Virus record (IMG/VR): IMGVR_UViG_3300028908_000017
Coordinates: 1 to 43,098 of that record
Direction: 5' to 3' (one strand)
DNA from: a virus
DNA length: 43,098 bases
The notes below the pieces were generated by a model. The model saw nothing but the letters and a program-made list of their open reading frames with translations, was not told where the DNA came from and did no database searches. A program made the translations under genes and the position numbers. How positions within the stretch are numbered: the stretch's first letter is position 1; every line of letters begins with the position of its first letter. Shown here piece after piece: positions 1 through 43,098 of this stretch.

Positions 1-3000
1 TTCCTTACTCAGTGATTTAGTTAGGAATTCTTGCTCCGGATCAATATATTTGAGCGAATATCTAACAAACCAACCACCATATCGAGTAGGATTCTCGGCC
101 GTATCTAGGTTAGTGATTACTAACCCTATGGGTGATACACTCTTCACGGAATACGGAACTGTCTCTATATCTTCCTGATTATTGGATGAGTCTTCCTGTT
201 TGATTTTATTTATAACAAAATCATACGCTTGTTTATAAATCATCAGATCCATTACGTCATTGCCGGATTGATGTTCCAAATCCTGAATAGACATTAGTCC
301 AATATTTTTATCATTCAAGGCCGGCCGGTAAAGCGAACCCAGGACTTTATTATTATGAAGTAAACTTAGGTATTGACTCCCTTGGGTTTGATCCAATATA
401 TTAAAATCTAGAGACATGGCGGCATCCGGTATATGTTCAATTATACCAATGTCATCAATCGTGTATACTTTATTCTCTAATGCATCGAGTTTAAAATTAA
501 CTAACTGCTGGTCTTGAACGGCGGCCGCCACTATTGGAATATATGTTATTCCTTCAGGATTAGTGGGGACGGGATCAATTCGGTATCCCGCCAGCATATT
601 ATGTGAGATTTTCGGATTCAAGGTTGATCTTGGTTGATCCGCTTCGGAAAACAATAAATTAATATAATTAGGACTATATAAACTATATACGGCGTTTCGG
701 ACGCGCTGATCTTTAAGACGGAGTTGTGCTTTGATTCCAATTTTATACCCACTCGTGTCTACATATGGAGAATTTGCACTTTGACTACTCTGTTCCGATG
801 AATTTTCATTATCCTTGTTAGTAAAAACTAACTTATGAATTTCTTCTTCCAATTCCTTTATTTTACGATCATAAATACAATCTGGATTCTTTAGACATTC
901 TTCCAATTGGGATTTGGCTTTCAATATATGGTACTTGGAACCATCATAATATATTAAATCACCAATGATCTTCTCAATACTAGTCTCAGTTTGATTATTT
1001 ACTTTATATACTTCAGCATAAGTATAATTGGCCACGATATCAGAAAGCGGCTCATCTACTGTAATTGTTTTTGTACCTGAATCAAATTGAGTCACTGTTA
1101 GTAAAATCGAGATCTCTTTATCATAAGTATCATTCATAGTATATAAGGTAATAGTATCTCCCAGTTGTAGTGCTATAGATGGGTCACTAATTTTGATTCT
1201 TTTCTGATTAACATCAATCATTTCAACTTTGGTACTGTTCCCTTCTTTTACATATTTATCGGCCGGAGTTGTAAAAGTTATTGTTGTGAGCCCACCTTCC
1301 ACAGTCTTTTGAACACCATCGACTTCAACAAGTCCGGTTGAGCCGGCCATCCAATAATTACCAGGGAAATGTTCATTTGGCATAATATTTTGGATGGGAA
1401 CGGCTTGTGTAGAAGCAGATTGTGGTGGAGATGGGATTTCTACTATTCCTTTATATCCTACTGTATCTACTTTTAATGAATCAAATAAGTTACTAACGGT
1501 GGCCGTTATTGTCTGGACGCCGCTCTTCAACCACTCAAATATATTAAACCCTTTCTCAAGTTGCAACTCCGTATTATTCAATACAGCATTCATATATTTA
1601 TTAAAATTATCATAATCTGAGATGGCGTCTTTTTCAACACGAAGTGTTATATATGGATGCAATATAATATTTGATGTTAATTCTGACGATATAATGTTAT
1701 TAACTTGGCTAGCATTAATTGCTTCCTGAACATGGTTTAGTGTTGTATTAATATTGGGTTTAATTTGAGCCAACACATCTAAATAAGAGTTCATCGCTCC
1801 AATGAAATCCACGATTCGAGTTACCATATAAATTGCTGGATCCACTAATCTTTGGAATGCTGTTTGTAACTGATCGAACATAGCCGATTCATGGGTCAAC
1901 CATGATTGCCAACCTGCTTTGTCCGAACCAAGGGATTGTCCCGTTATATCTTCTATTTCATTTATTTGTTCAATAATCTGATCAACAATCTTTTCAATGA
2001 GTTTATGAATATCATCGCCATTGCCGGCTTCGGCATTATTACTTATTGACTTGGAATAATTGGCCAAGTTTTGACCAACAACGGATAAAAGTCGAATCTG
2101 GTCTCCTGCGGATTCATTCTTCTTTATATTATTCAATCCATTCTTGGAATAACCCATACTACTAAATGACTTATTAAATAGGAAAGCCGCCAATTCTATC
2201 AAATCTAGTATTTTACTACCTAATACAGTTTTGGAATCATTCCATTTTCCAAACAATTCAAATTTTACTTTATATTTAGGATCATCTTGAGTTCCCACGT
2301 TCTCAGTATAATACGATTGGGAAGGATCAAATGCATCATAGAAATTACTTAATTTATGAAGCCAATGTTTTAAATTACTGAGGCTCCCAATACTACCGGG
2401 CATCACGTAAGGTTGTTCGGAATATAAATAAGTAGATATATCTTTTGGTGCGACTTCAATCCAATCTGTATCTATATGATCTACTTGCTGATTTGCGCCA
2501 TCCCGAACATCAATATCTATTCGCATTTCCAGGGGATGTAATAATACTGATGATTTGGATGCGAGCAACATATTATGTCGTAATATATCATATTTATTTC
2601 CGGTACTGGAATCATATTTAACAAATAACCCATTATAGAATGGATGGTAATGTTCCAATTGCTTTAATTCCGGTGGTGCTGTTGGATCTTTAATTGGTTG
2701 TATATAAAATGAAAAGAGAGCGCGGTCTTCGGTATTTATTTCTGTATAATATAATGCATTAGCTCCGAACTTAGCATCCGGTACATTATCATCAGATACT
2801 TTATATACATTAGAATTTAATTCTTTCAATATAGTAATTGAATGATCTGGTCTTGTATTCTTGGCTGTGTCCAGCGCAACGTTACTATCTTTAACATCTA
2901 TCTGCAATAATAACTCCGAATCCATGTTTTGTTTGGGTCCGAGAAACTTCTCTTTACCAGTATCTAATGTTTTGCGTTGTAATTCATATACAGCCAGTTG

Positions 3001-4905
3001 GCGCGCCATTCCGATTTTAGTATTGTAAAACCTATCAGGTGATAATGGTGCCGCAATATCTTCCTTTATGATAGATGGATTCGTTATATATGTTTGTCGC
3101 ATCCGCAATCGGTCGGCCATCGGGGGTAAGAATAAATCTGTGGATAAAGATAAATTTGAGTTAATATAATCTTCAAAATCATCATCTTCAAAATAGGGTT
3201 TCAATACAGATTGCATATCAACCTGCTGTGTTTCTGGTAGATATGGGTTGTTTGGTATATTACCATAATAAATTGATGTAGTTGATTTGGAATTCTGTAT
3301 TGTATTTTTATTAATATTCTGGCCTGTTAAATACAATCCATCAGCATAATATACTTCTTTAAATAAAACTTCAACATATGATTGGAGCGCCCGCTCGAAC
3401 TTATCTATGTCCATTTTATAATGCCCAACAACGCGAGATCCGAGATTCGGGACAACATATACGGATGTTTCCGATATTGGATAATACTCATCATAAAATG
3501 TATAGGAAAATGATTCGGCGGCCGCCGGATATTGTTGTTGTAAATTATGGTAATTCGTCGAATGGTCTGGATCGTTTATAAAAAACAAATAAGGCATACC
3601 ATTCCCATAGGCCGTAATATCATCATTATTGTATTGCATATATAGTGGATACTGATTATGAACCCCTTCAAGAGATAACTTGGATGTGGAATTAATGGCT
3701 GTGGTTCCTAATTTAGTTTGTTTATTCAACCATTTATTATTAATTGGAATATTCACAGTAATATTATAATCAATATAATTCCCGGTTGCGGGATATTGGA
3801 AAATAGAAACAATATTATCCACGAAAATTGCTGGCAGATTCTGTTTTATATTTTCCTTTATATTATCTGGGGTATTGGGATCGATTAAAACATCATCAAT
3901 CGCGGCATTAATAAAATCGCCATTATTAGGATCGGTATTAAATAATAAGTTTTTATCAATTGGAAGTAATAACTTATGGTATAATTGCTGCGCTGATAAA
4001 CTATTTTGATCTGTATTGATTCTTATATTGAAGGTCTTTAATGTCGTATAATAAGGATCAAATGTATCAATCGGGACAGGGTATGTTGGTGGTAAGGCAG
4101 CCGCCTTCGCAGGTAAATAAACACTACTTGTTGTCATTGTTTTAACAATATTTGACTTAACAATGTTGGCGCCCAAATCATGTATATAGTCTTCCACATT
4201 ATGTAAATAAGCCTTCGTTCCAATATTTGTCCGTTTTGGGGGTTTGTATTTGGGTTTGATTGGTGTGTCGGCAAGGCGCGCTACGAATGAATATATTATT
4301 TGGACTGGTGAGCCGTCCGGCGCTATCTCCATATTATCTCCAATTAATTTCGCATCCACGATTGTTCTAATAGAATATTCTTCACTAACGGGATTACCAA
4401 ATATAAGAATCATATTGAAATAGCGGTCGCGCACCATATCATATACTTTTGTATTATCTATCTTTTCGGCGCTATTTCCCCATATATAATTCCGCATGGC
4501 GTCCTTTATTTTATCGGAGGGCGGCGTATCTTGATTGCGCTTATATGTATAGTAATAATATCTATTGCGCTCATTCTCCGCTTCCAATATCGGATTCTCA
4601 GTTTTCCAATTTGTGGTGACGCCTAATTGTTTCTGCGGATCAGTATTGGATTTTAATATAGCATATTCAAGATAACCCGGAGTAATAAAATTAACAGCGA
4701 TCTTACCTTCAATATGTGTCTTCCCGTGTAAAACAGTAGTAAATTTATCTTTATTATAAGCAAATGACGGCATGGCCGTGTTAATCTTATTCCAACCAAT
4801 CATAGTTACTTCATCGAGTAATATATTCCCAATGAATACACTGACGTCGGCGCCAGAGTAGTATATATCAAAATTGTTATCAAAATAATCTTGTAATGAT
4901 TTCAT
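1..4905 (-). CDS. Very large tail/baseplate structural protein, N-terminal 1635 codons (runs off the window)
   Basis: An uninterrupted minus-strand frame runs from an ATG at 4905 to base 1 with no stop in the window, so at least 1635 residues are present and the C-terminus lies outside. The start (MKSLQDYFDN) follows the stop of the upstream gene by 9 nt, with a GGAT/GGTAG-type ribosome site. Residues about 15-80 (SGADVSVFIGN, LLDEVTMIGW, then IEGKIAVNF) resemble the tube-like N-terminal domain found in the neighbouring 383-aa protein and in the tail tube. A charged, coiled-coil-prone stretch (CLKNPDCIYDRKIKELEEEI) lies near residue 1340. Much of the rest is Asn/Asp/Tyr-rich and beta-prone, typical of big phage structural proteins. 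Its place downstream of sheath and tube suggests a baseplate or tail-associated role. No enzymatic motif was recognised. The exact function is inference. Confidence 0.8.
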   Translation of the reverse strand, partial: MKSLQDYFDNNFDIYYSGADVSVFIGNILLDEVTMIGWNKINTAMPSFAYNKDKFTTVLHGKTHIEGKIAVNFITPGYLEYAILKSNTDPQKQLGVTTNWKTENPILEAENERNRYYYYTYKRNQDTPPSDKIKDAMRNYIWGNSAEKIDNTKVYDMVRDRYFNMILIFGNPVSEEYSIRTIVDAKLIGDNMEIAPDGSPVQIIYSFVARLADTPIKPKYKPPKRTNIGTKAYLHNVEDYIHDLGANIVKSNIVKTMTTSSVYLPAKAAALPPTYPVPIDTFDPYYTTLKTFNIRINTDQNSLSAQQLYHKLLLPIDKNLLFNTDPNNGDFINAAIDDVLIDPNTPDNIKENIKQNLPAIFVDNIVSIFQYPATGNYIDYNITVNIPINNKWLNKQTKLGTTAINSTSKLSLEGVHNQYPLYMQYNNDDITAYGNGMPYLFFINDPDHSTNYHNLQQQYPAAAESFSYTFYDEYYPISETSVYVVPNLGSRVVGHYKMDIDKFERALQSYVEVLFKEVYYADGLYLTGQNINKNTIQNSKSTTSIYYGNIPNNPYLPETQQVDMQSVLKPYFEDDDFEDYINSNLSLSTDLFLPPMADRLRMRQTYITNPSIIKEDIAAPLSPDRFYNTKIGMARQLAVYELQRKTLDTGKEKFLGPKQNMDSELLLQIDVKDSNVALDTAKNTRPDHSITILKELNSNVYKVSDDNVPDAKFGANALYYTEINTEDRALFSFYIQPIKDPTAPPELKQLEHYHPFYNGLFVKYDSSTGNKYDILRHNMLLASKSSVLLHPLEMRIDIDVRDGANQQVDHIDTDWIEVAPKDISTYLYSEQPYVMPGSIGSLSNLKHWLHKLSNFYDAFDPSQSYYTENVGTQDDPKYKVKFELFGKWNDSKTVLGSKILDLIELAAFLFNKSFSSMGYSKNGLNNIKKNESAGDQIRLLSVVGQNLANYSKSISNNAEAGNGDDIHKLIEKIVDQIIEQINEIEDITGQSLGSDKAGWQSWLTHESAMFDQLQTAFQRLVDPAIYMVTRIVDFIGAMNSYLDVLAQIKPNINTTLNHVQEAINASQVNNIISSELTSNIILHPYITLRVEKDAISDYDNFNKYMNAVLNNTELQLEKGFNIFEWLKSGVQTITATVSNLFDSLKVDTVGYKGIVEIPSPPQSASTQAVPIQNIMPNEHFPGNYWMAGSTGLVEVDGVQKTVEGGLTTITFTTPADKYVKEGNSTKVEMIDVNQKRIKISDPSIALQLGDTITLYTMNDTYDKEISILLTVTQFDSGTKTITVDEPLSDIVANYTYAEVYKVNNQTETSIEKIIGDLIYYDGSKYHILKAKSQLEECLKNPDCIYDRKIKELEEEIHKLVFTNKDNENSSEQSSQSANSPYVDTSGYKIGIKAQLRLKDQRVRNAVYSLYSPNYINLLFSEADQPRSTLNPKISHNMLAGYRIDPVPTNPEGITYIPIVAAAVQDQQLVNFKLDALENKVYTIDDIGIIEHIPDAAMSLDFNILDQTQGSQYLSLLHNNKVLGSLYRPALNDKNIGLMSIQDLEHQSGNDVMDLMIYKQAYDFVINKIKQEDSSNNQEDIETVPYSVKSVSPIGLVITNLDTAENPTRYGGWFVRYSLKYIDPEQEFLTKSLSKE

Positions 4906-4914
4906 TCTACCATC

Positions 4915-6066
4915 CTACATAAGAGTTTCTAAATAGGCCATCTCTTCCAATAAATCCCACATCTCATCCCATTTCTGTGGCACGCTCAGGATTCCTTCGT
5001 GGACACTTTTTCCTTTCATGACCATATCCCGCCGCAACAAGTATTCTGCACTTTTTAATGGATCGACGCGGCGGCCAGTCACGGGATCTTCCACCAATGC
5101 AATTTCTCGTACAATATCAAAGTCTTTGGCTTTGTATTGATATGTTACTTCCACAACACTATCATCAATTGACATAACCATTCCGTGGTCGGGGATAGTG
5201 ACTCCAAATATAGTGAAAGCGGAAGTGTAGCCCGTCTCTGATTCTAATAATACCATTATATCGAAGGGCGGCAACTGGTCTGTTAATAAATACGGTTTGA
5301 ACATATCACCAAAAGAAACATTAGATGATATATCGTGATCAAACCATTCCGGATGAAGTGACATTAACGGGTCATTTTTAGATAAGTTGGCAATTATACT
5401 TCCAGCAATGACGCGGGTACCACCAGTATATCCTTTTGGGCTGGAGCGCCCCAATGTATATACTTCCTGTTTATTCATATGAGATGAGAAAGATACTACT
5501 TTAATGAGGCCGCTAAATGTTTGGACGTGTGGAGTAAGGAATACAATTTGTATGTCCACTCCCGAATAAGCCGGGATGCCGGTCCTTCCGTATCGCTCTG
5601 CTTCTTCTGGAGTAGATGTTGTGAAAATGGCACCTTCGACTGGTTTAAGGCCGCCCTGGACCATAATCCCATAATTCGCTAAAATACTGTGTGTCAATGG
5701 GTCCATTTTCGCAAATTCTGAATTGGATATCTCTAACCATATATTTTGTATATTTGTATAAACTAACTGTACATTCGGGGCGGGCGCTCTATTTGCATTC
5801 TTGCTTTGTAGTTCAATAATTGATGGACCCGTGGCTATAGTTCTAAATAAATCATTTAGGAATCGAGTATTATCTCTTGTTTTAGCCAAATTTATTATTG
5901 ATTTGCCCAAAAATGTATTATCAAAACCCAATACTAACGATACCATATTGGATTTTATTTGCGGAACAATCACATTTGTAAAATTCTGATCAGATACTAG
6001 CGTGTTGTAATTGGCGCGAGATGTTGAATACATCTCATATAATGTATATAATGTAAATTTAGCCAT
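4915..6066 (-). CDS. Tail tube-like virion structural protein (383 aa)
   Basis: A 383-residue protein starting MAKFTLYTLY after an AAGGA site. Residues about 165-250 carry a signature seen in phage tube-type proteins: SGVDIQIVF, then VVSFSSHMNKQEVYTLGR, then SPKGYTGGTRVIAGSIIA. The same order (SGVDI, a short linker, ITREKAPIYVLG, GKRGIAGSL) occurs in the spliced tail tube gene just upstream, so the two are probably distant paralogues. The N-terminal 160 residues are a separate region with no recognised motif. The gene sits between the tube/homing endonuclease region and the giant tail protein, fitting a baseplate hub, tube-initiator or tail-tip component. It is followed after 9 nt by the giant gene, so the two are probably co-translated from one message. 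Confidence 0.65.
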   Translation of the reverse strand: MAKFTLYTLYEMYSTSRANYNTLVSDQNFTNVIVPQIKSNMVSLVLGFDNTFLGKSIINLAKTRDNTRFLNDLFRTIATGPSIIELQSKNANRAPAPNVQLVYTNIQNIWLEISNSEFAKMDPLTHSILANYGIMVQGGLKPVEGAIFTTSTPEEAERYGRTGIPAYSGVDIQIVFLTPHVQTFSGLIKVVSFSSHMNKQEVYTLGRSSPKGYTGGTRVIAGSIIANLSKNDPLMSLHPEWFDHDISSNVSFGDMFKPYLLTDQLPPFDIMVLLESETGYTSAFTIFGVTIPDHGMVMSIDDSVVEVTYQYKAKDFDIVREIALVEDPVTGRRVDPLKSAEYLLRRDMVMKGKSVHEGILSVPQKWDEMWDLLEEMAYLETLM

Positions 6067-6088
6067 ATGATTATCCTTGTGAGTTTCT

Positions 6089-6102
6089 TCAAATTAATGT
6101 TG
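6089..6102 (-). repeat. Junction motif copy 1 (CAACATTAATTTGA)
   Basis: Exact copy in the gap between the free-standing endonuclease and the 383-aa tail protein. Confidence 0.6.
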
Positions 6103-6106
6103 TAAG

Positions 6107-6820
6107 TTACGTTGTGGGATTAAAATAGTCATGTATCGCTTCATATAACAACTCATCCGGAGTCTTCTCTGTTTGTATTGGTGAATTATCCATTTTATTA
6201 AGACAGGCCGGGCATCTCGAATATTTGCGTGTTAATGTTGAAGGGATGAAATGGCGGCCGCAGTCCACACATATATAATCCTTATTCAATTGTAGTGATG
6301 ATTGTTTAATAACATCCCATAATTGATCTCTAATTTGTGACCATTGCGGAAGGAACTTATATATAGCATATACATCGTAAGACTGTAAATGGATGCGTAA
6401 TGTTTTCTGTCTTTCCGCTGAGTACATATATATCTGTGTACCTAATTTCTTCTGTAGATACAATCCGATTTTTGATAAGAGGTCGCCATTACTCAAAGTC
6501 ATGTTTATGCGGGGGACTTTATCCTTTCTGATTGTCACTGAACCGCGCGCATCCAGCACTCCCACAATAAAATCATCCGTCATATTTAATTTGTAATGTG
6601 GCGGCCATCCATCCAGAATCGCGCCATCTTTCAATACGAATAAAGTATAATCATTGGTATTATTGTCCCACATTTTATATTTATGTGTCTTATATTTTAT
6701 ATTGTATTTATCCAGTATAGTCTTAACTAAGTGGCGGCGGCTTCGTAATATAATAATACTATTTGGTTGCGGGCGCTGCAATGTGTATAGTATTCCGAGT
6801 TCGTACATAGATAATTCCAT
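6107..6820 (-). CDS. Free-standing LAGLIDADG-type homing endonuclease with C-terminal zinc ribbon
   Basis: The frame is open from 6919, but the first 33 codons cover a transcription terminator and a promoter, so I place the start at the ATG at 6820 (237 aa) or, nearly as likely, at 6808. A LAGLIDADG-like helix is visible (FIVGVLDARGSVTI), followed by a typical downstream segment (SNGDLLSKIGLYLQKKLG). Near the C-terminus CVDCG and CPACL, about 20 residues apart, form a four-cysteine zinc ribbon. Enzymes of this family make site-specific double-strand breaks that drive their own copying into empty alleles. This gene is outside any intron, between the tail tube gene and a tail protein, and has its own sigma70-like promoter. 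Its target is unknown; an unoccupied allele of the neighbouring tube gene is an obvious guess. Only one motif copy is seen, so it would act as a dimer. Confidence 0.65.
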   Translation of the reverse strand: MELSMYELGILYTLQRPQPNSIIILRSRRHLVKTILDKYNIKYKTHKYKMWDNNTNDYTLFVLKDGAILDGWPPHYKLNMTDDFIVGVLDARGSVTIRKDKVPRINMTLSNGDLLSKIGLYLQKKLGTQIYMYSAERQKTLRIHLQSYDVYAIYKFLPQWSQIRDQLWDVIKQSSLQLNKDYICVDCGRHFIPSTLTRKYSRCPACLNKMDNSPIQTEKTPDELLYEAIHDYFNPTT

Positions 6821-6829
6821 AATACAAAT

Positions 6830-6858
6830 AATATACAGACAAAATGTCATATTGTCAA
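6830..6858 (-). promoter_or_regulatory. Sigma70-like promoter for the free-standing homing endonuclease
   Basis: A perfect -35 TTGACA (6858-6853) is separated by exactly 17 nt from TATATT (6835-6830). The predicted start lies only a few bases before the ATG at 6820, implying a very short or absent leader. It directly follows the terminator at 6877-6912, so this gene appears insulated from the tail operon. Confidence 0.7.
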
Positions 6859-6876
6859 GCCAATGGCGGCCATCAA

Positions 6877-6912
6877 ATAAAAAAGGCAACCCAACCGAAG
6901 TCGAGTTGCCTT
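6877..6912 (-). terminator. Intrinsic terminator after the tail tube gene
   Basis: Minus-strand stem AAGGCAAC...GTTGCCTT closed by a TTCG loop and followed by a run of T. It starts 25 nt after the tail tube stop codon at 6937. Confidence 0.85.
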
Positions 6913-6936
6913 CATGCATTCAAATATTAAGGTGTC

Positions 6937-9900
6937 CTATGGATTAGTTTCGTTTGTCAACCATTCGCCATAAGCATCCCAAACATCATTAATGCTTGTT
7001 GGAATCTCTGCTTCTCCAGTACCGCTATTACCAGTACCTTTAAAGAAGCCGCGCGTTCCATTATCCACATTAACGACGTCGGAGTCTGGTATACTATCAT
7101 CTGCTGTCCAGGGTATCCATGGAGTCATGGTACGACACACAAAAGTACACTGCTCTTCATTCAGACATGTTATCGTAGGAGCTCTTTATCTCCTACTTCT
7201 TATGGTTTCCCATAAGCTCAGACTATCTCTTCACTCACAACGAGTGCCGGGCGCTCGTGGGTGGATTATTGTTGGGGCTCACCACCTAGTCGTTGCACCT
7301 TCCGTGGAACCTATGCCCGCCACGGCTTGGCTCAGGGTTGCCCTCGACTTTACGTTAGGGTGTTCCCTGAATTCACCCGGTTTTACATCACCCATGAATT
7401 AAGTGATATCATCCACCGATAAACCTCCGCCGGTATTTAAGATCTCAACACCGATTAATGCCTTATAGGCGGATACGCCATATTCATTAGTAGCCACCAA
7501 TGATATATTAAGTGGCATAACTTGCAATCATATCAACTGTTTCCAGTTGGATTGGACTATGTCATCATCCTTATAGGATGGCGGGCGCTCGTGCCGGTCA
7601 TTAAGGACACTCGGTTATTATAACCAGTCCTCCGGTAGTCTCTGCACCTTCCGATGGTGTACCATCGGCTTGGCTCAAAGTTACCCACGCGGGAATCCGC
7701 GCTAGGGCTTCTTTGAATTCACCCGCTTTGCACCTAAAGATTACTCTTTAGGGGGACCTTTATCATTCTCCTGTTTCCTGACTTTCTTCCTTATACAAAT
7801 TGTGTTTAATAAGTATTTGTTTTAGTTCTTGTATAGTTTCTTCCATATCTTTCTTAGGATAGAGTAATACTAATTCAATATTTTGTTCTTTTGCCATTTG
7901 TTTTTTCAATTCCGTCTTTTCATGATAGTTTCTTATGACTTCATCATCAATATTGCCACTCGATGCATATAAACCTAAATACTCAATCCATAATTCTCCC
8001 ACAACAAAATCACAGGTTTTTGGTCGGTTATTACCATTATATCCTGGATACGGTACATCTTTATCATGTTCAATGCCGTGCTCGAACAACCAATTATCGA
8101 TTATGATCTCCGCCTTTGAATGACATATGTGGCCATCCTGTGCCGGTTGATTAAAATACATCCAACCATAGACATGTTTTTTCTTGTAACCACATGCGAC
8201 TCGATAATTATTCCAATTTCCAAATGCTTGAATAATATGATGTTTCTTCCACTTGTAGCCACAGTTAGCTAATTTGAATGTATTTTGTAACGGTTCATGA
8301 CCTGTCTCCGAAATGTATTCATTGAATTGTTGAATCATTTCTTGGCGGTCTTTTTCAGTATAAGTATATCGATAGCTAGTTCTAGGTTTAACTCCACATT
8401 GAACTTGAAACTCATTCCAATTACCAAAATTATCCTTCATAAACCTATCAAATTGATGTAGGGTCCAATTTAGATAATTCTGGAATTCAATGCGGCGGGG
8501 GGAGCGGCCGTTCTCTTCAATATACTTATGAAACTGATCCACCACCCATTGTTTCCGACCAGGTGCTTCAAACCAAGCGCGTGGTTTCAGCCGTGGGTCG
8601 TCGAATTGATTGCCACAAATGGCTCGTTTCTTTTTACGTTTACTCATCATAAACCTCCATAAAAATTAATTTTATGGAGATAATATAACAGTTTAAAATA
8701 GAAAGTCAAGGAAAAATACTAAAAAGTCAGGAGATAAAAATCCATAAATTCTGGGGGGCGTAATGTCGTACCTATAGATGTATGAACAGATGCACTGGAA
8801 TCAAACACTCCCTGCCACTGGTCTGTTGATGGAGAAGTAAATGCTTCCTGATCGTGATTTTTCTTGAAGTACCAGTATTTCTGCTGGTCTGTAGCCGACT
8901 CATTCTGATTACGTATAATCATCCAGAGCGGATCACGGTCAAATAGCATGAATAAGCTATTAATTTGGACTATGTCTTCCGGCCGGCACTCAGTCAATTT
9001 CAAATACCGGCTTGGGCAGCGTATTATGTCGTGGGTGAGTAGATTTATCATATCTACGCTTCACGACATCCGATGTTAAGGCGTTATTATATTGTTTAAG
9101 TAAGTTTAATCGATCATAACTATCTAGCGCGTTCACGGTTTGGGTCATTGATGATGTAAATATATAAGTTAATAGATCCAAGGCCACCGCATCCTTATAA
9201 TTAATCTGATAAGGTTGGGCATAAGATAAACCCACACTTTTAGTTTGGCCCAACACATATATTGGGACTGGTTTGATTTTGGATTTCTTTCTTGGTAGCC
9301 CTGTGGCCATATGAATTTTGGATTGCAATTTATTTAGTAGATTGCGGTTTTGCGAAAACATCCGTAGGAATAAGTGGTCATTTTTATCCATCCAAATGTG
9401 GCCTTGTGCTATAATGAAACCAAGTAATATCTCTGGAAGATATTCCTGTGGCATATCCAATATCGCGCCATCCGTTCCCATATAGTATCCTAATTGAATA
9501 TACTTTTGCCGTTGTTTAAACTTAGTCATAATATGTTCTCCTTGTTCTTTGTGGCCCGTTACCCGTAATAGTCTGCCTTAACAATCGAGTCTCTACAGGG
9601 CACATATATTGTAATATATACCCCTCGGCGTTGCCTGTCAATGCATTGAAGGTTTCACCGATGTAAGCTGCCTTTATCCTCCCCCTTATTCTGTTGAGGG
9701 AGCCTGCGATTCTATTCGCTCACTTATCACTAAGTGTTCAGACTATATCATCATCTCTTGTAGTGAGATGTCGGCCATGTTATAGCGCGCTCACCGCGCT
9801 ATCAACTCATTTAATTGAGTTAGTCGTTGCAGGGCAATATTATAATATTACCCCTCAGTATTACGTCGCTTAAAATTAAGTATTGTTTTAATTATCTTCT

Positions 9901-11374
9901 CTTTATCCTTTAAGTCTTTATTGAATATTATTAATAGGTTGAGCCCCAATTCATGGGATAAGGCGCGCTTGCGCTCCATTCTCTTATTATATACACTCCC
10001 TATTTTCTTTGACCATTTACTAGATTTGCCGTTATTAGTAACTTCTTCAAAACCAGCAAACTCTATATACAAATCATATTCCGGAAGATAAAAGTCGCAG
10101 CGCAATAGTTCATTATCATTGAAAACATCATGTTTGGGATAATGTTTCTGCTGAATATGTTCTATATTGTGTTCAGCTAATAAATTATCAATGACGGCTT
10201 CCCCTATGGAATCACATATATGGCCATCGTTGGCGCGAACTCGCTTGGGGACTTTATTCTTCCGTCCAAATACATAATTAAGCGGAACTCCCGCTAATTC
10301 CATTGCACGTCTCCAACTTCCGAAATGACGCTCAATTGTTGAAATATGAATATTGTAATCGGCGGCCTTGTTAAAGGTATCATATGTTACATACCCATTA
10401 TCCTTATATGCTTTGCGGATTGTATTCAATATGAATGTATCATTAATTCGCCACCGTTTCTTAACAGGAAATCCCGCCGCGCGTAAAGCATTGTTCCATG
10501 AACCAAAGACACGAGATGCTGTGGCTGCTAAATTTCTATCGGGTATCCAATTTCTAAACAAATTGTAATTAATAGTACCACATTCATTGGCGCATTGTTT
10601 CATCAAATCAACAATTAAGGCCTTCCATTCGTAAGTGGTTGCTGATTTTGGAAGTAAGTGTTTATCGGCATCCGGTAAGTTATTCTTATCTAATATCATA
10701 AGTTTGCCTCCTTATGGAAGCGACGCTCCACTGACTAAGGCCGATTTTTCACTATATGTCACCATATAGTGGGGGAATCGCTTTCCCCTTTTACCCAGTA
10801 ACCCAATGGTTTCCCATTGGCCTGGACTGTCTCTTCATCTCCAATCGGAGATGCGCCGTATACAGTCTCTACACTTGCCCGGGAATGAATTCCCTGCTAG
10901 CACGGGATTGCCATCAGCATTACCTGTTAAGGTTTCCCCGTTTTAGCGGCGTTTGCACCACTATGTCACCATAGTGGGGCGCAGTAAATAATCTACGCGA
11001 AAAACTAATTGGATTAGCCTTACCGAGAACATAGATAGGTGCTTTCTCCAGATTACCCAATAGTTTCCTATTGGTCCGGACCATCTCTTCATCTTATTAA
11101 ATAAGATGCGCCGTGTATGGTCTCTACACTTGCCCAACACATACCATATTTGTATGTGTTTGCTAGCTCGGGATTACCATATTCATTTATCTTTAATGAA
11201 CGTAGGCTTCCCCGAATTAGCGGCGTTTTCACTACCATGTTACCATGATAGGGCGCAATATTACTTACGCGTTATAGAATACGAGATCCCGGTAAGAGTT
11301 CCAATAACAACTCCATCGACCATGGCGGTTATGTCAACACCAGACATACTTGAGTAAGCTGCAATTCCTGCCAT
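6937..11374 (-). CDS. Tail tube protein encoded in seven exons split by six group I introns
   Basis: Join, in transcription order: 11374-11267, 11048-10995, 10795-10785, 9711-9697, 8956-8740, 7524-7402, 7152-6937. This gives 744 nt, 247 residues and one stop. The start MAGIAAYSSMSGVDI has a strong AAAGGAGG site 8 nt upstream. The spliced product reads SYSITR-EKAPIYVLGKANPISFSR-GKRG-IAGSL-LFMLFDRDPLW, then PPEFMD-QVMPLNISLVATNEYG, GVEILN, SVDDIT-QCTFVCRTMTPWIPW. This matches the usual order of blocks in phage tail tube proteins (xPIYxxG, KRGIAGSL, FANEYG-like, GVEILNxG, SxDDI). It lies immediately downstream of the tail sheath, the standard sheath-tube order, and would form the inner tube of a contractile tail. 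Exon junctions come from P1/P10 pairings, the terminal G of each intron and the frame. The spliced protein is the same for small shifts at the exon 3/4 junction. The least certain junctions are 1/2 and 6/7. Confidence 0.88.
7153..7401 (-). ncRNA. Group I intron 6 of the tail tube gene (no ORF)
   Basis: 249 nt. P1: exon end AUCACU pairs with internal guide GGUGAU, giving a U•G at the 5' splice site. The P7 strands are seen as GCAACGACUA and AGAUAGUC. P9 is CUUAUGG-GAAA-CCAUAAG, followed by a second hairpin around GUAGGAG...CUCCUAC. The core (GGGUGAAUUC, UGAGCCAAGC, GGAAGGUGCA) closely resembles intron 5, so the two are siblings. The 3' end at GAG|CAG is the only in-frame G that suits the protein, but P10 support is only 2 bp. 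Confidence 0.88.
7763..8650 (-). CDS. Vsr-like (I-Bth0305I-type) homing endonuclease in intron 5
   Basis: 295 aa. The N-terminal half holds at least two copies of a small DNA-binding repeat ending in an FGNWN motif (residues about 75-87 and 143-154), the kind of helical repeat often attached to homing nucleases. The C-terminal third carries the nuclease: GHICHSKAE (E181), D185, a YPGY segment, CDF (D214) and WIEYLGL (E223). This layout fits the family related to very-short-patch repair endonucleases, whose studied member is I-Bth0305I. The start ATGATG follows GGAGG; that ribosome site is buried in a hairpin (8655-8679). The product would spread intron 5 into intronless tube genes. The catalytic residue assignment is by pattern only. 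Confidence 0.78.
   Translation of the reverse strand: MMSKRKKKRAICGNQFDDPRLKPRAWFEAPGRKQWVVDQFHKYIEENGRSPRRIEFQNYLNWTLHQFDRFMKDNFGNWNEFQVQCGVKPRTSYRYTYTEKDRQEMIQQFNEYISETGHEPLQNTFKLANCGYKWKKHHIIQAFGNWNNYRVACGYKKKHVYGWMYFNQPAQDGHICHSKAEIIIDNWLFEHGIEHDKDVPYPGYNGNNRPKTCDFVVGELWIEYLGLYASSGNIDDEVIRNYHEKTELKKQMAKEQNIELVLLYPKKDMEETIQELKQILIKHNLYKEESQETGE
8655..8679 (-). promoter_or_regulatory. Hairpin sequestering the ribosome binding site of the intron 5 endonuclease
   Basis: CTCCATAAAA and TTTTATGGAG form a 10-bp stem with a 5-nt loop; the 3' arm contains most of the GGAGG ribosome site. This would keep endonuclease translation low from the long tail transcript, as is known for the I-TevI gene in the phage T4 td intron. 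Confidence 0.6.
8957..9696 (-). ncRNA. Group I intron 4 of the tail tube gene, with LAGLIDADG endonuclease
   Basis: 740 nt. P1: exon end CUCCCU pairs with GGGGAG, with U•G at the 5' site (9697/9696). The P7 strands are GUAGAGACU near 9590 and GACAUAGUCC near 8975; the endonuclease gene sits between them, in the P8 region. The intron ends AAUUAAUAG, a terminal G, and joining CT|C TTA restores SLLFMLFD in frame. Confidence 0.88.
8990..9529 (-). CDS. LAGLIDADG-type homing endonuclease in intron 4
   Basis: 179 aa, starting MTKFKQRQKY after AAGGAG with 7-nt spacing. A single LAGLIDADG-like helix is present (LLGFIIAQGHIWM, residues about 35-47), with the usual following segment (NRNLLNKLQSKI). The acidic residue normally near the end of the motif is Gln here, so cleavage activity may be weakened or lost. 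At 179 residues with one motif it would be a homodimer if active. The stop at 8990 lies only a few bases before the P7 3' strand and about 35 nt before the 3' splice site, a tight fit showing coevolution with the intron fold. Confidence 0.6.
   Translation of the reverse strand: MTKFKQRQKYIQLGYYMGTDGAILDMPQEYLPEILLGFIIAQGHIWMDKNDHLFLRMFSQNRNLLNKLQSKIHMATGLPRKKSKIKPVPIYVLGQTKSVGLSYAQPYQINYKDAVALDLLTYIFTSSMTQTVNALDSYDRLNLLKQYNNALTSDVVKRRYDKSTHPRHNTLPKPVFEID
9697..9711 (-). other. 15-nt exon 4 of the tail tube gene
   Basis: AATCGCAGGCTCCCT encodes the IAGSL block of the tube protein. Its first six bases (AAUCGC) pair perfectly with GCGAUU in intron 3 (P10), and its last six (CUCCCU) form P1 of intron 4. 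Nearly the whole exon therefore doubles as guide-binding sequence for the two flanking ribozymes. Confidence 0.82.
9712..10784 (-). ncRNA. Group I intron 3 of the tail tube gene, with homing endonuclease
   Basis: 1073 nt. The guide GCGAUUCCCC is a perfect 10-base complement of the spliced junction GGGG|AAUCGC. A P2-like hairpin (CACUAUAUG...CAUAUAGUG) follows, then the endonuclease gene. After it come CUGCAACGACUA (P7 5' strand), a P8 hairpin ACUCAAUUAAAUGAGU, GAUAUAGUCU (P7 3' strand), and P9 CACUUAGUGAUAAGUG. The intron ends ...AAUAG. The 5' exon appears to end in G paired to C, not the usual U•G. Confidence 0.83.
9848..10699 (-). CDS. Vsr-like (I-Bth0305I-type) homing endonuclease in intron 3
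   Basis: 283 aa with AAGGAGG 6 nt before the ATG. Two DNA-binding repeats end in FGSWNNALRAAGF (about 65-78) and FGSWRRAMELAGV (about 126-138). The nuclease part reads GHICDS (D163), E167, D171, HYPKH, then CDFYLPEYDLYIEFAGF (D202, E213). It shares this plan with the intron 5 enzyme but the two are clearly diverged, so they were probably acquired separately. It lies upstream of the P7 strand of intron 3, in the P5/P6 region; the last codons run straight into a GGGUAAUAUU...AAUAUUGCCC hairpin of the intron. Confidence 0.78.
   Translation of the reverse strand: MILDKNNLPDADKHLLPKSATTYEWKALIVDLMKQCANECGTINYNLFRNWIPDRNLAATASRVFGSWNNALRAAGFPVKKRWRINDTFILNTIRKAYKDNGYVTYDTFNKAADYNIHISTIERHFGSWRRAMELAGVPLNYVFGRKNKVPKRVRANDGHICDSIGEAVIDNLLAEHNIEHIQQKHYPKHDVFNDNELLRCDFYLPEYDLYIEFAGFEEVTNNGKSSKWSKKIGSVYNKRMERKRALSHELGLNLLIIFNKDLKDKEKIIKTILNFKRRNTEG
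10785..10795 (-). other. 11-nt exon 3 of the tail tube gene
   Basis: GGTAAAAGGGG encodes GKR plus two bases of the next Gly codon. Its 5' end GGUAAA pairs with UUUACU in intron 2 (P10), and its 3' end GGGG pairs with CCCC in intron 3 (P1). It is the smallest exon in the gene. Confidence 0.8.
10796..10994 (-). ncRNA. Group I intron 2 of the tail tube gene (no ORF)
   Basis: 199 nt, near the small end for a group I intron. P1: GCGU|/GCGC with U•G at the 5' site. P10: UUUACU pairs with the downstream exon GGUAAA. P7 pairs GACUGU with ACAGUC, the P8 hairpin is CAUCUCC...GGAGAUG, and P9 is CCAAUGG-GAAA-CCAUUGG. It is a sibling of intron 1, with compensating changes in P7, P8 and P9. Confidence 0.9.
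11049..11266 (-). ncRNA. Group I intron 1 of the tail tube gene (no ORF)
   Basis: 218 nt. P1: ACGCGU|/GCGC with U•G. P7 pairs GACCAU with AUGGUC, the P8 hairpin is CAUCUUAU...AUAAGAUG, and P9 is CCAAUAG-GAAA-CUAUUGG. The 3' end is placed at CUG|GAG to give SITR-EKAPIY; P10 is weak here. The core sequence is closely related to intron 2. Confidence 0.87.
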
Positions 11375-11600
11375 ATGTCTTACCTCCTTTAAAATATTTG
11401 AATGTCAAAGATCGCTTGTGCTGCCGCTGCACATTTTTATTTGTTTGTATATATGCTATGAACTAGCGCGAATGGTTGACTTTGTTTATTTGAGACACAT
11501 AATTACGCTGCATAACATATATATTATCAATCATTTATCGGGATTTATATTAATAATAGGTAGTATTTTCTTATCATGATTATTATCCTCAATCATATAC

Positions 11601-11614
11601 TCAATATAATGTTG
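11601..11614 (-). repeat. Junction motif, diverged copy (CAACATTATATTGA)
   Basis: Two mismatches from the consensus; in the gap after the tail sheath terminator. Confidence 0.4.
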
Positions 11615-11638
11615 ATGGGTCATACGATAATAAATAAA

Positions 11639-11681
11639 AATAGGCGCAGGGCCTATATTGGATATAAACTCTGCGCCTATT
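11639..11681 (-). terminator. Intrinsic terminator after the tail sheath gene
   Basis: Minus-strand arms AATAGGCGCAG and CTGCGCCTATT form an 11-bp stem with a roughly 21-nt loop, followed by TTTATTTATT. The sheath stop codon is at 11724. Confidence 0.75.
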
Positions 11682-11723
11682 ATGAAGAACAAAGAAAAGG
11701 AGATATATATTATGAAACTTTTA

Positions 11724-14621
11724 TTACACTAAATCAAGCTGTGTAACAATAGCAATATTCCTAATTTCTTTGGATGTTGTTATATGTAAACTAACCTGTG
11801 TTTTTCCAGATATTTTGTCTGTATCGGATGCGTGTACTGTAACAGCAAATCCCTGGATTCGATCAGGTGCATATACTGATTTGACTTTTTCATCGATAGC
11901 GATTTCCAGTGATTTACGTGTTTTATCATCGTTGGCGCGCCCGAAGAATGGCCGTGCTATTGTTCTAACTGTCTGAATAATATCAAATACAGTCTGAACA
12001 ACAAACTGACGATCAAATTTGGACTCGGCGCGTGCCAGAGTAGGTGCATCACTTATGAGATAAGTACCGTCCACCATAGACTGTGTATACAATGTATATC
12101 TCATTCCATTAATTCTGTTAATCCATTCATTATTCATAATCGGATAGATCAATCTCTGAATTGGGCCAGTATTAATGGTATACATTACCATGGCGGTTTT
12201 CGGATCTTTATTCTGCATTAAACCAGCATGAATAGCCGCGAACTGACCTATATATGGGCGGCCATTCTTAATTCCATTCACAACAAATACTGCATCTCCA
12301 ACCGGAATGATTATATGATAATCATCAAAAGAAGATACAATATTGGCCGGCCTTGTTGGATCAGTTGGTGAAACATTAACAAGACGATCGTACCAGGTTA
12401 CGATCTCTTCCAGTGTTGGATTGTTAATGTCTGCTGCATTTATTGGTTTTGGAGATATGATACCAAAAGCTTCAGAGACATATCTAGATTTTCTGGATAC
12501 GTACTTACTTAATTGTTCCAGGAACCCGGCAGAAACAACTGTGGGTAGCCCGGTTTCATAATCAATACTATCCACAACATCGTCAATATGTACTCCCAAT
12601 GGTACCACATATCTTGCTGGTATATTTTCCTGTCCAATATATCCTTTTTCTAATTCATTATAAAGCGCCATTCCGACGAGACGGCGGCCATCATTTCCAT
12701 TAGTTAATTGTGATGCCTGAACTATTCCCTGAGTAGCATCTATTACTGTTCCAGTCACAGCCGGTAACTCAGGCTGGAATCTTATTAATAATGAAACAAC
12801 AGATCCTTCTTCAGGGTAATTATCAGGATTAATGAACTTAACTTTACCGCCTTTAGCGTCACTAATCATTATATCCACACCCGGAGTATAAGTATGCCGT
12901 GTCTGGTATGTTAATTCGAGTGGATATAACTGAGCGGCACCAAACAATATCTTAGATCCGTATACAAAGTAACTGAATCTATTTCCAATCTGTAATTCAG
13001 ATCGTAAGTTGGCTTCAATATATAATGTTTTATATCTATAATCAATGAAATAGATATCGCCTAACTGAGCACCAGATGTTAATTCAATCTGGCCAGTAGT
13101 AATATCATTTGTATTCCAATGCCAATCGCCGGCCACTGTTTCAGATATAGTAATTTCTGCACCACCAACAAAGCCTGTAGCATCTGCTACATCAATTGAA
13201 GTATCACCACTTGAAGCAGCAGCGCTCAATGTAGTATTAGCTGCGGCTCTGGTTACATTGGTTGGTGTAGCAGCCGCATAACTGTTTGTTAATCCAGCGG
13301 ATACTGTAATTGTATTTGTTCCACTATTAACTGCAGTTACTGTTGCTGTTTCATTATTTGTTCCGTCATCAATAGTAATTGTATCGTTTACCAGGATGCC
13401 GGCCACACCATTAACAACAATATCAGTATCCCCAGCATTTGCATCAGATGCCAAAGTCGTTGTTGCTTCGGCTCTGGATACTGTAGCTGCAGTAGTATAA
13501 TCCTGGGAAAGTGCGGTTCCTAATGTAATAGTATTCCCTGCTACAGATGATACTGTATCATTCTCGGATATGATTGTTGGTCCTTCAACTAAATGAGTAG
13601 TTACGCCGGCTCTGGTTCTATATAATACATAATCTTTAATGGCATCTGCGCCAGTATTATCCCAATTAGTACCAGATTCTCGACAAGCAAGATTCAATAA
13701 AGTTGTACCAACATCCGCAGCCTGTGTATTCAATAATTCTTCTGCTGCTTTTATTGTATAAAAACTAGTAATTGTATTAGTATTAGGATCAGCGTCTTTG
13801 ATTGGAGCGCCGGCCAATGTTGACTCGGCATCTCCTGCTTTAACTGAAGTACTATCTACAATCCCAGTTTTATTAATGGCCTGAATAATATCAATTAACT
13901 TATCACCATAAGACTTACCTGTTGGTGAAGTTAAATCATATTCAGTATCAATTGTCCCATTACTGTCCATATCGGTAATGGTTATATTGACTTCATCAGT
14001 TAATACATTAGCCTGTGCTACATTATACTGGGCAAAGACTGCGTCTGCATTGAGCGCATCAACTAAATCTGTTACATTATAATAAGCCCCAGGAGTATTA
14101 CCAAATACATCTAACTGATAAGATAAAACGGTGCCATCCGGCAAAGTAACTGTCATAACAGCAGGGTCACCATTCGAATCACCATCTATCTTTACTTCAG
14201 TTGAGTTTTCACCATCAATTTTAGATATGATGGTCATACATGCTGATATTCCGGTGGGCGCCAAATCTGGATTGGCCGGATCATTAGCATGATTTCTGTT
14301 TTCGTACAGATCCAATTTTGGTTTCCGTACGTCACCTATACGAACACCATAAATAAAAGCGCTCGGGACCATTGACTTGATTTCCCGATAACCTTTAACA
14401 AGCATGGCTTCGCCATATCCATCATCCACATAATCTCCAAATATATCACTAAGTGTTTCATCTTCCATTAATGTTGGAGTATAAAGTGGACCTTTGGTTG
14501 CTGTTCCAATTAATATAATTGCATTTGGGTTGGGTGTAGTTGCTGGTCTTGGAGCATCTTCATCCTTTATATAACTAGTTGTTTTTGGAACATATGGATA
14601 CAAATCTGTAAAATCTGCCAT
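11724..14621 (-). CDS. Tail sheath protein with inserted beta-domain repeats
   Basis: 965 aa, starting MADFTDLYPYVPKTTSYIKD after AGGAGG. The N-terminus (AIILIGTATKGPLYTPTLM) and the C-terminal domain (SVYAPDRIQGFAVTVHASD, QVSLHITTSKEIRNI) are typical of contractile sheath subunits, which polymerise around the tube and contract at injection. The protein is longer than common sheaths. Residues about 350-505 contain one partial and two full copies of a small beta-rich module (TTLASDANAGDTDIVVN; TTLSAAASSGDTSIDVADAT), which also occurs in the capsid protein at 19664-21007. These copies probably form surface domains on the sheath. The gene has its own terminator, and the tube gene follows. Family identity is secure; the role of the inserted modules is inference. 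Confidence 0.93.
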   Translation of the reverse strand: MADFTDLYPYVPKTTSYIKDEDAPRPATTPNPNAIILIGTATKGPLYTPTLMEDETLSDIFGDYVDDGYGEAMLVKGYREIKSMVPSAFIYGVRIGDVRKPKLDLYENRNHANDPANPDLAPTGISACMTIISKIDGENSTEVKIDGDSNGDPAVMTVTLPDGTVLSYQLDVFGNTPGAYYNVTDLVDALNADAVFAQYNVAQANVLTDEVNITITDMDSNGTIDTEYDLTSPTGKSYGDKLIDIIQAINKTGIVDSTSVKAGDAESTLAGAPIKDADPNTNTITSFYTIKAAEELLNTQAADVGTTLLNLACRESGTNWDNTGADAIKDYVLYRTRAGVTTHLVEGPTIISENDTVSSVAGNTITLGTALSQDYTTAATVSRAEATTTLASDANAGDTDIVVNGVAGILVNDTITIDDGTNNETATVTAVNSGTNTITVSAGLTNSYAAATPTNVTRAAANTTLSAAASSGDTSIDVADATGFVGGAEITISETVAGDWHWNTNDITTGQIELTSGAQLGDIYFIDYRYKTLYIEANLRSELQIGNRFSYFVYGSKILFGAAQLYPLELTYQTRHTYTPGVDIMISDAKGGKVKFINPDNYPEEGSVVSLLIRFQPELPAVTGTVIDATQGIVQASQLTNGNDGRRLVGMALYNELEKGYIGQENIPARYVVPLGVHIDDVVDSIDYETGLPTVVSAGFLEQLSKYVSRKSRYVSEAFGIISPKPINAADINNPTLEEIVTWYDRLVNVSPTDPTRPANIVSSFDDYHIIIPVGDAVFVVNGIKNGRPYIGQFAAIHAGLMQNKDPKTAMVMYTINTGPIQRLIYPIMNNEWINRINGMRYTLYTQSMVDGTYLISDAPTLARAESKFDRQFVVQTVFDIIQTVRTIARPFFGRANDDKTRKSLEIAIDEKVKSVYAPDRIQGFAVTVHASDTDKISGKTQVSLHITTSKEIRNIAIVTQLDLV

Positions 14622-14651
14622 TTATTCATCCTCCTGTAAATTTCTTTTATC

Positions 14652-14665
14652 TCAAATTAATGTTG
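14652..14665 (-). repeat. Junction motif copy 2 (CAACATTAATTTGA)
   Basis: Exact copy between the tail-completion gene and the sheath gene, just after the stop and before the sheath ribosome site. Confidence 0.6.
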
Positions 14666-14669
14666 CGGC

Positions 14670-15347
14670 TCACGTTTTATCATACAAATCATATTCGCCA
14701 CCTATTGTCAAATCGGTGCCGTCTGGAGCCACCAATTTATTAACATCCTGTACAATGATTTCCAAATTATCAATAACCCGATCTCTAACCCATAAGTGCT
14801 CTTCTGTTATCAAATCATACATAACAGATCTATTATGGTAGCCGTTCTTCATTGTTCCCATACTAACGCCGCGGGAATTATATGTTATGTTTTCCAAACC
14901 TACTGTAATTAGCGCGTTTCTATACGCATCCATAAATAATTCAAAATCACAAGTGGCGGCTTCCACTTCTGTTGCGGTAGGCGCAAATACATCGAATCGA
15001 ACCACTGTTTTATATCTTCGTAAGTGGAGTCGAAGCATCTCGCCTGTTTCCGTGTTTCTCCAAATGGACGCATCCTTGATTAAGCCAACTTGAGTCTTGG
15101 AACCGGCCGGCGCATTATCCCTATCAATTGTTTTGTATGTTATTATTATCGGTGGAAATTGAGTTGGACGATCGGTTTCATTAATAATGAAATCTGGATA
15201 GGCCGCTTCATAATGAATCTTCTTGTTGGGGTCCGGTTGCAGATTGTTTTCCAAATCAATCAATTTACCAATAATATAGTAAAATCCTTGTAATGTAATA
15301 TTAGTTTGTTTATGATTTGCTATTGTATTTACTAATTCCCATGCCAT
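14670..15347 (-). CDS. Neck or tail-completion protein (225 aa)
   Basis: Starts MAWELVNTIA in a TAATG overlap with the stop of the preceding gene, with CAGGAG upstream, so the two are translationally coupled. The middle portion (FPPIIITYKTIDRD, LRLHLRRYKTVVRFDVFA, AATCDFELFMDAYRNAL) looks like an alpha/beta protein of the tail terminator or completion type. Such proteins are usually encoded directly before the sheath, as here. No diagnostic catalytic motif is present and none is expected. The assignment rests mainly on gene order and is moderate. One copy of the recurrent junction motif (14652-14665) lies just past its stop. Confidence 0.55.
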   Translation of the reverse strand: MAWELVNTIANHKQTNITLQGFYYIIGKLIDLENNLQPDPNKKIHYEAAYPDFIINETDRPTQFPPIIITYKTIDRDNAPAGSKTQVGLIKDASIWRNTETGEMLRLHLRRYKTVVRFDVFAPTATEVEAATCDFELFMDAYRNALITVGLENITYNSRGVSMGTMKNGYHNRSVMYDLITEEHLWVRDRVIDNLEIIVQDVNKLVAPDGTDLTIGGEYDLYDKT

Positions 15348-15622
15348 TAGTGGTTACTCCTGTATTCTCTGGTTCGTTGTTTTAATTGCCGTATGTTCTC
15401 CATGAAAACGGCCGGCACTACCTTGATTGAGTTATTAGAAAACTTCATAACCAATTCGGCGCGCTCTGGTGTATCCTTGAATACAAAATGGAATAAGTCC
15501 GATGATCCTTTCGTTGATGTAATCGGTTCCAAATCCACCAATTCCAGGCCTTCATGAATGAGAGTAGCGGCCAATACAATTGATGATGTCTTATAATATC
15601 TATCTTTATTATTCTGTTTCAT
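15347..15622 (-). CDS. Small protein resembling the DUF5659 family (91 aa)
   Basis: 91 residues: YKTSSIVLAATLIHEGLELV, then DLFHFVFKDT, then VVPAVFMENIRQLKQRTRE. The order (YxTSSxxLAAxLxxxGxEL, a hydrophobic FxF strand, a final helix with a VxPxxFxxxIRxLK-type motif) matches my recollection of the DUF5659 family, small proteins common in Gram-positive phages. Its function is unknown. It overlaps the next gene by one base (TAATG). Being between connector genes and the tail completion protein, it may be a minor virion or assembly factor. Confidence 0.6.
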   Translation of the reverse strand: MKQNNKDRYYKTSSIVLAATLIHEGLELVDLEPITSTKGSSDLFHFVFKDTPERAELVMKFSNNSIKVVPAVFMENIRQLKQRTREYRSNH

Positions 15623-15633
15623 AGTCCATTCCT

Positions 15634-16215
15634 CTAAACTGGTATATATTCTACTGGTAAATCACCAACCAAAGTTTCATCGTTTTTACTGACTTGCACT
15701 TTGGCTTTGACTACATAATATATTAACATCTTATCTATTTTGGGTGTAACCATTTCAATTTCGTATGCTCTACTAATCTGAACTGTTTCCGGGGGAGTGG
15801 GTGAAGTTACATTTTCTGATCCTTTAATCCATAACAATTGATCTTCATCCTTTATATCAATCTTATGTGATACATAGAATAATAGGCTGTCTTTATCTAA
15901 TAATCCATATTTATTGAGATCTTCGGTTTTACTCGACGTTCGTCCCAAGACGACGTTGCGCGTCTTGAATATATAATCTTTATATACCCAGGCCGGGCCG
16001 CCAATTGCTTCTTGGGATGATTCATCCCAATATTGTGAATGCTGTGTTAAATCAAATTGGCGCCAAACGATCCAATATCCAGTAGTATTTACAATATAAC
16101 TAAACTCTTCTCGCATCTTTTCTGGAGTGAGGCCGCCAAATGCTAAGTACATATCTGTTTGATTATGAGTAGGATTCACTAAATCAAAGGGATTATCATC
16201 ATATGTCAAATACAC
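15634..16215 (-). CDS. Neck/connector structural protein (193 aa), GTG start
   Basis: Reads from a GTG at 16215, six bases after GGAGGAG; no nearby ATG has as good a site. It overlaps the end of the upstream gene by 17 nt. Sequence features include FSYIVNTTGYWIVWRQFD near residue 40 and a beta-rich C-terminal part ending LPVEYIPV. No cysteine motifs or membrane segments are present. Its place between head genes and the sheath suggests a head-tail connector or neck subunit. I do not recognise a specific family. Confidence 0.55.
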   Translation of the reverse strand: MYLTYDDNPFDLVNPTHNQTDMYLAFGGLTPEKMREEFSYIVNTTGYWIVWRQFDLTQHSQYWDESSQEAIGGPAWVYKDYIFKTRNVVLGRTSSKTEDLNKYGLLDKDSLLFYVSHKIDIKDEDQLLWIKGSENVTSPTPPETVQISRAYEIEMVTPKIDKMLIYYVVKAKVQVSKNDETLVGDLPVEYIPV

Positions 16216-17497
16216 TGCGTCTCCTCCCTGGATAATTATATGTCATAGAACTTTTAACGCCGTGGCCAATCTTCCGTTTATCAAAAGCATAACTATTAAT
16301 ATCAGCACATTCCTGAAGATCCGATAATAACTCTCGTAGTCCAGATAAATCATAAACAATATCCAAATCTCCGAGAGTTCTCTGTTTAACAATACCAACA
16401 TAGCCGCGGCCAATATCCGATAATAATGCTTTAGCCACTACACAAGTAATATAGTCAACTACCGCATAATCATGAAACATTGACTCGGCCACTTGGCAAT
16501 TGTTAAATCTACATATGAAGTCAATGCTCGCATCCAATATATATTCATCAATTAATCTATCGCTTATCTGACTAACTGCATTTCCCAAGCGGCGCCTTAC
16601 GGCTCTGATTGTTGTTAATAATGGATATAATGCTGTGCGATAAGTGAATTCATAAGTGGACCCCAAATTAAACTCACCACTAGAGTTAGCATAACTAACA
16701 AAATTAGGCAACAGACGGATAATATAATCTGAGTTACAAATACTCCGATCATTAACCGTTATCCTTACTGCTTGATGATAGTTATCCAATAGTGGGTCGT
16801 TATAATCGGGGTGATAATCTATTGAAATGATGGGGTTGCCGGCTCCGTCAACCATATCCGTAATAATTTGATAACCATGCGGCAAATTATACGGATCCGC
16901 TACATTAATTAACGGATACCGAATTATCTCCAACTTTTCAGATAGAGGTAAGGCCGCATTCAGATCCACAGCCAATTCAAAATAAACATCAATATTGAAG
17001 TAATATGATTGGCCGGACACATAATCTGCCGATTTGACACATTCCACATCAAATGCATTATTAGGTGGTGTTGTTTTGATGATCTGAATTGTATATGGTG
17101 TATCTGGATCTGGGGTGATGCCGCCCCCAGTATCTATATTCCGGGATTCACCAGTTGTGAATCGAAATACATAATTCTTATCCATTGGGTCATTATTAAC
17201 CGAATGGATGCCATATTCCGCGCTATCTGTTATATTCATATCTCCAACAATCAAGACTTCCAACATTGTATTCTTTGGAAGTTCCTGAAGCGGATTCAAT
17301 ATAACTTTGTTTCCATCTTTGGAGATATTAACATTAACCTGCCCCTGATAGTCTGGTAATACATAAACCCGGAAGAACTCATCCGTTAAATACGAATCAG
17401 CAACTTCCTGGTTGAATGTAATCTCAATTGCTATATCAATAGGTACATCTTGTTGGTCGGCAGCAGGATAATGATCTTCTACAACTAATAGCGCCAT
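16199..17497 (-). CDS. Head-tail connector-region protein with N-terminal Ig-like (Big_5/SbsA-type) domain (432 aa)
   Basis: The first 115 residues (HYPAADQQDVPIDIAIEITF, VILNPLQELPKNTMLEVLIV, YVFRFTTGES) follow the pattern of bacterial Ig-like domains of the SbsA/Big_5 type: a P...VP.D..I.I.F opening and a closing F.FTT. After a Gly/Pro linker there is a second beta-rich region. The helical C-terminal part (TIRAVRRRLGNAVSQISDRLIDEYILDASI, split by eye) resembles phage connector or adaptor proteins. The fusion suggests an adaptor with a surface-exposed Ig domain. It has a weak ribosome site (GGGG) and starts 14 nt after the upstream stop. Function is inferred from domain style and order. Confidence 0.55.
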   Translation of the reverse strand: MALLVVEDHYPAADQQDVPIDIAIEITFNQEVADSYLTDEFFRVYVLPDYQGQVNVNISKDGNKVILNPLQELPKNTMLEVLIVGDMNITDSAEYGIHSVNNDPMDKNYVFRFTTGESRNIDTGGGITPDPDTPYTIQIIKTTPPNNAFDVECVKSADYVSGQSYYFNIDVYFELAVDLNAALPLSEKLEIIRYPLINVADPYNLPHGYQIITDMVDGAGNPIISIDYHPDYNDPLLDNYHQAVRITVNDRSICNSDYIIRLLPNFVSYANSSGEFNLGSTYEFTYRTALYPLLTTIRAVRRRLGNAVSQISDRLIDEYILDASIDFICRFNNCQVAESMFHDYAVVDYITCVVAKALLSDIGRGYVGIVKQRTLGDLDIVYDLSGLRELLSDLQECADINSYAFDKRKIGHGVKSSMTYNYPGRRRSVFDI

Positions 17498-17510
17498 TTA
17501 AACGACCCCA

Positions 17511-18155
17511 CTATTTCTTATTGGATTTGTTCTTAATTAATACAACATCTTTCAAGTCAACATCTAATGGCTCGCTCTGTCCTTCTACAACTAACTCACT
17601 CATTGCATTTGATTTGATTGCATTTAACTGATCATTAAGTGCTTTTAGAACTGTGGCGCGAACCACTTTATCTTTATTCTGTTTGTTCTCTTCTTTTTTA
17701 ATCATTGTTGCCAACAATGATGGATCTAACAGATTCCGAATCTCTTTTACCAACTCATCAACATCTAACTGTAACAATAATGATTCGGCTTTTCTATTGA
17801 TAGAGCCTGCTTCGGTATAACCTGAGTTCACATCAATTGTTTTAACTTTGATACTTGAATCTTTGTTCTTATCATACTCTTTCTTAGATACCTGAATTAA
17901 TATACCAAAATCAAGGGCGCGCATCACTTCTTTATATGCCTGGGGATATTCTTCTTTATCGACCATAGCATATAAAACCCCTACGCCGCGATCGGCGGCT
18001 TCAATCAATGATAATCTAATGGTATTATCACTGGATGCCCAAACAACTTGTTTCTGGTGATTCAATCGAAAATAGATAACATCCCTTTTGTCTTCTTTTT
18101 TAGTGTTCTTGGAATTGGATGTTTCTTCTGTTCTTGTCTTCTCTTTTTCTGACAT
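17511..18155 (-). CDS. Unknown charged protein downstream of the capsid gene (214 aa)
   Basis: Starts MSEKEKTRTEETSNSK with AAGGAGG. The Lys/Glu-rich N-terminal 25 residues look disordered; then VIYFRLNHQKQVVWASSDN begins a folded region. The C-terminal third is helical and charged (LVKEIRNLLDPSLLATMIKK), ending in a Lys/Asn tail. No known motif is seen. It is the first gene after the capsid terminator and has its own candidate promoter (18193-18221), so it probably opens the neck/tail transcription unit. A head-completion or assembly role is only a guess. Confidence 0.5.
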   Translation of the reverse strand: MSEKEKTRTEETSNSKNTKKEDKRDVIYFRLNHQKQVVWASSDNTIRLSLIEAADRGVGVLYAMVDKEEYPQAYKEVMRALDFGILIQVSKKEYDKNKDSSIKVKTIDVNSGYTEAGSINRKAESLLLQLDVDELVKEIRNLLDPSLLATMIKKEENKQNKDKVVRATVLKALNDQLNAIKSNAMSELVVEGQSEPLDVDLKDVVLIKNKSNKK

Positions 18156-18192
18156 AACAAATGTCCTCCTTAAAACTAATAATGATAACTAT

Positions 18193-18221
18193 AATATAAT
18201 ACAAAAAAGGCGGGATTTCAA
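18193..18221 (-). promoter_or_regulatory. Candidate promoter overlapping the capsid-unit terminator
   Basis: TTGAAA (18221-18216), 17-nt spacer, TATATT (18198-18193). The -35 box is formed by the loop of the terminator hairpin. It would drive the neck/sheath genes. Confidence 0.55.
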
Positions 18222-18228
18222 CCCGCCG
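18199..18228 (-). terminator. Intrinsic terminator after the major capsid gene
   Basis: GGCGGG-TTGAAAT-CCCGCC followed by TTTTTT: a strong stem and U-run 77 nt beyond the capsid stop. Confidence 0.9.
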
Positions 18229-18252
18229 TAATTAACTTCTTATGTATATAAC

Positions 18253-18275
18253 GAGGCCGCCACATTGACGGCCCC
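18253..18275 (-). repeat. GC-rich hairpin between the capsid stop and the terminator
   Basis: Minus-strand arms GGGGCCG and CGGCCTC form a 7-bp stem with no U-run. It may protect the 3' end of the abundant capsid mRNA. Confidence 0.55.
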
Positions 18276-18304
18276 GCTACATTAATTGCTTAACCTAATC
18301 AGAA

Positions 18305-19627
18305 TTAAACAAGAGGTGCACTTCTATCGATAGGTGTTAAAGAAACACTATTTACGTTATCAAATACGTAATTTCTATCGATAACAACATTCTTGATAAT
18401 TCTAATTGCTTTTCCCTGACTCAATACATTAGCAGAAATCTCTTCTTTAACTTTGATCTTATAAGTTTCTTTCCAAGAATCTGCTAACTGATCGATCATT
18501 GGGGATTCTTTTCTTACAAACAGACCTGCTTCGCCAGATTCAGCGAATACAATGTCAGTTATGTATTTATTACCCACTTTCTTTAATGGGAATAATGGAC
18601 TAACTACGATTTTCAATGGTGTTGGGAAATATCTCGGCGGAATATTAAATGTTGCTCCCAATGCAGACATTGATCGGGCATAAGGATTAATACCGAGTTT
18701 AGTTAATACCATATTAAGAACCGGATCAGTAAAGCCGCCTGGTTCTAATGTAGGATTACCTGTTCCACCTTCAAATCGTAAACCTAAATTACCAGTAGGT
18801 AATGTCCATGTTTTTGCTCTTGTTCCCAGAGGTGGTTTGAAAGATACAACTGTATTGTTATTCAATACAATTTCTCTCATTTCCGGGTCAGTCATGAAGG
18901 TCATCCATGCTAATGGGTTCATACCTATAACGTTGAAAGTGAAGCCTTCCATTAAGCCATAAGCATAAACTTCCATTAAGTCATTTAATGACATAGTTCC
19001 GTTGGCTAAACCATCAATACCACGGCCAGTTAAGTTTCTAATATCCCACATACCTGTACCGGTTGGGTTAGAGTTATCAAACATAACATATCCGTTATTC
19101 AATAACTCTCTTATTGCTAAATACTCTCTATTTCTAATTAAAGCATTTCTTGCTTTTTTGAGCCAGAGAGATATAATAGATAACTGGTTGTTTTCAATGA
19201 CTGAATCCTGTAATGCAATCATCAAACCATATTTCTGAGGTGCTATACTAATCCTATAACCACCATTGGTTACTCCGAAGCCCTGGCTTGGATATTCACC
19301 ATTGCTTCCAATTGGACCAGCAGTTAATGGGCCAGTATCTGTAATAAGTATACTACCGCTTTTTGTTATTGTGGCCTGAGAGAAAAAGTTGTCAACTATA
19401 ACTGAAGCGGGCTCAATTTCTTCTAACATAACATTTGTTACTGCTTCAGGAATGAGCGGTGCTAAGTCTTTAGATGTGATCAAGTCACCAAAAACTACTT
19501 CTTTAGTTGCCACAGATCCATCTTCGGTTGGAACATCATAGCGACCATCACCATAATGGTATATGTCGCTAATTATGCTCTGCACCAATTCCTTGTTAGT
19601 AATACTGTTTTTATTATCTTTAGACAT
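18305..19627 (-). CDS. Major capsid protein
   Basis: 440 aa. The layout fits an HK97-fold capsid protein: a helical, polar N-arm (ELVQSIISDIYHYG), an extended-loop region around DNFFSQATITKSGSILITD, the spine-helix segment (LWLKKARNALIRNREYLAIRELLNNG), a long P-domain (GFTFNVIGMNPLAWMTFMTD) and a C-terminal A-domain beta region. There is no long delta-domain, in keeping with a separate scaffold gene (21038-21679). It is preceded by scaffold and decoration-like genes and followed by a strong terminator, the usual arrangement for the most abundant head protein. The ribosome site is AAGGAGG. Whether the N-arm is cleaved by the phage protease cannot be read from the sequence. Confidence 0.87.
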   Translation of the reverse strand: MSKDNKNSITNKELVQSIISDIYHYGDGRYDVPTEDGSVATKEVVFGDLITSKDLAPLIPEAVTNVMLEEIEPASVIVDNFFSQATITKSGSILITDTGPLTAGPIGSNGEYPSQGFGVTNGGYRISIAPQKYGLMIALQDSVIENNQLSIISLWLKKARNALIRNREYLAIRELLNNGYVMFDNSNPTGTGMWDIRNLTGRGIDGLANGTMSLNDLMEVYAYGLMEGFTFNVIGMNPLAWMTFMTDPEMREIVLNNNTVVSFKPPLGTRAKTWTLPTGNLGLRFEGGTGNPTLEPGGFTDPVLNMVLTKLGINPYARSMSALGATFNIPPRYFPTPLKIVVSPLFPLKKVGNKYITDIVFAESGEAGLFVRKESPMIDQLADSWKETYKIKVKEEISANVLSQGKAIRIIKNVVIDRNYVFDNVNSVSLTPIDRSAPLV

Positions 19628-19663
19628 GTATAATTCCTCCTTGTTTATTCTCGTTATTATTTA

Positions 19664-21007
19664 TTAATTAACATGCAAATTGATCCAGACATAACCGAAA
19701 TCCAATCTATTAATACCATCGGCGAGGTGATCATAATCGACTGGCACACCATTTGCACTCATAACAGCTGCCATTAATCTATACAGATCCATTGGTATAC
19801 CATATGTAGAAGTACCACCAGCGTGGTTATATGGATAAGTCTGTACCGTATCTTCTATGTCTTTTGTTATTTTGTTATCAACAGATATAATTTTACCAAC
19901 AGTCTGGGCAGTTGGTTGGGCTGTTAAAGAACTTGCTGCATCAAACTGAGGAACATATTTACCATCTATATTAGATGCAACATAATTACCCAGTGTCATT
20001 ATGTCGTTCGCGCTATTAGCAATAAGACATGTTATACCATTATTGTAAATAGCAGCATAGCCTGGAGACATAACTTTCTGTCCATATACCGGATCAGAAG
20101 GATTAACAGCGTCGCCTGCATTATAAGCATTAGCAGTTGCAGAAATAGTTAATGTATTACCAGCAACAGCACTAACAGTCACTACTTCACTTGTGCCGGC
20201 ACCATTATTTAACTCAATTTTATAACCAACATCAATTCCAGTTGCATCCGCAACATCAATAGATGTAGCACCAGCAGTCACTGCTGAAGCTAATGTAGTT
20301 CCAGCGAATGTAGAAACAGATGCGGTTACTGCACCAGAGTTAGTTCCGCCATTTACAACGAAAGGAACAGCCACGAGCCAGTCCGAAAGTAATGCATCGA
20401 ATAACATAAAACTAGATTCAGATGCATTCAAATACTGGCCTTCTCTGTTAATATAAATATCTTCCTGTGCCACACCAACAGGAATATTAGCCCGTCTCAG
20501 AAAATAATCATCAGTTGTAATGAGAGATCCATCAAGTTTAACTCTTGCTGTCTCAACATCATACTGATTATACTGATCAGCAACATCAGTTCCGCCATTT
20601 GCAATAACAGCAGCGTTCTGTACTTTCCCATATCCGGAAAGCGGCTGATCTACGGATGCTAACATAACATCCCCTTTAATGTTAATTCCTAATGCATGCT
20701 CACCACTTGAATTTGCAACAGTAGCATTTCCAGGATAACCAGCAGCATAAGAATTATCGTTTAAGACCGGGATAGCAGAAACAATTGTTCCTTTAGGGAT
20801 GGCTATACCCACCTTTTCTCCACTTTTTGTCTGAATAACCTTTATGGTTGGAGCATATCTATGTGGCATATATGCAACCGAAGGTCTAACTCCTTCACTC
20901 TTCTCAAATTCGAAAGAGATGTCGCTAGGTATGCGGTGTGGAGAAATAGGTCTTTGCGGTAAAACGGTATTCTGTCCAAATTTACCGAAGTTTAAATTTT
21001 TATCCAT
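19664..21007 (-). CDS. Probable capsid decoration or minor head protein (447 aa)
   Basis: Starts MDKNLNFGKFGQNTVLPQRP with AAGGAGG. It is beta-rich throughout, with phrases such as GEKVGIAIPKGTIVSAIPVL and KVMSPGYAAIYNNG. Residues about 236-302 hold the same small module found in the sheath (TTLASAVTAGATSIDVADAT ... VSAVAGNTLTIS). Located between scaffold and capsid genes with matching strong ribosome sites, it is likely made in large amounts and is a good candidate for a decoration or cement protein. I do not recognise a named family for the remainder. Confidence 0.6.
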   Translation of the reverse strand: MDKNLNFGKFGQNTVLPQRPISPHRIPSDISFEFEKSEGVRPSVAYMPHRYAPTIKVIQTKSGEKVGIAIPKGTIVSAIPVLNDNSYAAGYPGNATVANSSGEHALGINIKGDVMLASVDQPLSGYGKVQNAAVIANGGTDVADQYNQYDVETARVKLDGSLITTDDYFLRRANIPVGVAQEDIYINREGQYLNASESSFMLFDALLSDWLVAVPFVVNGGTNSGAVTASVSTFAGTTLASAVTAGATSIDVADATGIDVGYKIELNNGAGTSEVVTVSAVAGNTLTISATANAYNAGDAVNPSDPVYGQKVMSPGYAAIYNNGITCLIANSANDIMTLGNYVASNIDGKYVPQFDAASSLTAQPTAQTVGKIISVDNKITKDIEDTVQTYPYNHAGGTSTYGIPMDLYRLMAAVMSANGVPVDYDHLADGINRLDFGYVWINLHVN

Positions 21008-21037
21008 AATGTAATTCCTCCTTAATAATTTCCTTTA

Positions 21038-21679
21038 TTATTTAACGGGTTCGGATATCGAACTAATAACGTTAAATATATCATTTGCTGAATCACTTTT
21101 TGTCTCTTCACTAGGAGATTCCGCATCTCCATCGTGATCAGTAGGATTATTAATATCATCTCCTACTGGTTTTTCATCTGAACTATCGTCTGTGCTTTCA
21201 GATTCGTTATTCTCAGAAGCCGGGCTTTCGGAGTCGCCAGATACATCTTCGGAATCCGCTTTATCTCCTTCTACTTCTTCACTAGACTGCGGCTTTCCGA
21301 TAATAGCCTGGCGCAATTTAGCTACCGGAGAGTCGGCTGAATCTGATTCAATTAAGCCTTCCATGAAGACTTCAGCAACATCAGATACCATATCACTTAA
21401 TGATTCAAATGATCTGGTTTTGAGTTTCTCCATTGTGTCTTCATAAGCCTGTTTGATCTTCTCTTCATTGCCTTCTTTAATGGCATGTGTTAATTTTCTG
21501 AACTGATAAGCATCTACCTGAATTCCTTCGTTAATCAGCAACTTGGATATGGTTTCTTTGAACTTCTCCTCGAGCTGATATGCATCCTGTTCTACGGCTG
21601 TGATCTTTTCATCTATTGCCCGAAGAACATCAGGATGTTCAAGTATTGCTTCTATACTATCAAACTCATATTTAGCCAT
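21038..21679 (-). CDS. Capsid scaffold protein (213 aa)
   Basis: A helical N-terminal half (IEAILEHPDVLRAIDEKITA, YQLEEKFKETISKLLI) is followed by a strongly acidic, low-complexity Ser/Glu/Asp region (about residues 135-205) and a short hydrophobic end (DIFNVISSISEPVK). This shape, with a position between protease and capsid genes, is that of an internal scaffold that guides procapsid assembly and is then digested. It has a strong AAGGAGG site 9 nt before the ATG. No sequence family was recognised; the call comes from composition and gene order. Confidence 0.7.
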   Translation of the reverse strand: MAKYEFDSIEAILEHPDVLRAIDEKITAVEQDAYQLEEKFKETISKLLINEGIQVDAYQFRKLTHAIKEGNEEKIKQAYEDTMEKLKTRSFESLSDMVSDVAEVFMEGLIESDSADSPVAKLRQAIIGKPQSSEEVEGDKADSEDVSGDSESPASENNESESTDDSSDEKPVGDDINNPTDHDGDAESPSEETKSDSANDIFNVISSISEPVK

Positions 21680-21712
21680 GAATAATTCCTCCTTATAATC
21701 TACTTATTTCAA

Positions 21713-23422
21713 CTATTTATTAGTGCTCTTACTTTTGTTACAACCTAGCGCCTTTGCTTTTCTTGAAACGCACGCTAATATTTTCTTCTTTGTGGCCTCA
21801 CTATACTTGGATCTTCCAATCAATCTCCTTGCTGCAACGACCCTAGCACAATCGGGGACCGGGAAGCTACGACCAGGACCACAGAAAGCCGAATTAGGTA
21901 GTTTTTTTCGTGCTGCGGCAGACAGCTTGGCATCTTTGCCATCCTTGTTTTCACTATCTTTATTTTGTTTTTCTATTTGATAGTCTAAATAGTTATCTAT
22001 TTTAGATAATAAATATTCACTAGTTAATTCTTTATCTCCCATCAATAATACCACGCCAGATTCTTTTAATTCATCTACGGCGTCCTTTACATCAATCATT
22101 TTATTTTCCAGTAAAGACGCAACAGTAGATAACATGGCAATCACTTTATCCATATAAAATTCCTCCGGATCATTATCTTCTTCAATTTTAATGTTGTTAT
22201 TATTATTATTGTCTTGTTGTTTATTATTAGTGGATGGCGCCGTCCCGCTATCCTTTTTGCTCTTACATTTTGATTTATCGGATTTGGATTTCTTCTTGCA
22301 TGCGTCCGGATCTTCTTCTGTATTGGGTTCTTCTTTTGGTGCAGGTTCTTCTTTCTTGACAGTAGCGGCGTCTTCCATATCATTATCGATGTTATTCAAT
22401 TTATCTGTAATCAACTCACAAATATCACCATCACACTGATAATCATTCCCAAATATGTCTTTTATTGTTCGCTCTTCAAAATCACGCATATCTATCCAAT
22501 GTTTCGGATCATTTTCATCAATTAAATATAAAGATACAGGATTCTCAATTGGAACAATATCGGCCGCCTTCTTGGTTGTGTTAGAATCTTCTCTTGTTGT
22601 TTCAGTTAATTGTTCAGAGTCCGAAACTACTTCCCAAGATATATTCTTTGACCAGACATCGGCCGGATTTATAACATAACTCAAATCTTTATATTTCATA
22701 TCATGGCAAATTCTATATGCGAGTTGCCCATCATATACATCTCCCATATAATGCTCACAACCATCTTCCAGATTGGCACCACAAATAGAACAAGTGGCCG
22801 TCCTTCGATTCACAGCAAACCCAGAAGATATTTGTAAGTAGCGGCTTTCCATAATTCCATCAACCATATTACCATCCGTCACGACAGAATAAGTAACAAT
22901 GCCGGCTTTTGGAACACGAAGGTCATTAATCTTACTTTTATCCACTACATAATTTACTGGGTGAGCAAACATGACGCGGCCGCCAATATCTCGAGCATTA
23001 TATCTATTATGATCATATATAACCGGAATCGGATTTGGTTGATAAAATGTTTTTGCATTGGCATTAATTGAATCAACATGGTAAAGGCGCGCATTCCCAT
23101 TTACATAACCATAGGATGTCGCTATCTGTTTGACAACTAACTTCCGTTTCCAATTCTCTCCCATCGATTTGGCCAGCCCTACTATCTTATTAGTATAATC
23201 CTTCATTTTCTCTGGAAGCGTTGCTGCGTTGTAGATCTTAATGTCATTAATCTTCGATCCACTACCAGAAGGCCGCTTCACATCAAAATATGATTCTTCC
23301 AATTCCAACTGGTCGCCATCGATCTTAATTTCATTCCTAACTTCAATCTTACCATTTTTGATTATTACTGTTCGTTTTGTATCATAAAAATAATATTGTC
23401 GTATATCATATTTATCACTCAT
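21713..23422 (-). CDS. Prohead protease, large form with internal zinc motif
   Basis: I start at ATG 23422 (MSDKYDIRQYYF; 569 aa), 13 nt after the portal stop with a GGAGC site; the frame is open to 23521 but that would overlap the portal gene. PIPVIYDHNR followed by IGGRVM matches the PVxxDHxxxxxxIGRV core of phage head maturation proteases, His being catalytic. A cysteine/histidine cluster (CSICGANLEDGCEH) further on probably binds zinc. An acidic/Lys/Asn-rich linker follows, then a C-terminal motif (LPNSAFCGPGRSFPVPDC) of a type often found at the end of phage proteases and head proteins. It would cut scaffold and capsid arms during maturation. The Ser partner of the active site is not certain by eye. 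Confidence 0.75.
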   Translation of the reverse strand: MSDKYDIRQYYFYDTKRTVIIKNGKIEVRNEIKIDGDQLELEESYFDVKRPSGSGSKINDIKIYNAATLPEKMKDYTNKIVGLAKSMGENWKRKLVVKQIATSYGYVNGNARLYHVDSINANAKTFYQPNPIPVIYDHNRYNARDIGGRVMFAHPVNYVVDKSKINDLRVPKAGIVTYSVVTDGNMVDGIMESRYLQISSGFAVNRRTATCSICGANLEDGCEHYMGDVYDGQLAYRICHDMKYKDLSYVINPADVWSKNISWEVVSDSEQLTETTREDSNTTKKAADIVPIENPVSLYLIDENDPKHWIDMRDFEERTIKDIFGNDYQCDGDICELITDKLNNIDNDMEDAATVKKEEPAPKEEPNTEEDPDACKKKSKSDKSKCKSKKDSGTAPSTNNKQQDNNNNNNIKIEEDNDPEEFYMDKVIAMLSTVASLLENKMIDVKDAVDELKESGVVLLMGDKELTSEYLLSKIDNYLDYQIEKQNKDSENKDGKDAKLSAAARKKLPNSAFCGPGRSFPVPDCARVVAARRLIGRSKYSEATKKKILACVSRKAKALGCNKSKSTNK

Positions 23423-23435
23423 AGCGTCGCTCCAT

Positions 23436-25166
23436 TTATTTATTAACAGGTTTCTTAGAGTTAAACTTCTTCCCTGTTTGATTTTCTGGTATAATATTGT
23501 TGGCTGCCTTATTATTAGCACCGGACTTCTTATCTAAGTCTTTTGTATTCATACTGGCCAATTGCGCTTTGGCTTCGGCTTCTTTCTCAATTAAAAATCC
23601 TTTCACTAAGCGCGGATAAGTAAATTCGCGTTCATCATCTTCAATCGAATCCATATTCATCATGAGGCGCGCTTCAGTTTCTGTCAATAAACCAGATTCC
23701 CATAATCGCAATACAGTATCACGTTTCTTCATTTCCAAAGCCACATCAACATCATCAAATACCATTTCTGGATTTATATTCTTATCCAATATCTCTTCAT
23801 GAGAAAGGCCGGCTTCCAATAACAATTCATAAAATAGATTATCTATAACATTCTTTATAATGGACTGTAATTCGATTATCTTGGATGTCTTTTCATCAAC
23901 AACTGTATCCGCAACGGAGCGTGCTACTCCATTACTACTCTCTCCAGTTGTGACGCTACTAATCCATAATCCAGAGAATACTCTCTCTTTAAAATAATGT
24001 AAATAATCCTGTAACTCAAGAACATTTTGAGCCACATCCAAAACTTTCATCTCAACATGATCTCCAGTTACAATGAATCCATTGGACTCCATTTCATTAA
24101 TTGTTTGACGGACCGCCTGAATGGTAGCGCCGTCCGGAGGTCGCTTTATCATATTATTAATGGAATTCTGAATGGGGTTAGATACTTTGACATGAATCAA
24201 AACTGATCCAAATTGATAAATTAACAAATCAACCGCTGTCTCAATCGAGCGCAACATATTAATATCATCTAATGTAGTCCAGAATGGCGGCATCGCCCAT
24301 TTTTCTCCAGGAGTTGGATGGTATCTAATATGTTCAACATCAGATGAATCAAATGTCTTCGATTTGGATTGGTCCAGCCCCATTAGATTTGATCTACCGA
24401 ACGAACCAAACCAACCCATAAACATAGATGGGAAGTTCTTCACATATTCATATAATTTCTGTAAATCACTGGTAGCGCCCGGTCTGGATGGTTGTGTTTT
24501 ATATGGAGAAATAGCATATTTTTCTTGATTCCTACCATCCAAATATATAATAACTCGTCTTGGATCAGCAATGGCTAATCCTGAAATGGGATTAACTTTG
24601 CGGCCGCGCCATTGGTGAACGCGCCCTGTGGATCTCTTTCGATTCCTAATTTTAACCAAGAAAGAATTACCATATAATATCAGTGAGAATAATAATCCAC
24701 GGATCATATCCTTCAATCCCATCCCAGATACAATCTCAATCTCTTTTAACCGCTTATTCAAATACTTAATTACTTCTGGAGTCTTGGATTGGATATGGTA
24801 GCCGCGCTTGATGACGCCTTCTATATATTTATCAATGGATATCTTCAGGTAAGTTTCCTTTGTATATGCGTGGTATATATCTGCCAGATTATAACGGTTA
24901 ATGAACATTCCATTATAAAGGAGCGTTCGATCTTTATCATCCAATCTGGATTTATATGGTTTGAATGGCACGAATGTTGATTGTGGAGTCAATTTCCGAG
25001 TTGCTTTCTCAATACTTCTCTGTGCCTTACTAGCCGTGGCGGCATCGTTCTGTTCCATGGCGTGCTTCATTGTTGTGAATGCCGTCAATATCTCTTCAGA
25101 CTGTTTCTTTAATTTATTTATTCTATGTTGGTTTCGTAATTCGCCAATCTTGGTCAAAATACTCAT
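23436..25166 (-). CDS. Portal protein
   Basis: 576 aa. Typical portal features are visible: an N-terminal helical region, YGNSFLVKIRNR, a RVIIYLDG strand, HIRYHPTPGEKWAMPP with downstream helices (IETAVDLLIYQFGSVLIHVK), and the crown/stem helix region (LQDYLHYFKERVFSGLWISS). It forms the dodecameric ring through which the terminase loads DNA and to which the neck attaches. A hydrophilic Lys/Asn tail ends the protein. Its place between terminase (with one gene between) and protease agrees. The ribosome site is GAGGATAT, weaker than those of the capsid genes, in line with low copy number. Confidence 0.87.
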   Translation of the reverse strand: MSILTKIGELRNQHRINKLKKQSEEILTAFTTMKHAMEQNDAATASKAQRSIEKATRKLTPQSTFVPFKPYKSRLDDKDRTLLYNGMFINRYNLADIYHAYTKETYLKISIDKYIEGVIKRGYHIQSKTPEVIKYLNKRLKEIEIVSGMGLKDMIRGLLFSLILYGNSFLVKIRNRKRSTGRVHQWRGRKVNPISGLAIADPRRVIIYLDGRNQEKYAISPYKTQPSRPGATSDLQKLYEYVKNFPSMFMGWFGSFGRSNLMGLDQSKSKTFDSSDVEHIRYHPTPGEKWAMPPFWTTLDDINMLRSIETAVDLLIYQFGSVLIHVKVSNPIQNSINNMIKRPPDGATIQAVRQTINEMESNGFIVTGDHVEMKVLDVAQNVLELQDYLHYFKERVFSGLWISSVTTGESSNGVARSVADTVVDEKTSKIIELQSIIKNVIDNLFYELLLEAGLSHEEILDKNINPEMVFDDVDVALEMKKRDTVLRLWESGLLTETEARLMMNMDSIEDDEREFTYPRLVKGFLIEKEAEAKAQLASMNTKDLDKKSGANNKAANNIIPENQTGKKFNSKKPVNK

Positions 25167-25200
25167 TAAATATATCCTCTAATCTAATTTAAGTTAATGG

Positions 25201-27387
25201 TCATTTATTCAAATTAATGTTGTTAATTGTAGTGCGGATTAACTCACTGAAGTGATCGCCGCATGGAGTTATGTTTCCTGTTTCCAAATCATCATCTGTA
25301 ACATTCTCGGCAGTTGATTTGCTCCAATTGGAGAAATCCCTTGTATATATTGGGGAGTCTGCAAGATTAAATCCTAAAGGAAAAGGGCCGCCCCTCTGAT
25401 CAGCAAACAATTCTGTATTACTATATGAATCATAATCCGGTCCCAATACAAACCCCGGATCAGAGAATGCTGGATTTAATAATATTTCCTGATCTTGACT
25501 ACTTAATGTCGTTCCATCGTTGGAAACTAAATGCCCATCTTCTACGTGGCCGCCCATTTGCGCATCAATCTCATTCAATAATTGTTCAACTTCATATTTG
25601 TTTGTTAATTTATTCAAATCACAAAATGCGGAAAGGTGCGCACCAAAGTTGGCCAATAACTTAAATATATTCTGGAACAACTTAACATTCCTTGAAGTAA
25701 TCATTATATCAAATGATGCTTCGAATGACTTAAGCATTGTATTTCCCTTTAACCAAACTCCCGATAATAATTCCATAATCTTAACATAAAATCCATTAAT
25801 AGAACAAACTGATAATGTTAATAAATAATCCAAGGGCGGGCACATATCAATGAGCGCCTTCACTTCAGGAATAGATAATGTAGACTTGATATTATATTCA
25901 ATCTGTCCATATAACATATTAGTTACTAATGCTAATACTTCTGCCATTGATGAATAGATGGCGCCCATTATCAAATCCAAATCAAATGGGAACTCCAACT
26001 CGATATTGATGGCAGCCGATCCCAATAGATATCCCAATATCTTATCGAATGCTTCTAAATATAATCGCTCTTTGGCGCCAACTTTAATGAGTGGTTGAGT
26101 ATTCTTTCCACCTTTATAAAACTCATATATATGCCTAATTGCATTCCTTGCATCTTGGTCATCTTTCCCTCTGAATAATAGCGGCATCAATACATAAAAA
26201 ATTCGAACAAAACAACATACCCAATCTTTGGCCCGAGGTGACATAAATTCTAAATGAACCAAGGCCGAGATCCCTTTATCTAATCCAACAATAATCCCAT
26301 TTATCGTAGAGAATATACTAATAATTCCACCTTGGACGGCGGCCGCCGTTTCCCCGGGAGCACTAAATCCATGGGGACGGGATCTTACTGATTCAATAAC
26401 ATCACCAGCAACCACACTATATTGGATAGCATCGGCACGGATCCGTTGCATGGCCGCTATCTCTGGGTTTACTGGCTTCACTTTATTTGGATCTTTTAAT
26501 TCATATTTAAACACTTCTTTCAAAACATTTCTTGATGTCTCAATCTCAGCCATAGATGGATTGTTTGATTCACAGAAGTTCTCATCTTGTTCGGGAATAC
26601 CATTCTCTAACTCAGATAAATCCCAATCGGGATTCATAATACGCTTTCTTACATATGGTTTATTCAATTCATAGCGCAAATCCACTCCTCGGTTACAAGA
26701 TGGTTGGTGAATCAACCACTTACTCGCCTTATCTATGGCTTTCTTTATTTTACCACCAACCACAGGAAGTTTACCAAAGAAACGACATAAGGCTCGTAAT
26801 AACTTATTAATAACCAACTTGAAAAACAACCAAAACAACATCAATAATAATCTTATCCCCCAAACAGGAAAGAATTTCTTTGTCATTCCAGGAAAACTTC
26901 TCAATATGGCGCTGGCCTTAGTTGGATTAACATCGGTGGGTTTATAATCCTTTAATTCATTCTCATAAACATTGGTGGCCGCCGTTCGCATTAAACAAGC
27001 CATTTCATCTTCAGATAAAGTTATTGTATCATCCGTAATTGTACCCATATTCAAATTGCGGAGCATTTCAGCGAGATGTTCATCATATGGGATAGTGACA
27101 GCTTCTGGTTTTACTGTTTTGAGAAATGTTTCGGAACGCTTTATTATTTGATTTAATTTAGCATATGAGTAGTCAGCGAGTCTCAGGAACTCTTCAACTG
27201 GCATTGTTTCTGCCGTATCAAAGACTTTTAAATCATCATCAGTAACTTCAACTTCAGGTTCTTCAAATTCTGCTTCGCGCTCAGTCTTATCTCTATTCAG
27301 TAATTTATTTATTGTGTCTTCAGAAAATATATTCAGCCGCTCTCGTTCCGGATCAAGACCTGGCCTAAAACCGGGACCAATTACCAT
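25201..27387 (-). CDS. Membrane-segment-containing virion-type protein between terminase and portal (728 aa)
   Basis: The start ATGGTAA overlaps the terminase stop by 7 nt, with GGAGG upstream. It begins with an acidic hydrophilic region to about residue 165. A strongly hydrophobic stretch (GIRLLLMLFWLFFKLVINKL) follows, with basic residues after it. Further hydrophobic segments lie mid-protein (GGIISIFSTINGIIVGL; CCFVRIFYVLMPLLF). The C-terminal quarter is polar. No catalytic motif was recognised. Membrane segments are unusual in a head cassette and suggest a protein carried in the virion and inserted into the host membrane at DNA entry. This is inference. The junction motif copy at 25209-25222 forms its last codons. 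Confidence 0.5.
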   Translation of the reverse strand: MVIGPGFRPGLDPERERLNIFSEDTINKLLNRDKTEREAEFEEPEVEVTDDDLKVFDTAETMPVEEFLRLADYSYAKLNQIIKRSETFLKTVKPEAVTIPYDEHLAEMLRNLNMGTITDDTITLSEDEMACLMRTAATNVYENELKDYKPTDVNPTKASAILRSFPGMTKKFFPVWGIRLLLMLFWLFFKLVINKLLRALCRFFGKLPVVGGKIKKAIDKASKWLIHQPSCNRGVDLRYELNKPYVRKRIMNPDWDLSELENGIPEQDENFCESNNPSMAEIETSRNVLKEVFKYELKDPNKVKPVNPEIAAMQRIRADAIQYSVVAGDVIESVRSRPHGFSAPGETAAAVQGGIISIFSTINGIIVGLDKGISALVHLEFMSPRAKDWVCCFVRIFYVLMPLLFRGKDDQDARNAIRHIYEFYKGGKNTQPLIKVGAKERLYLEAFDKILGYLLGSAAINIELEFPFDLDLIMGAIYSSMAEVLALVTNMLYGQIEYNIKSTLSIPEVKALIDMCPPLDYLLTLSVCSINGFYVKIMELLSGVWLKGNTMLKSFEASFDIMITSRNVKLFQNIFKLLANFGAHLSAFCDLNKLTNKYEVEQLLNEIDAQMGGHVEDGHLVSNDGTTLSSQDQEILLNPAFSDPGFVLGPDYDSYSNTELFADQRGGPFPLGFNLADSPIYTRDFSNWSKSTAENVTDDDLETGNITPCGDHFSELIRTTINNINLNK
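25209..25222 (-). repeat. Junction motif copy 3 (CAACATTAATTTGA)
   Basis: Exact copy forming the last codons of the 728-aa protein gene, shortly before the portal gene. Confidence 0.55.
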
Positions 27388-29303
27388 AATGATCTACCTC
27401 CGTGGCGGCCGATTCGGCCTGGTTTCTCTCGATAGATGAATCTATTATTATGTAATGGGACAGATTGGTGATTGAAGTTATTGTCTCCTGGAGATTGCTG
27501 CACTTTTAATTTATTGATGGCGGCCAAATTCACTGTTTGTACCTGATTCAGCGCCATCGGATTCTTATCAATAACAATTGTATCCGGTGGTCTATGTGAT
27601 TTGACTAATATATTATCTACTAAATGTATTGGTCTTATATTCTGATTCACACCAAAAACTCCATACATAAATGCTGTTAATGAATGGTCTTCTCCAATTG
27701 TTGATTTGTAGATTGGCCGGCCATTCGGGGTATATCTATCTATAATATACGATTCCATAGCATTACTAATAGGTATTATACCACTCTTTTTGGATGCTGT
27801 CAACTCACTGATGTCTTCTAATAAATTCTCTTCTACTGGCCAATGAATCCAGCCCCGCTCCAAGTATAATACAGCCGTTTTTGTTACTACGACATTAACT
27901 GGATCAGATCGTTTCTGTTCAGTAAATACATCTATTGTTTCCACAGTCGCATTGGTAGGAATAGCAATTACGCGCTCATTGAGGCCAGTATTATCTCTAA
28001 CGCCAATTAAATGTAATTCTTCTGTTGGATATTCACCAAAGCCTTCATCAACAAATATGTAGGCGCGGTTTCCATATTTATTATCCAACCGAACAATTTC
28101 ATCTATGGCAAATAACTGTCCTAAGTCTGGCGCGATTCTTATGGATTCCAACATATACATCTGTAAGTCAGGAGTCACCCCAAAAACAATGATTCGTGTT
28201 CCATTCGTTGGTTTATTCCAGTCTACACCAAATACAATATATTGAAACATACCTTGTTCTAGTAACCAGCCAGCATCCAAATAACTATATTGACGGCTCG
28301 CACCACCAATATTAAATGTAGATAATTCCGGAACGCGCTGTATATATGTCTTCTTAAATACTCCTTCAGCCGTCTCACCCCAATTTGCCAATATATCCAA
28401 ATTATACTCTTCTTTTGTCAATCTGGATTTGTAAAACGCTTCCAATTCCGGAGTCCAGTTATCGGCTTCTTCGGCGGATACATGAAATTCCTTGAAGTCT
28501 GAAGATTGGCACATTTCCCTAAACTTCAATCCAAATAGAGTTGGCGTCGATGATACCCAGATTGTTGGCCGAATGAATGATCTTGTTGTTAAAAGTGCTG
28601 CTGAAAAAGCACCATCAGGAATGAAGGCCGCTTCATCGAAGAATACATCCGTTGCAGATATACCACGAGCAGATAAACCCATTTGATCTGGGGATTGTGA
28701 TAATATAACGCCTTCTATCCTTGATCCATTCGAGAACTGGCGCACTTGCGGGCGCTTCGTTGACGAAACGAGCGCTACTCTATAATCACCAATATCTTCT
28801 TCGGTTATATTCTTTCTATTCAATAAATTAACAATATCCCCACACAAACCCAAAAACTTATCTAATTCCCCAAATAAGTTATCAATGTGCTTTTGTTGTG
28901 GTGCATAATAAACAATTCTTCGATTGTCATTAAACGCCACGATATGTATTGATTTGAGTACAATGGACGCCGTTTTCCCTAACTGGCGGCCAAACCTAAG
29001 TGCTTTCTGTGGGAAAGGATCATCCAATATTTTAATTTGGAATGACCACAATTTTAAATTCTCATCCGGATTCAATGGAGATTTAACTGTATCTTCTAAC
29101 CAAATCGATGGATAAAAGTAATAAAGATAATTCTCAAATTCAGATGGAGTGATCTCGCCTGACTTCAATAAATCATTTAATTCGTCTATTGATGGTACAT
29201 CTTTTGGGTCAGGATTAATTACTCGAGATTTATGCGTCCGACTGGCCGCGATACTCATTAACTCTTCTTCAAGTCCATCTACCGTATGATTCATTTTTGG
29301 CAT
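27381..29303 (-). CDS. terL: Large terminase subunit
   Basis: 640 aa. The ATPase domain has Walker A GRQLGKT (residues 105-111) and Walker B TDVFFDEAAF (D223, E224), followed by a coupling motif around WVSSTPT. The nuclease domain is visible as FGVDWNKPTN (D361) and YIFVDEGFGEY (D419, E420), the RNase H-like metal-binding positions. It pumps DNA into the prohead and cuts the concatemer. The start ATGCC follows a GGAG site at the end of the previous gene. The C-terminal tail (HGGRSLW) overlaps the next gene start. The absence of an intron or intein here is worth noting, since large terminases are frequent targets in such phages. Confidence 0.95.
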   Translation of the reverse strand: MPKMNHTVDGLEEELMSIAASRTHKSRVINPDPKDVPSIDELNDLLKSGEITPSEFENYLYYFYPSIWLEDTVKSPLNPDENLKLWSFQIKILDDPFPQKALRFGRQLGKTASIVLKSIHIVAFNDNRRIVYYAPQQKHIDNLFGELDKFLGLCGDIVNLLNRKNITEEDIGDYRVALVSSTKRPQVRQFSNGSRIEGVILSQSPDQMGLSARGISATDVFFDEAAFIPDGAFSAALLTTRSFIRPTIWVSSTPTLFGLKFREMCQSSDFKEFHVSAEEADNWTPELEAFYKSRLTKEEYNLDILANWGETAEGVFKKTYIQRVPELSTFNIGGASRQYSYLDAGWLLEQGMFQYIVFGVDWNKPTNGTRIIVFGVTPDLQMYMLESIRIAPDLGQLFAIDEIVRLDNKYGNRAYIFVDEGFGEYPTEELHLIGVRDNTGLNERVIAIPTNATVETIDVFTEQKRSDPVNVVVTKTAVLYLERGWIHWPVEENLLEDISELTASKKSGIIPISNAMESYIIDRYTPNGRPIYKSTIGEDHSLTAFMYGVFGVNQNIRPIHLVDNILVKSHRPPDTIVIDKNPMALNQVQTVNLAAINKLKVQQSPGDNNFNHQSVPLHNNRFIYREKPGRIGRHGGRSLW

Positions 29304-29305
29304 GA

Positions 29306-31237
29306 TTATTGTACTCCAGCATAGATTTGGCTTTCATAACCCAGGTAAGATCTGGCGTTCATCCCAGAATATTGAATGGCTTGGATGGCGCGGCTGCGCT
29401 CCGTGGCTGCCATTCTTGTAGTTAATGCTCTTCCTGATCCGAAATCAAGATGAGTAATCCGGCCAACATAACTCGTAAAATTCTCAGCCGCCTGGACAGC
29501 ACCACCAATGGCTGCCCCCATTGCTTTAGCAGCTATCTTACCAATGATGAACCACTTAAATGCACCACCGAAAGCCACGCGCTCAGTGCGCGCCAATTTT
29601 TCAGAATAAGATTCGCTTGCTAATTTATATGCTTCAGCAGCAGACAATTTACCATTTTTCTTCACGGAGGCTTTGAAGTTAGCAATAATGGTCTTTGCTT
29701 TCTCGGATTTTATATCCTTAAATCCAAATAAGGCCCCAATTTCTTTATCGGATTTGGATGCTAGTGATGATATGTCCAAATTACGATAATGCTTCAAAAA
29801 TCGGACAAATATATCATTACGATATTTCTGACTCGTAGCGGCGCGGATCTCTTCCCACATCGCTAGGAATGTGTTTCGTCGGGTAGCGCCATATAATAAA
29901 TCCTGTTTAAATTGACCCTTTATTAAATTAGTTAAACCAATGGTATATTCTCCAGCCAGACCGCCCGTCCCAGCAAAATATGCATCTCGAAGGTGTCTAA
30001 TAAATCCAACCCGAGCATCAAATTGTCCAAGTCTACGTTGCGTCACTCCAGAAAATGTTCTCGCTAATATATCATATATATGCTCTCCAGCTCCACGTTT
30101 TCCCAACCACAGTCGTTTGAGTTCTCCGTGGCCCGGGAGCATTCCCATTTTGGCTAAAACGGCGTTGATGTTCCCGTATGTTTCCTTAACCGCTACATTA
30201 TAATTCTTAATTAAATCGGGCAGTGTTTTAAATTGACCAGTAGTCCAGATTGCACCTAACTTAGTTGTTTCTAAATATTTATATAAATCACTGGCGGCCG
30301 TGCCACTCGTTGGTAAAAGGCCATTTTCAAAGAATGATGTGGCTGCCCATTGTTGAGCACCCGCCGCTATATATGCTTTCATTGATGCAAAAAATCCAGT
30401 AGCATCTTTATATACATCTAATATGGTATTCTTCTTAAACCCATATTTCTTCCCTAATTTAACAGTTGTTCGACCTAATAAACTGTCCAGTTTCTTTTTA
30501 GAATAAATGAATTCATCTGATGTTAATATATTCTCTGTTAAAATATCCTTAACACTAACTTTCCATTGACCAATATATGTGTTAGGAAATACCTTATTCC
30601 TGAGACCGATATTCATTTTTTGCTTAACATTAAGCAAATCTCCAACAAACTCACCAATTTTACGCTTCGTAAACCGTCCAACTATCCCCGTTTGTTTTAA
30701 TGTAAAGAAATCGGGTAGTTGTGGTTTCATTGAATACAAGTTTTTAAGATAGGATGGTCCAATCAATCCAGAATGCCATTGACCCCCCAATATCCCCGGG
30801 CGCCACATCCCAGATCCACTTAATTTAGATACCCAATTAGCTACGGGGCGCAGTTCTTCAGAATAATTCAATATACCTGCGATCCCGCCATGTCTAAATA
30901 AAGACGTCATCAATGAACTTCTTACAAGAAAAGAAGCAATCGTTGGCGGGGATGTCAAGGTACTCATTAATATACCAGTAGGGAAGGCTGTTAGTGGAGA
31001 TGCGGTTCCCGTTAAGAAAGGTTTGAACGCACTAAACATTCGTGGGTGAAACAATCCACCGTATTGAATGGCGCGCGTTGTATGTCCTAATCGCGTTAAA
31101 ACCTGCATTCGCGCAGCATACGCGAATGGGTGAGTCATCGGGTTAAATTTCCATCGTTGAAGAAAAGACTCACTTATTTGATTCTGATATTCTAAGTCCG
31201 CAAATTGATTATAATCTTGATTGTAATCGGTTGGCAT
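29306..31237 (-). CDS. Unknown hydrophobic/basic virion-type protein upstream of terminase (643 aa)
   Basis: Starts MPTDYNQDYNQFADLEYQNQ with AGGAT. The protein is rich in Gly, Leu, Phe and basic residues with many short amphipathic pieces, for example FPTGILMSTLTSPPTIASFL and a Gly/Ala-rich segment near the end (IAAKAMGAAIGGAVQAAENF). No known motif. Its style, a large basic amphipathic protein next to two small basic ones and a 1181-aa neighbour, is that of internal or ejected virion proteins, but this is only inference. Its stop is 2 nt from the terminase start. Confidence 0.45.
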   Translation of the reverse strand: MPTDYNQDYNQFADLEYQNQISESFLQRWKFNPMTHPFAYAARMQVLTRLGHTTRAIQYGGLFHPRMFSAFKPFLTGTASPLTAFPTGILMSTLTSPPTIASFLVRSSLMTSLFRHGGIAGILNYSEELRPVANWVSKLSGSGMWRPGILGGQWHSGLIGPSYLKNLYSMKPQLPDFFTLKQTGIVGRFTKRKIGEFVGDLLNVKQKMNIGLRNKVFPNTYIGQWKVSVKDILTENILTSDEFIYSKKKLDSLLGRTTVKLGKKYGFKKNTILDVYKDATGFFASMKAYIAAGAQQWAATSFFENGLLPTSGTAASDLYKYLETTKLGAIWTTGQFKTLPDLIKNYNVAVKETYGNINAVLAKMGMLPGHGELKRLWLGKRGAGEHIYDILARTFSGVTQRRLGQFDARVGFIRHLRDAYFAGTGGLAGEYTIGLTNLIKGQFKQDLLYGATRRNTFLAMWEEIRAATSQKYRNDIFVRFLKHYRNLDISSLASKSDKEIGALFGFKDIKSEKAKTIIANFKASVKKNGKLSAAEAYKLASESYSEKLARTERVAFGGAFKWFIIGKIAAKAMGAAIGGAVQAAENFTSYVGRITHLDFGSGRALTTRMAATERSRAIQAIQYSGMNARSYLGYESQIYAGVQ

Positions 31238-31260
31238 ATGTTAATCCTAATGTAAAAGGG

Positions 31261-31530
31261 CTAGCGCATTCTACGTTTATTATGTAATCCTTGGACGAGG
31301 CCGCCGGCTCCCATCCGGTCGGCATCCATTCCCCGTTTTCCATATCCACTATGTGCATTTCCATAAAATAAAGGATTAGTAAGAAGTGTCCCTTCAGTTA
31401 TCCAATTTTTAGCACCTTTAACAAGTCCAGACCCAACAAACAACATACTAGGAGGTGAGAATGCAACTCCCCCAATCCTAGGACCTTTACCTATGTTTAG
31501 TGCTGAACCTGACTTTGATAATATCGACAT
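31261..31530 (-). CDS. Small basic Gly-rich protein (89 aa)
   Basis: Begins MSILSKSGSALNIGKGPRIG after GGAGG. It is Gly/Ser/Arg-rich, with a short hydrophobic part (FSPPSMLFVGSGLVKGAKNW) and a basic C-terminus (NKRRMR). No family recognised. It sits in a cluster with two large unknown virion-type proteins and probably belongs with them. Confidence 0.5.
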   Translation of the reverse strand: MSILSKSGSALNIGKGPRIGGVAFSPPSMLFVGSGLVKGAKNWITEGTLLTNPLFYGNAHSGYGKRGMDADRMGAGGLVQGLHNKRRMR

Positions 31531-31542
31531 AAACCACCTCCG

Positions 31543-31842
31543 TTAAATGAATGGGATCCATGGTGCGATATCGCGGCGGCCATGTTTATCACGGAAAACT
31601 GAACGACCCTTAGCCATCCTGGCCATATAAGTAACACCCATAGATGTTCCTAATAATTCCATAGATGCTTTTCCTAACTGCTGTAAATCTCCTTTGGCTA
31701 AGGCTTTGCCTGATTTCCCTAATGCTTTAGCAAAGCGGGCGCCATGTCGAGGAATTGGATCAATCATTGGACTCACCACATATTTCCCCACTCCTCTCAT
31801 TAATTTGTATCCTACTTTTCCTACTGTACGTAATCCTGCCAT
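31543..31842 (-). CDS. Small basic protein (99 aa)
   Basis: MAGLRTVGKVGYKLMRGVGK, then ARFAKALGKSGKALAKGDLQ. It is strongly basic and amphipathic, with a possible short hydrophobic helix (ASMELLGTSMGVTYMARM). The ribosome site AAGGAG is 9 nt upstream. It resembles its 89-aa neighbour in composition. Possible DNA- or membrane-associated internal protein; function unknown. Confidence 0.5.
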   Translation of the reverse strand: MAGLRTVGKVGYKLMRGVGKYVVSPMIDPIPRHGARFAKALGKSGKALAKGDLQQLGKASMELLGTSMGVTYMARMAKGRSVFRDKHGRRDIAPWIPFI

Positions 31843-31865
31843 ATTTTCTGCTCCTTGTGATTATT

Positions 31866-31879
31866 CAATTTAATGTTGC
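31866..31879 (-). repeat. Junction motif copy 4 (CAACATTAAATTGA)
   Basis: One mismatch; just after the stop of the 1181-aa gene and before the 99-aa gene. Confidence 0.55.
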
Positions 31880-31882
31880 TTT

Positions 31883-34800
31883 TTAGTACCAAGCCGGCAT
31901 GAAGTCAATATCCAGCGGAGACTGCGCTTCATATGGCATAAATGACCCATATGATCGATGGAGTTTACCAAAGCGACGAGTTAGCATCATATTGGATGTT
32001 ATTTGTGCTTCGTATTTATGTGCTTTGTATGCGAGATCCCTATCCTGTTTCATGACATAGAGATCGCGCTTCATCTTTGGTGTTACTTTAGGAATTTCAT
32101 TTCTAGAAAGAAGATAGTCTGCAGTGGCGGCTTCCCCTTTGGGTAACTTATCTGATAATGTTCCTATCTTTTGCGGATAAGATGTTTTTGTGACTCTAGA
32201 ATCTTTCATTACTTGGAATGGATATTCATCTGATCCAGCCATGGGCGCCGTCCGGTTAGCAATCTTCCTAAATTTAACATCCGAATTCATGAAATTACTA
32301 ATCTTGTCATCTTTCGCTAACTTCGGCGGCTTAACCGTTGTATATGATGGCGCGGCGGCATCCAATGCATGTTTTACTTGGCCATTCACCGGAACATATT
32401 GATCCACTTTAATATGTTCTTTATCTATCCTAACGTTTGGGTAGGGTGTACTTGTTCCCTTATTTATAATTCGTTTATTTATTTCAGTTACTCCATTTCG
32501 GACTGGTGCCGCTTTCTTTACTGATGCCGCATTTGCATGTGTTATGGATATTCGCTTACCACTATCGCGCGCAACGACTTGGCTGAAACCACGAGATGCT
32601 TTACCTTCAATATCCCGTAGGGAATCGGGAATAAGCGTTCCTTTCGATGCGCTTGGAATATAATTGGTTGGTCGCTCGATTACACTATTAACAGCATCAG
32701 TCATTAATGCCGAATCTTTCTCCATTGATGTATACGCGGCTTTAGTAATACTGGCGCGCAGCTTACTCTTACTCATTTTCAATCGTGGGACATTACTCTG
32801 TATAATTAACTTGGGTTCTTCTTTCTTAAATATACGGAATGTATTACGTACCATCTCTACTGCTTTTGAAAGAGAAGGGCGCAACTTTCCCCATTTATAT
32901 ACACTCTTTTCCCACATTCCGGATATGAGTGGTTGAATCTTTGATCCGAAATCAGAGTAGCGCTGTCTCTGGATGAATCGTGTTGTTGACTCATCTTCTT
33001 CTAATCGTTGTTCGGCTAAGTTATGGACATTACGGAGTGCGCGTATATACTGAATATTTTGACGGTAGTTTCTAGGTAAAGAATAATCTCTCTCAATATA
33101 ATCATGATAATCATAATAGGGATCATAACTGCCGCGCATTGTATTTAATATCATGGCGCCGCCAACTCCCAATGCCAAACCAGATCCAATATAAATTCTA
33201 GTTTCTCCAGGTAATTCCTTCCACTTATCAACAACGGCGCCAGACCAGCGCTTCAGTAAATGTTTATCGAAGGACACTTTCTGATACGCATGTTTGGTCT
33301 TATTATACAAATTGGACGCAGCTTCATATGTTTTCTTTAATACTTTCTTTGTTGTTTGTTTAAATTCAGTATCTTTCTTCAATATCTTATGAAACAAATC
33401 TTTCCCTAATATCTTAGCGGATGACTTCAGTGGTTGAACTTTATCTTCCGCGCTCTTAAATGACCGGGTTGTCACTACATGTTTAACATAATTATTGGCG
33501 TGCTTCAGGAAATTACTAACTGACTTTCCTAGTCCTTTGGCGCGGGCTTCTTCGAATATTGACTTAAATAAATAATATGATAGCGATGTCCAGTTTCCGG
33601 GGGATCGCGCTGATCCAAAGTCTGATAACTGCAGCCTTCTGACAATAGTGGGTAGTGAATTATGGTTTAAACCTTCCGGTTCAGATAGCATTTCTTCCTT
33701 GGCGCGCGCCTTCGCTTTCGTTACTGCCCATTTAATAAACCCAGCACCAAATGCGCCCATCAAGAAACTATTCACTGCAGTGGATGCTTTAACGTCATCC
33801 AACATAACATCTTTATATAATTCGTATTGGTAGCGCGCTTCACCGAATAAATTACCAATCATTTTACGACCCGCGAAAGCCATTGTATCCGTTTCTATTT
33901 TATTCTTGGCGCGCTCCAAATCAGTTGTCTTATCAAAGAATTTGTAAAACAAATCATAAGCGGCGGACTTATGCCCAGCCGCGTCTACAAACGAACGGCC
34001 GGCTCTCGAATCAATTACTTTACGGGTAGTTAATTCTTTCAGATAGGCGGCCACCATTCTTTTCTGAACATTCCCTACAATCTTCGTGTTACTTTCATTG
34101 AATGCTTCTTCAATTAAATTATTTGTACTATAAATCATATTTACGGCATCCACGGCATCTTGGATACCTTCGTGTGCTTCGACAAATCTCTTACTAACTC
34201 CACCTTTCTTGGCTGCTTGAATGATATTATATAATGATTCTTCAGATGATGCTGGATTATATTTGGAAGTTGGGCCGTGGTATAATGCCATTAATAATTC
34301 TTGACGGATGGAACCAGCGATCCCTAGTTGGTCTAATACTTTATTATACATTGGAAAAACCGCATTATTGAATAATGGACCAGTAGTATGATACAATAAT
34401 GCTTGTTGTGCCAATGCGAACATACGTGAGTCTCCTAAATCCAAGTGGACTCGTTCCGGGTTATCTTCTGATGTCCGAAGCAGCATATCCAATAATGATT
34501 GGTCCAACCCACCGGGGTTGAATGATGATATTGTTAATTCATTATTTGCAATTCGTTGTTGAACATCAGTTGCAAATTCCCGTAAATATGTTCGGATGCC
34601 GCGTTCATTCCCAATTATTGTTTTTCCTTTCGTTCCTTGTAATATATGATAACCATTGCGGCCTTCAACGTGCTCTAATAACTCCGAATCATCTTTTATA
34701 TATGTTCGAATCAAATTCATATAAGTCCTACGGAGTGTATTACTCATATCTTGGCCGGACTTCCAGTTCTCCAATATCTGTTGTTGGACTCTCTTATTAC

Positions 34801-35428
34801 TTAACTCATTTGGATCAAAATGTTCATCTAGGTAATTTACGGTTTTGCGGGCGGCGTCTATCCCTTCTTTCAATACTTTATAATTAAGCATATTAATTCG
34901 ACCAGTAATTTCAGAACTGCCTTCTGCGAATTCAACGGCCGCTATCTGATAGACTTGGTCAAACGTCGGATTCTTTGATTGTATTTTAAGGGATGTTTCT
35001 ATATCCATTTCGATATGTTTCATGTTTTGATTCAACAATCCCTGAGACTTTATCTTATCAAATATTTCCCTTTTACTAACTACTCGATAACTGGATGTGG
35101 ACATATAAGAAACTAAATCGTGGCCAGTTATTGTTTTACCAGTAGCAATATTAACATACTCTCCCGATCCCACCTTAACAAAGTATTGCTGTTGTTGACC
35201 GGGAGGTTGGATAGAAATGGCCTGCCCTGTCGCAATTTGTGTATCCATAAGGGCAACCATCGTATTATCTTTAAGGACTTTTCTTATATTCCGAACTCCA
35301 CCCTTACTTAATAAGGATGAATGGCTGGAATCAGTAAAACTAGCACTGGATACATAAGCCAGCGAATCTTTTATTTTGGGGCGGGCTCCAGGATGTTCCT
35401 GTATATTTGTATTACTTGCGTCACTCAT
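31883..35428 (-). CDS. Large virion-type protein with a probable DEDDh exonuclease domain (1181 aa)
   Basis: Residues about 138-440 show the order of motifs of DnaQ-like 3'-5' exonucleases: HIEMDIET (D142, E144) followed by VYQIAAVEF; SSFNPGGLDQSLLDMLL (N304, D309); and VEAHEGIQDAVDAVNMI (H419, D424). A VHLDLGDSRMFALA strand and KVLDQLGIAG lie between them, as in the family. The middle is helical and basic. Near residue 750 there is a hydrophobic segment (IYIGSGLALGVGGAMIL), a possible membrane anchor. The C-terminal 350 residues are basic and low in hydrophobics, probably disordered. Such size and placement before the packaging genes suggest a virion protein that might be injected. The nuclease call is by motif order only and needs a profile search. 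Confidence 0.6.
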   Translation of the reverse strand: MSDASNTNIQEHPGARPKIKDSLAYVSSASFTDSSHSSLLSKGGVRNIRKVLKDNTMVALMDTQIATGQAISIQPPGQQQQYFVKVGSGEYVNIATGKTITGHDLVSYMSTSSYRVVSKREIFDKIKSQGLLNQNMKHIEMDIETSLKIQSKNPTFDQVYQIAAVEFAEGSSEITGRINMLNYKVLKEGIDAARKTVNYLDEHFDPNELSNKRVQQQILENWKSGQDMSNTLRRTYMNLIRTYIKDDSELLEHVEGRNGYHILQGTKGKTIIGNERGIRTYLREFATDVQQRIANNELTISSFNPGGLDQSLLDMLLRTSEDNPERVHLDLGDSRMFALAQQALLYHTTGPLFNNAVFPMYNKVLDQLGIAGSIRQELLMALYHGPTSKYNPASSEESLYNIIQAAKKGGVSKRFVEAHEGIQDAVDAVNMIYSTNNLIEEAFNESNTKIVGNVQKRMVAAYLKELTTRKVIDSRAGRSFVDAAGHKSAAYDLFYKFFDKTTDLERAKNKIETDTMAFAGRKMIGNLFGEARYQYELYKDVMLDDVKASTAVNSFLMGAFGAGFIKWAVTKAKARAKEEMLSEPEGLNHNSLPTIVRRLQLSDFGSARSPGNWTSLSYYLFKSIFEEARAKGLGKSVSNFLKHANNYVKHVVTTRSFKSAEDKVQPLKSSAKILGKDLFHKILKKDTEFKQTTKKVLKKTYEAASNLYNKTKHAYQKVSFDKHLLKRWSGAVVDKWKELPGETRIYIGSGLALGVGGAMILNTMRGSYDPYYDYHDYIERDYSLPRNYRQNIQYIRALRNVHNLAEQRLEEDESTTRFIQRQRYSDFGSKIQPLISGMWEKSVYKWGKLRPSLSKAVEMVRNTFRIFKKEEPKLIIQSNVPRLKMSKSKLRASITKAAYTSMEKDSALMTDAVNSVIERPTNYIPSASKGTLIPDSLRDIEGKASRGFSQVVARDSGKRISITHANAASVKKAAPVRNGVTEINKRIINKGTSTPYPNVRIDKEHIKVDQYVPVNGQVKHALDAAAPSYTTVKPPKLAKDDKISNFMNSDVKFRKIANRTAPMAGSDEYPFQVMKDSRVTKTSYPQKIGTLSDKLPKGEAATADYLLSRNEIPKVTPKMKRDLYVMKQDRDLAYKAHKYEAQITSNMMLTRRFGKLHRSYGSFMPYEAQSPLDIDFMPAWY

Positions 35429-35455
35429 TTATTATACATAATTATTCCATCCAGT

Positions 35456-36655
35456 CTAATTCTTTCTCTTCTTCTTTGATTTGACTTCTAATAACTTTCT
35501 ATGTTCTTGTACTTTATTTAATAGCGCCTTCACTCTCTGATCCCCAGTTACAGTGCCGGCTTTGGTTGCCGATCCTTTTCCAGCGCGAATATTCAATCTT
35601 TTCTTAATTTCAGGCGTTGCTAATAATGATTTTAATATTGTTGACTTTCTGTGGTCATTCTGTTTTCTAATATCAATTAATGGGTTGGCTTTTTTATTGA
35701 CAACGCGGGTTCCTGTCTTCGGATCAACTGAAATATCATCAATTAGGTATCCAGTCAAATTAAATAAATTACGGAGCCGCATATCCATTAAATCACACTC
35801 TACTAAGTTAATAATTAAATTATATTCAACAACACCAATCATATCATACTCATCAATTAACAACTGATCCAGGTAACCTTTTATCAAATCTTCAACATAC
35901 GCTTCTTCAATAGGGCAGCGCTCTCCCAATGGTTCTTTACCAATCTTATATAATGGACATGATATATTTCCACAATCTTCATGTCCTTTACAGATACTAA
36001 CTAATCCTTTGTAATCAATGGGTTCATGTCTGACTATTGTATCTATCTTCTGTAAATCATCTTCTGATAATAGATTTGGGTCTTTCTTCGATAATTTTGT
36101 TAGGTATTTACCGAGGATTGGCGCTTGCTTGCGTCCATCATCTTCTTCAGGTAACGATACTACTTTCTGTATATACGCATCTAAATCATTAATTATGTGT
36201 TCATGGCGGTCGTCAATCAAATTCATTACATTGGCAGTAAATTCATCCCAACTACTATGAGTTTGGCCGCCGTGTCGTTTTGGTACATCTCTTTTACTTG
36301 TTATGTTGGGTATGGGTTTTTCTTCTTCAGTCAGTTTTTTCATGGTTTCAATGTGTTGTAATAAAGCCGTCTTTGATTGTTCCATTGAATGTAATAACTC
36401 GGGTTCCTTTATGTTTTTGACGACCTTATCCAGCTTCTCTTTACCCAACTTCCGTTTCTTATCTAATACTTTATCTTTAACAACCTTTTTGATGGAATCG
36501 ACTGCTATCTCTTCCGTCTTTGTTTTATTCTCTTCGTTATTCACCATTATTTTTAAAACAACGCCCTTTTCAGTTAATTTAATTTCTCTCGATATAATGT
36601 TAGGCGTCTTACTAGATTCTTTATGTCCATCAATGCGCGCTTTTATCTGACTCAT
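35456..36655 (-). CDS. Cysteine-cluster protein, possibly small terminase-like (399 aa)
   Basis: A very Lys/Glu-rich N-terminal 110 residues is followed by a helical region. A cluster CKGHEDCGNISCPLYKIGKE...ERCP (about residues 228-256) could bind zinc or an iron-sulphur cluster. After it are helices (LIKGYLDQLLIDEYDMIGVV, NLIINLVECDLMDMRLRNLF) and a basic tail. A Cys cluster of this kind followed by a helical segment reminds me of proteins annotated as small terminase subunits in large Gram-positive phages, but I cannot confirm it. An alternative is a DNA-binding assembly or regulatory protein. Upstream of the large structural genes. Confidence 0.45.
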   Translation of the reverse strand: MSQIKARIDGHKESSKTPNIISREIKLTEKGVVLKIMVNNEENKTKTEEIAVDSIKKVVKDKVLDKKRKLGKEKLDKVVKNIKEPELLHSMEQSKTALLQHIETMKKLTEEEKPIPNITSKRDVPKRHGGQTHSSWDEFTANVMNLIDDRHEHIINDLDAYIQKVVSLPEEDDGRKQAPILGKYLTKLSKKDPNLLSEDDLQKIDTIVRHEPIDYKGLVSICKGHEDCGNISCPLYKIGKEPLGERCPIEEAYVEDLIKGYLDQLLIDEYDMIGVVEYNLIINLVECDLMDMRLRNLFNLTGYLIDDISVDPKTGTRVVNKKANPLIDIRKQNDHRKSTILKSLLATPEIKKRLNIRAGKGSATKAGTVTGDQRVKALLNKVQEHRKLLEVKSKKKRKN

Positions 36656-36657
36656 AA

Positions 36658-37068
36658 TTATTGTCCTGGTTGATTTATTTTTAATCCAACAAAATCATAT
36701 ATACTCGGATCAAAGTTAGTATAATAATATCTACCATAATCAATAGGACGGCCATCCCATTTTGATGTATCAAAACTATCCAATTTCTCTACAAATGGCT
36801 CCGGCCTTAATACCGTTTTAATGGACACCATCAAATACCAATCCCTAACGTTGGCAGATGGGCGTGCAATGAATATATGTAATGATGTATTCTTATAACC
36901 AAAATGCTGACGAATTTCTTCATTGAGATCAACTAACGTATCAACAAAATGGCGCATTCCTTCCGGCCAATTTTTGCTGACAAACTGATCAAAATAATCC
37001 AATTTACATTCAATATGAATACTTTCTGGTAATGATTTTGCTAACTTACTAAATTTAATATCTGCCAT
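36658..37068 (-). CDS. Unknown protein (136 aa)
   Basis: MADIKFSKLAKSLPESIHIE after AAAGGAG. It has alternating strands and helices (FVDTLVDLNEEIRQHFGYKN, LHIFIARP, WYLMVSIKTVL) with no Cys motif or membrane segment. Family not recognised. The upstream leader contains a strong GNRA-capped hairpin (37103-37125). Confidence 0.5.
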   Translation of the reverse strand: MADIKFSKLAKSLPESIHIECKLDYFDQFVSKNWPEGMRHFVDTLVDLNEEIRQHFGYKNTSLHIFIARPSANVRDWYLMVSIKTVLRPEPFVEKLDSFDTSKWDGRPIDYGRYYYTNFDPSIYDFVGLKINQPGQ

Positions 37069-37203
37069 TGTCTATCTCCTTTGTGTAAAATTAATTGATT
37101 TTATCCCCCCTGTTTCCAGGGGGATCAGTCACGACCCTTCACAACAATGCGTTACAGGCCGTCTTAACCATTTTAAGTGTTTCATAATATTACAACACCT
37201 CCA
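37069..37203 (-). promoter_or_regulatory. Leader with GAAA-capped hairpin and an 18-codon ORF
   Basis: The stem CCCCCTG-GAAA-CAGGGGG (37103-37125) has a near-perfect GC-rich 7-bp core and no U-run, so it is not a terminator. Just before it an ATG at 37185, 12 nt after a GGAGG, opens an 18-codon frame (MKHLKWLRRPVTHCCEGS) ending at 37129, immediately before the hairpin. This looks like a leader peptide/attenuator layout or a small structured RNA; neither is established. Confidence 0.4.
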
Positions 37204-37638
37204 TTAGGATTTGGCGTCATCCTCGCACCGCGGACACGGTGTTAATGTATATAGTTCTCTATGAGATAGAAAACTATCTAACTGTGCATTAATCATTTGT
37301 GCGACTTTTGCATAATCTAACATTTGGACATTACTATCTACATCTTCTTCAAACTCATCCAATAATTCTAAACTATGAACAAAGGCCAGCACTAGGTGTT
37401 TAACTACACACCAAACCCCACGCGTAGCGGGTCTCAACTTTACTAAATCATTCATTAACTCTCGACGTAATATGCGCGCACGCTTTAATTGATACCGTAA
37501 AAAACTCAACTGGTCATGTAATTCATCTTCTTTGTGAATATTCAATGTTATTGTCTCCGCAATATGCAATTCAACATGTGCCATATTAGCAATTAATAAT
37601 ATTAACTCCATAACTGGCTGACGAACATTATTATCCAT
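37204..37638 (-). CDS. Unknown helical protein (144 aa)
   Basis: The frame is open from 37665, but the AGGAGG site lies inside it, 8 nt before an ATG at 37638 (MDNNVRQPVMELILLI), which I take as the start; the ATG at 37641 is equally usable. The start overlaps the stop of the previous gene, suggesting coupled translation. The protein is mostly helical (HDQLSFLRYQLKRARILRRE), ending in a CPRCEDD motif that has only one Cys pair. No family recognised. Confidence 0.5.
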   Translation of the reverse strand: MDNNVRQPVMELILLIANMAHVELHIAETITLNIHKEDELHDQLSFLRYQLKRARILRRELMNDLVKLRPATRGVWCVVKHLVLAFVHSLELLDEFEEDVDSNVQMLDYAKVAQMINAQLDSFLSHRELYTLTPCPRCEDDAKS

Positions 37639-38080
37639 CATACTTACCTCCTGAAATCCGGCCAACTTTAATGAATAATGTTTGATAGGATGCCGGCCTA
37701 TATATTACAAATAATCCAATCTTTAATGAACTCGTTCCATAAACAACGACTTCTGGTCCATCAATCTCAACTACATTTGTATCCTTCGGAGATACAGTTT
37801 TCCATTGATAGACACTTGGCTCAATTTCCTGGTAAAAAGCATAATATGAGTTGGCGGCCTTGTCCGATCGAATCAGGCGTGGCCTGTAAATACGATATGA
37901 AACCAAATTCATATTGTCCCTAGATGGCATAAATAAACCAACTCCCATCGCAATAACTAAACCAACAAATAAACCAATGATGGAATCCATCAGAGCTGCC
38001 TTCCAGCCATTATCCTTATACTTCTTACTCCACAATCCATGAAGCAGAAACAATCCGACAAAAATAAATATTGTAATCAT
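37631..38080 (-). CDS. Small membrane protein (149 aa)
   Basis: Two hydrophobic segments are at the N-terminus (MITIFIFVGLFLLHGLW and IIGLFVGLVIAMGVGLFM), separated by a short basic loop, so probably two transmembrane helices. A roughly 90-residue beta-prone domain follows (VVEIDGPEVVVYGTSSLKIG). The ribosome site is AAGGAGG. It is not an obvious holin because the soluble domain is large. Possibly an inner-membrane host-takeover or lysis-related protein; unknown. Confidence 0.5.
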   Translation of the reverse strand: MITIFIFVGLFLLHGLWSKKYKDNGWKAALMDSIIGLFVGLVIAMGVGLFMPSRDNMNLVSYRIYRPRLIRSDKAANSYYAFYQEIEPSVYQWKTVSPKDTNVVEIDGPEVVVYGTSSLKIGLFVIYRPASYQTLFIKVGRISGGKYDG

Positions 38081-38111
38081 AATATATAACCTCCTTAATT
38101 ATATAAAGTCA

Positions 38112-38726
38112 TTAATTCTTTTCTCCACTTGGAGCAATAGATTGTAGATGCCCAGCAATGGCGATTAGCGCCGCTTCAATGACATCTAATCGATCGGCAT
38201 CTACAATCATTTTGCCATAATCATCCATAACTATATAATCTTTAATCTTATCTTTAGCTTCTTCCTTCTTCTTTATTCCAATTAACTTTTTCCATGTCTG
38301 AACTGGAATCATATATATATTGGCTCCATCCACTACTGATGAAAGAAAGATGGTGGCAAACTTAATTAACTGTCCGAATATCATCCCAAACGTGAATGCA
38401 CTCTGTTTGGAATCCGTGGGCATTGAATGTACTTTCTCAATATATACTGTAGTTGAGATGGCGCCACTCTGGATATCATTAACGATCTTAACGCCTTCAT
38501 GCTGAGATTTGGATTCTTTACTATTTGTTGGTTTCCAAGATAAAATGGTGGCCATCTCATCCAGTATATTCTTATCTTTATTATAAAAACTCACATCCAT
38601 CTTAAACAATACATTATATTTACCTTTCTCTTTATCTGATGGATGTAATCCCACAACAGCACCATGGCGACCGGGGTCAATTCCAACTAATATCTCCAAT
38701 ACATCTTTGTTCTTTGATTTGTGCAT
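38112..38726 (-). CDS. RuvC-like Holliday junction resolvase
   Basis: 204 aa. It carries the RNase H-fold motifs of RuvC-type resolvases: VGIDPGRHGAVV (first Asp), VYIEKVHSMP (catalytic Glu), MIPVQTWKKLIGI, and a final acidic helix DRLDVIEAALIA. In the second motif and its following stretch (SAFTFGMIFGQL) it resembles phage RuvC-like proteins. The residue before the final helix alanines is Glu rather than the more common Asp, though D183/D186 nearby could serve. It would cut branched DNA before packaging, as resolvases encoded near terminase genes do. The ribosome site is AAGGAGG. Confidence 0.8.
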   Translation of the reverse strand: MHKSKNKDVLEILVGIDPGRHGAVVGLHPSDKEKGKYNVLFKMDVSFYNKDKNILDEMATILSWKPTNSKESKSQHEGVKIVNDIQSGAISTTVYIEKVHSMPTDSKQSAFTFGMIFGQLIKFATIFLSSVVDGANIYMIPVQTWKKLIGIKKKEEAKDKIKDYIVMDDYGKMIVDADRLDVIEAALIAIAGHLQSIAPSGEKN

Positions 38727-38750
38727 TATATTCCTCCTTATGTTATTATG

Positions 38751-39473
38751 TTATTTAATTCCTGATGAGCCAAAACCACCTAATCCACGAGTCGTTGGGA
38801 ATATCTTATCAAAATACTTGAATAAACTCTTACTGAATGATTTCACCAAACTAACTTGGGACTCCATACCATAAACAAATGAGAAGCGCGCCTGTGCAAT
38901 GCGATCACCATCATATACAATAAACTCATTTTTCTTATCAGTATTCAATAAAATGGCGCCCACTTCATTGCGATAATTAAAATCTACGGTCCCCGGAGAA
39001 TTAACTAATGTGATACCTGCTTTATATGCGAGGCCGCTTCTTGGACGAATATCCAATGCCACAAATGTCGGCATAGATACTTTCAATCCTGTTGGAATTA
39101 GTTTTCTATCTCCTGCGTGAATAACTTCAAATTGTTCTTTTTCTTGCTTATCTTTTAATTCAATTCTGGCGCGGATATCAAACCAATAAGCAGTCAAAAG
39201 GCGCCTTCGCATAATGCTCGCATCCACATCATTATCATCAATTTCAATATATGTTTGATGTACATCATATTTCTTATCGGGGAAACACATAACAATAGTC
39301 CGTTCTGGTGCAATCACCATAATATCTTTGGTAGGCTGTAACTTATTGTGACAATCATAACAATAATATTCATCATGTTTGTCATCTATTGTATAAACTG
39401 GCGCATCACAACAAACACTAATCATGTTTCTTTGCGCGTGTTTTGTGTGCTTATCTTTACTTTCGTTACTCAT
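38751..39473 (-). CDS. dut: dUTPase with N-terminal zinc ribbon
   Basis: The trimeric dUTPase motifs are all present: AYWFDIRARIEL (I), RPRSGLAYKAGI (II), NSPGTVDFNYRNEVGAILLN (III), GDRIAQARF (IV) and TTRGLGGFGSSGIK (V, the C-terminal arm). It converts dUTP to dUMP and pyrophosphate. Unusually, residues about 20-45 carry a CC...CYDC cluster (VCCDAPV and YYCYDC) that looks like a zinc ribbon and is not part of the usual enzyme, and there is an extra segment of about 40 residues before motif I. At 240 residues it is about 90 longer than a standard enzyme. A candidate promoter lies directly upstream (39495-39524). Confidence 0.88.
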   Translation of the reverse strand: MSNESKDKHTKHAQRNMISVCCDAPVYTIDDKHDEYYCYDCHNKLQPTKDIMVIAPERTIVMCFPDKKYDVHQTYIEIDDNDVDASIMRRRLLTAYWFDIRARIELKDKQEKEQFEVIHAGDRKLIPTGLKVSMPTFVALDIRPRSGLAYKAGITLVNSPGTVDFNYRNEVGAILLNTDKKNEFIVYDGDRIAQARFSFVYGMESQVSLVKSFSKSLFKYFDKIFPTTRGLGGFGSSGIK

Positions 39474-39494
39474 TTTTTACTCCTTTCAATATAT

Positions 39495-39524
39495 ATTATA
39501 AAACATTATATTTTATACATTCAA
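39495..39524 (-). promoter_or_regulatory. Candidate promoter for the dUTPase gene
   Basis: TTGAAT (39524-39519), 18-nt spacer, TATAAT (39500-39495), then AAAGGAG and the ATG at 39473. It follows an intergenic hairpin. Confidence 0.55.
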
Positions 39525-39540
39525 CGATTCACCTTAATTC

Positions 39541-39596
39541 TTCCTTAGGCTTAGACTCGCCTAAAATATACGTTTTGTTATATTTTAGGAAGGTCC
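39541..39596 (-). repeat. Long AT-rich intergenic hairpin
   Basis: Arms CCTAAAATATA and TATATTTTAGG form an 11-bp stem with an 8-nt loop, flanked by complementary outer sequences (TTCC / GGAA). There is no clear U-run. It lies just after the metallophosphoesterase stop and may act as an RNA-processing or stability element or a weak terminator. Confidence 0.5.
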
Positions 39597-40724
39597 TTAA
39601 TTTAACTTTATATTGTATCTGAATGTTATTCCTTTGTTCTTGTGGACACCAAATAATAATTGATATGGGTCATTTACCATAGTGAGGCTGCCCAACGAAT
39701 ATTCTGTTCCTCCAACGAGGCTGCCATTGAGTAAAATTTCACCTGATACTGTCTGCAGCATCCCGGTATTATGAAAGTGCCCTAAACAAACATAATTCAA
39801 GAACTTGCCTTGGTTGGCCAGAATCTCTTTAAATCGCGTGACTGTTCTTTGAATCCCATAGAATGGAATAGAATTCCAACTTCTTATGGAATCCCCATGT
39901 AACAATAGGAATTTATAATTGTATATCTCATCCAATGCGAAAAATGACTTTGGAATAATAAACTCGATATTCTTTGCTTTCTGGCACATGAACTCTATAT
40001 TCTTATACAATATATAATCCCAGTTTATGTAGCGGCGTTTGAATGGTTTCTTTCCGTTGCGGCGCATCTCACCATGATTTCCAACAACTCCAATAAACTT
40101 AACAGATTTGAACTTAGCCGCAAACTGAATTAACATTTTACTAATTAACTCTGCGCCTTGATATAACCAATCAATCAAATCTCCGTCTGCGGTTTCAATT
40201 AACTCAGTATGAATCAAACCACTAATCATATCTCCCAATGCATATACACGCATTTCCTGGAGATTGTAAGAATGGCGCAAATTGTCCGTTATACTAATGG
40301 TTGCTTCTGTTAATTTCTCAACGCGTTGCTGCGCGATATTCATATCATACGCATTGAGGCCACCCATCTCTTCACCGCTAACGCGCTCACCAAAATGAAA
40401 GTCAGATAAATTCAACACAGTCACTTCCGTATCCAACTTCTTATTTGGTTTTGTATATACGTTAGTTAATGGTTGGATATATATATTCTTGTTATATATG
40501 GCATCAATTAACTTATCTTCAATGGCACCTTCATACAATGCGTGCTTTAGTCTATTCTGTAACTCATTAATCTTCTGCTTATAAAATTCCACTTCCTTAT
40601 TTAGTTTAACGATAGCACTCATTTCATTTTTCAATTTTTCTTCTTCTTTCTTTGAGATAGGCGGCTTTTTCTTTGTCTTTTTCACACTCTTATCCACAAT
40701 TTGTTTACTAGACTTCTTACTCAT
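39597..40724 (-). CDS. Calcineurin-like metallophosphoesterase with N-terminal coiled coil
   Basis: 375 aa. A Lys-rich, coiled-coil N-terminus (KEVEFYKQKINELQNRLKHA) precedes the catalytic domain. The five metal-binding motifs are clear: LSDFHFGE (DxH), YALGDMISG (GD), VVGNHGEMRR (GNH), LLLHGDSI (H) and CLGHFHNTG (GHxH). Phage enzymes of this class are variously nucleases or phosphatases; similarity of order to SbcD/Mre11-type enzymes is general only. Lying with dUTPase and resolvase, it probably works on DNA or nucleotides. The ribosome site is GGAGG. Confidence 0.8.
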   Translation of the reverse strand: MSKKSSKQIVDKSVKKTKKKPPISKKEEEKLKNEMSAIVKLNKEVEFYKQKINELQNRLKHALYEGAIEDKLIDAIYNKNIYIQPLTNVYTKPNKKLDTEVTVLNLSDFHFGERVSGEEMGGLNAYDMNIAQQRVEKLTEATISITDNLRHSYNLQEMRVYALGDMISGLIHTELIETADGDLIDWLYQGAELISKMLIQFAAKFKSVKFIGVVGNHGEMRRNGKKPFKRRYINWDYILYKNIEFMCQKAKNIEFIIPKSFFALDEIYNYKFLLLHGDSIRSWNSIPFYGIQRTVTRFKEILANQGKFLNYVCLGHFHNTGMLQTVSGEILLNGSLVGGTEYSLGSLTMVNDPYQLLFGVHKNKGITFRYNIKLN

Positions 40725-40747
40725 AATAATATTTCCTCCAATAATTA

Positions 40748-40987
40748 TTAAACTTGCTGGTACATATATACAATTGAGTGGTACGATTTGTTTGGTAAAA
40801 TGCCGGCATGATGAATATCAATGGGGCGCGCTTCAATTTCATACTTAGCATATTTTAACTTATCTAATTCAAATTCTGTCCAAGTTCCTCTTACGGTCTT
40901 GGTTGCTTTGAGACGCTTTAACTCTTCTGGAGTTAAGACTGCTTTTCTTGTTTGTTTTTTGTTTTTTGCTGTTTTACCTTTGTTCAT
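40748..40987 (-). CDS. Small basic protein with SANT/Myb-like helix region (79 aa)
   Basis: A basic N-terminus (NKGKTAKNKKQTRKAVLTPE) is followed by RGTWTEFELDKLKYAKYE and LPNKSYHSIVYMY. This spacing (a WT-E-EL start and a LPxKSxxSIxxxY third helix) is similar to Myb/SANT-type DNA-binding domains. It may bind DNA as a small regulator. AAGGAGG precedes the ATG, and it lies 29 nt after the NrdJ stop. Confidence 0.5.
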   Translation of the reverse strand: MNKGKTAKNKKQTRKAVLTPEELKRLKATKTVRGTWTEFELDKLKYAKYEIEARPIDIHHAGILPNKSYHSIVYMYQQV

Positions 40988-41016
40988 AGATATATACCTC
41001 CTTCACTGTTTTCATT

Positions 41017-43098
41017 TTAACTACATGCGGAATAGCCGCAATTCAAACATGTTTTACAACCACTCTCATTCCTGAGCGATGGCGCGCCGCACTCTGGACA
41101 AATTTCAAATTGACCAGACTGACCGGACTTGCCTTTATTCATAGTATTCATTTTGATGGATACCACATCTTTATCTGAAACGCCTTTTATGTGATTTCGA
41201 ATAATATGACCAATTCCAGCAATGATGGACCCAACATATTTGCCGGGCATCCAAAATCCTTCCCCATTCACGAAAGTATTCTCCATCTCATTCAATATAA
41301 AATCATAGTTGCGCTCCTTTCGGAACAATGCAGACAACAATCTAGAGATGAATGAATAGATTGGTTGTTGATTACTTCTGGTGTTAATGAATACTTCAAA
41401 TGGGCGGTGTTCATTACTAAAATCGTTTATTGTCACATAATAACTAAATTTATCGGATGGTGATTTGAGTTTATATGTTTTACCAGCCAGCACCGGCTCC
41501 CGTTTCAACTTCAAAGTAGGATCTGGTTGTTCTACTGGTGCCTGCTTTGGTGCTTCTTTCGGAGCGGGCGCTTCCAATACAGACTGAACTTTCTCATTTG
41601 GGCGATATGTCGTTACACCCTTAATACCTAACTTCCAAGCCTGCATATACACATCCTTAAAATCATCAAAACTATAATCAGATGGAACATTTATTGTTTT
41701 ACTCAAACTATTATCTACATAATATTGAATTATCGACATAACACTCAAGTGGTCTTGGATTGTTAAATTATTTGTATTTCTCCAATAATCTGGGGTTGGT
41801 GTATCGCCGAAGCGCGTTATCCATTCGAGATAGGCATAATCATACACCGTTTCTTCTCTTATTTCAGTATCCGTCTGTTTGATCTTTCTAACATACGAAT
41901 CTGAAAAAATAGGCTCCAGCCCGCTAGAAACATTATTAGCAAAAATGCTTCCAGTTCCGACCGGAGCCACAGTGAGGAGAAATGCGTTTCTAATGCCTGA
42001 TTTTAATATTCCTTCTTTAATATCATTTGGTAATCGTTTAACGAAGCGGCCTTCCACATATGCTTTCCTATGTTCTTGTTCAGATACAACAGGACAGGCG
42101 CCTTTCTCGACTGCCAAATCAACGGATGCACTATATGCTGTATCTCTAATTGCTTTCATAACCTTTTTCAAGAAATCTAATGTTTCCTGATGGTCGCCAT
42201 ATGGTAGTTTCATCATAACAAATGTATCAGCGAGCCCTGTTATTCCTAAACCAATGCGGCGCTCAGATTTGGATCTCTCCGCATATTTGTCTGTCGGGAA
42301 ATCAGTAACATCAATAACATCATCAAGAAAACGTACGGCGGTGGCCACATCTTGCTTTAAACCATCATAATCAAATTCCGGGTTGTCCCCAAACGCGCCA
42401 CGTACATACTGTGTCAAATTCATACTACCTAAATTACAAGCACCATTATACCCTAGGAATTGTTCACCACAACCACGCTGCACATATCCTTCAGTTACCC
42501 ATGTATCTGAATCTTCACAATATAAATCATAAACTGTAGCTTCCTTGTGTGGTTGAATGTTAATAATGGTCACAAATGATTCAGGAACTACATCATACAC
42601 GACATTTTGTATATAATCCTTAATTTTATCTTTATCTTCATGTTCAATAATTAATTTAGTCACCGACAATAAATTTGGACCATCCACCACTAAATTATAT
42701 TGCACATTAACAGATGCAAATGCACTATACTCTTGTTTAATTTCTGGAGTAATCCCAAAATATAAGAATATCAATCTAATATGGCGTAATATTTCGTAAG
42801 ACGCGCTTTCAATCTGTAAATAACTACTTATCAATTGTAATTTATTAATATATAAATCTCCATGCAATTGAATTAATTCATTCAATACCCCCAACATAAA
42901 ATCAACAGATTTGCCATATAACTTATCAATCACGGATGCATCAAATACGTTATTGGCAACAAAATCTTTTCCTTGTCGAAACTCATCCATATTTACATTA
43001 TTGAGCTTTCCATAATCAAATGATTTATTTTTGATTAATACATCATCTCCTGTACCTAATTGATCAACTCTAACATTCTTAATTGTATGGCGAAGTCT
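41017..43098 (-). CDS. nrdJ: Class II (adenosylcobalamin-dependent) ribonucleotide reductase NrdJ, C-terminal part preceded by an intein (partial at window end)
   Basis: The frame is open through base 43098, so the gene begins outside. From 42471 the reductase reads CGEQFLGYNGACNLGSMNL, the active-site Cys and the CNLGS block, then RRIGLGITGLADTFVMM, NVSSGLEPIFSDSYVRKI and WKLGIKGVTTYRPN, as in NrdJ proteins. The end CPECGAPS...CLNCGYSACS is the zinc-binding and redox cysteine tail. The C-terminal extein is 484 residues. It reduces ribonucleotides for phage DNA synthesis. The roughly 209 visible codons before the active-site Cys belong to an intein (42472-43098). The ATG at 42990 is internal to the intein and not a start. 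Confidence 0.88.
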   Translation of the reverse strand, partial: RLRHTIKNVRVDQLGTGDDVLIKNKSFDYGKLNNVNMDEFRQGKDFVANNVFDASVIDKLYGKSVDFMLGVLNELIQLHGDLYINKLQLISSYLQIESASYEILRHIRLIFLYFGITPEIKQEYSAFASVNVQYNLVVDGPNLLSVTKLIIEHEDKDKIKDYIQNVVYDVVPESFVTIINIQPHKEATVYDLYCEDSDTWVTEGYVQRGCGEQFLGYNGACNLGSMNLTQYVRGAFGDNPEFDYDGLKQDVATAVRFLDDVIDVTDFPTDKYAERSKSERRIGLGITGLADTFVMMKLPYGDHQETLDFLKKVMKAIRDTAYSASVDLAVEKGACPVVSEQEHRKAYVEGRFVKRLPNDIKEGILKSGIRNAFLLTVAPVGTGSIFANNVSSGLEPIFSDSYVRKIKQTDTEIREETVYDYAYLEWITRFGDTPTPDYWRNTNNLTIQDHLSVMSIIQYYVDNSLSKTINVPSDYSFDDFKDVYMQAWKLGIKGVTTYRPNEKVQSVLEAPAPKEAPKQAPVEQPDPTLKLKREPVLAGKTYKLKSPSDKFSYYVTINDFSNEHRPFEVFINTRSNQQPIYSFISRLLSALFRKERNYDFILNEMENTFVNGEGFWMPGKYVGSIIAGIGHIIRNHIKGVSDKDVVSIKMNTMNKGKSGQSGQFEICPECGAPSLRNESGCKTCLNCGYSACS
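42472..43098 (-). mobile_element. Intein in NrdJ (C-terminal ~209 residues visible), non-canonical C-terminus
   Basis: VYDLYCEDSDTWVTEGYVQ matches the intein block F pattern (VYDL.......FV..G.V.). Upstream, SVDFMLGVLNEL and YEILRHIRLIFLYFGI fit a LAGLIDADG endonuclease domain whose acidic motif residues seem lost. It sits exactly before the reductase active-site Cys, which would be the +1 residue. The last two residues are Arg-Gly, where nearly all inteins have His-Asn. Splicing by Asn cyclisation would thus be impossible as read. Confidence 0.72.

Follow-up and report, generated by a model that had tools for sequence, protein, structure and literature searches.

A phage tail tube gene apparently divided by six group I introns

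That phage genes can contain group I introns is already known, and a few such genes carry several. In Staphylococcus phage Twort, orf142 is the tail tube gene, and exon skipping is known for it (PMC11878797). Three introns interrupt this Twort gene, which lies directly after the sheath gene. In the crAss-like Zeta phage OLRF01000054, the capsid gene is split into five fragments by four interruptions, with group I intron domains between them (PMC7886860). Polymerase and terminase genes of the Bastillevirinae have up to three group I introns, and when nine genes were tested by experiment, eight proved to be spliced; that study found introns only in core genes of replication and packaging, and none in tail genes (PMC11878797). 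The terL gene of Jug phages comes in two to three fragments (PMC12363816). Within the open-access literature, no phage gene with more than four group I introns was found described, four being the highest count (PMC7886860).

The locus described here resembles Twort in having multiple group I introns in a tube gene after the sheath gene, but with six introns where Twort has three. Like OLRF01000054, it is a single phage structural gene in several fragments associated with group I domains; there, however, the gene encodes the capsid, and near-identical sister introns are not described in the part of that source available (PMC7886860). It shares multi-intron phage genes with the Bastillevirinae, which in contrast have at most three introns per gene and none in tail genes. 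The number and density of introns in the present gene appear new. Some fungal mitochondrial genes carry more introns.

The window, by which we mean the full stretch of DNA analyzed, is an entire IMG/VR record of 43,098 bases. Among its open reading frames, the pieces of the tube gene appear as open stretches in differing frames on the minus strand, from 11374 down to 6937, and resolve into seven exons and six introns (I1 to I6; Table 1). An earlier note on this DNA had given the same strand, ends and exon and intron numbers, all of which stand; its totals (744 nt of exon, 247 residues and 3694 nt of intron) were 9 nt off, as the joined exons come to 753 nt, or 250 codons plus the stop, and the introns to 3685 nt. 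The joins were placed by three criteria: a G as the last intron base, P1/P10 pairing, and gapless alignment with uninterrupted homologues at each junction. Every exon is open and in frame, all invariant residues are retained, and the exact closing of the frame after splicing, also asserted by the note, is borne out by a clean 250-residue join. All six junctions are gapless against two relatives with intron-free genes (L005 and L006) and against phages KLEB27-3 and MTATph1. The L005 and L006 proteins are 46-48% identical to the spliced protein over nearly its full length, and that of a third relative, L007, is 61% identical. In alignment with uninterrupted relatives, all six joins fall within the most conserved protein blocks. 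This anatomy, together with the ribozyme cores, splice-site pairing and intron-free homologues observed, supports the note's central claim of one tail tube gene broken by six group I introns, and we hold it very likely that a single tail tube gene of a large contractile-tailed phage carries six such introns and is spliced to a 250-codon message.

Table 1. Features of the tail tube locus, in window coordinates. RF00028 is the Rfam model; ORF, open reading frame. Exon sequences read in joining order.
Feature	Position	Strand	Size	Description	Support
Exon 1	11267..11374	-	108 nt	MAGIAAYSSMSGVDITAMVDGVVIGTLTGISYSITR (MAGIAAYSS...SYSITR)	Open from ATG 11374; gapless alignment with L005, L006, L007
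Exon 2	10995..11048	-	54 nt	EKAPIYVLGKANPISFSR	Join and homologue alignment
Exon 3	10785..10795	-	11 nt	Micro-exon GGTAAAAGGGG, GKR(G)	Restores invariant SFSRGKRGIAGS block
Exon 4	9697..9711	-	15 nt	Micro-exon AATCGCAGGCTCCCT, IAGS(L)	Join and homologue alignment
Exon 5	8740..8956	-	217 nt	LFMLFDRDPLW...PPEFMD	Join and homologue alignment
Exon 6	7402..7524	-	123 nt	QVMPLNISLVATNEYG...VDDIT	Join and homologue alignment
Exon 7	6937..7161	-	225 nt	NEEQCTFVCRTMTPW...NETNP; includes stop	Join and homologue alignment
Intron 1 (I1)	11049..11266	-	218 nt	Group I, no ORF	P1 GCGU/GCGC with U.G; RF00028 81.1 bits, E 3.5e-20
Intron 2 (I2)	10796..10994	-	199 nt	Group I, no ORF	P1 GCGU/GCGC, P10 6 bp; RF00028 40.8 bits, E 4.1e-8, below cut-off
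Intron 3 (I3)	9712..10784	-	1073 nt	Group I, ORF in P5 loop	P2-P9 pair; RF00028 27.1 bits, E 5.2e-4, below cut-off
Intron 4 (I4)	8957..9696	-	740 nt	Group I by comparison	P1 CUCCCU/GGGGAG with U.G, P10 7 bp; no Rfam match
Intron 5 (I5)	7525..8739	-	1215 nt	Group I, ORF in P1 loop	P1 stem 11 pairs, helices pair; RF00028 98.7 bits, E 1.9e-25
Intron 6 (I6)	7162..7401	-	240 nt	Group I, no ORF, no P2	P1 AUAUCACU/GGUGAUGU with U.G; RF00028 83.4 bits, E 7e-21
I3 ORF	9848..10699	-	283 aa	Homing-endonuclease type	Pfam HNH_repeat 51.8 bits (cut-off 26); PHROG 559 HNH endonuclease 1.4e-12
I4 ORF	8990..9529	-	179 aa	Between P7 5' strand and P3'	No family match
I5 ORF	7763..8650	-	295 aa	Homing-endonuclease type	Pfam HNH_repeat 35.1 bits (cut-off 26)
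Promoter-like site before I5 ORF	8709-8682	-		TTGACT-16-TATATT	Promoter scan, consensus match only
Terminator-like hairpin after tube gene	6882..6913	-		14 pairs, then T-rich	Consensus match only
Tail sheath gene	11724..14621	-	965 aa	Directly upstream of tube gene	PHROG 16991 tail sheath 4.4e-22
Intact second tube-family gene	4915..6066	-	383 aa	Downstream of tube gene, also in relatives	PHROG 9206 1.3e-22

The order of sheath gene and then tube gene is the same in KLEB27-3, MTATph1 and ME3, and the spliced protein has 42.7% identity to the KLEB27-3 protein annotated as tail tube, in an alignment that covers 73% of the query. It also matches PHROG 9206 (3.6e-35), a family labeled "major head protein". 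That label is suspect, since three things point to a tail tube: the position after the sheath gene, the way KLEB27-3 is annotated, and what the L005 protein matches in fold. It is probably a mislabel, spreading to annotations such as that of MTATph1. The fold matches come from a model of the intact L005 protein (pLDDT 64), whose top PDB hits are phage 812 neck-tail, Hcp and PVC tube chains, and they are weak (best E 0.019, prob 0.98). No sequence relative of the tube protein was found in the PDB. The sheath protein as a query matched only the L007 contig, and dN/dS was uninformative, with dS saturated.

The earlier note would have counted another intact tube gene in the genome, together with a lack of spliced reads, against its reading, and an intact gene of the same family does lie downstream (Table 1). 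A paralogue follows the uninterrupted tube gene, in the same order, in L005, L006 and nearly all relatives. As a spare tube gene it was rejected by this synteny, because nearly all relatives with an intact tube gene carry both; it is a separate second gene of the cassette and not a replacement. The contig is a fragment, however, and the possibility of a third copy in the part of the genome that it lacks remains.

Could the interrupted gene be a decaying pseudogene with mostly dead introns, the tail being made by an intact tube gene outside the contig or by the paralogue? We regard this as unlikely. At 43 kb, against 177-235 kb for the complete genomes of relatives, the contig is probably just part of a larger genome, the intact paralogue is there, and the I4 ORF looks degenerate. 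Against this, the exons have open frames and the full set of invariant residues, compensatory changes maintain the ribozyme cores, as described below, and the paralogue is a distinct gene.

The reading of a functional six-intron gene also rests on the introns themselves. When the helices were written out and each pair was checked, the core elements P3, P4, P6, P7 and P8 were present in order in all six introns; every helix of I1 pairs, and P6 of I6 has two of three pairs as written. In a covariance-model search of the kind that the note had suggested, run with RF00028 over 6900-11450, three introns (I5, I6 and I1) scored above cut-off, two (I2 and I3) scored below it, and I4 gave no match. Rfam by itself thus undercounts the introns here. 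Elsewhere in the 43-kb window there was no RF00028 match at E up to 1. Fold z-scores against shuffled sequence were -6.5 for I1, -5.0 for I2 and -3.6 for I6.

Comparison between related introns also supports the pairing. I1 and I2 are sister introns with 70% identity, and of 43 pairs compared between them 10 are double-compensated, one is changed on one side and none is broken. At exactly the I4 position L007 also has an intron, 82% identical over 106 nt of the 3' part. Between the two, P1 changes from CUCCCU/GGGGAG to UUCGCU/GGUGAA and P3 from GGCAGC/GCUGCC to GAUAGC/GCUAUC, both double-compensated; one pair is broken in P4 of the L007 homologue. To judge from these paired substitutions, the ribozyme cores are maintained by compensatory change.

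At the splice site, P1 carries U.G in five of the introns (I1, I2, I4, I5 and I6) and G-C in I3. Despite this, the I3 splice site is well placed, because P1 (GGGG/CCCC) and P10 (GCGAUU/AAUCGC) form one contiguous guide of ten pairs. G is the last base of all six introns as joined, although it was also a criterion for placing the joins. An unbiased pairing scan recovered P1/P10 near the intron start for I1 to I4 and P1 for I6; P1 of I5 was placed by hand, and the scan ranked chance pairings in this long intron above it.

There could also be fewer than six group I introns, if I4 were another type of insertion, or if exon 3 had been misread and a single composite element comprised both I2 and I3. 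This reading could appeal to the Rfam results for I4, I2 and I3, to an exon of just 11 nt, and to the absence of U.G in I3. We give it slightly less weight than the pseudogene: the homologue of I4 at the same site shows compensation in P1 and P3, and P1 (6 bp) and P10 (7 bp) of I4 are contiguous, while exon 3 supplies exactly the invariant GKRG, and a relative, L107, has a 9-nt exon, GGAAAGCGT, between two introns at the same place.

That relative was reached through an intron ORF. With the I3 ORF as a query, contigs from two separate metagenomes were found (L098 and L099), and a larger stretch, L107, was read from contig IMGVR_UViG_3300026197_000006. Its tube gene spans 11.1 kb and has 11 exons (111, 13, 5, 27, 9, 234, 28, 43, 20, 16 and 220 nt) and 10 introns. 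Joined, the exons give a clean 241-residue tube protein that aligns cleanly with other tube proteins. For most of the sites, P1/P10 pairing close to where the intron begins gives support; for example, the pairings of intron 2 (7+7 bp) and intron 3 (5+5 bp) bracket the 5-nt exon. The earlier note had called six introns in one gene exceptional; the number does exceed the counts found described, yet it is not the maximum. The L107 gene is like that of the window in identity and gene order, in an insertion site common exactly to both (between SFSR and GKR), and in having an intron homologous to I3. It differs in its ten introns, in its exons down to 5 nt, and in that introns 2 to 10 each have an ORF matching an endonuclease-type Pfam family above cut-off. 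That the window merely joins pieces of different phages is barely credible, even for a single metagenomic record: the pieces lie on a single strand, follow one another in the right order, keep the frame and have splice pairings that match, the related ten-intron gene occurs in two separate metagenomes (L099 holds all 12 of the L107 junction strings falling in its fetched stretch), and the I4 site is shared with L007.

As joined, L107 introns 6 and 7 resemble I3 in that G-C takes the place of U.G at the 5' splice site and P1/P10 are contiguous, which is unusual for group I. Intron 9 of L107 contains, beside its endonuclease ORF, a 115-aa ORF (15264-15611) that by eye resembles a small tube-family protein and has no clear family match (best PHROG E 0.026).

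Other relatives were less interrupted. L007 has two introns, the second between VA and QNEYG (RF00028 89.7 bits). In L126 there are at least two interruptions, upstream of YTMGS and after SFSRGK (ends not exact), and in L120 one, before an exon with ERQATFVAR (RF00028 52.9 bits). Most other relatives read have an uninterrupted tube gene; they come from a listing of the best 80 of 443, which favors intact genes, and no prevalence can be estimated. Moreover, a C-terminal tube query is blind to shredded genes, as the search peptides span splice sites. Outside the tube gene, RF00028 matches were seen in the record of L016 (G006) at 56528-57775 and in phage ME3 (KU935715) at 69.7, 138.6-139.3 and 223.2 kb.

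Three genes are fully resolved, those of the window, L007 and L107. Their 18 insertions occupy 16 different sites, every one of them in a conserved block and within residues 36-63 or 135-176. Two sites are shared: residue 54 (I2 and L107 intron 4) and residue 63 (I4 and the L007 intron). Local conservation at insertion sites is 0.85 versus 0.59 at random sites, a value reached in none of 20,000 draws; the statistic is indicative only, the sites not being independent draws. Related introns also occur at different sites. I3 is 59.6% identical to L107 intron 5 over 933 nt, with insertion points 2 nt apart, and L107 intron 6 combines an I5-like ORF region with an I6-like core (69% over 225 nt). 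On sequence grounds, this cross-site kinship would fit homing together with shuffling of cores and ORFs. I1 and I2 have the exon ends ACGCGU and UCGCGU. Since these sister copies share the CGCGU end and the guide GCGC, the most likely origin of one is from the other, within this gene, via reverse splicing or recombination, the route being an inference. The tube family showed no relation detectable by hhalign to the available Twort sequence (exon 1 only), and because of this the invasion in Twort was probably independent of that in this clade.

By their Pfam matches the I3 and I5 ORFs are predicted to be of endonuclease type; on homing activity itself there are no data. The I5 ORF as a query found no relative. 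The I4 ORF had no family match in searches including Pfam and PHROG. Its C-terminal DVVKRRYDKSTHPRHNTL also terminates the 354-aa ORF of the same-site L007 intron, which matches PHROG 4645 endonuclease (1.7e-27), and the I4 ORF is probably a shortened LAGLIDADG endonuclease like it. A promoter-like TTGACW-N16/17-TATATT occurs within I4, upstream of its ORF, as well as before the I5 ORF, and similar sites precede both L007 intron ORFs by eye; all are consensus matches only.

The tube gene with its terminator-like hairpin is immediately followed by a LAGLIDADG-like ORF (6107-6919, minus strand; weak E 0.02-0.03) with a promoter-like TTGACA-17-TATATT at 6858-6830. It is probably a free-standing endonuclease with a start near 6820.

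In the model that we propose for the six-intron gene, the late transcript would go through six rounds of ribozyme splicing, each started by guanosine and completed in two steps, so that exons of 108, 54, 11, 15, 217, 123 and 225 nt end up as the 250-codon message of the tube subunit. The introns would descend from mobile elements, with endonuclease-type ORFs kept in I3 and I5, shortened in I4 and absent from I1, I2 and I6, and the tube gene would be a repeated intron target in this phage group, up to ten in one relative. Splicing, including guanosine-dependent self-splicing, translation of the spliced message and the route of intron spread are all inferred in the absence of RNA data, as is the dependence of tail and virion assembly on six splicing reactions. 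As the guide and the exon end are common to I1 and I2, skipping of exon 2, which would leave the frame intact, is plausible.

A wider proposal, on which we remain undecided and which we put forward only tentatively, is that the tube gene has become a runaway group I landing site in this lineage, with at least 16 sites in about 250 codons, up to ten occupied at once and exons down to 5 nt, spread by homing between genomes and by copying within the gene (I1/I2). No other protein gene known outside organelles would then be as dense in introns, and assembly of the tail would hinge on as many as ten ribozyme reactions for each message; exon 2 might also be skipped, in frame and under regulation, via the I1/I2 guide. 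If the inferred splicing holds, no tail is built unless the introns splice precisely. This raises the questions of how several ribozyme reactions per message can be afforded for the most repeated tail subunit, why the tube gene was repeatedly invaded in this clade and in Twort, and how introns reach new sites within the gene. How introns spread can be tested directly on the I1/I2 sister pair and on the homologous pair of I3 and L107 intron 5. Gene finders would overlook the tube gene in such genomes.

Apart from the tube locus, the window encodes a B12-dependent ribonucleotide reductase (41017-42990, minus strand), the contig ending before the start of the gene. Its first ~172 residues, just before CGEQ, resemble the C-terminal half of an intein; residues 109-370 match an intein-bearing ribonucleotide reductase model, with LAGLIDADG_3 at E 0.012.

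Follow-up and report, generated by a model that had tools for sequence, protein, structure and literature searches.

The reductase gene and its interrupting element

The minus strand of the window, by which we mean the whole 43,098-nucleotide stretch of the virus record IMGVR_UViG_3300028908_000017, carries an open frame of 693 codons that runs from the contig end at 43098 to a stop at 41017. The downstream part of this frame, from the catalytic cysteine to the stop (41017..42471, minus strand), is the C-extein of a class II (NrdJ) ribonucleotide reductase, as indicated by matches to the ribonucleotide reductase barrel domain (PF02867, E 3e-57), the TSCPD domain and class II NrdJ models (E about 1e-80), and by alignment with NP/CGEQ reductases (the slash, here and below, precedes the catalytic cysteine). 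It displays the features by which this class is recognized, namely an NrdJ barrel, a catalytic cysteine in a CGE motif and a Cys-rich C-terminal end. The catalytic cysteine is encoded by TGT at 42471-42469 (minus strand) and also serves as the Cys+1 residue of an intein; the codons ahead of it, GTG CAG CGT GGT at 42483-42472 (minus strand), specify V-Q-R-G.

The 209 codons upstream of the cysteine continue the frame but do not encode reductase. They constitute the C-terminal 209 residues of the intein (42472..43098, minus strand), identified by alignment with inteins inserted at the same site and by G+C content, which is 27-33% here as against 38-40% in the reductase part, a drop that fits the expectation for an acquired element. 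That this upstream part is instead an unusual reductase was considered and rejected, since the reductase N-terminal motifs are absent and both Hint and LAGLIDADG segments align. The former include the conserved segment VRVDQLGTGDDVLI (43033..43074, minus strand), which follows block B in relatives and aligns with IRLDELNVGDYVQV of the intein designated L126. Blocks A and B of the window intein lie beyond the contig end, outside the sequence; a circular contig was likewise rejected, the opposite end of the window carrying an unrelated open frame and not the N-terminal half of the gene.

Block F/G, VYDLYCEDSDTWVTEGYVQRG (42472..42534, minus strand), places a glycine at the splice junction in a register common to 53 other same-site inteins. 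Within it lie an Asp-Thr-Trp triplet with the aspartate in the usual block F histidine place (42499..42507, minus strand), the glutamate of an E-G pair (42490..42492, minus strand) and the C-terminal Arg-Gly encoded by CGT GGT (42472..42477, minus strand). Roughly seventy uninterrupted relatives read TNP/CGEQ at this point, and the other NP/C-site inteins have Asn or Gln exactly five residues past the block F glycine, the place at which the window intein has Gly. The window ending GYVQRG/C aligns with GFVVHN/C of a Moorella phage, GHIAHN/C of Nodularia phages, GICVKN/C of a 735-kb phage, DIVTSQ/C of Bacteroides phage SJC03 and GFYVHN/C of Rhodobacterales, its glycine occupying the position where Asn, Gln or Asp would be expected. 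The claim of the first-pass annotation that the intein ends in Arg-Gly directly before the catalytic cysteine, on the codons CAG CGT GGT, is thus upheld in register with the same-site inteins.

The same annotation had described the nested endonuclease as decayed, which is also borne out: the motif 1 region of the window LAGLIDADG endonuclease is deleted, and the second motif, FMLGVLNELIQLHGDL (42853..42900, minus strand), has lost both its acidic residues, so that neither of the two acidic motifs of such an enzyme is left. This second motif is identified by a gapless alignment to FLRGFLDGLVSTDGNV of the sister intein L099 (core GVLNELIQLHG in the window against GFLDGLVSTDG in the sister) and by a weak PF14528 match.

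Elsewhere, not far from the reductase, the window has a dUTPase-like gene (38751-39473) whose product bears a Cys motif resembling a zinc ribbon at its N-terminus. The region 4915-29303 marks the phage as a very diverged contractile-tailed one: its sheath, portal and terminase genes and two capsid-like ones match PHROGs only weakly. The terminase showed no intein on inspection. No near relatives of this phage emerged from megablast, its phosphoesterase gene or exact peptide patterns, and no nucleotide relative from among 50,697 phage records; one candidate contig, L013, was rejected as a false pattern match.

Glycine-ended inteins in six phage lineages

Inteins with a terminal glycine occupy this site in five further diverged phage lineages: L099 (-HRG/C), L126 and its equivalent L132 (-YVQRG, i.e., -QRG/C), L128 (-YVSRG, i.e., -SRG/C), L130 (-IVSRG, likewise -SRG/C), and L136 and its equivalent L137 (-IVSQG, i.e., -SQG/C; L136:5001-6089). 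The first was found by scanning viral contigs for CGEQPLPP preceded by RRN-type codons, which recovered 32 reductases, 31 with an Asn end and only L099 with HRG; the remainder came from a motif scan with W[IV]xEGxVxRGC plus an alignment search. As the relatives were sought by motif, the proportion of 6 in 54 same-site inteins is not an estimate of frequency, and the six lineages, the only ones known, all reside on metagenomic contigs. The insertions show the general hallmarks of inteins, being in frame, at a conserved site and between intact flanks (the C-extein in the case of the window). In the five complete relatives Cys1 immediately follows NP, block B has its TxxH and both LAGLIDADG motifs are present and intact (L099, L126, L128, L130, L136), while the reductase flanks span nearly all of PF02867, the exteins keep the active-site motif and each gene is one uninterrupted frame. 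Tblastn against sequenced phages found no Gly-ended inteins; neither did a search of 398 Pseudomonadota genomes, in which the 19 distinct full-match loci that were read out end His-Asn or Gly-Gln.

Several other same-site inteins have unusual junctions. Two bacterial NrdJ inteins (L146, L147) came closest to the Gly-ended profile in those 398 genomes; they end Gly-Gln (GLVTGQ/CGEQ), the reverse of the order in the -SQG of L136. The 'hypothetical protein' SJC03_182 of Bacteroides phage SJC03 (L004) is an intein-bearing class II reductase with a Ser-Gln end, and four phage inteins (L118, L123, L124, L125) combine unusual penultimate residues (TGN, VSN, TSN) with an odd block F.

The final glycine is invariant across the six lineages, and arginine precedes it in five; L136 has Gln in this penultimate place, so that Gly is kept more strictly than Arg. 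Both are encoded by varying synonymous codons (CGT/CGT/AGA/AGA/CGC for Arg and GGT/GGT/GGA/GGA/GGG/GGG for Gly); four independent contigs have Arg-Gly, in differing codons, and a fifth has Gln-Gly. This recurrence bears on the prospect that the window ending is a sequencing or assembly error, for which one might cite its origin in a single metagenomic contig and its place near the contig end. The site is, however, 627 bases from that end, turning His-Asn into Arg-Gly takes at least three base changes, and the other frames there give no His-Asn; with the ending recurring in independent contigs, error is already refuted and its probability close to nil.

A comparison of 47 same-site inteins (6 Gly-ended and 41 Asn/Gln-ended) reveals that the glycine is part of a wider signature. 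The block F histidine place holds Asp in all six Gly-ended inteins, as against Asn in 20, His in 20 and Ser in 1 of the others; two residues further on, Trp is present in 6/6 versus 0/41; the position before the block F glycine is Glu in 6/6 versus 1/41; and the last residue is Gly in 6/6 versus Asn in 38 and Gln in 3. The N-terminal catalytic residues, on the other hand, are the same in both groups, with Cys1 and the block B Thr and His present in all five complete members, and an Asp occupies F:4 in all six. This pattern of residues suggests a chemistry that would be canonical in its N-terminal part and changed in its C-terminal part. Block F/G is also the best-kept part of the window intein: its last 22 residues match those of L126 at 19 positions, compared with 42 of 182 over the remainder (p 8e-9).

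These alignments also permit an assessment of two further ways in which the ending might be accommodated. One would place the splice point two residues earlier, such that the third-last Gln or His cyclises and an Arg-Gly scar is left on the C-extein. Gln does cyclise in other inteins (PMC4031507) and is present at this position in the window and L126, but Ser takes its place in L128, L130 and L136, as does His in L099, and neither residue is known to cyclise so. Since, moreover, the spacing from block F to the junction fits a final Gly in every same-site intein and the scar would disrupt the N-P-C spacing of the active site, we regard this placement as improbable. The other, which we consider even less credible, is that translation initiates internally at the GTG at 42483, just before the junction, to make the C-terminal half separately. 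The sequence GAAGGATAT does lie upstream of this GTG in the window; its spacing is nevertheless short, whereas other window genes have strong Shine-Dalgarno sites 8-10 bases upstream, and the codon is not conserved, being GTA, GTA, GTT and GTC in relatives.

Besides a new splicing chemistry and a reductase made as two pieces, the first-pass annotation had entertained a dead intein with another reductase serving the phage. In a reading of this kind the gene would be a pseudogene or dispensable, and Arg-Gly would have arisen by chance decay as a homing cycle closed. Inactive inteins do exist, e.g., Arth_1007 (PMC3196547), and the decay of the endonuclease, which is confined to the window, is compatible with a late stage of that cycle. 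The part of the argument that counts Arg-Gly as decay fails because the ending is shared by six diverged inteins, five of which have apparently intact endonucleases and complete reductase flanks. Arg and Gly have persisted despite synonymous codon change, the 693-codon frame is open with its reductase motifs intact, and neither the window record nor the five relatives' contigs, all of them fragments, yielded a second large subunit of the reductase. Further, with the endonuclease dead in the window, the intact block F/G becomes harder to explain as neglect. The shared Asp/Trp/Glu signature already largely refutes a dead intein, which we consider a poor prospect; the window intein is very probably not dead.

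Phylogenetic analysis of the whole inteins unites the Gly-ended versions as one clade (support 100/100). Once the 26 C-terminal residues are removed, the window, which fills 48% of the columns and sits on a long branch, separates from the other five, while a grouping of all six as a single clade is not rejected (p-AU 0.435); the placement of the window in the clade derives mainly from the block F/G match to L126, along with the longer motif 2 common with L099. The C-exteins of the six carriers, however, do not form one clade (p-AU 7e-6). The element has therefore moved between distant reductases, and its carriers have survived.

In structural terms, an AlphaFold model of the L126 intein comprises a Hint domain and a LAGLIDADG endonuclease, with a mean pLDDT of 74 and values mostly of 80-95 in the splicing part. 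Its Hint part superimposes on the gp41-1 intein (Z 19.7; 1.3 A over 124 residues), with model residue 354 (the Gly) and gp41-1 residue 125 marking the end of the aligned stretch; the match to 1at0 has a Z of 17.7. Profile matches at E up to 0.1 link five of the six members to PF14890 and four of the six to PF13403. On this predicted structure, the Gly-ended inteins have the Hint fold.

How the glycine-cysteine bond might be opened

In the inteins studied to date, mutation of the terminal Asn abolishes C-terminal cleavage, and only Asn, Gln, Asp and Glu are named as cyclising ends (PMC4031507). Cyclisation of Asn (or Gln/Asp) is the third step common to all three described intein classes; hence, a conserved lineage without it would imply either that this step can be replaced or that an essential active site can tolerate an intein that does not splice fully.

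Building on the established sequence, register, conservation, predicted fold and lateral spread, we infer splicing and the following chemistry. The reading that we favor, at a probability of roughly 0.6, is that these proteins represent a conserved Gly-ended intein variant in which the N-terminal steps would be canonical, Asn cyclisation would be replaced and the reductase would still be joined. Judging from the intact residues, Cys1 would form a thioester, and the chain would then be transferred to Cys+1, which is also the catalytic cysteine of the reductase. The third step could not be Asn cyclisation, and the Gly-Cys+1 bond would have to be opened in another way. Hydrolysis might be assisted by the Asp found in place of the usual Asn-activating His, together with the nearby Glu; alternatively, Cys+1 itself might carry out an N-to-S acyl shift, favored by a Gly-Cys bond, with loss of the resulting thioester. 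Glycine would suit both routes, and the final S-to-N shift would proceed as usual. The retention of the C-terminal signature in the window, where the endonuclease is dead, accords with what one would expect were removal of the intein still required. A more specific proposal is that these phage inteins form a monophyletic clade, still mobile, whose splicing dispenses with any cyclising C-terminal residue. A new step would cut the Gly-Cys+1 bond, be it carboxylate-assisted hydrolysis by the block F/G Asp and Glu or a second N-to-S acyl shift by Cys+1; this proposal strikes us as about evenly poised between right and wrong.

The main rival to joining is cleavage without ligation, whereby Cys1 and Cys+1 would still release the N-extein while the Gly-Cys bond stays, yielding two associating chains, the second with an N-terminal intein. 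The N-terminal residues are intact, and loss of the Asn stalls splicing after the first steps (PMC4031507); further, phage Aeh1 has a fully functional NrdA in split form (PMC2988022), and the class II NrdJ of Thermus phage phiYS40 comes in two pieces (PMC3653736). Given that such two-piece phage reductases work, conservation is in itself no proof of ligation. However, a domain of 210-370 residues would then remain on the catalytic cysteine inside the barrel, the gene is one uninterrupted frame in all known relatives, and the Asp, Trp, Glu and Gly are strictly kept in six lineages, a signature that an abandoned junction would not need. We therefore regard cleavage alone as unlikely, albeit to be taken seriously, and prefer the variant that still joins the reductase. 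In practical terms, a Gly-ended intein would leave a plain C-terminus and may serve traceless cleavage.

Relationship to known Hint-fold systems

No description of Gly-ended inteins was found in the literature searched, the coverage of which was incomplete. Their closest counterparts are the class 1 inteins of the NP/C site, as in Moorella phage MTATph1, Nodularia phages and Alphaproteobacterial NrdJ, with which they share the site, the Hint fold, Cys1, TxxH, the Asp at F:4, Cys+1 and the nested LAGLIDADG endonuclease. They differ from these in having Gly for the C-terminal Asn, Asp for the block F His and Arg or Gln for the penultimate His. Thus, of the features that define class 1, the Cys/Ser1 and TxxH (in 5/5 complete members) and the Cys+1 are present, whereas the cyclising C-terminal residue is replaced by Gly in 6/6: the Gly-ended intein is a Hint-fold intein that departs from class 1 in one defining feature. 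Type B bacterial intein-like (BIL) domains are distinguished by the absence of block G and of a +1 nucleophile; here the block F/G spacing is conserved and Cys+1 is present. The Hedgehog autoprocessing domains have the Hint fold in common with them (the 1at0 match noted above), and in Hedgehog a Gly-Cys bond is activated by an N-to-S shift. That bond, however, lies at the N-terminal end of the Hint domain, and processing yields a cholesterol ester, in which respects the Gly-ended inteins differ.

A last residue other than Asn is also seen in the CIV RNR and Pab Pol II inteins, with Gln or Asp ends (PMC4031507), and in the Gln-ended same-site L004, L146 and L147. In these the junction is functional and the host is a reductase in several, but Gln and Asp can cyclise, whereas Gly, with no side chain, cannot. 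The NrdA-a/b of Aeh1 and the NrdJ-a/b of phiYS40 (PMC2988022, PMC3653736) are likewise phage reductases interrupted by, or after, insertion of a mobile element; there, however, the pieces are separate genes without an intein frame, in contrast to the one continuous frame of the window.

Finally, class 2 and class 3 inteins provide a parallel as conserved lineages that have swapped one catalytic residue for another route, class 3 having arisen in phages. The Gly-ended inteins do not belong to class 3, which lacks Cys1 and has Cys at F:4, as they have Cys1 in 5/5 and Asp at F:4 in 6/6. Classes 2 and 3 alter only the N-terminal nucleophile (PMC4031507) and keep Asn cyclisation, and the Gly-ended clade shows the reverse. 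If a new third step is indeed used, this clade would constitute a fourth mechanistic class, one altered in the C-terminal half of the reaction and not in the N-terminal half.
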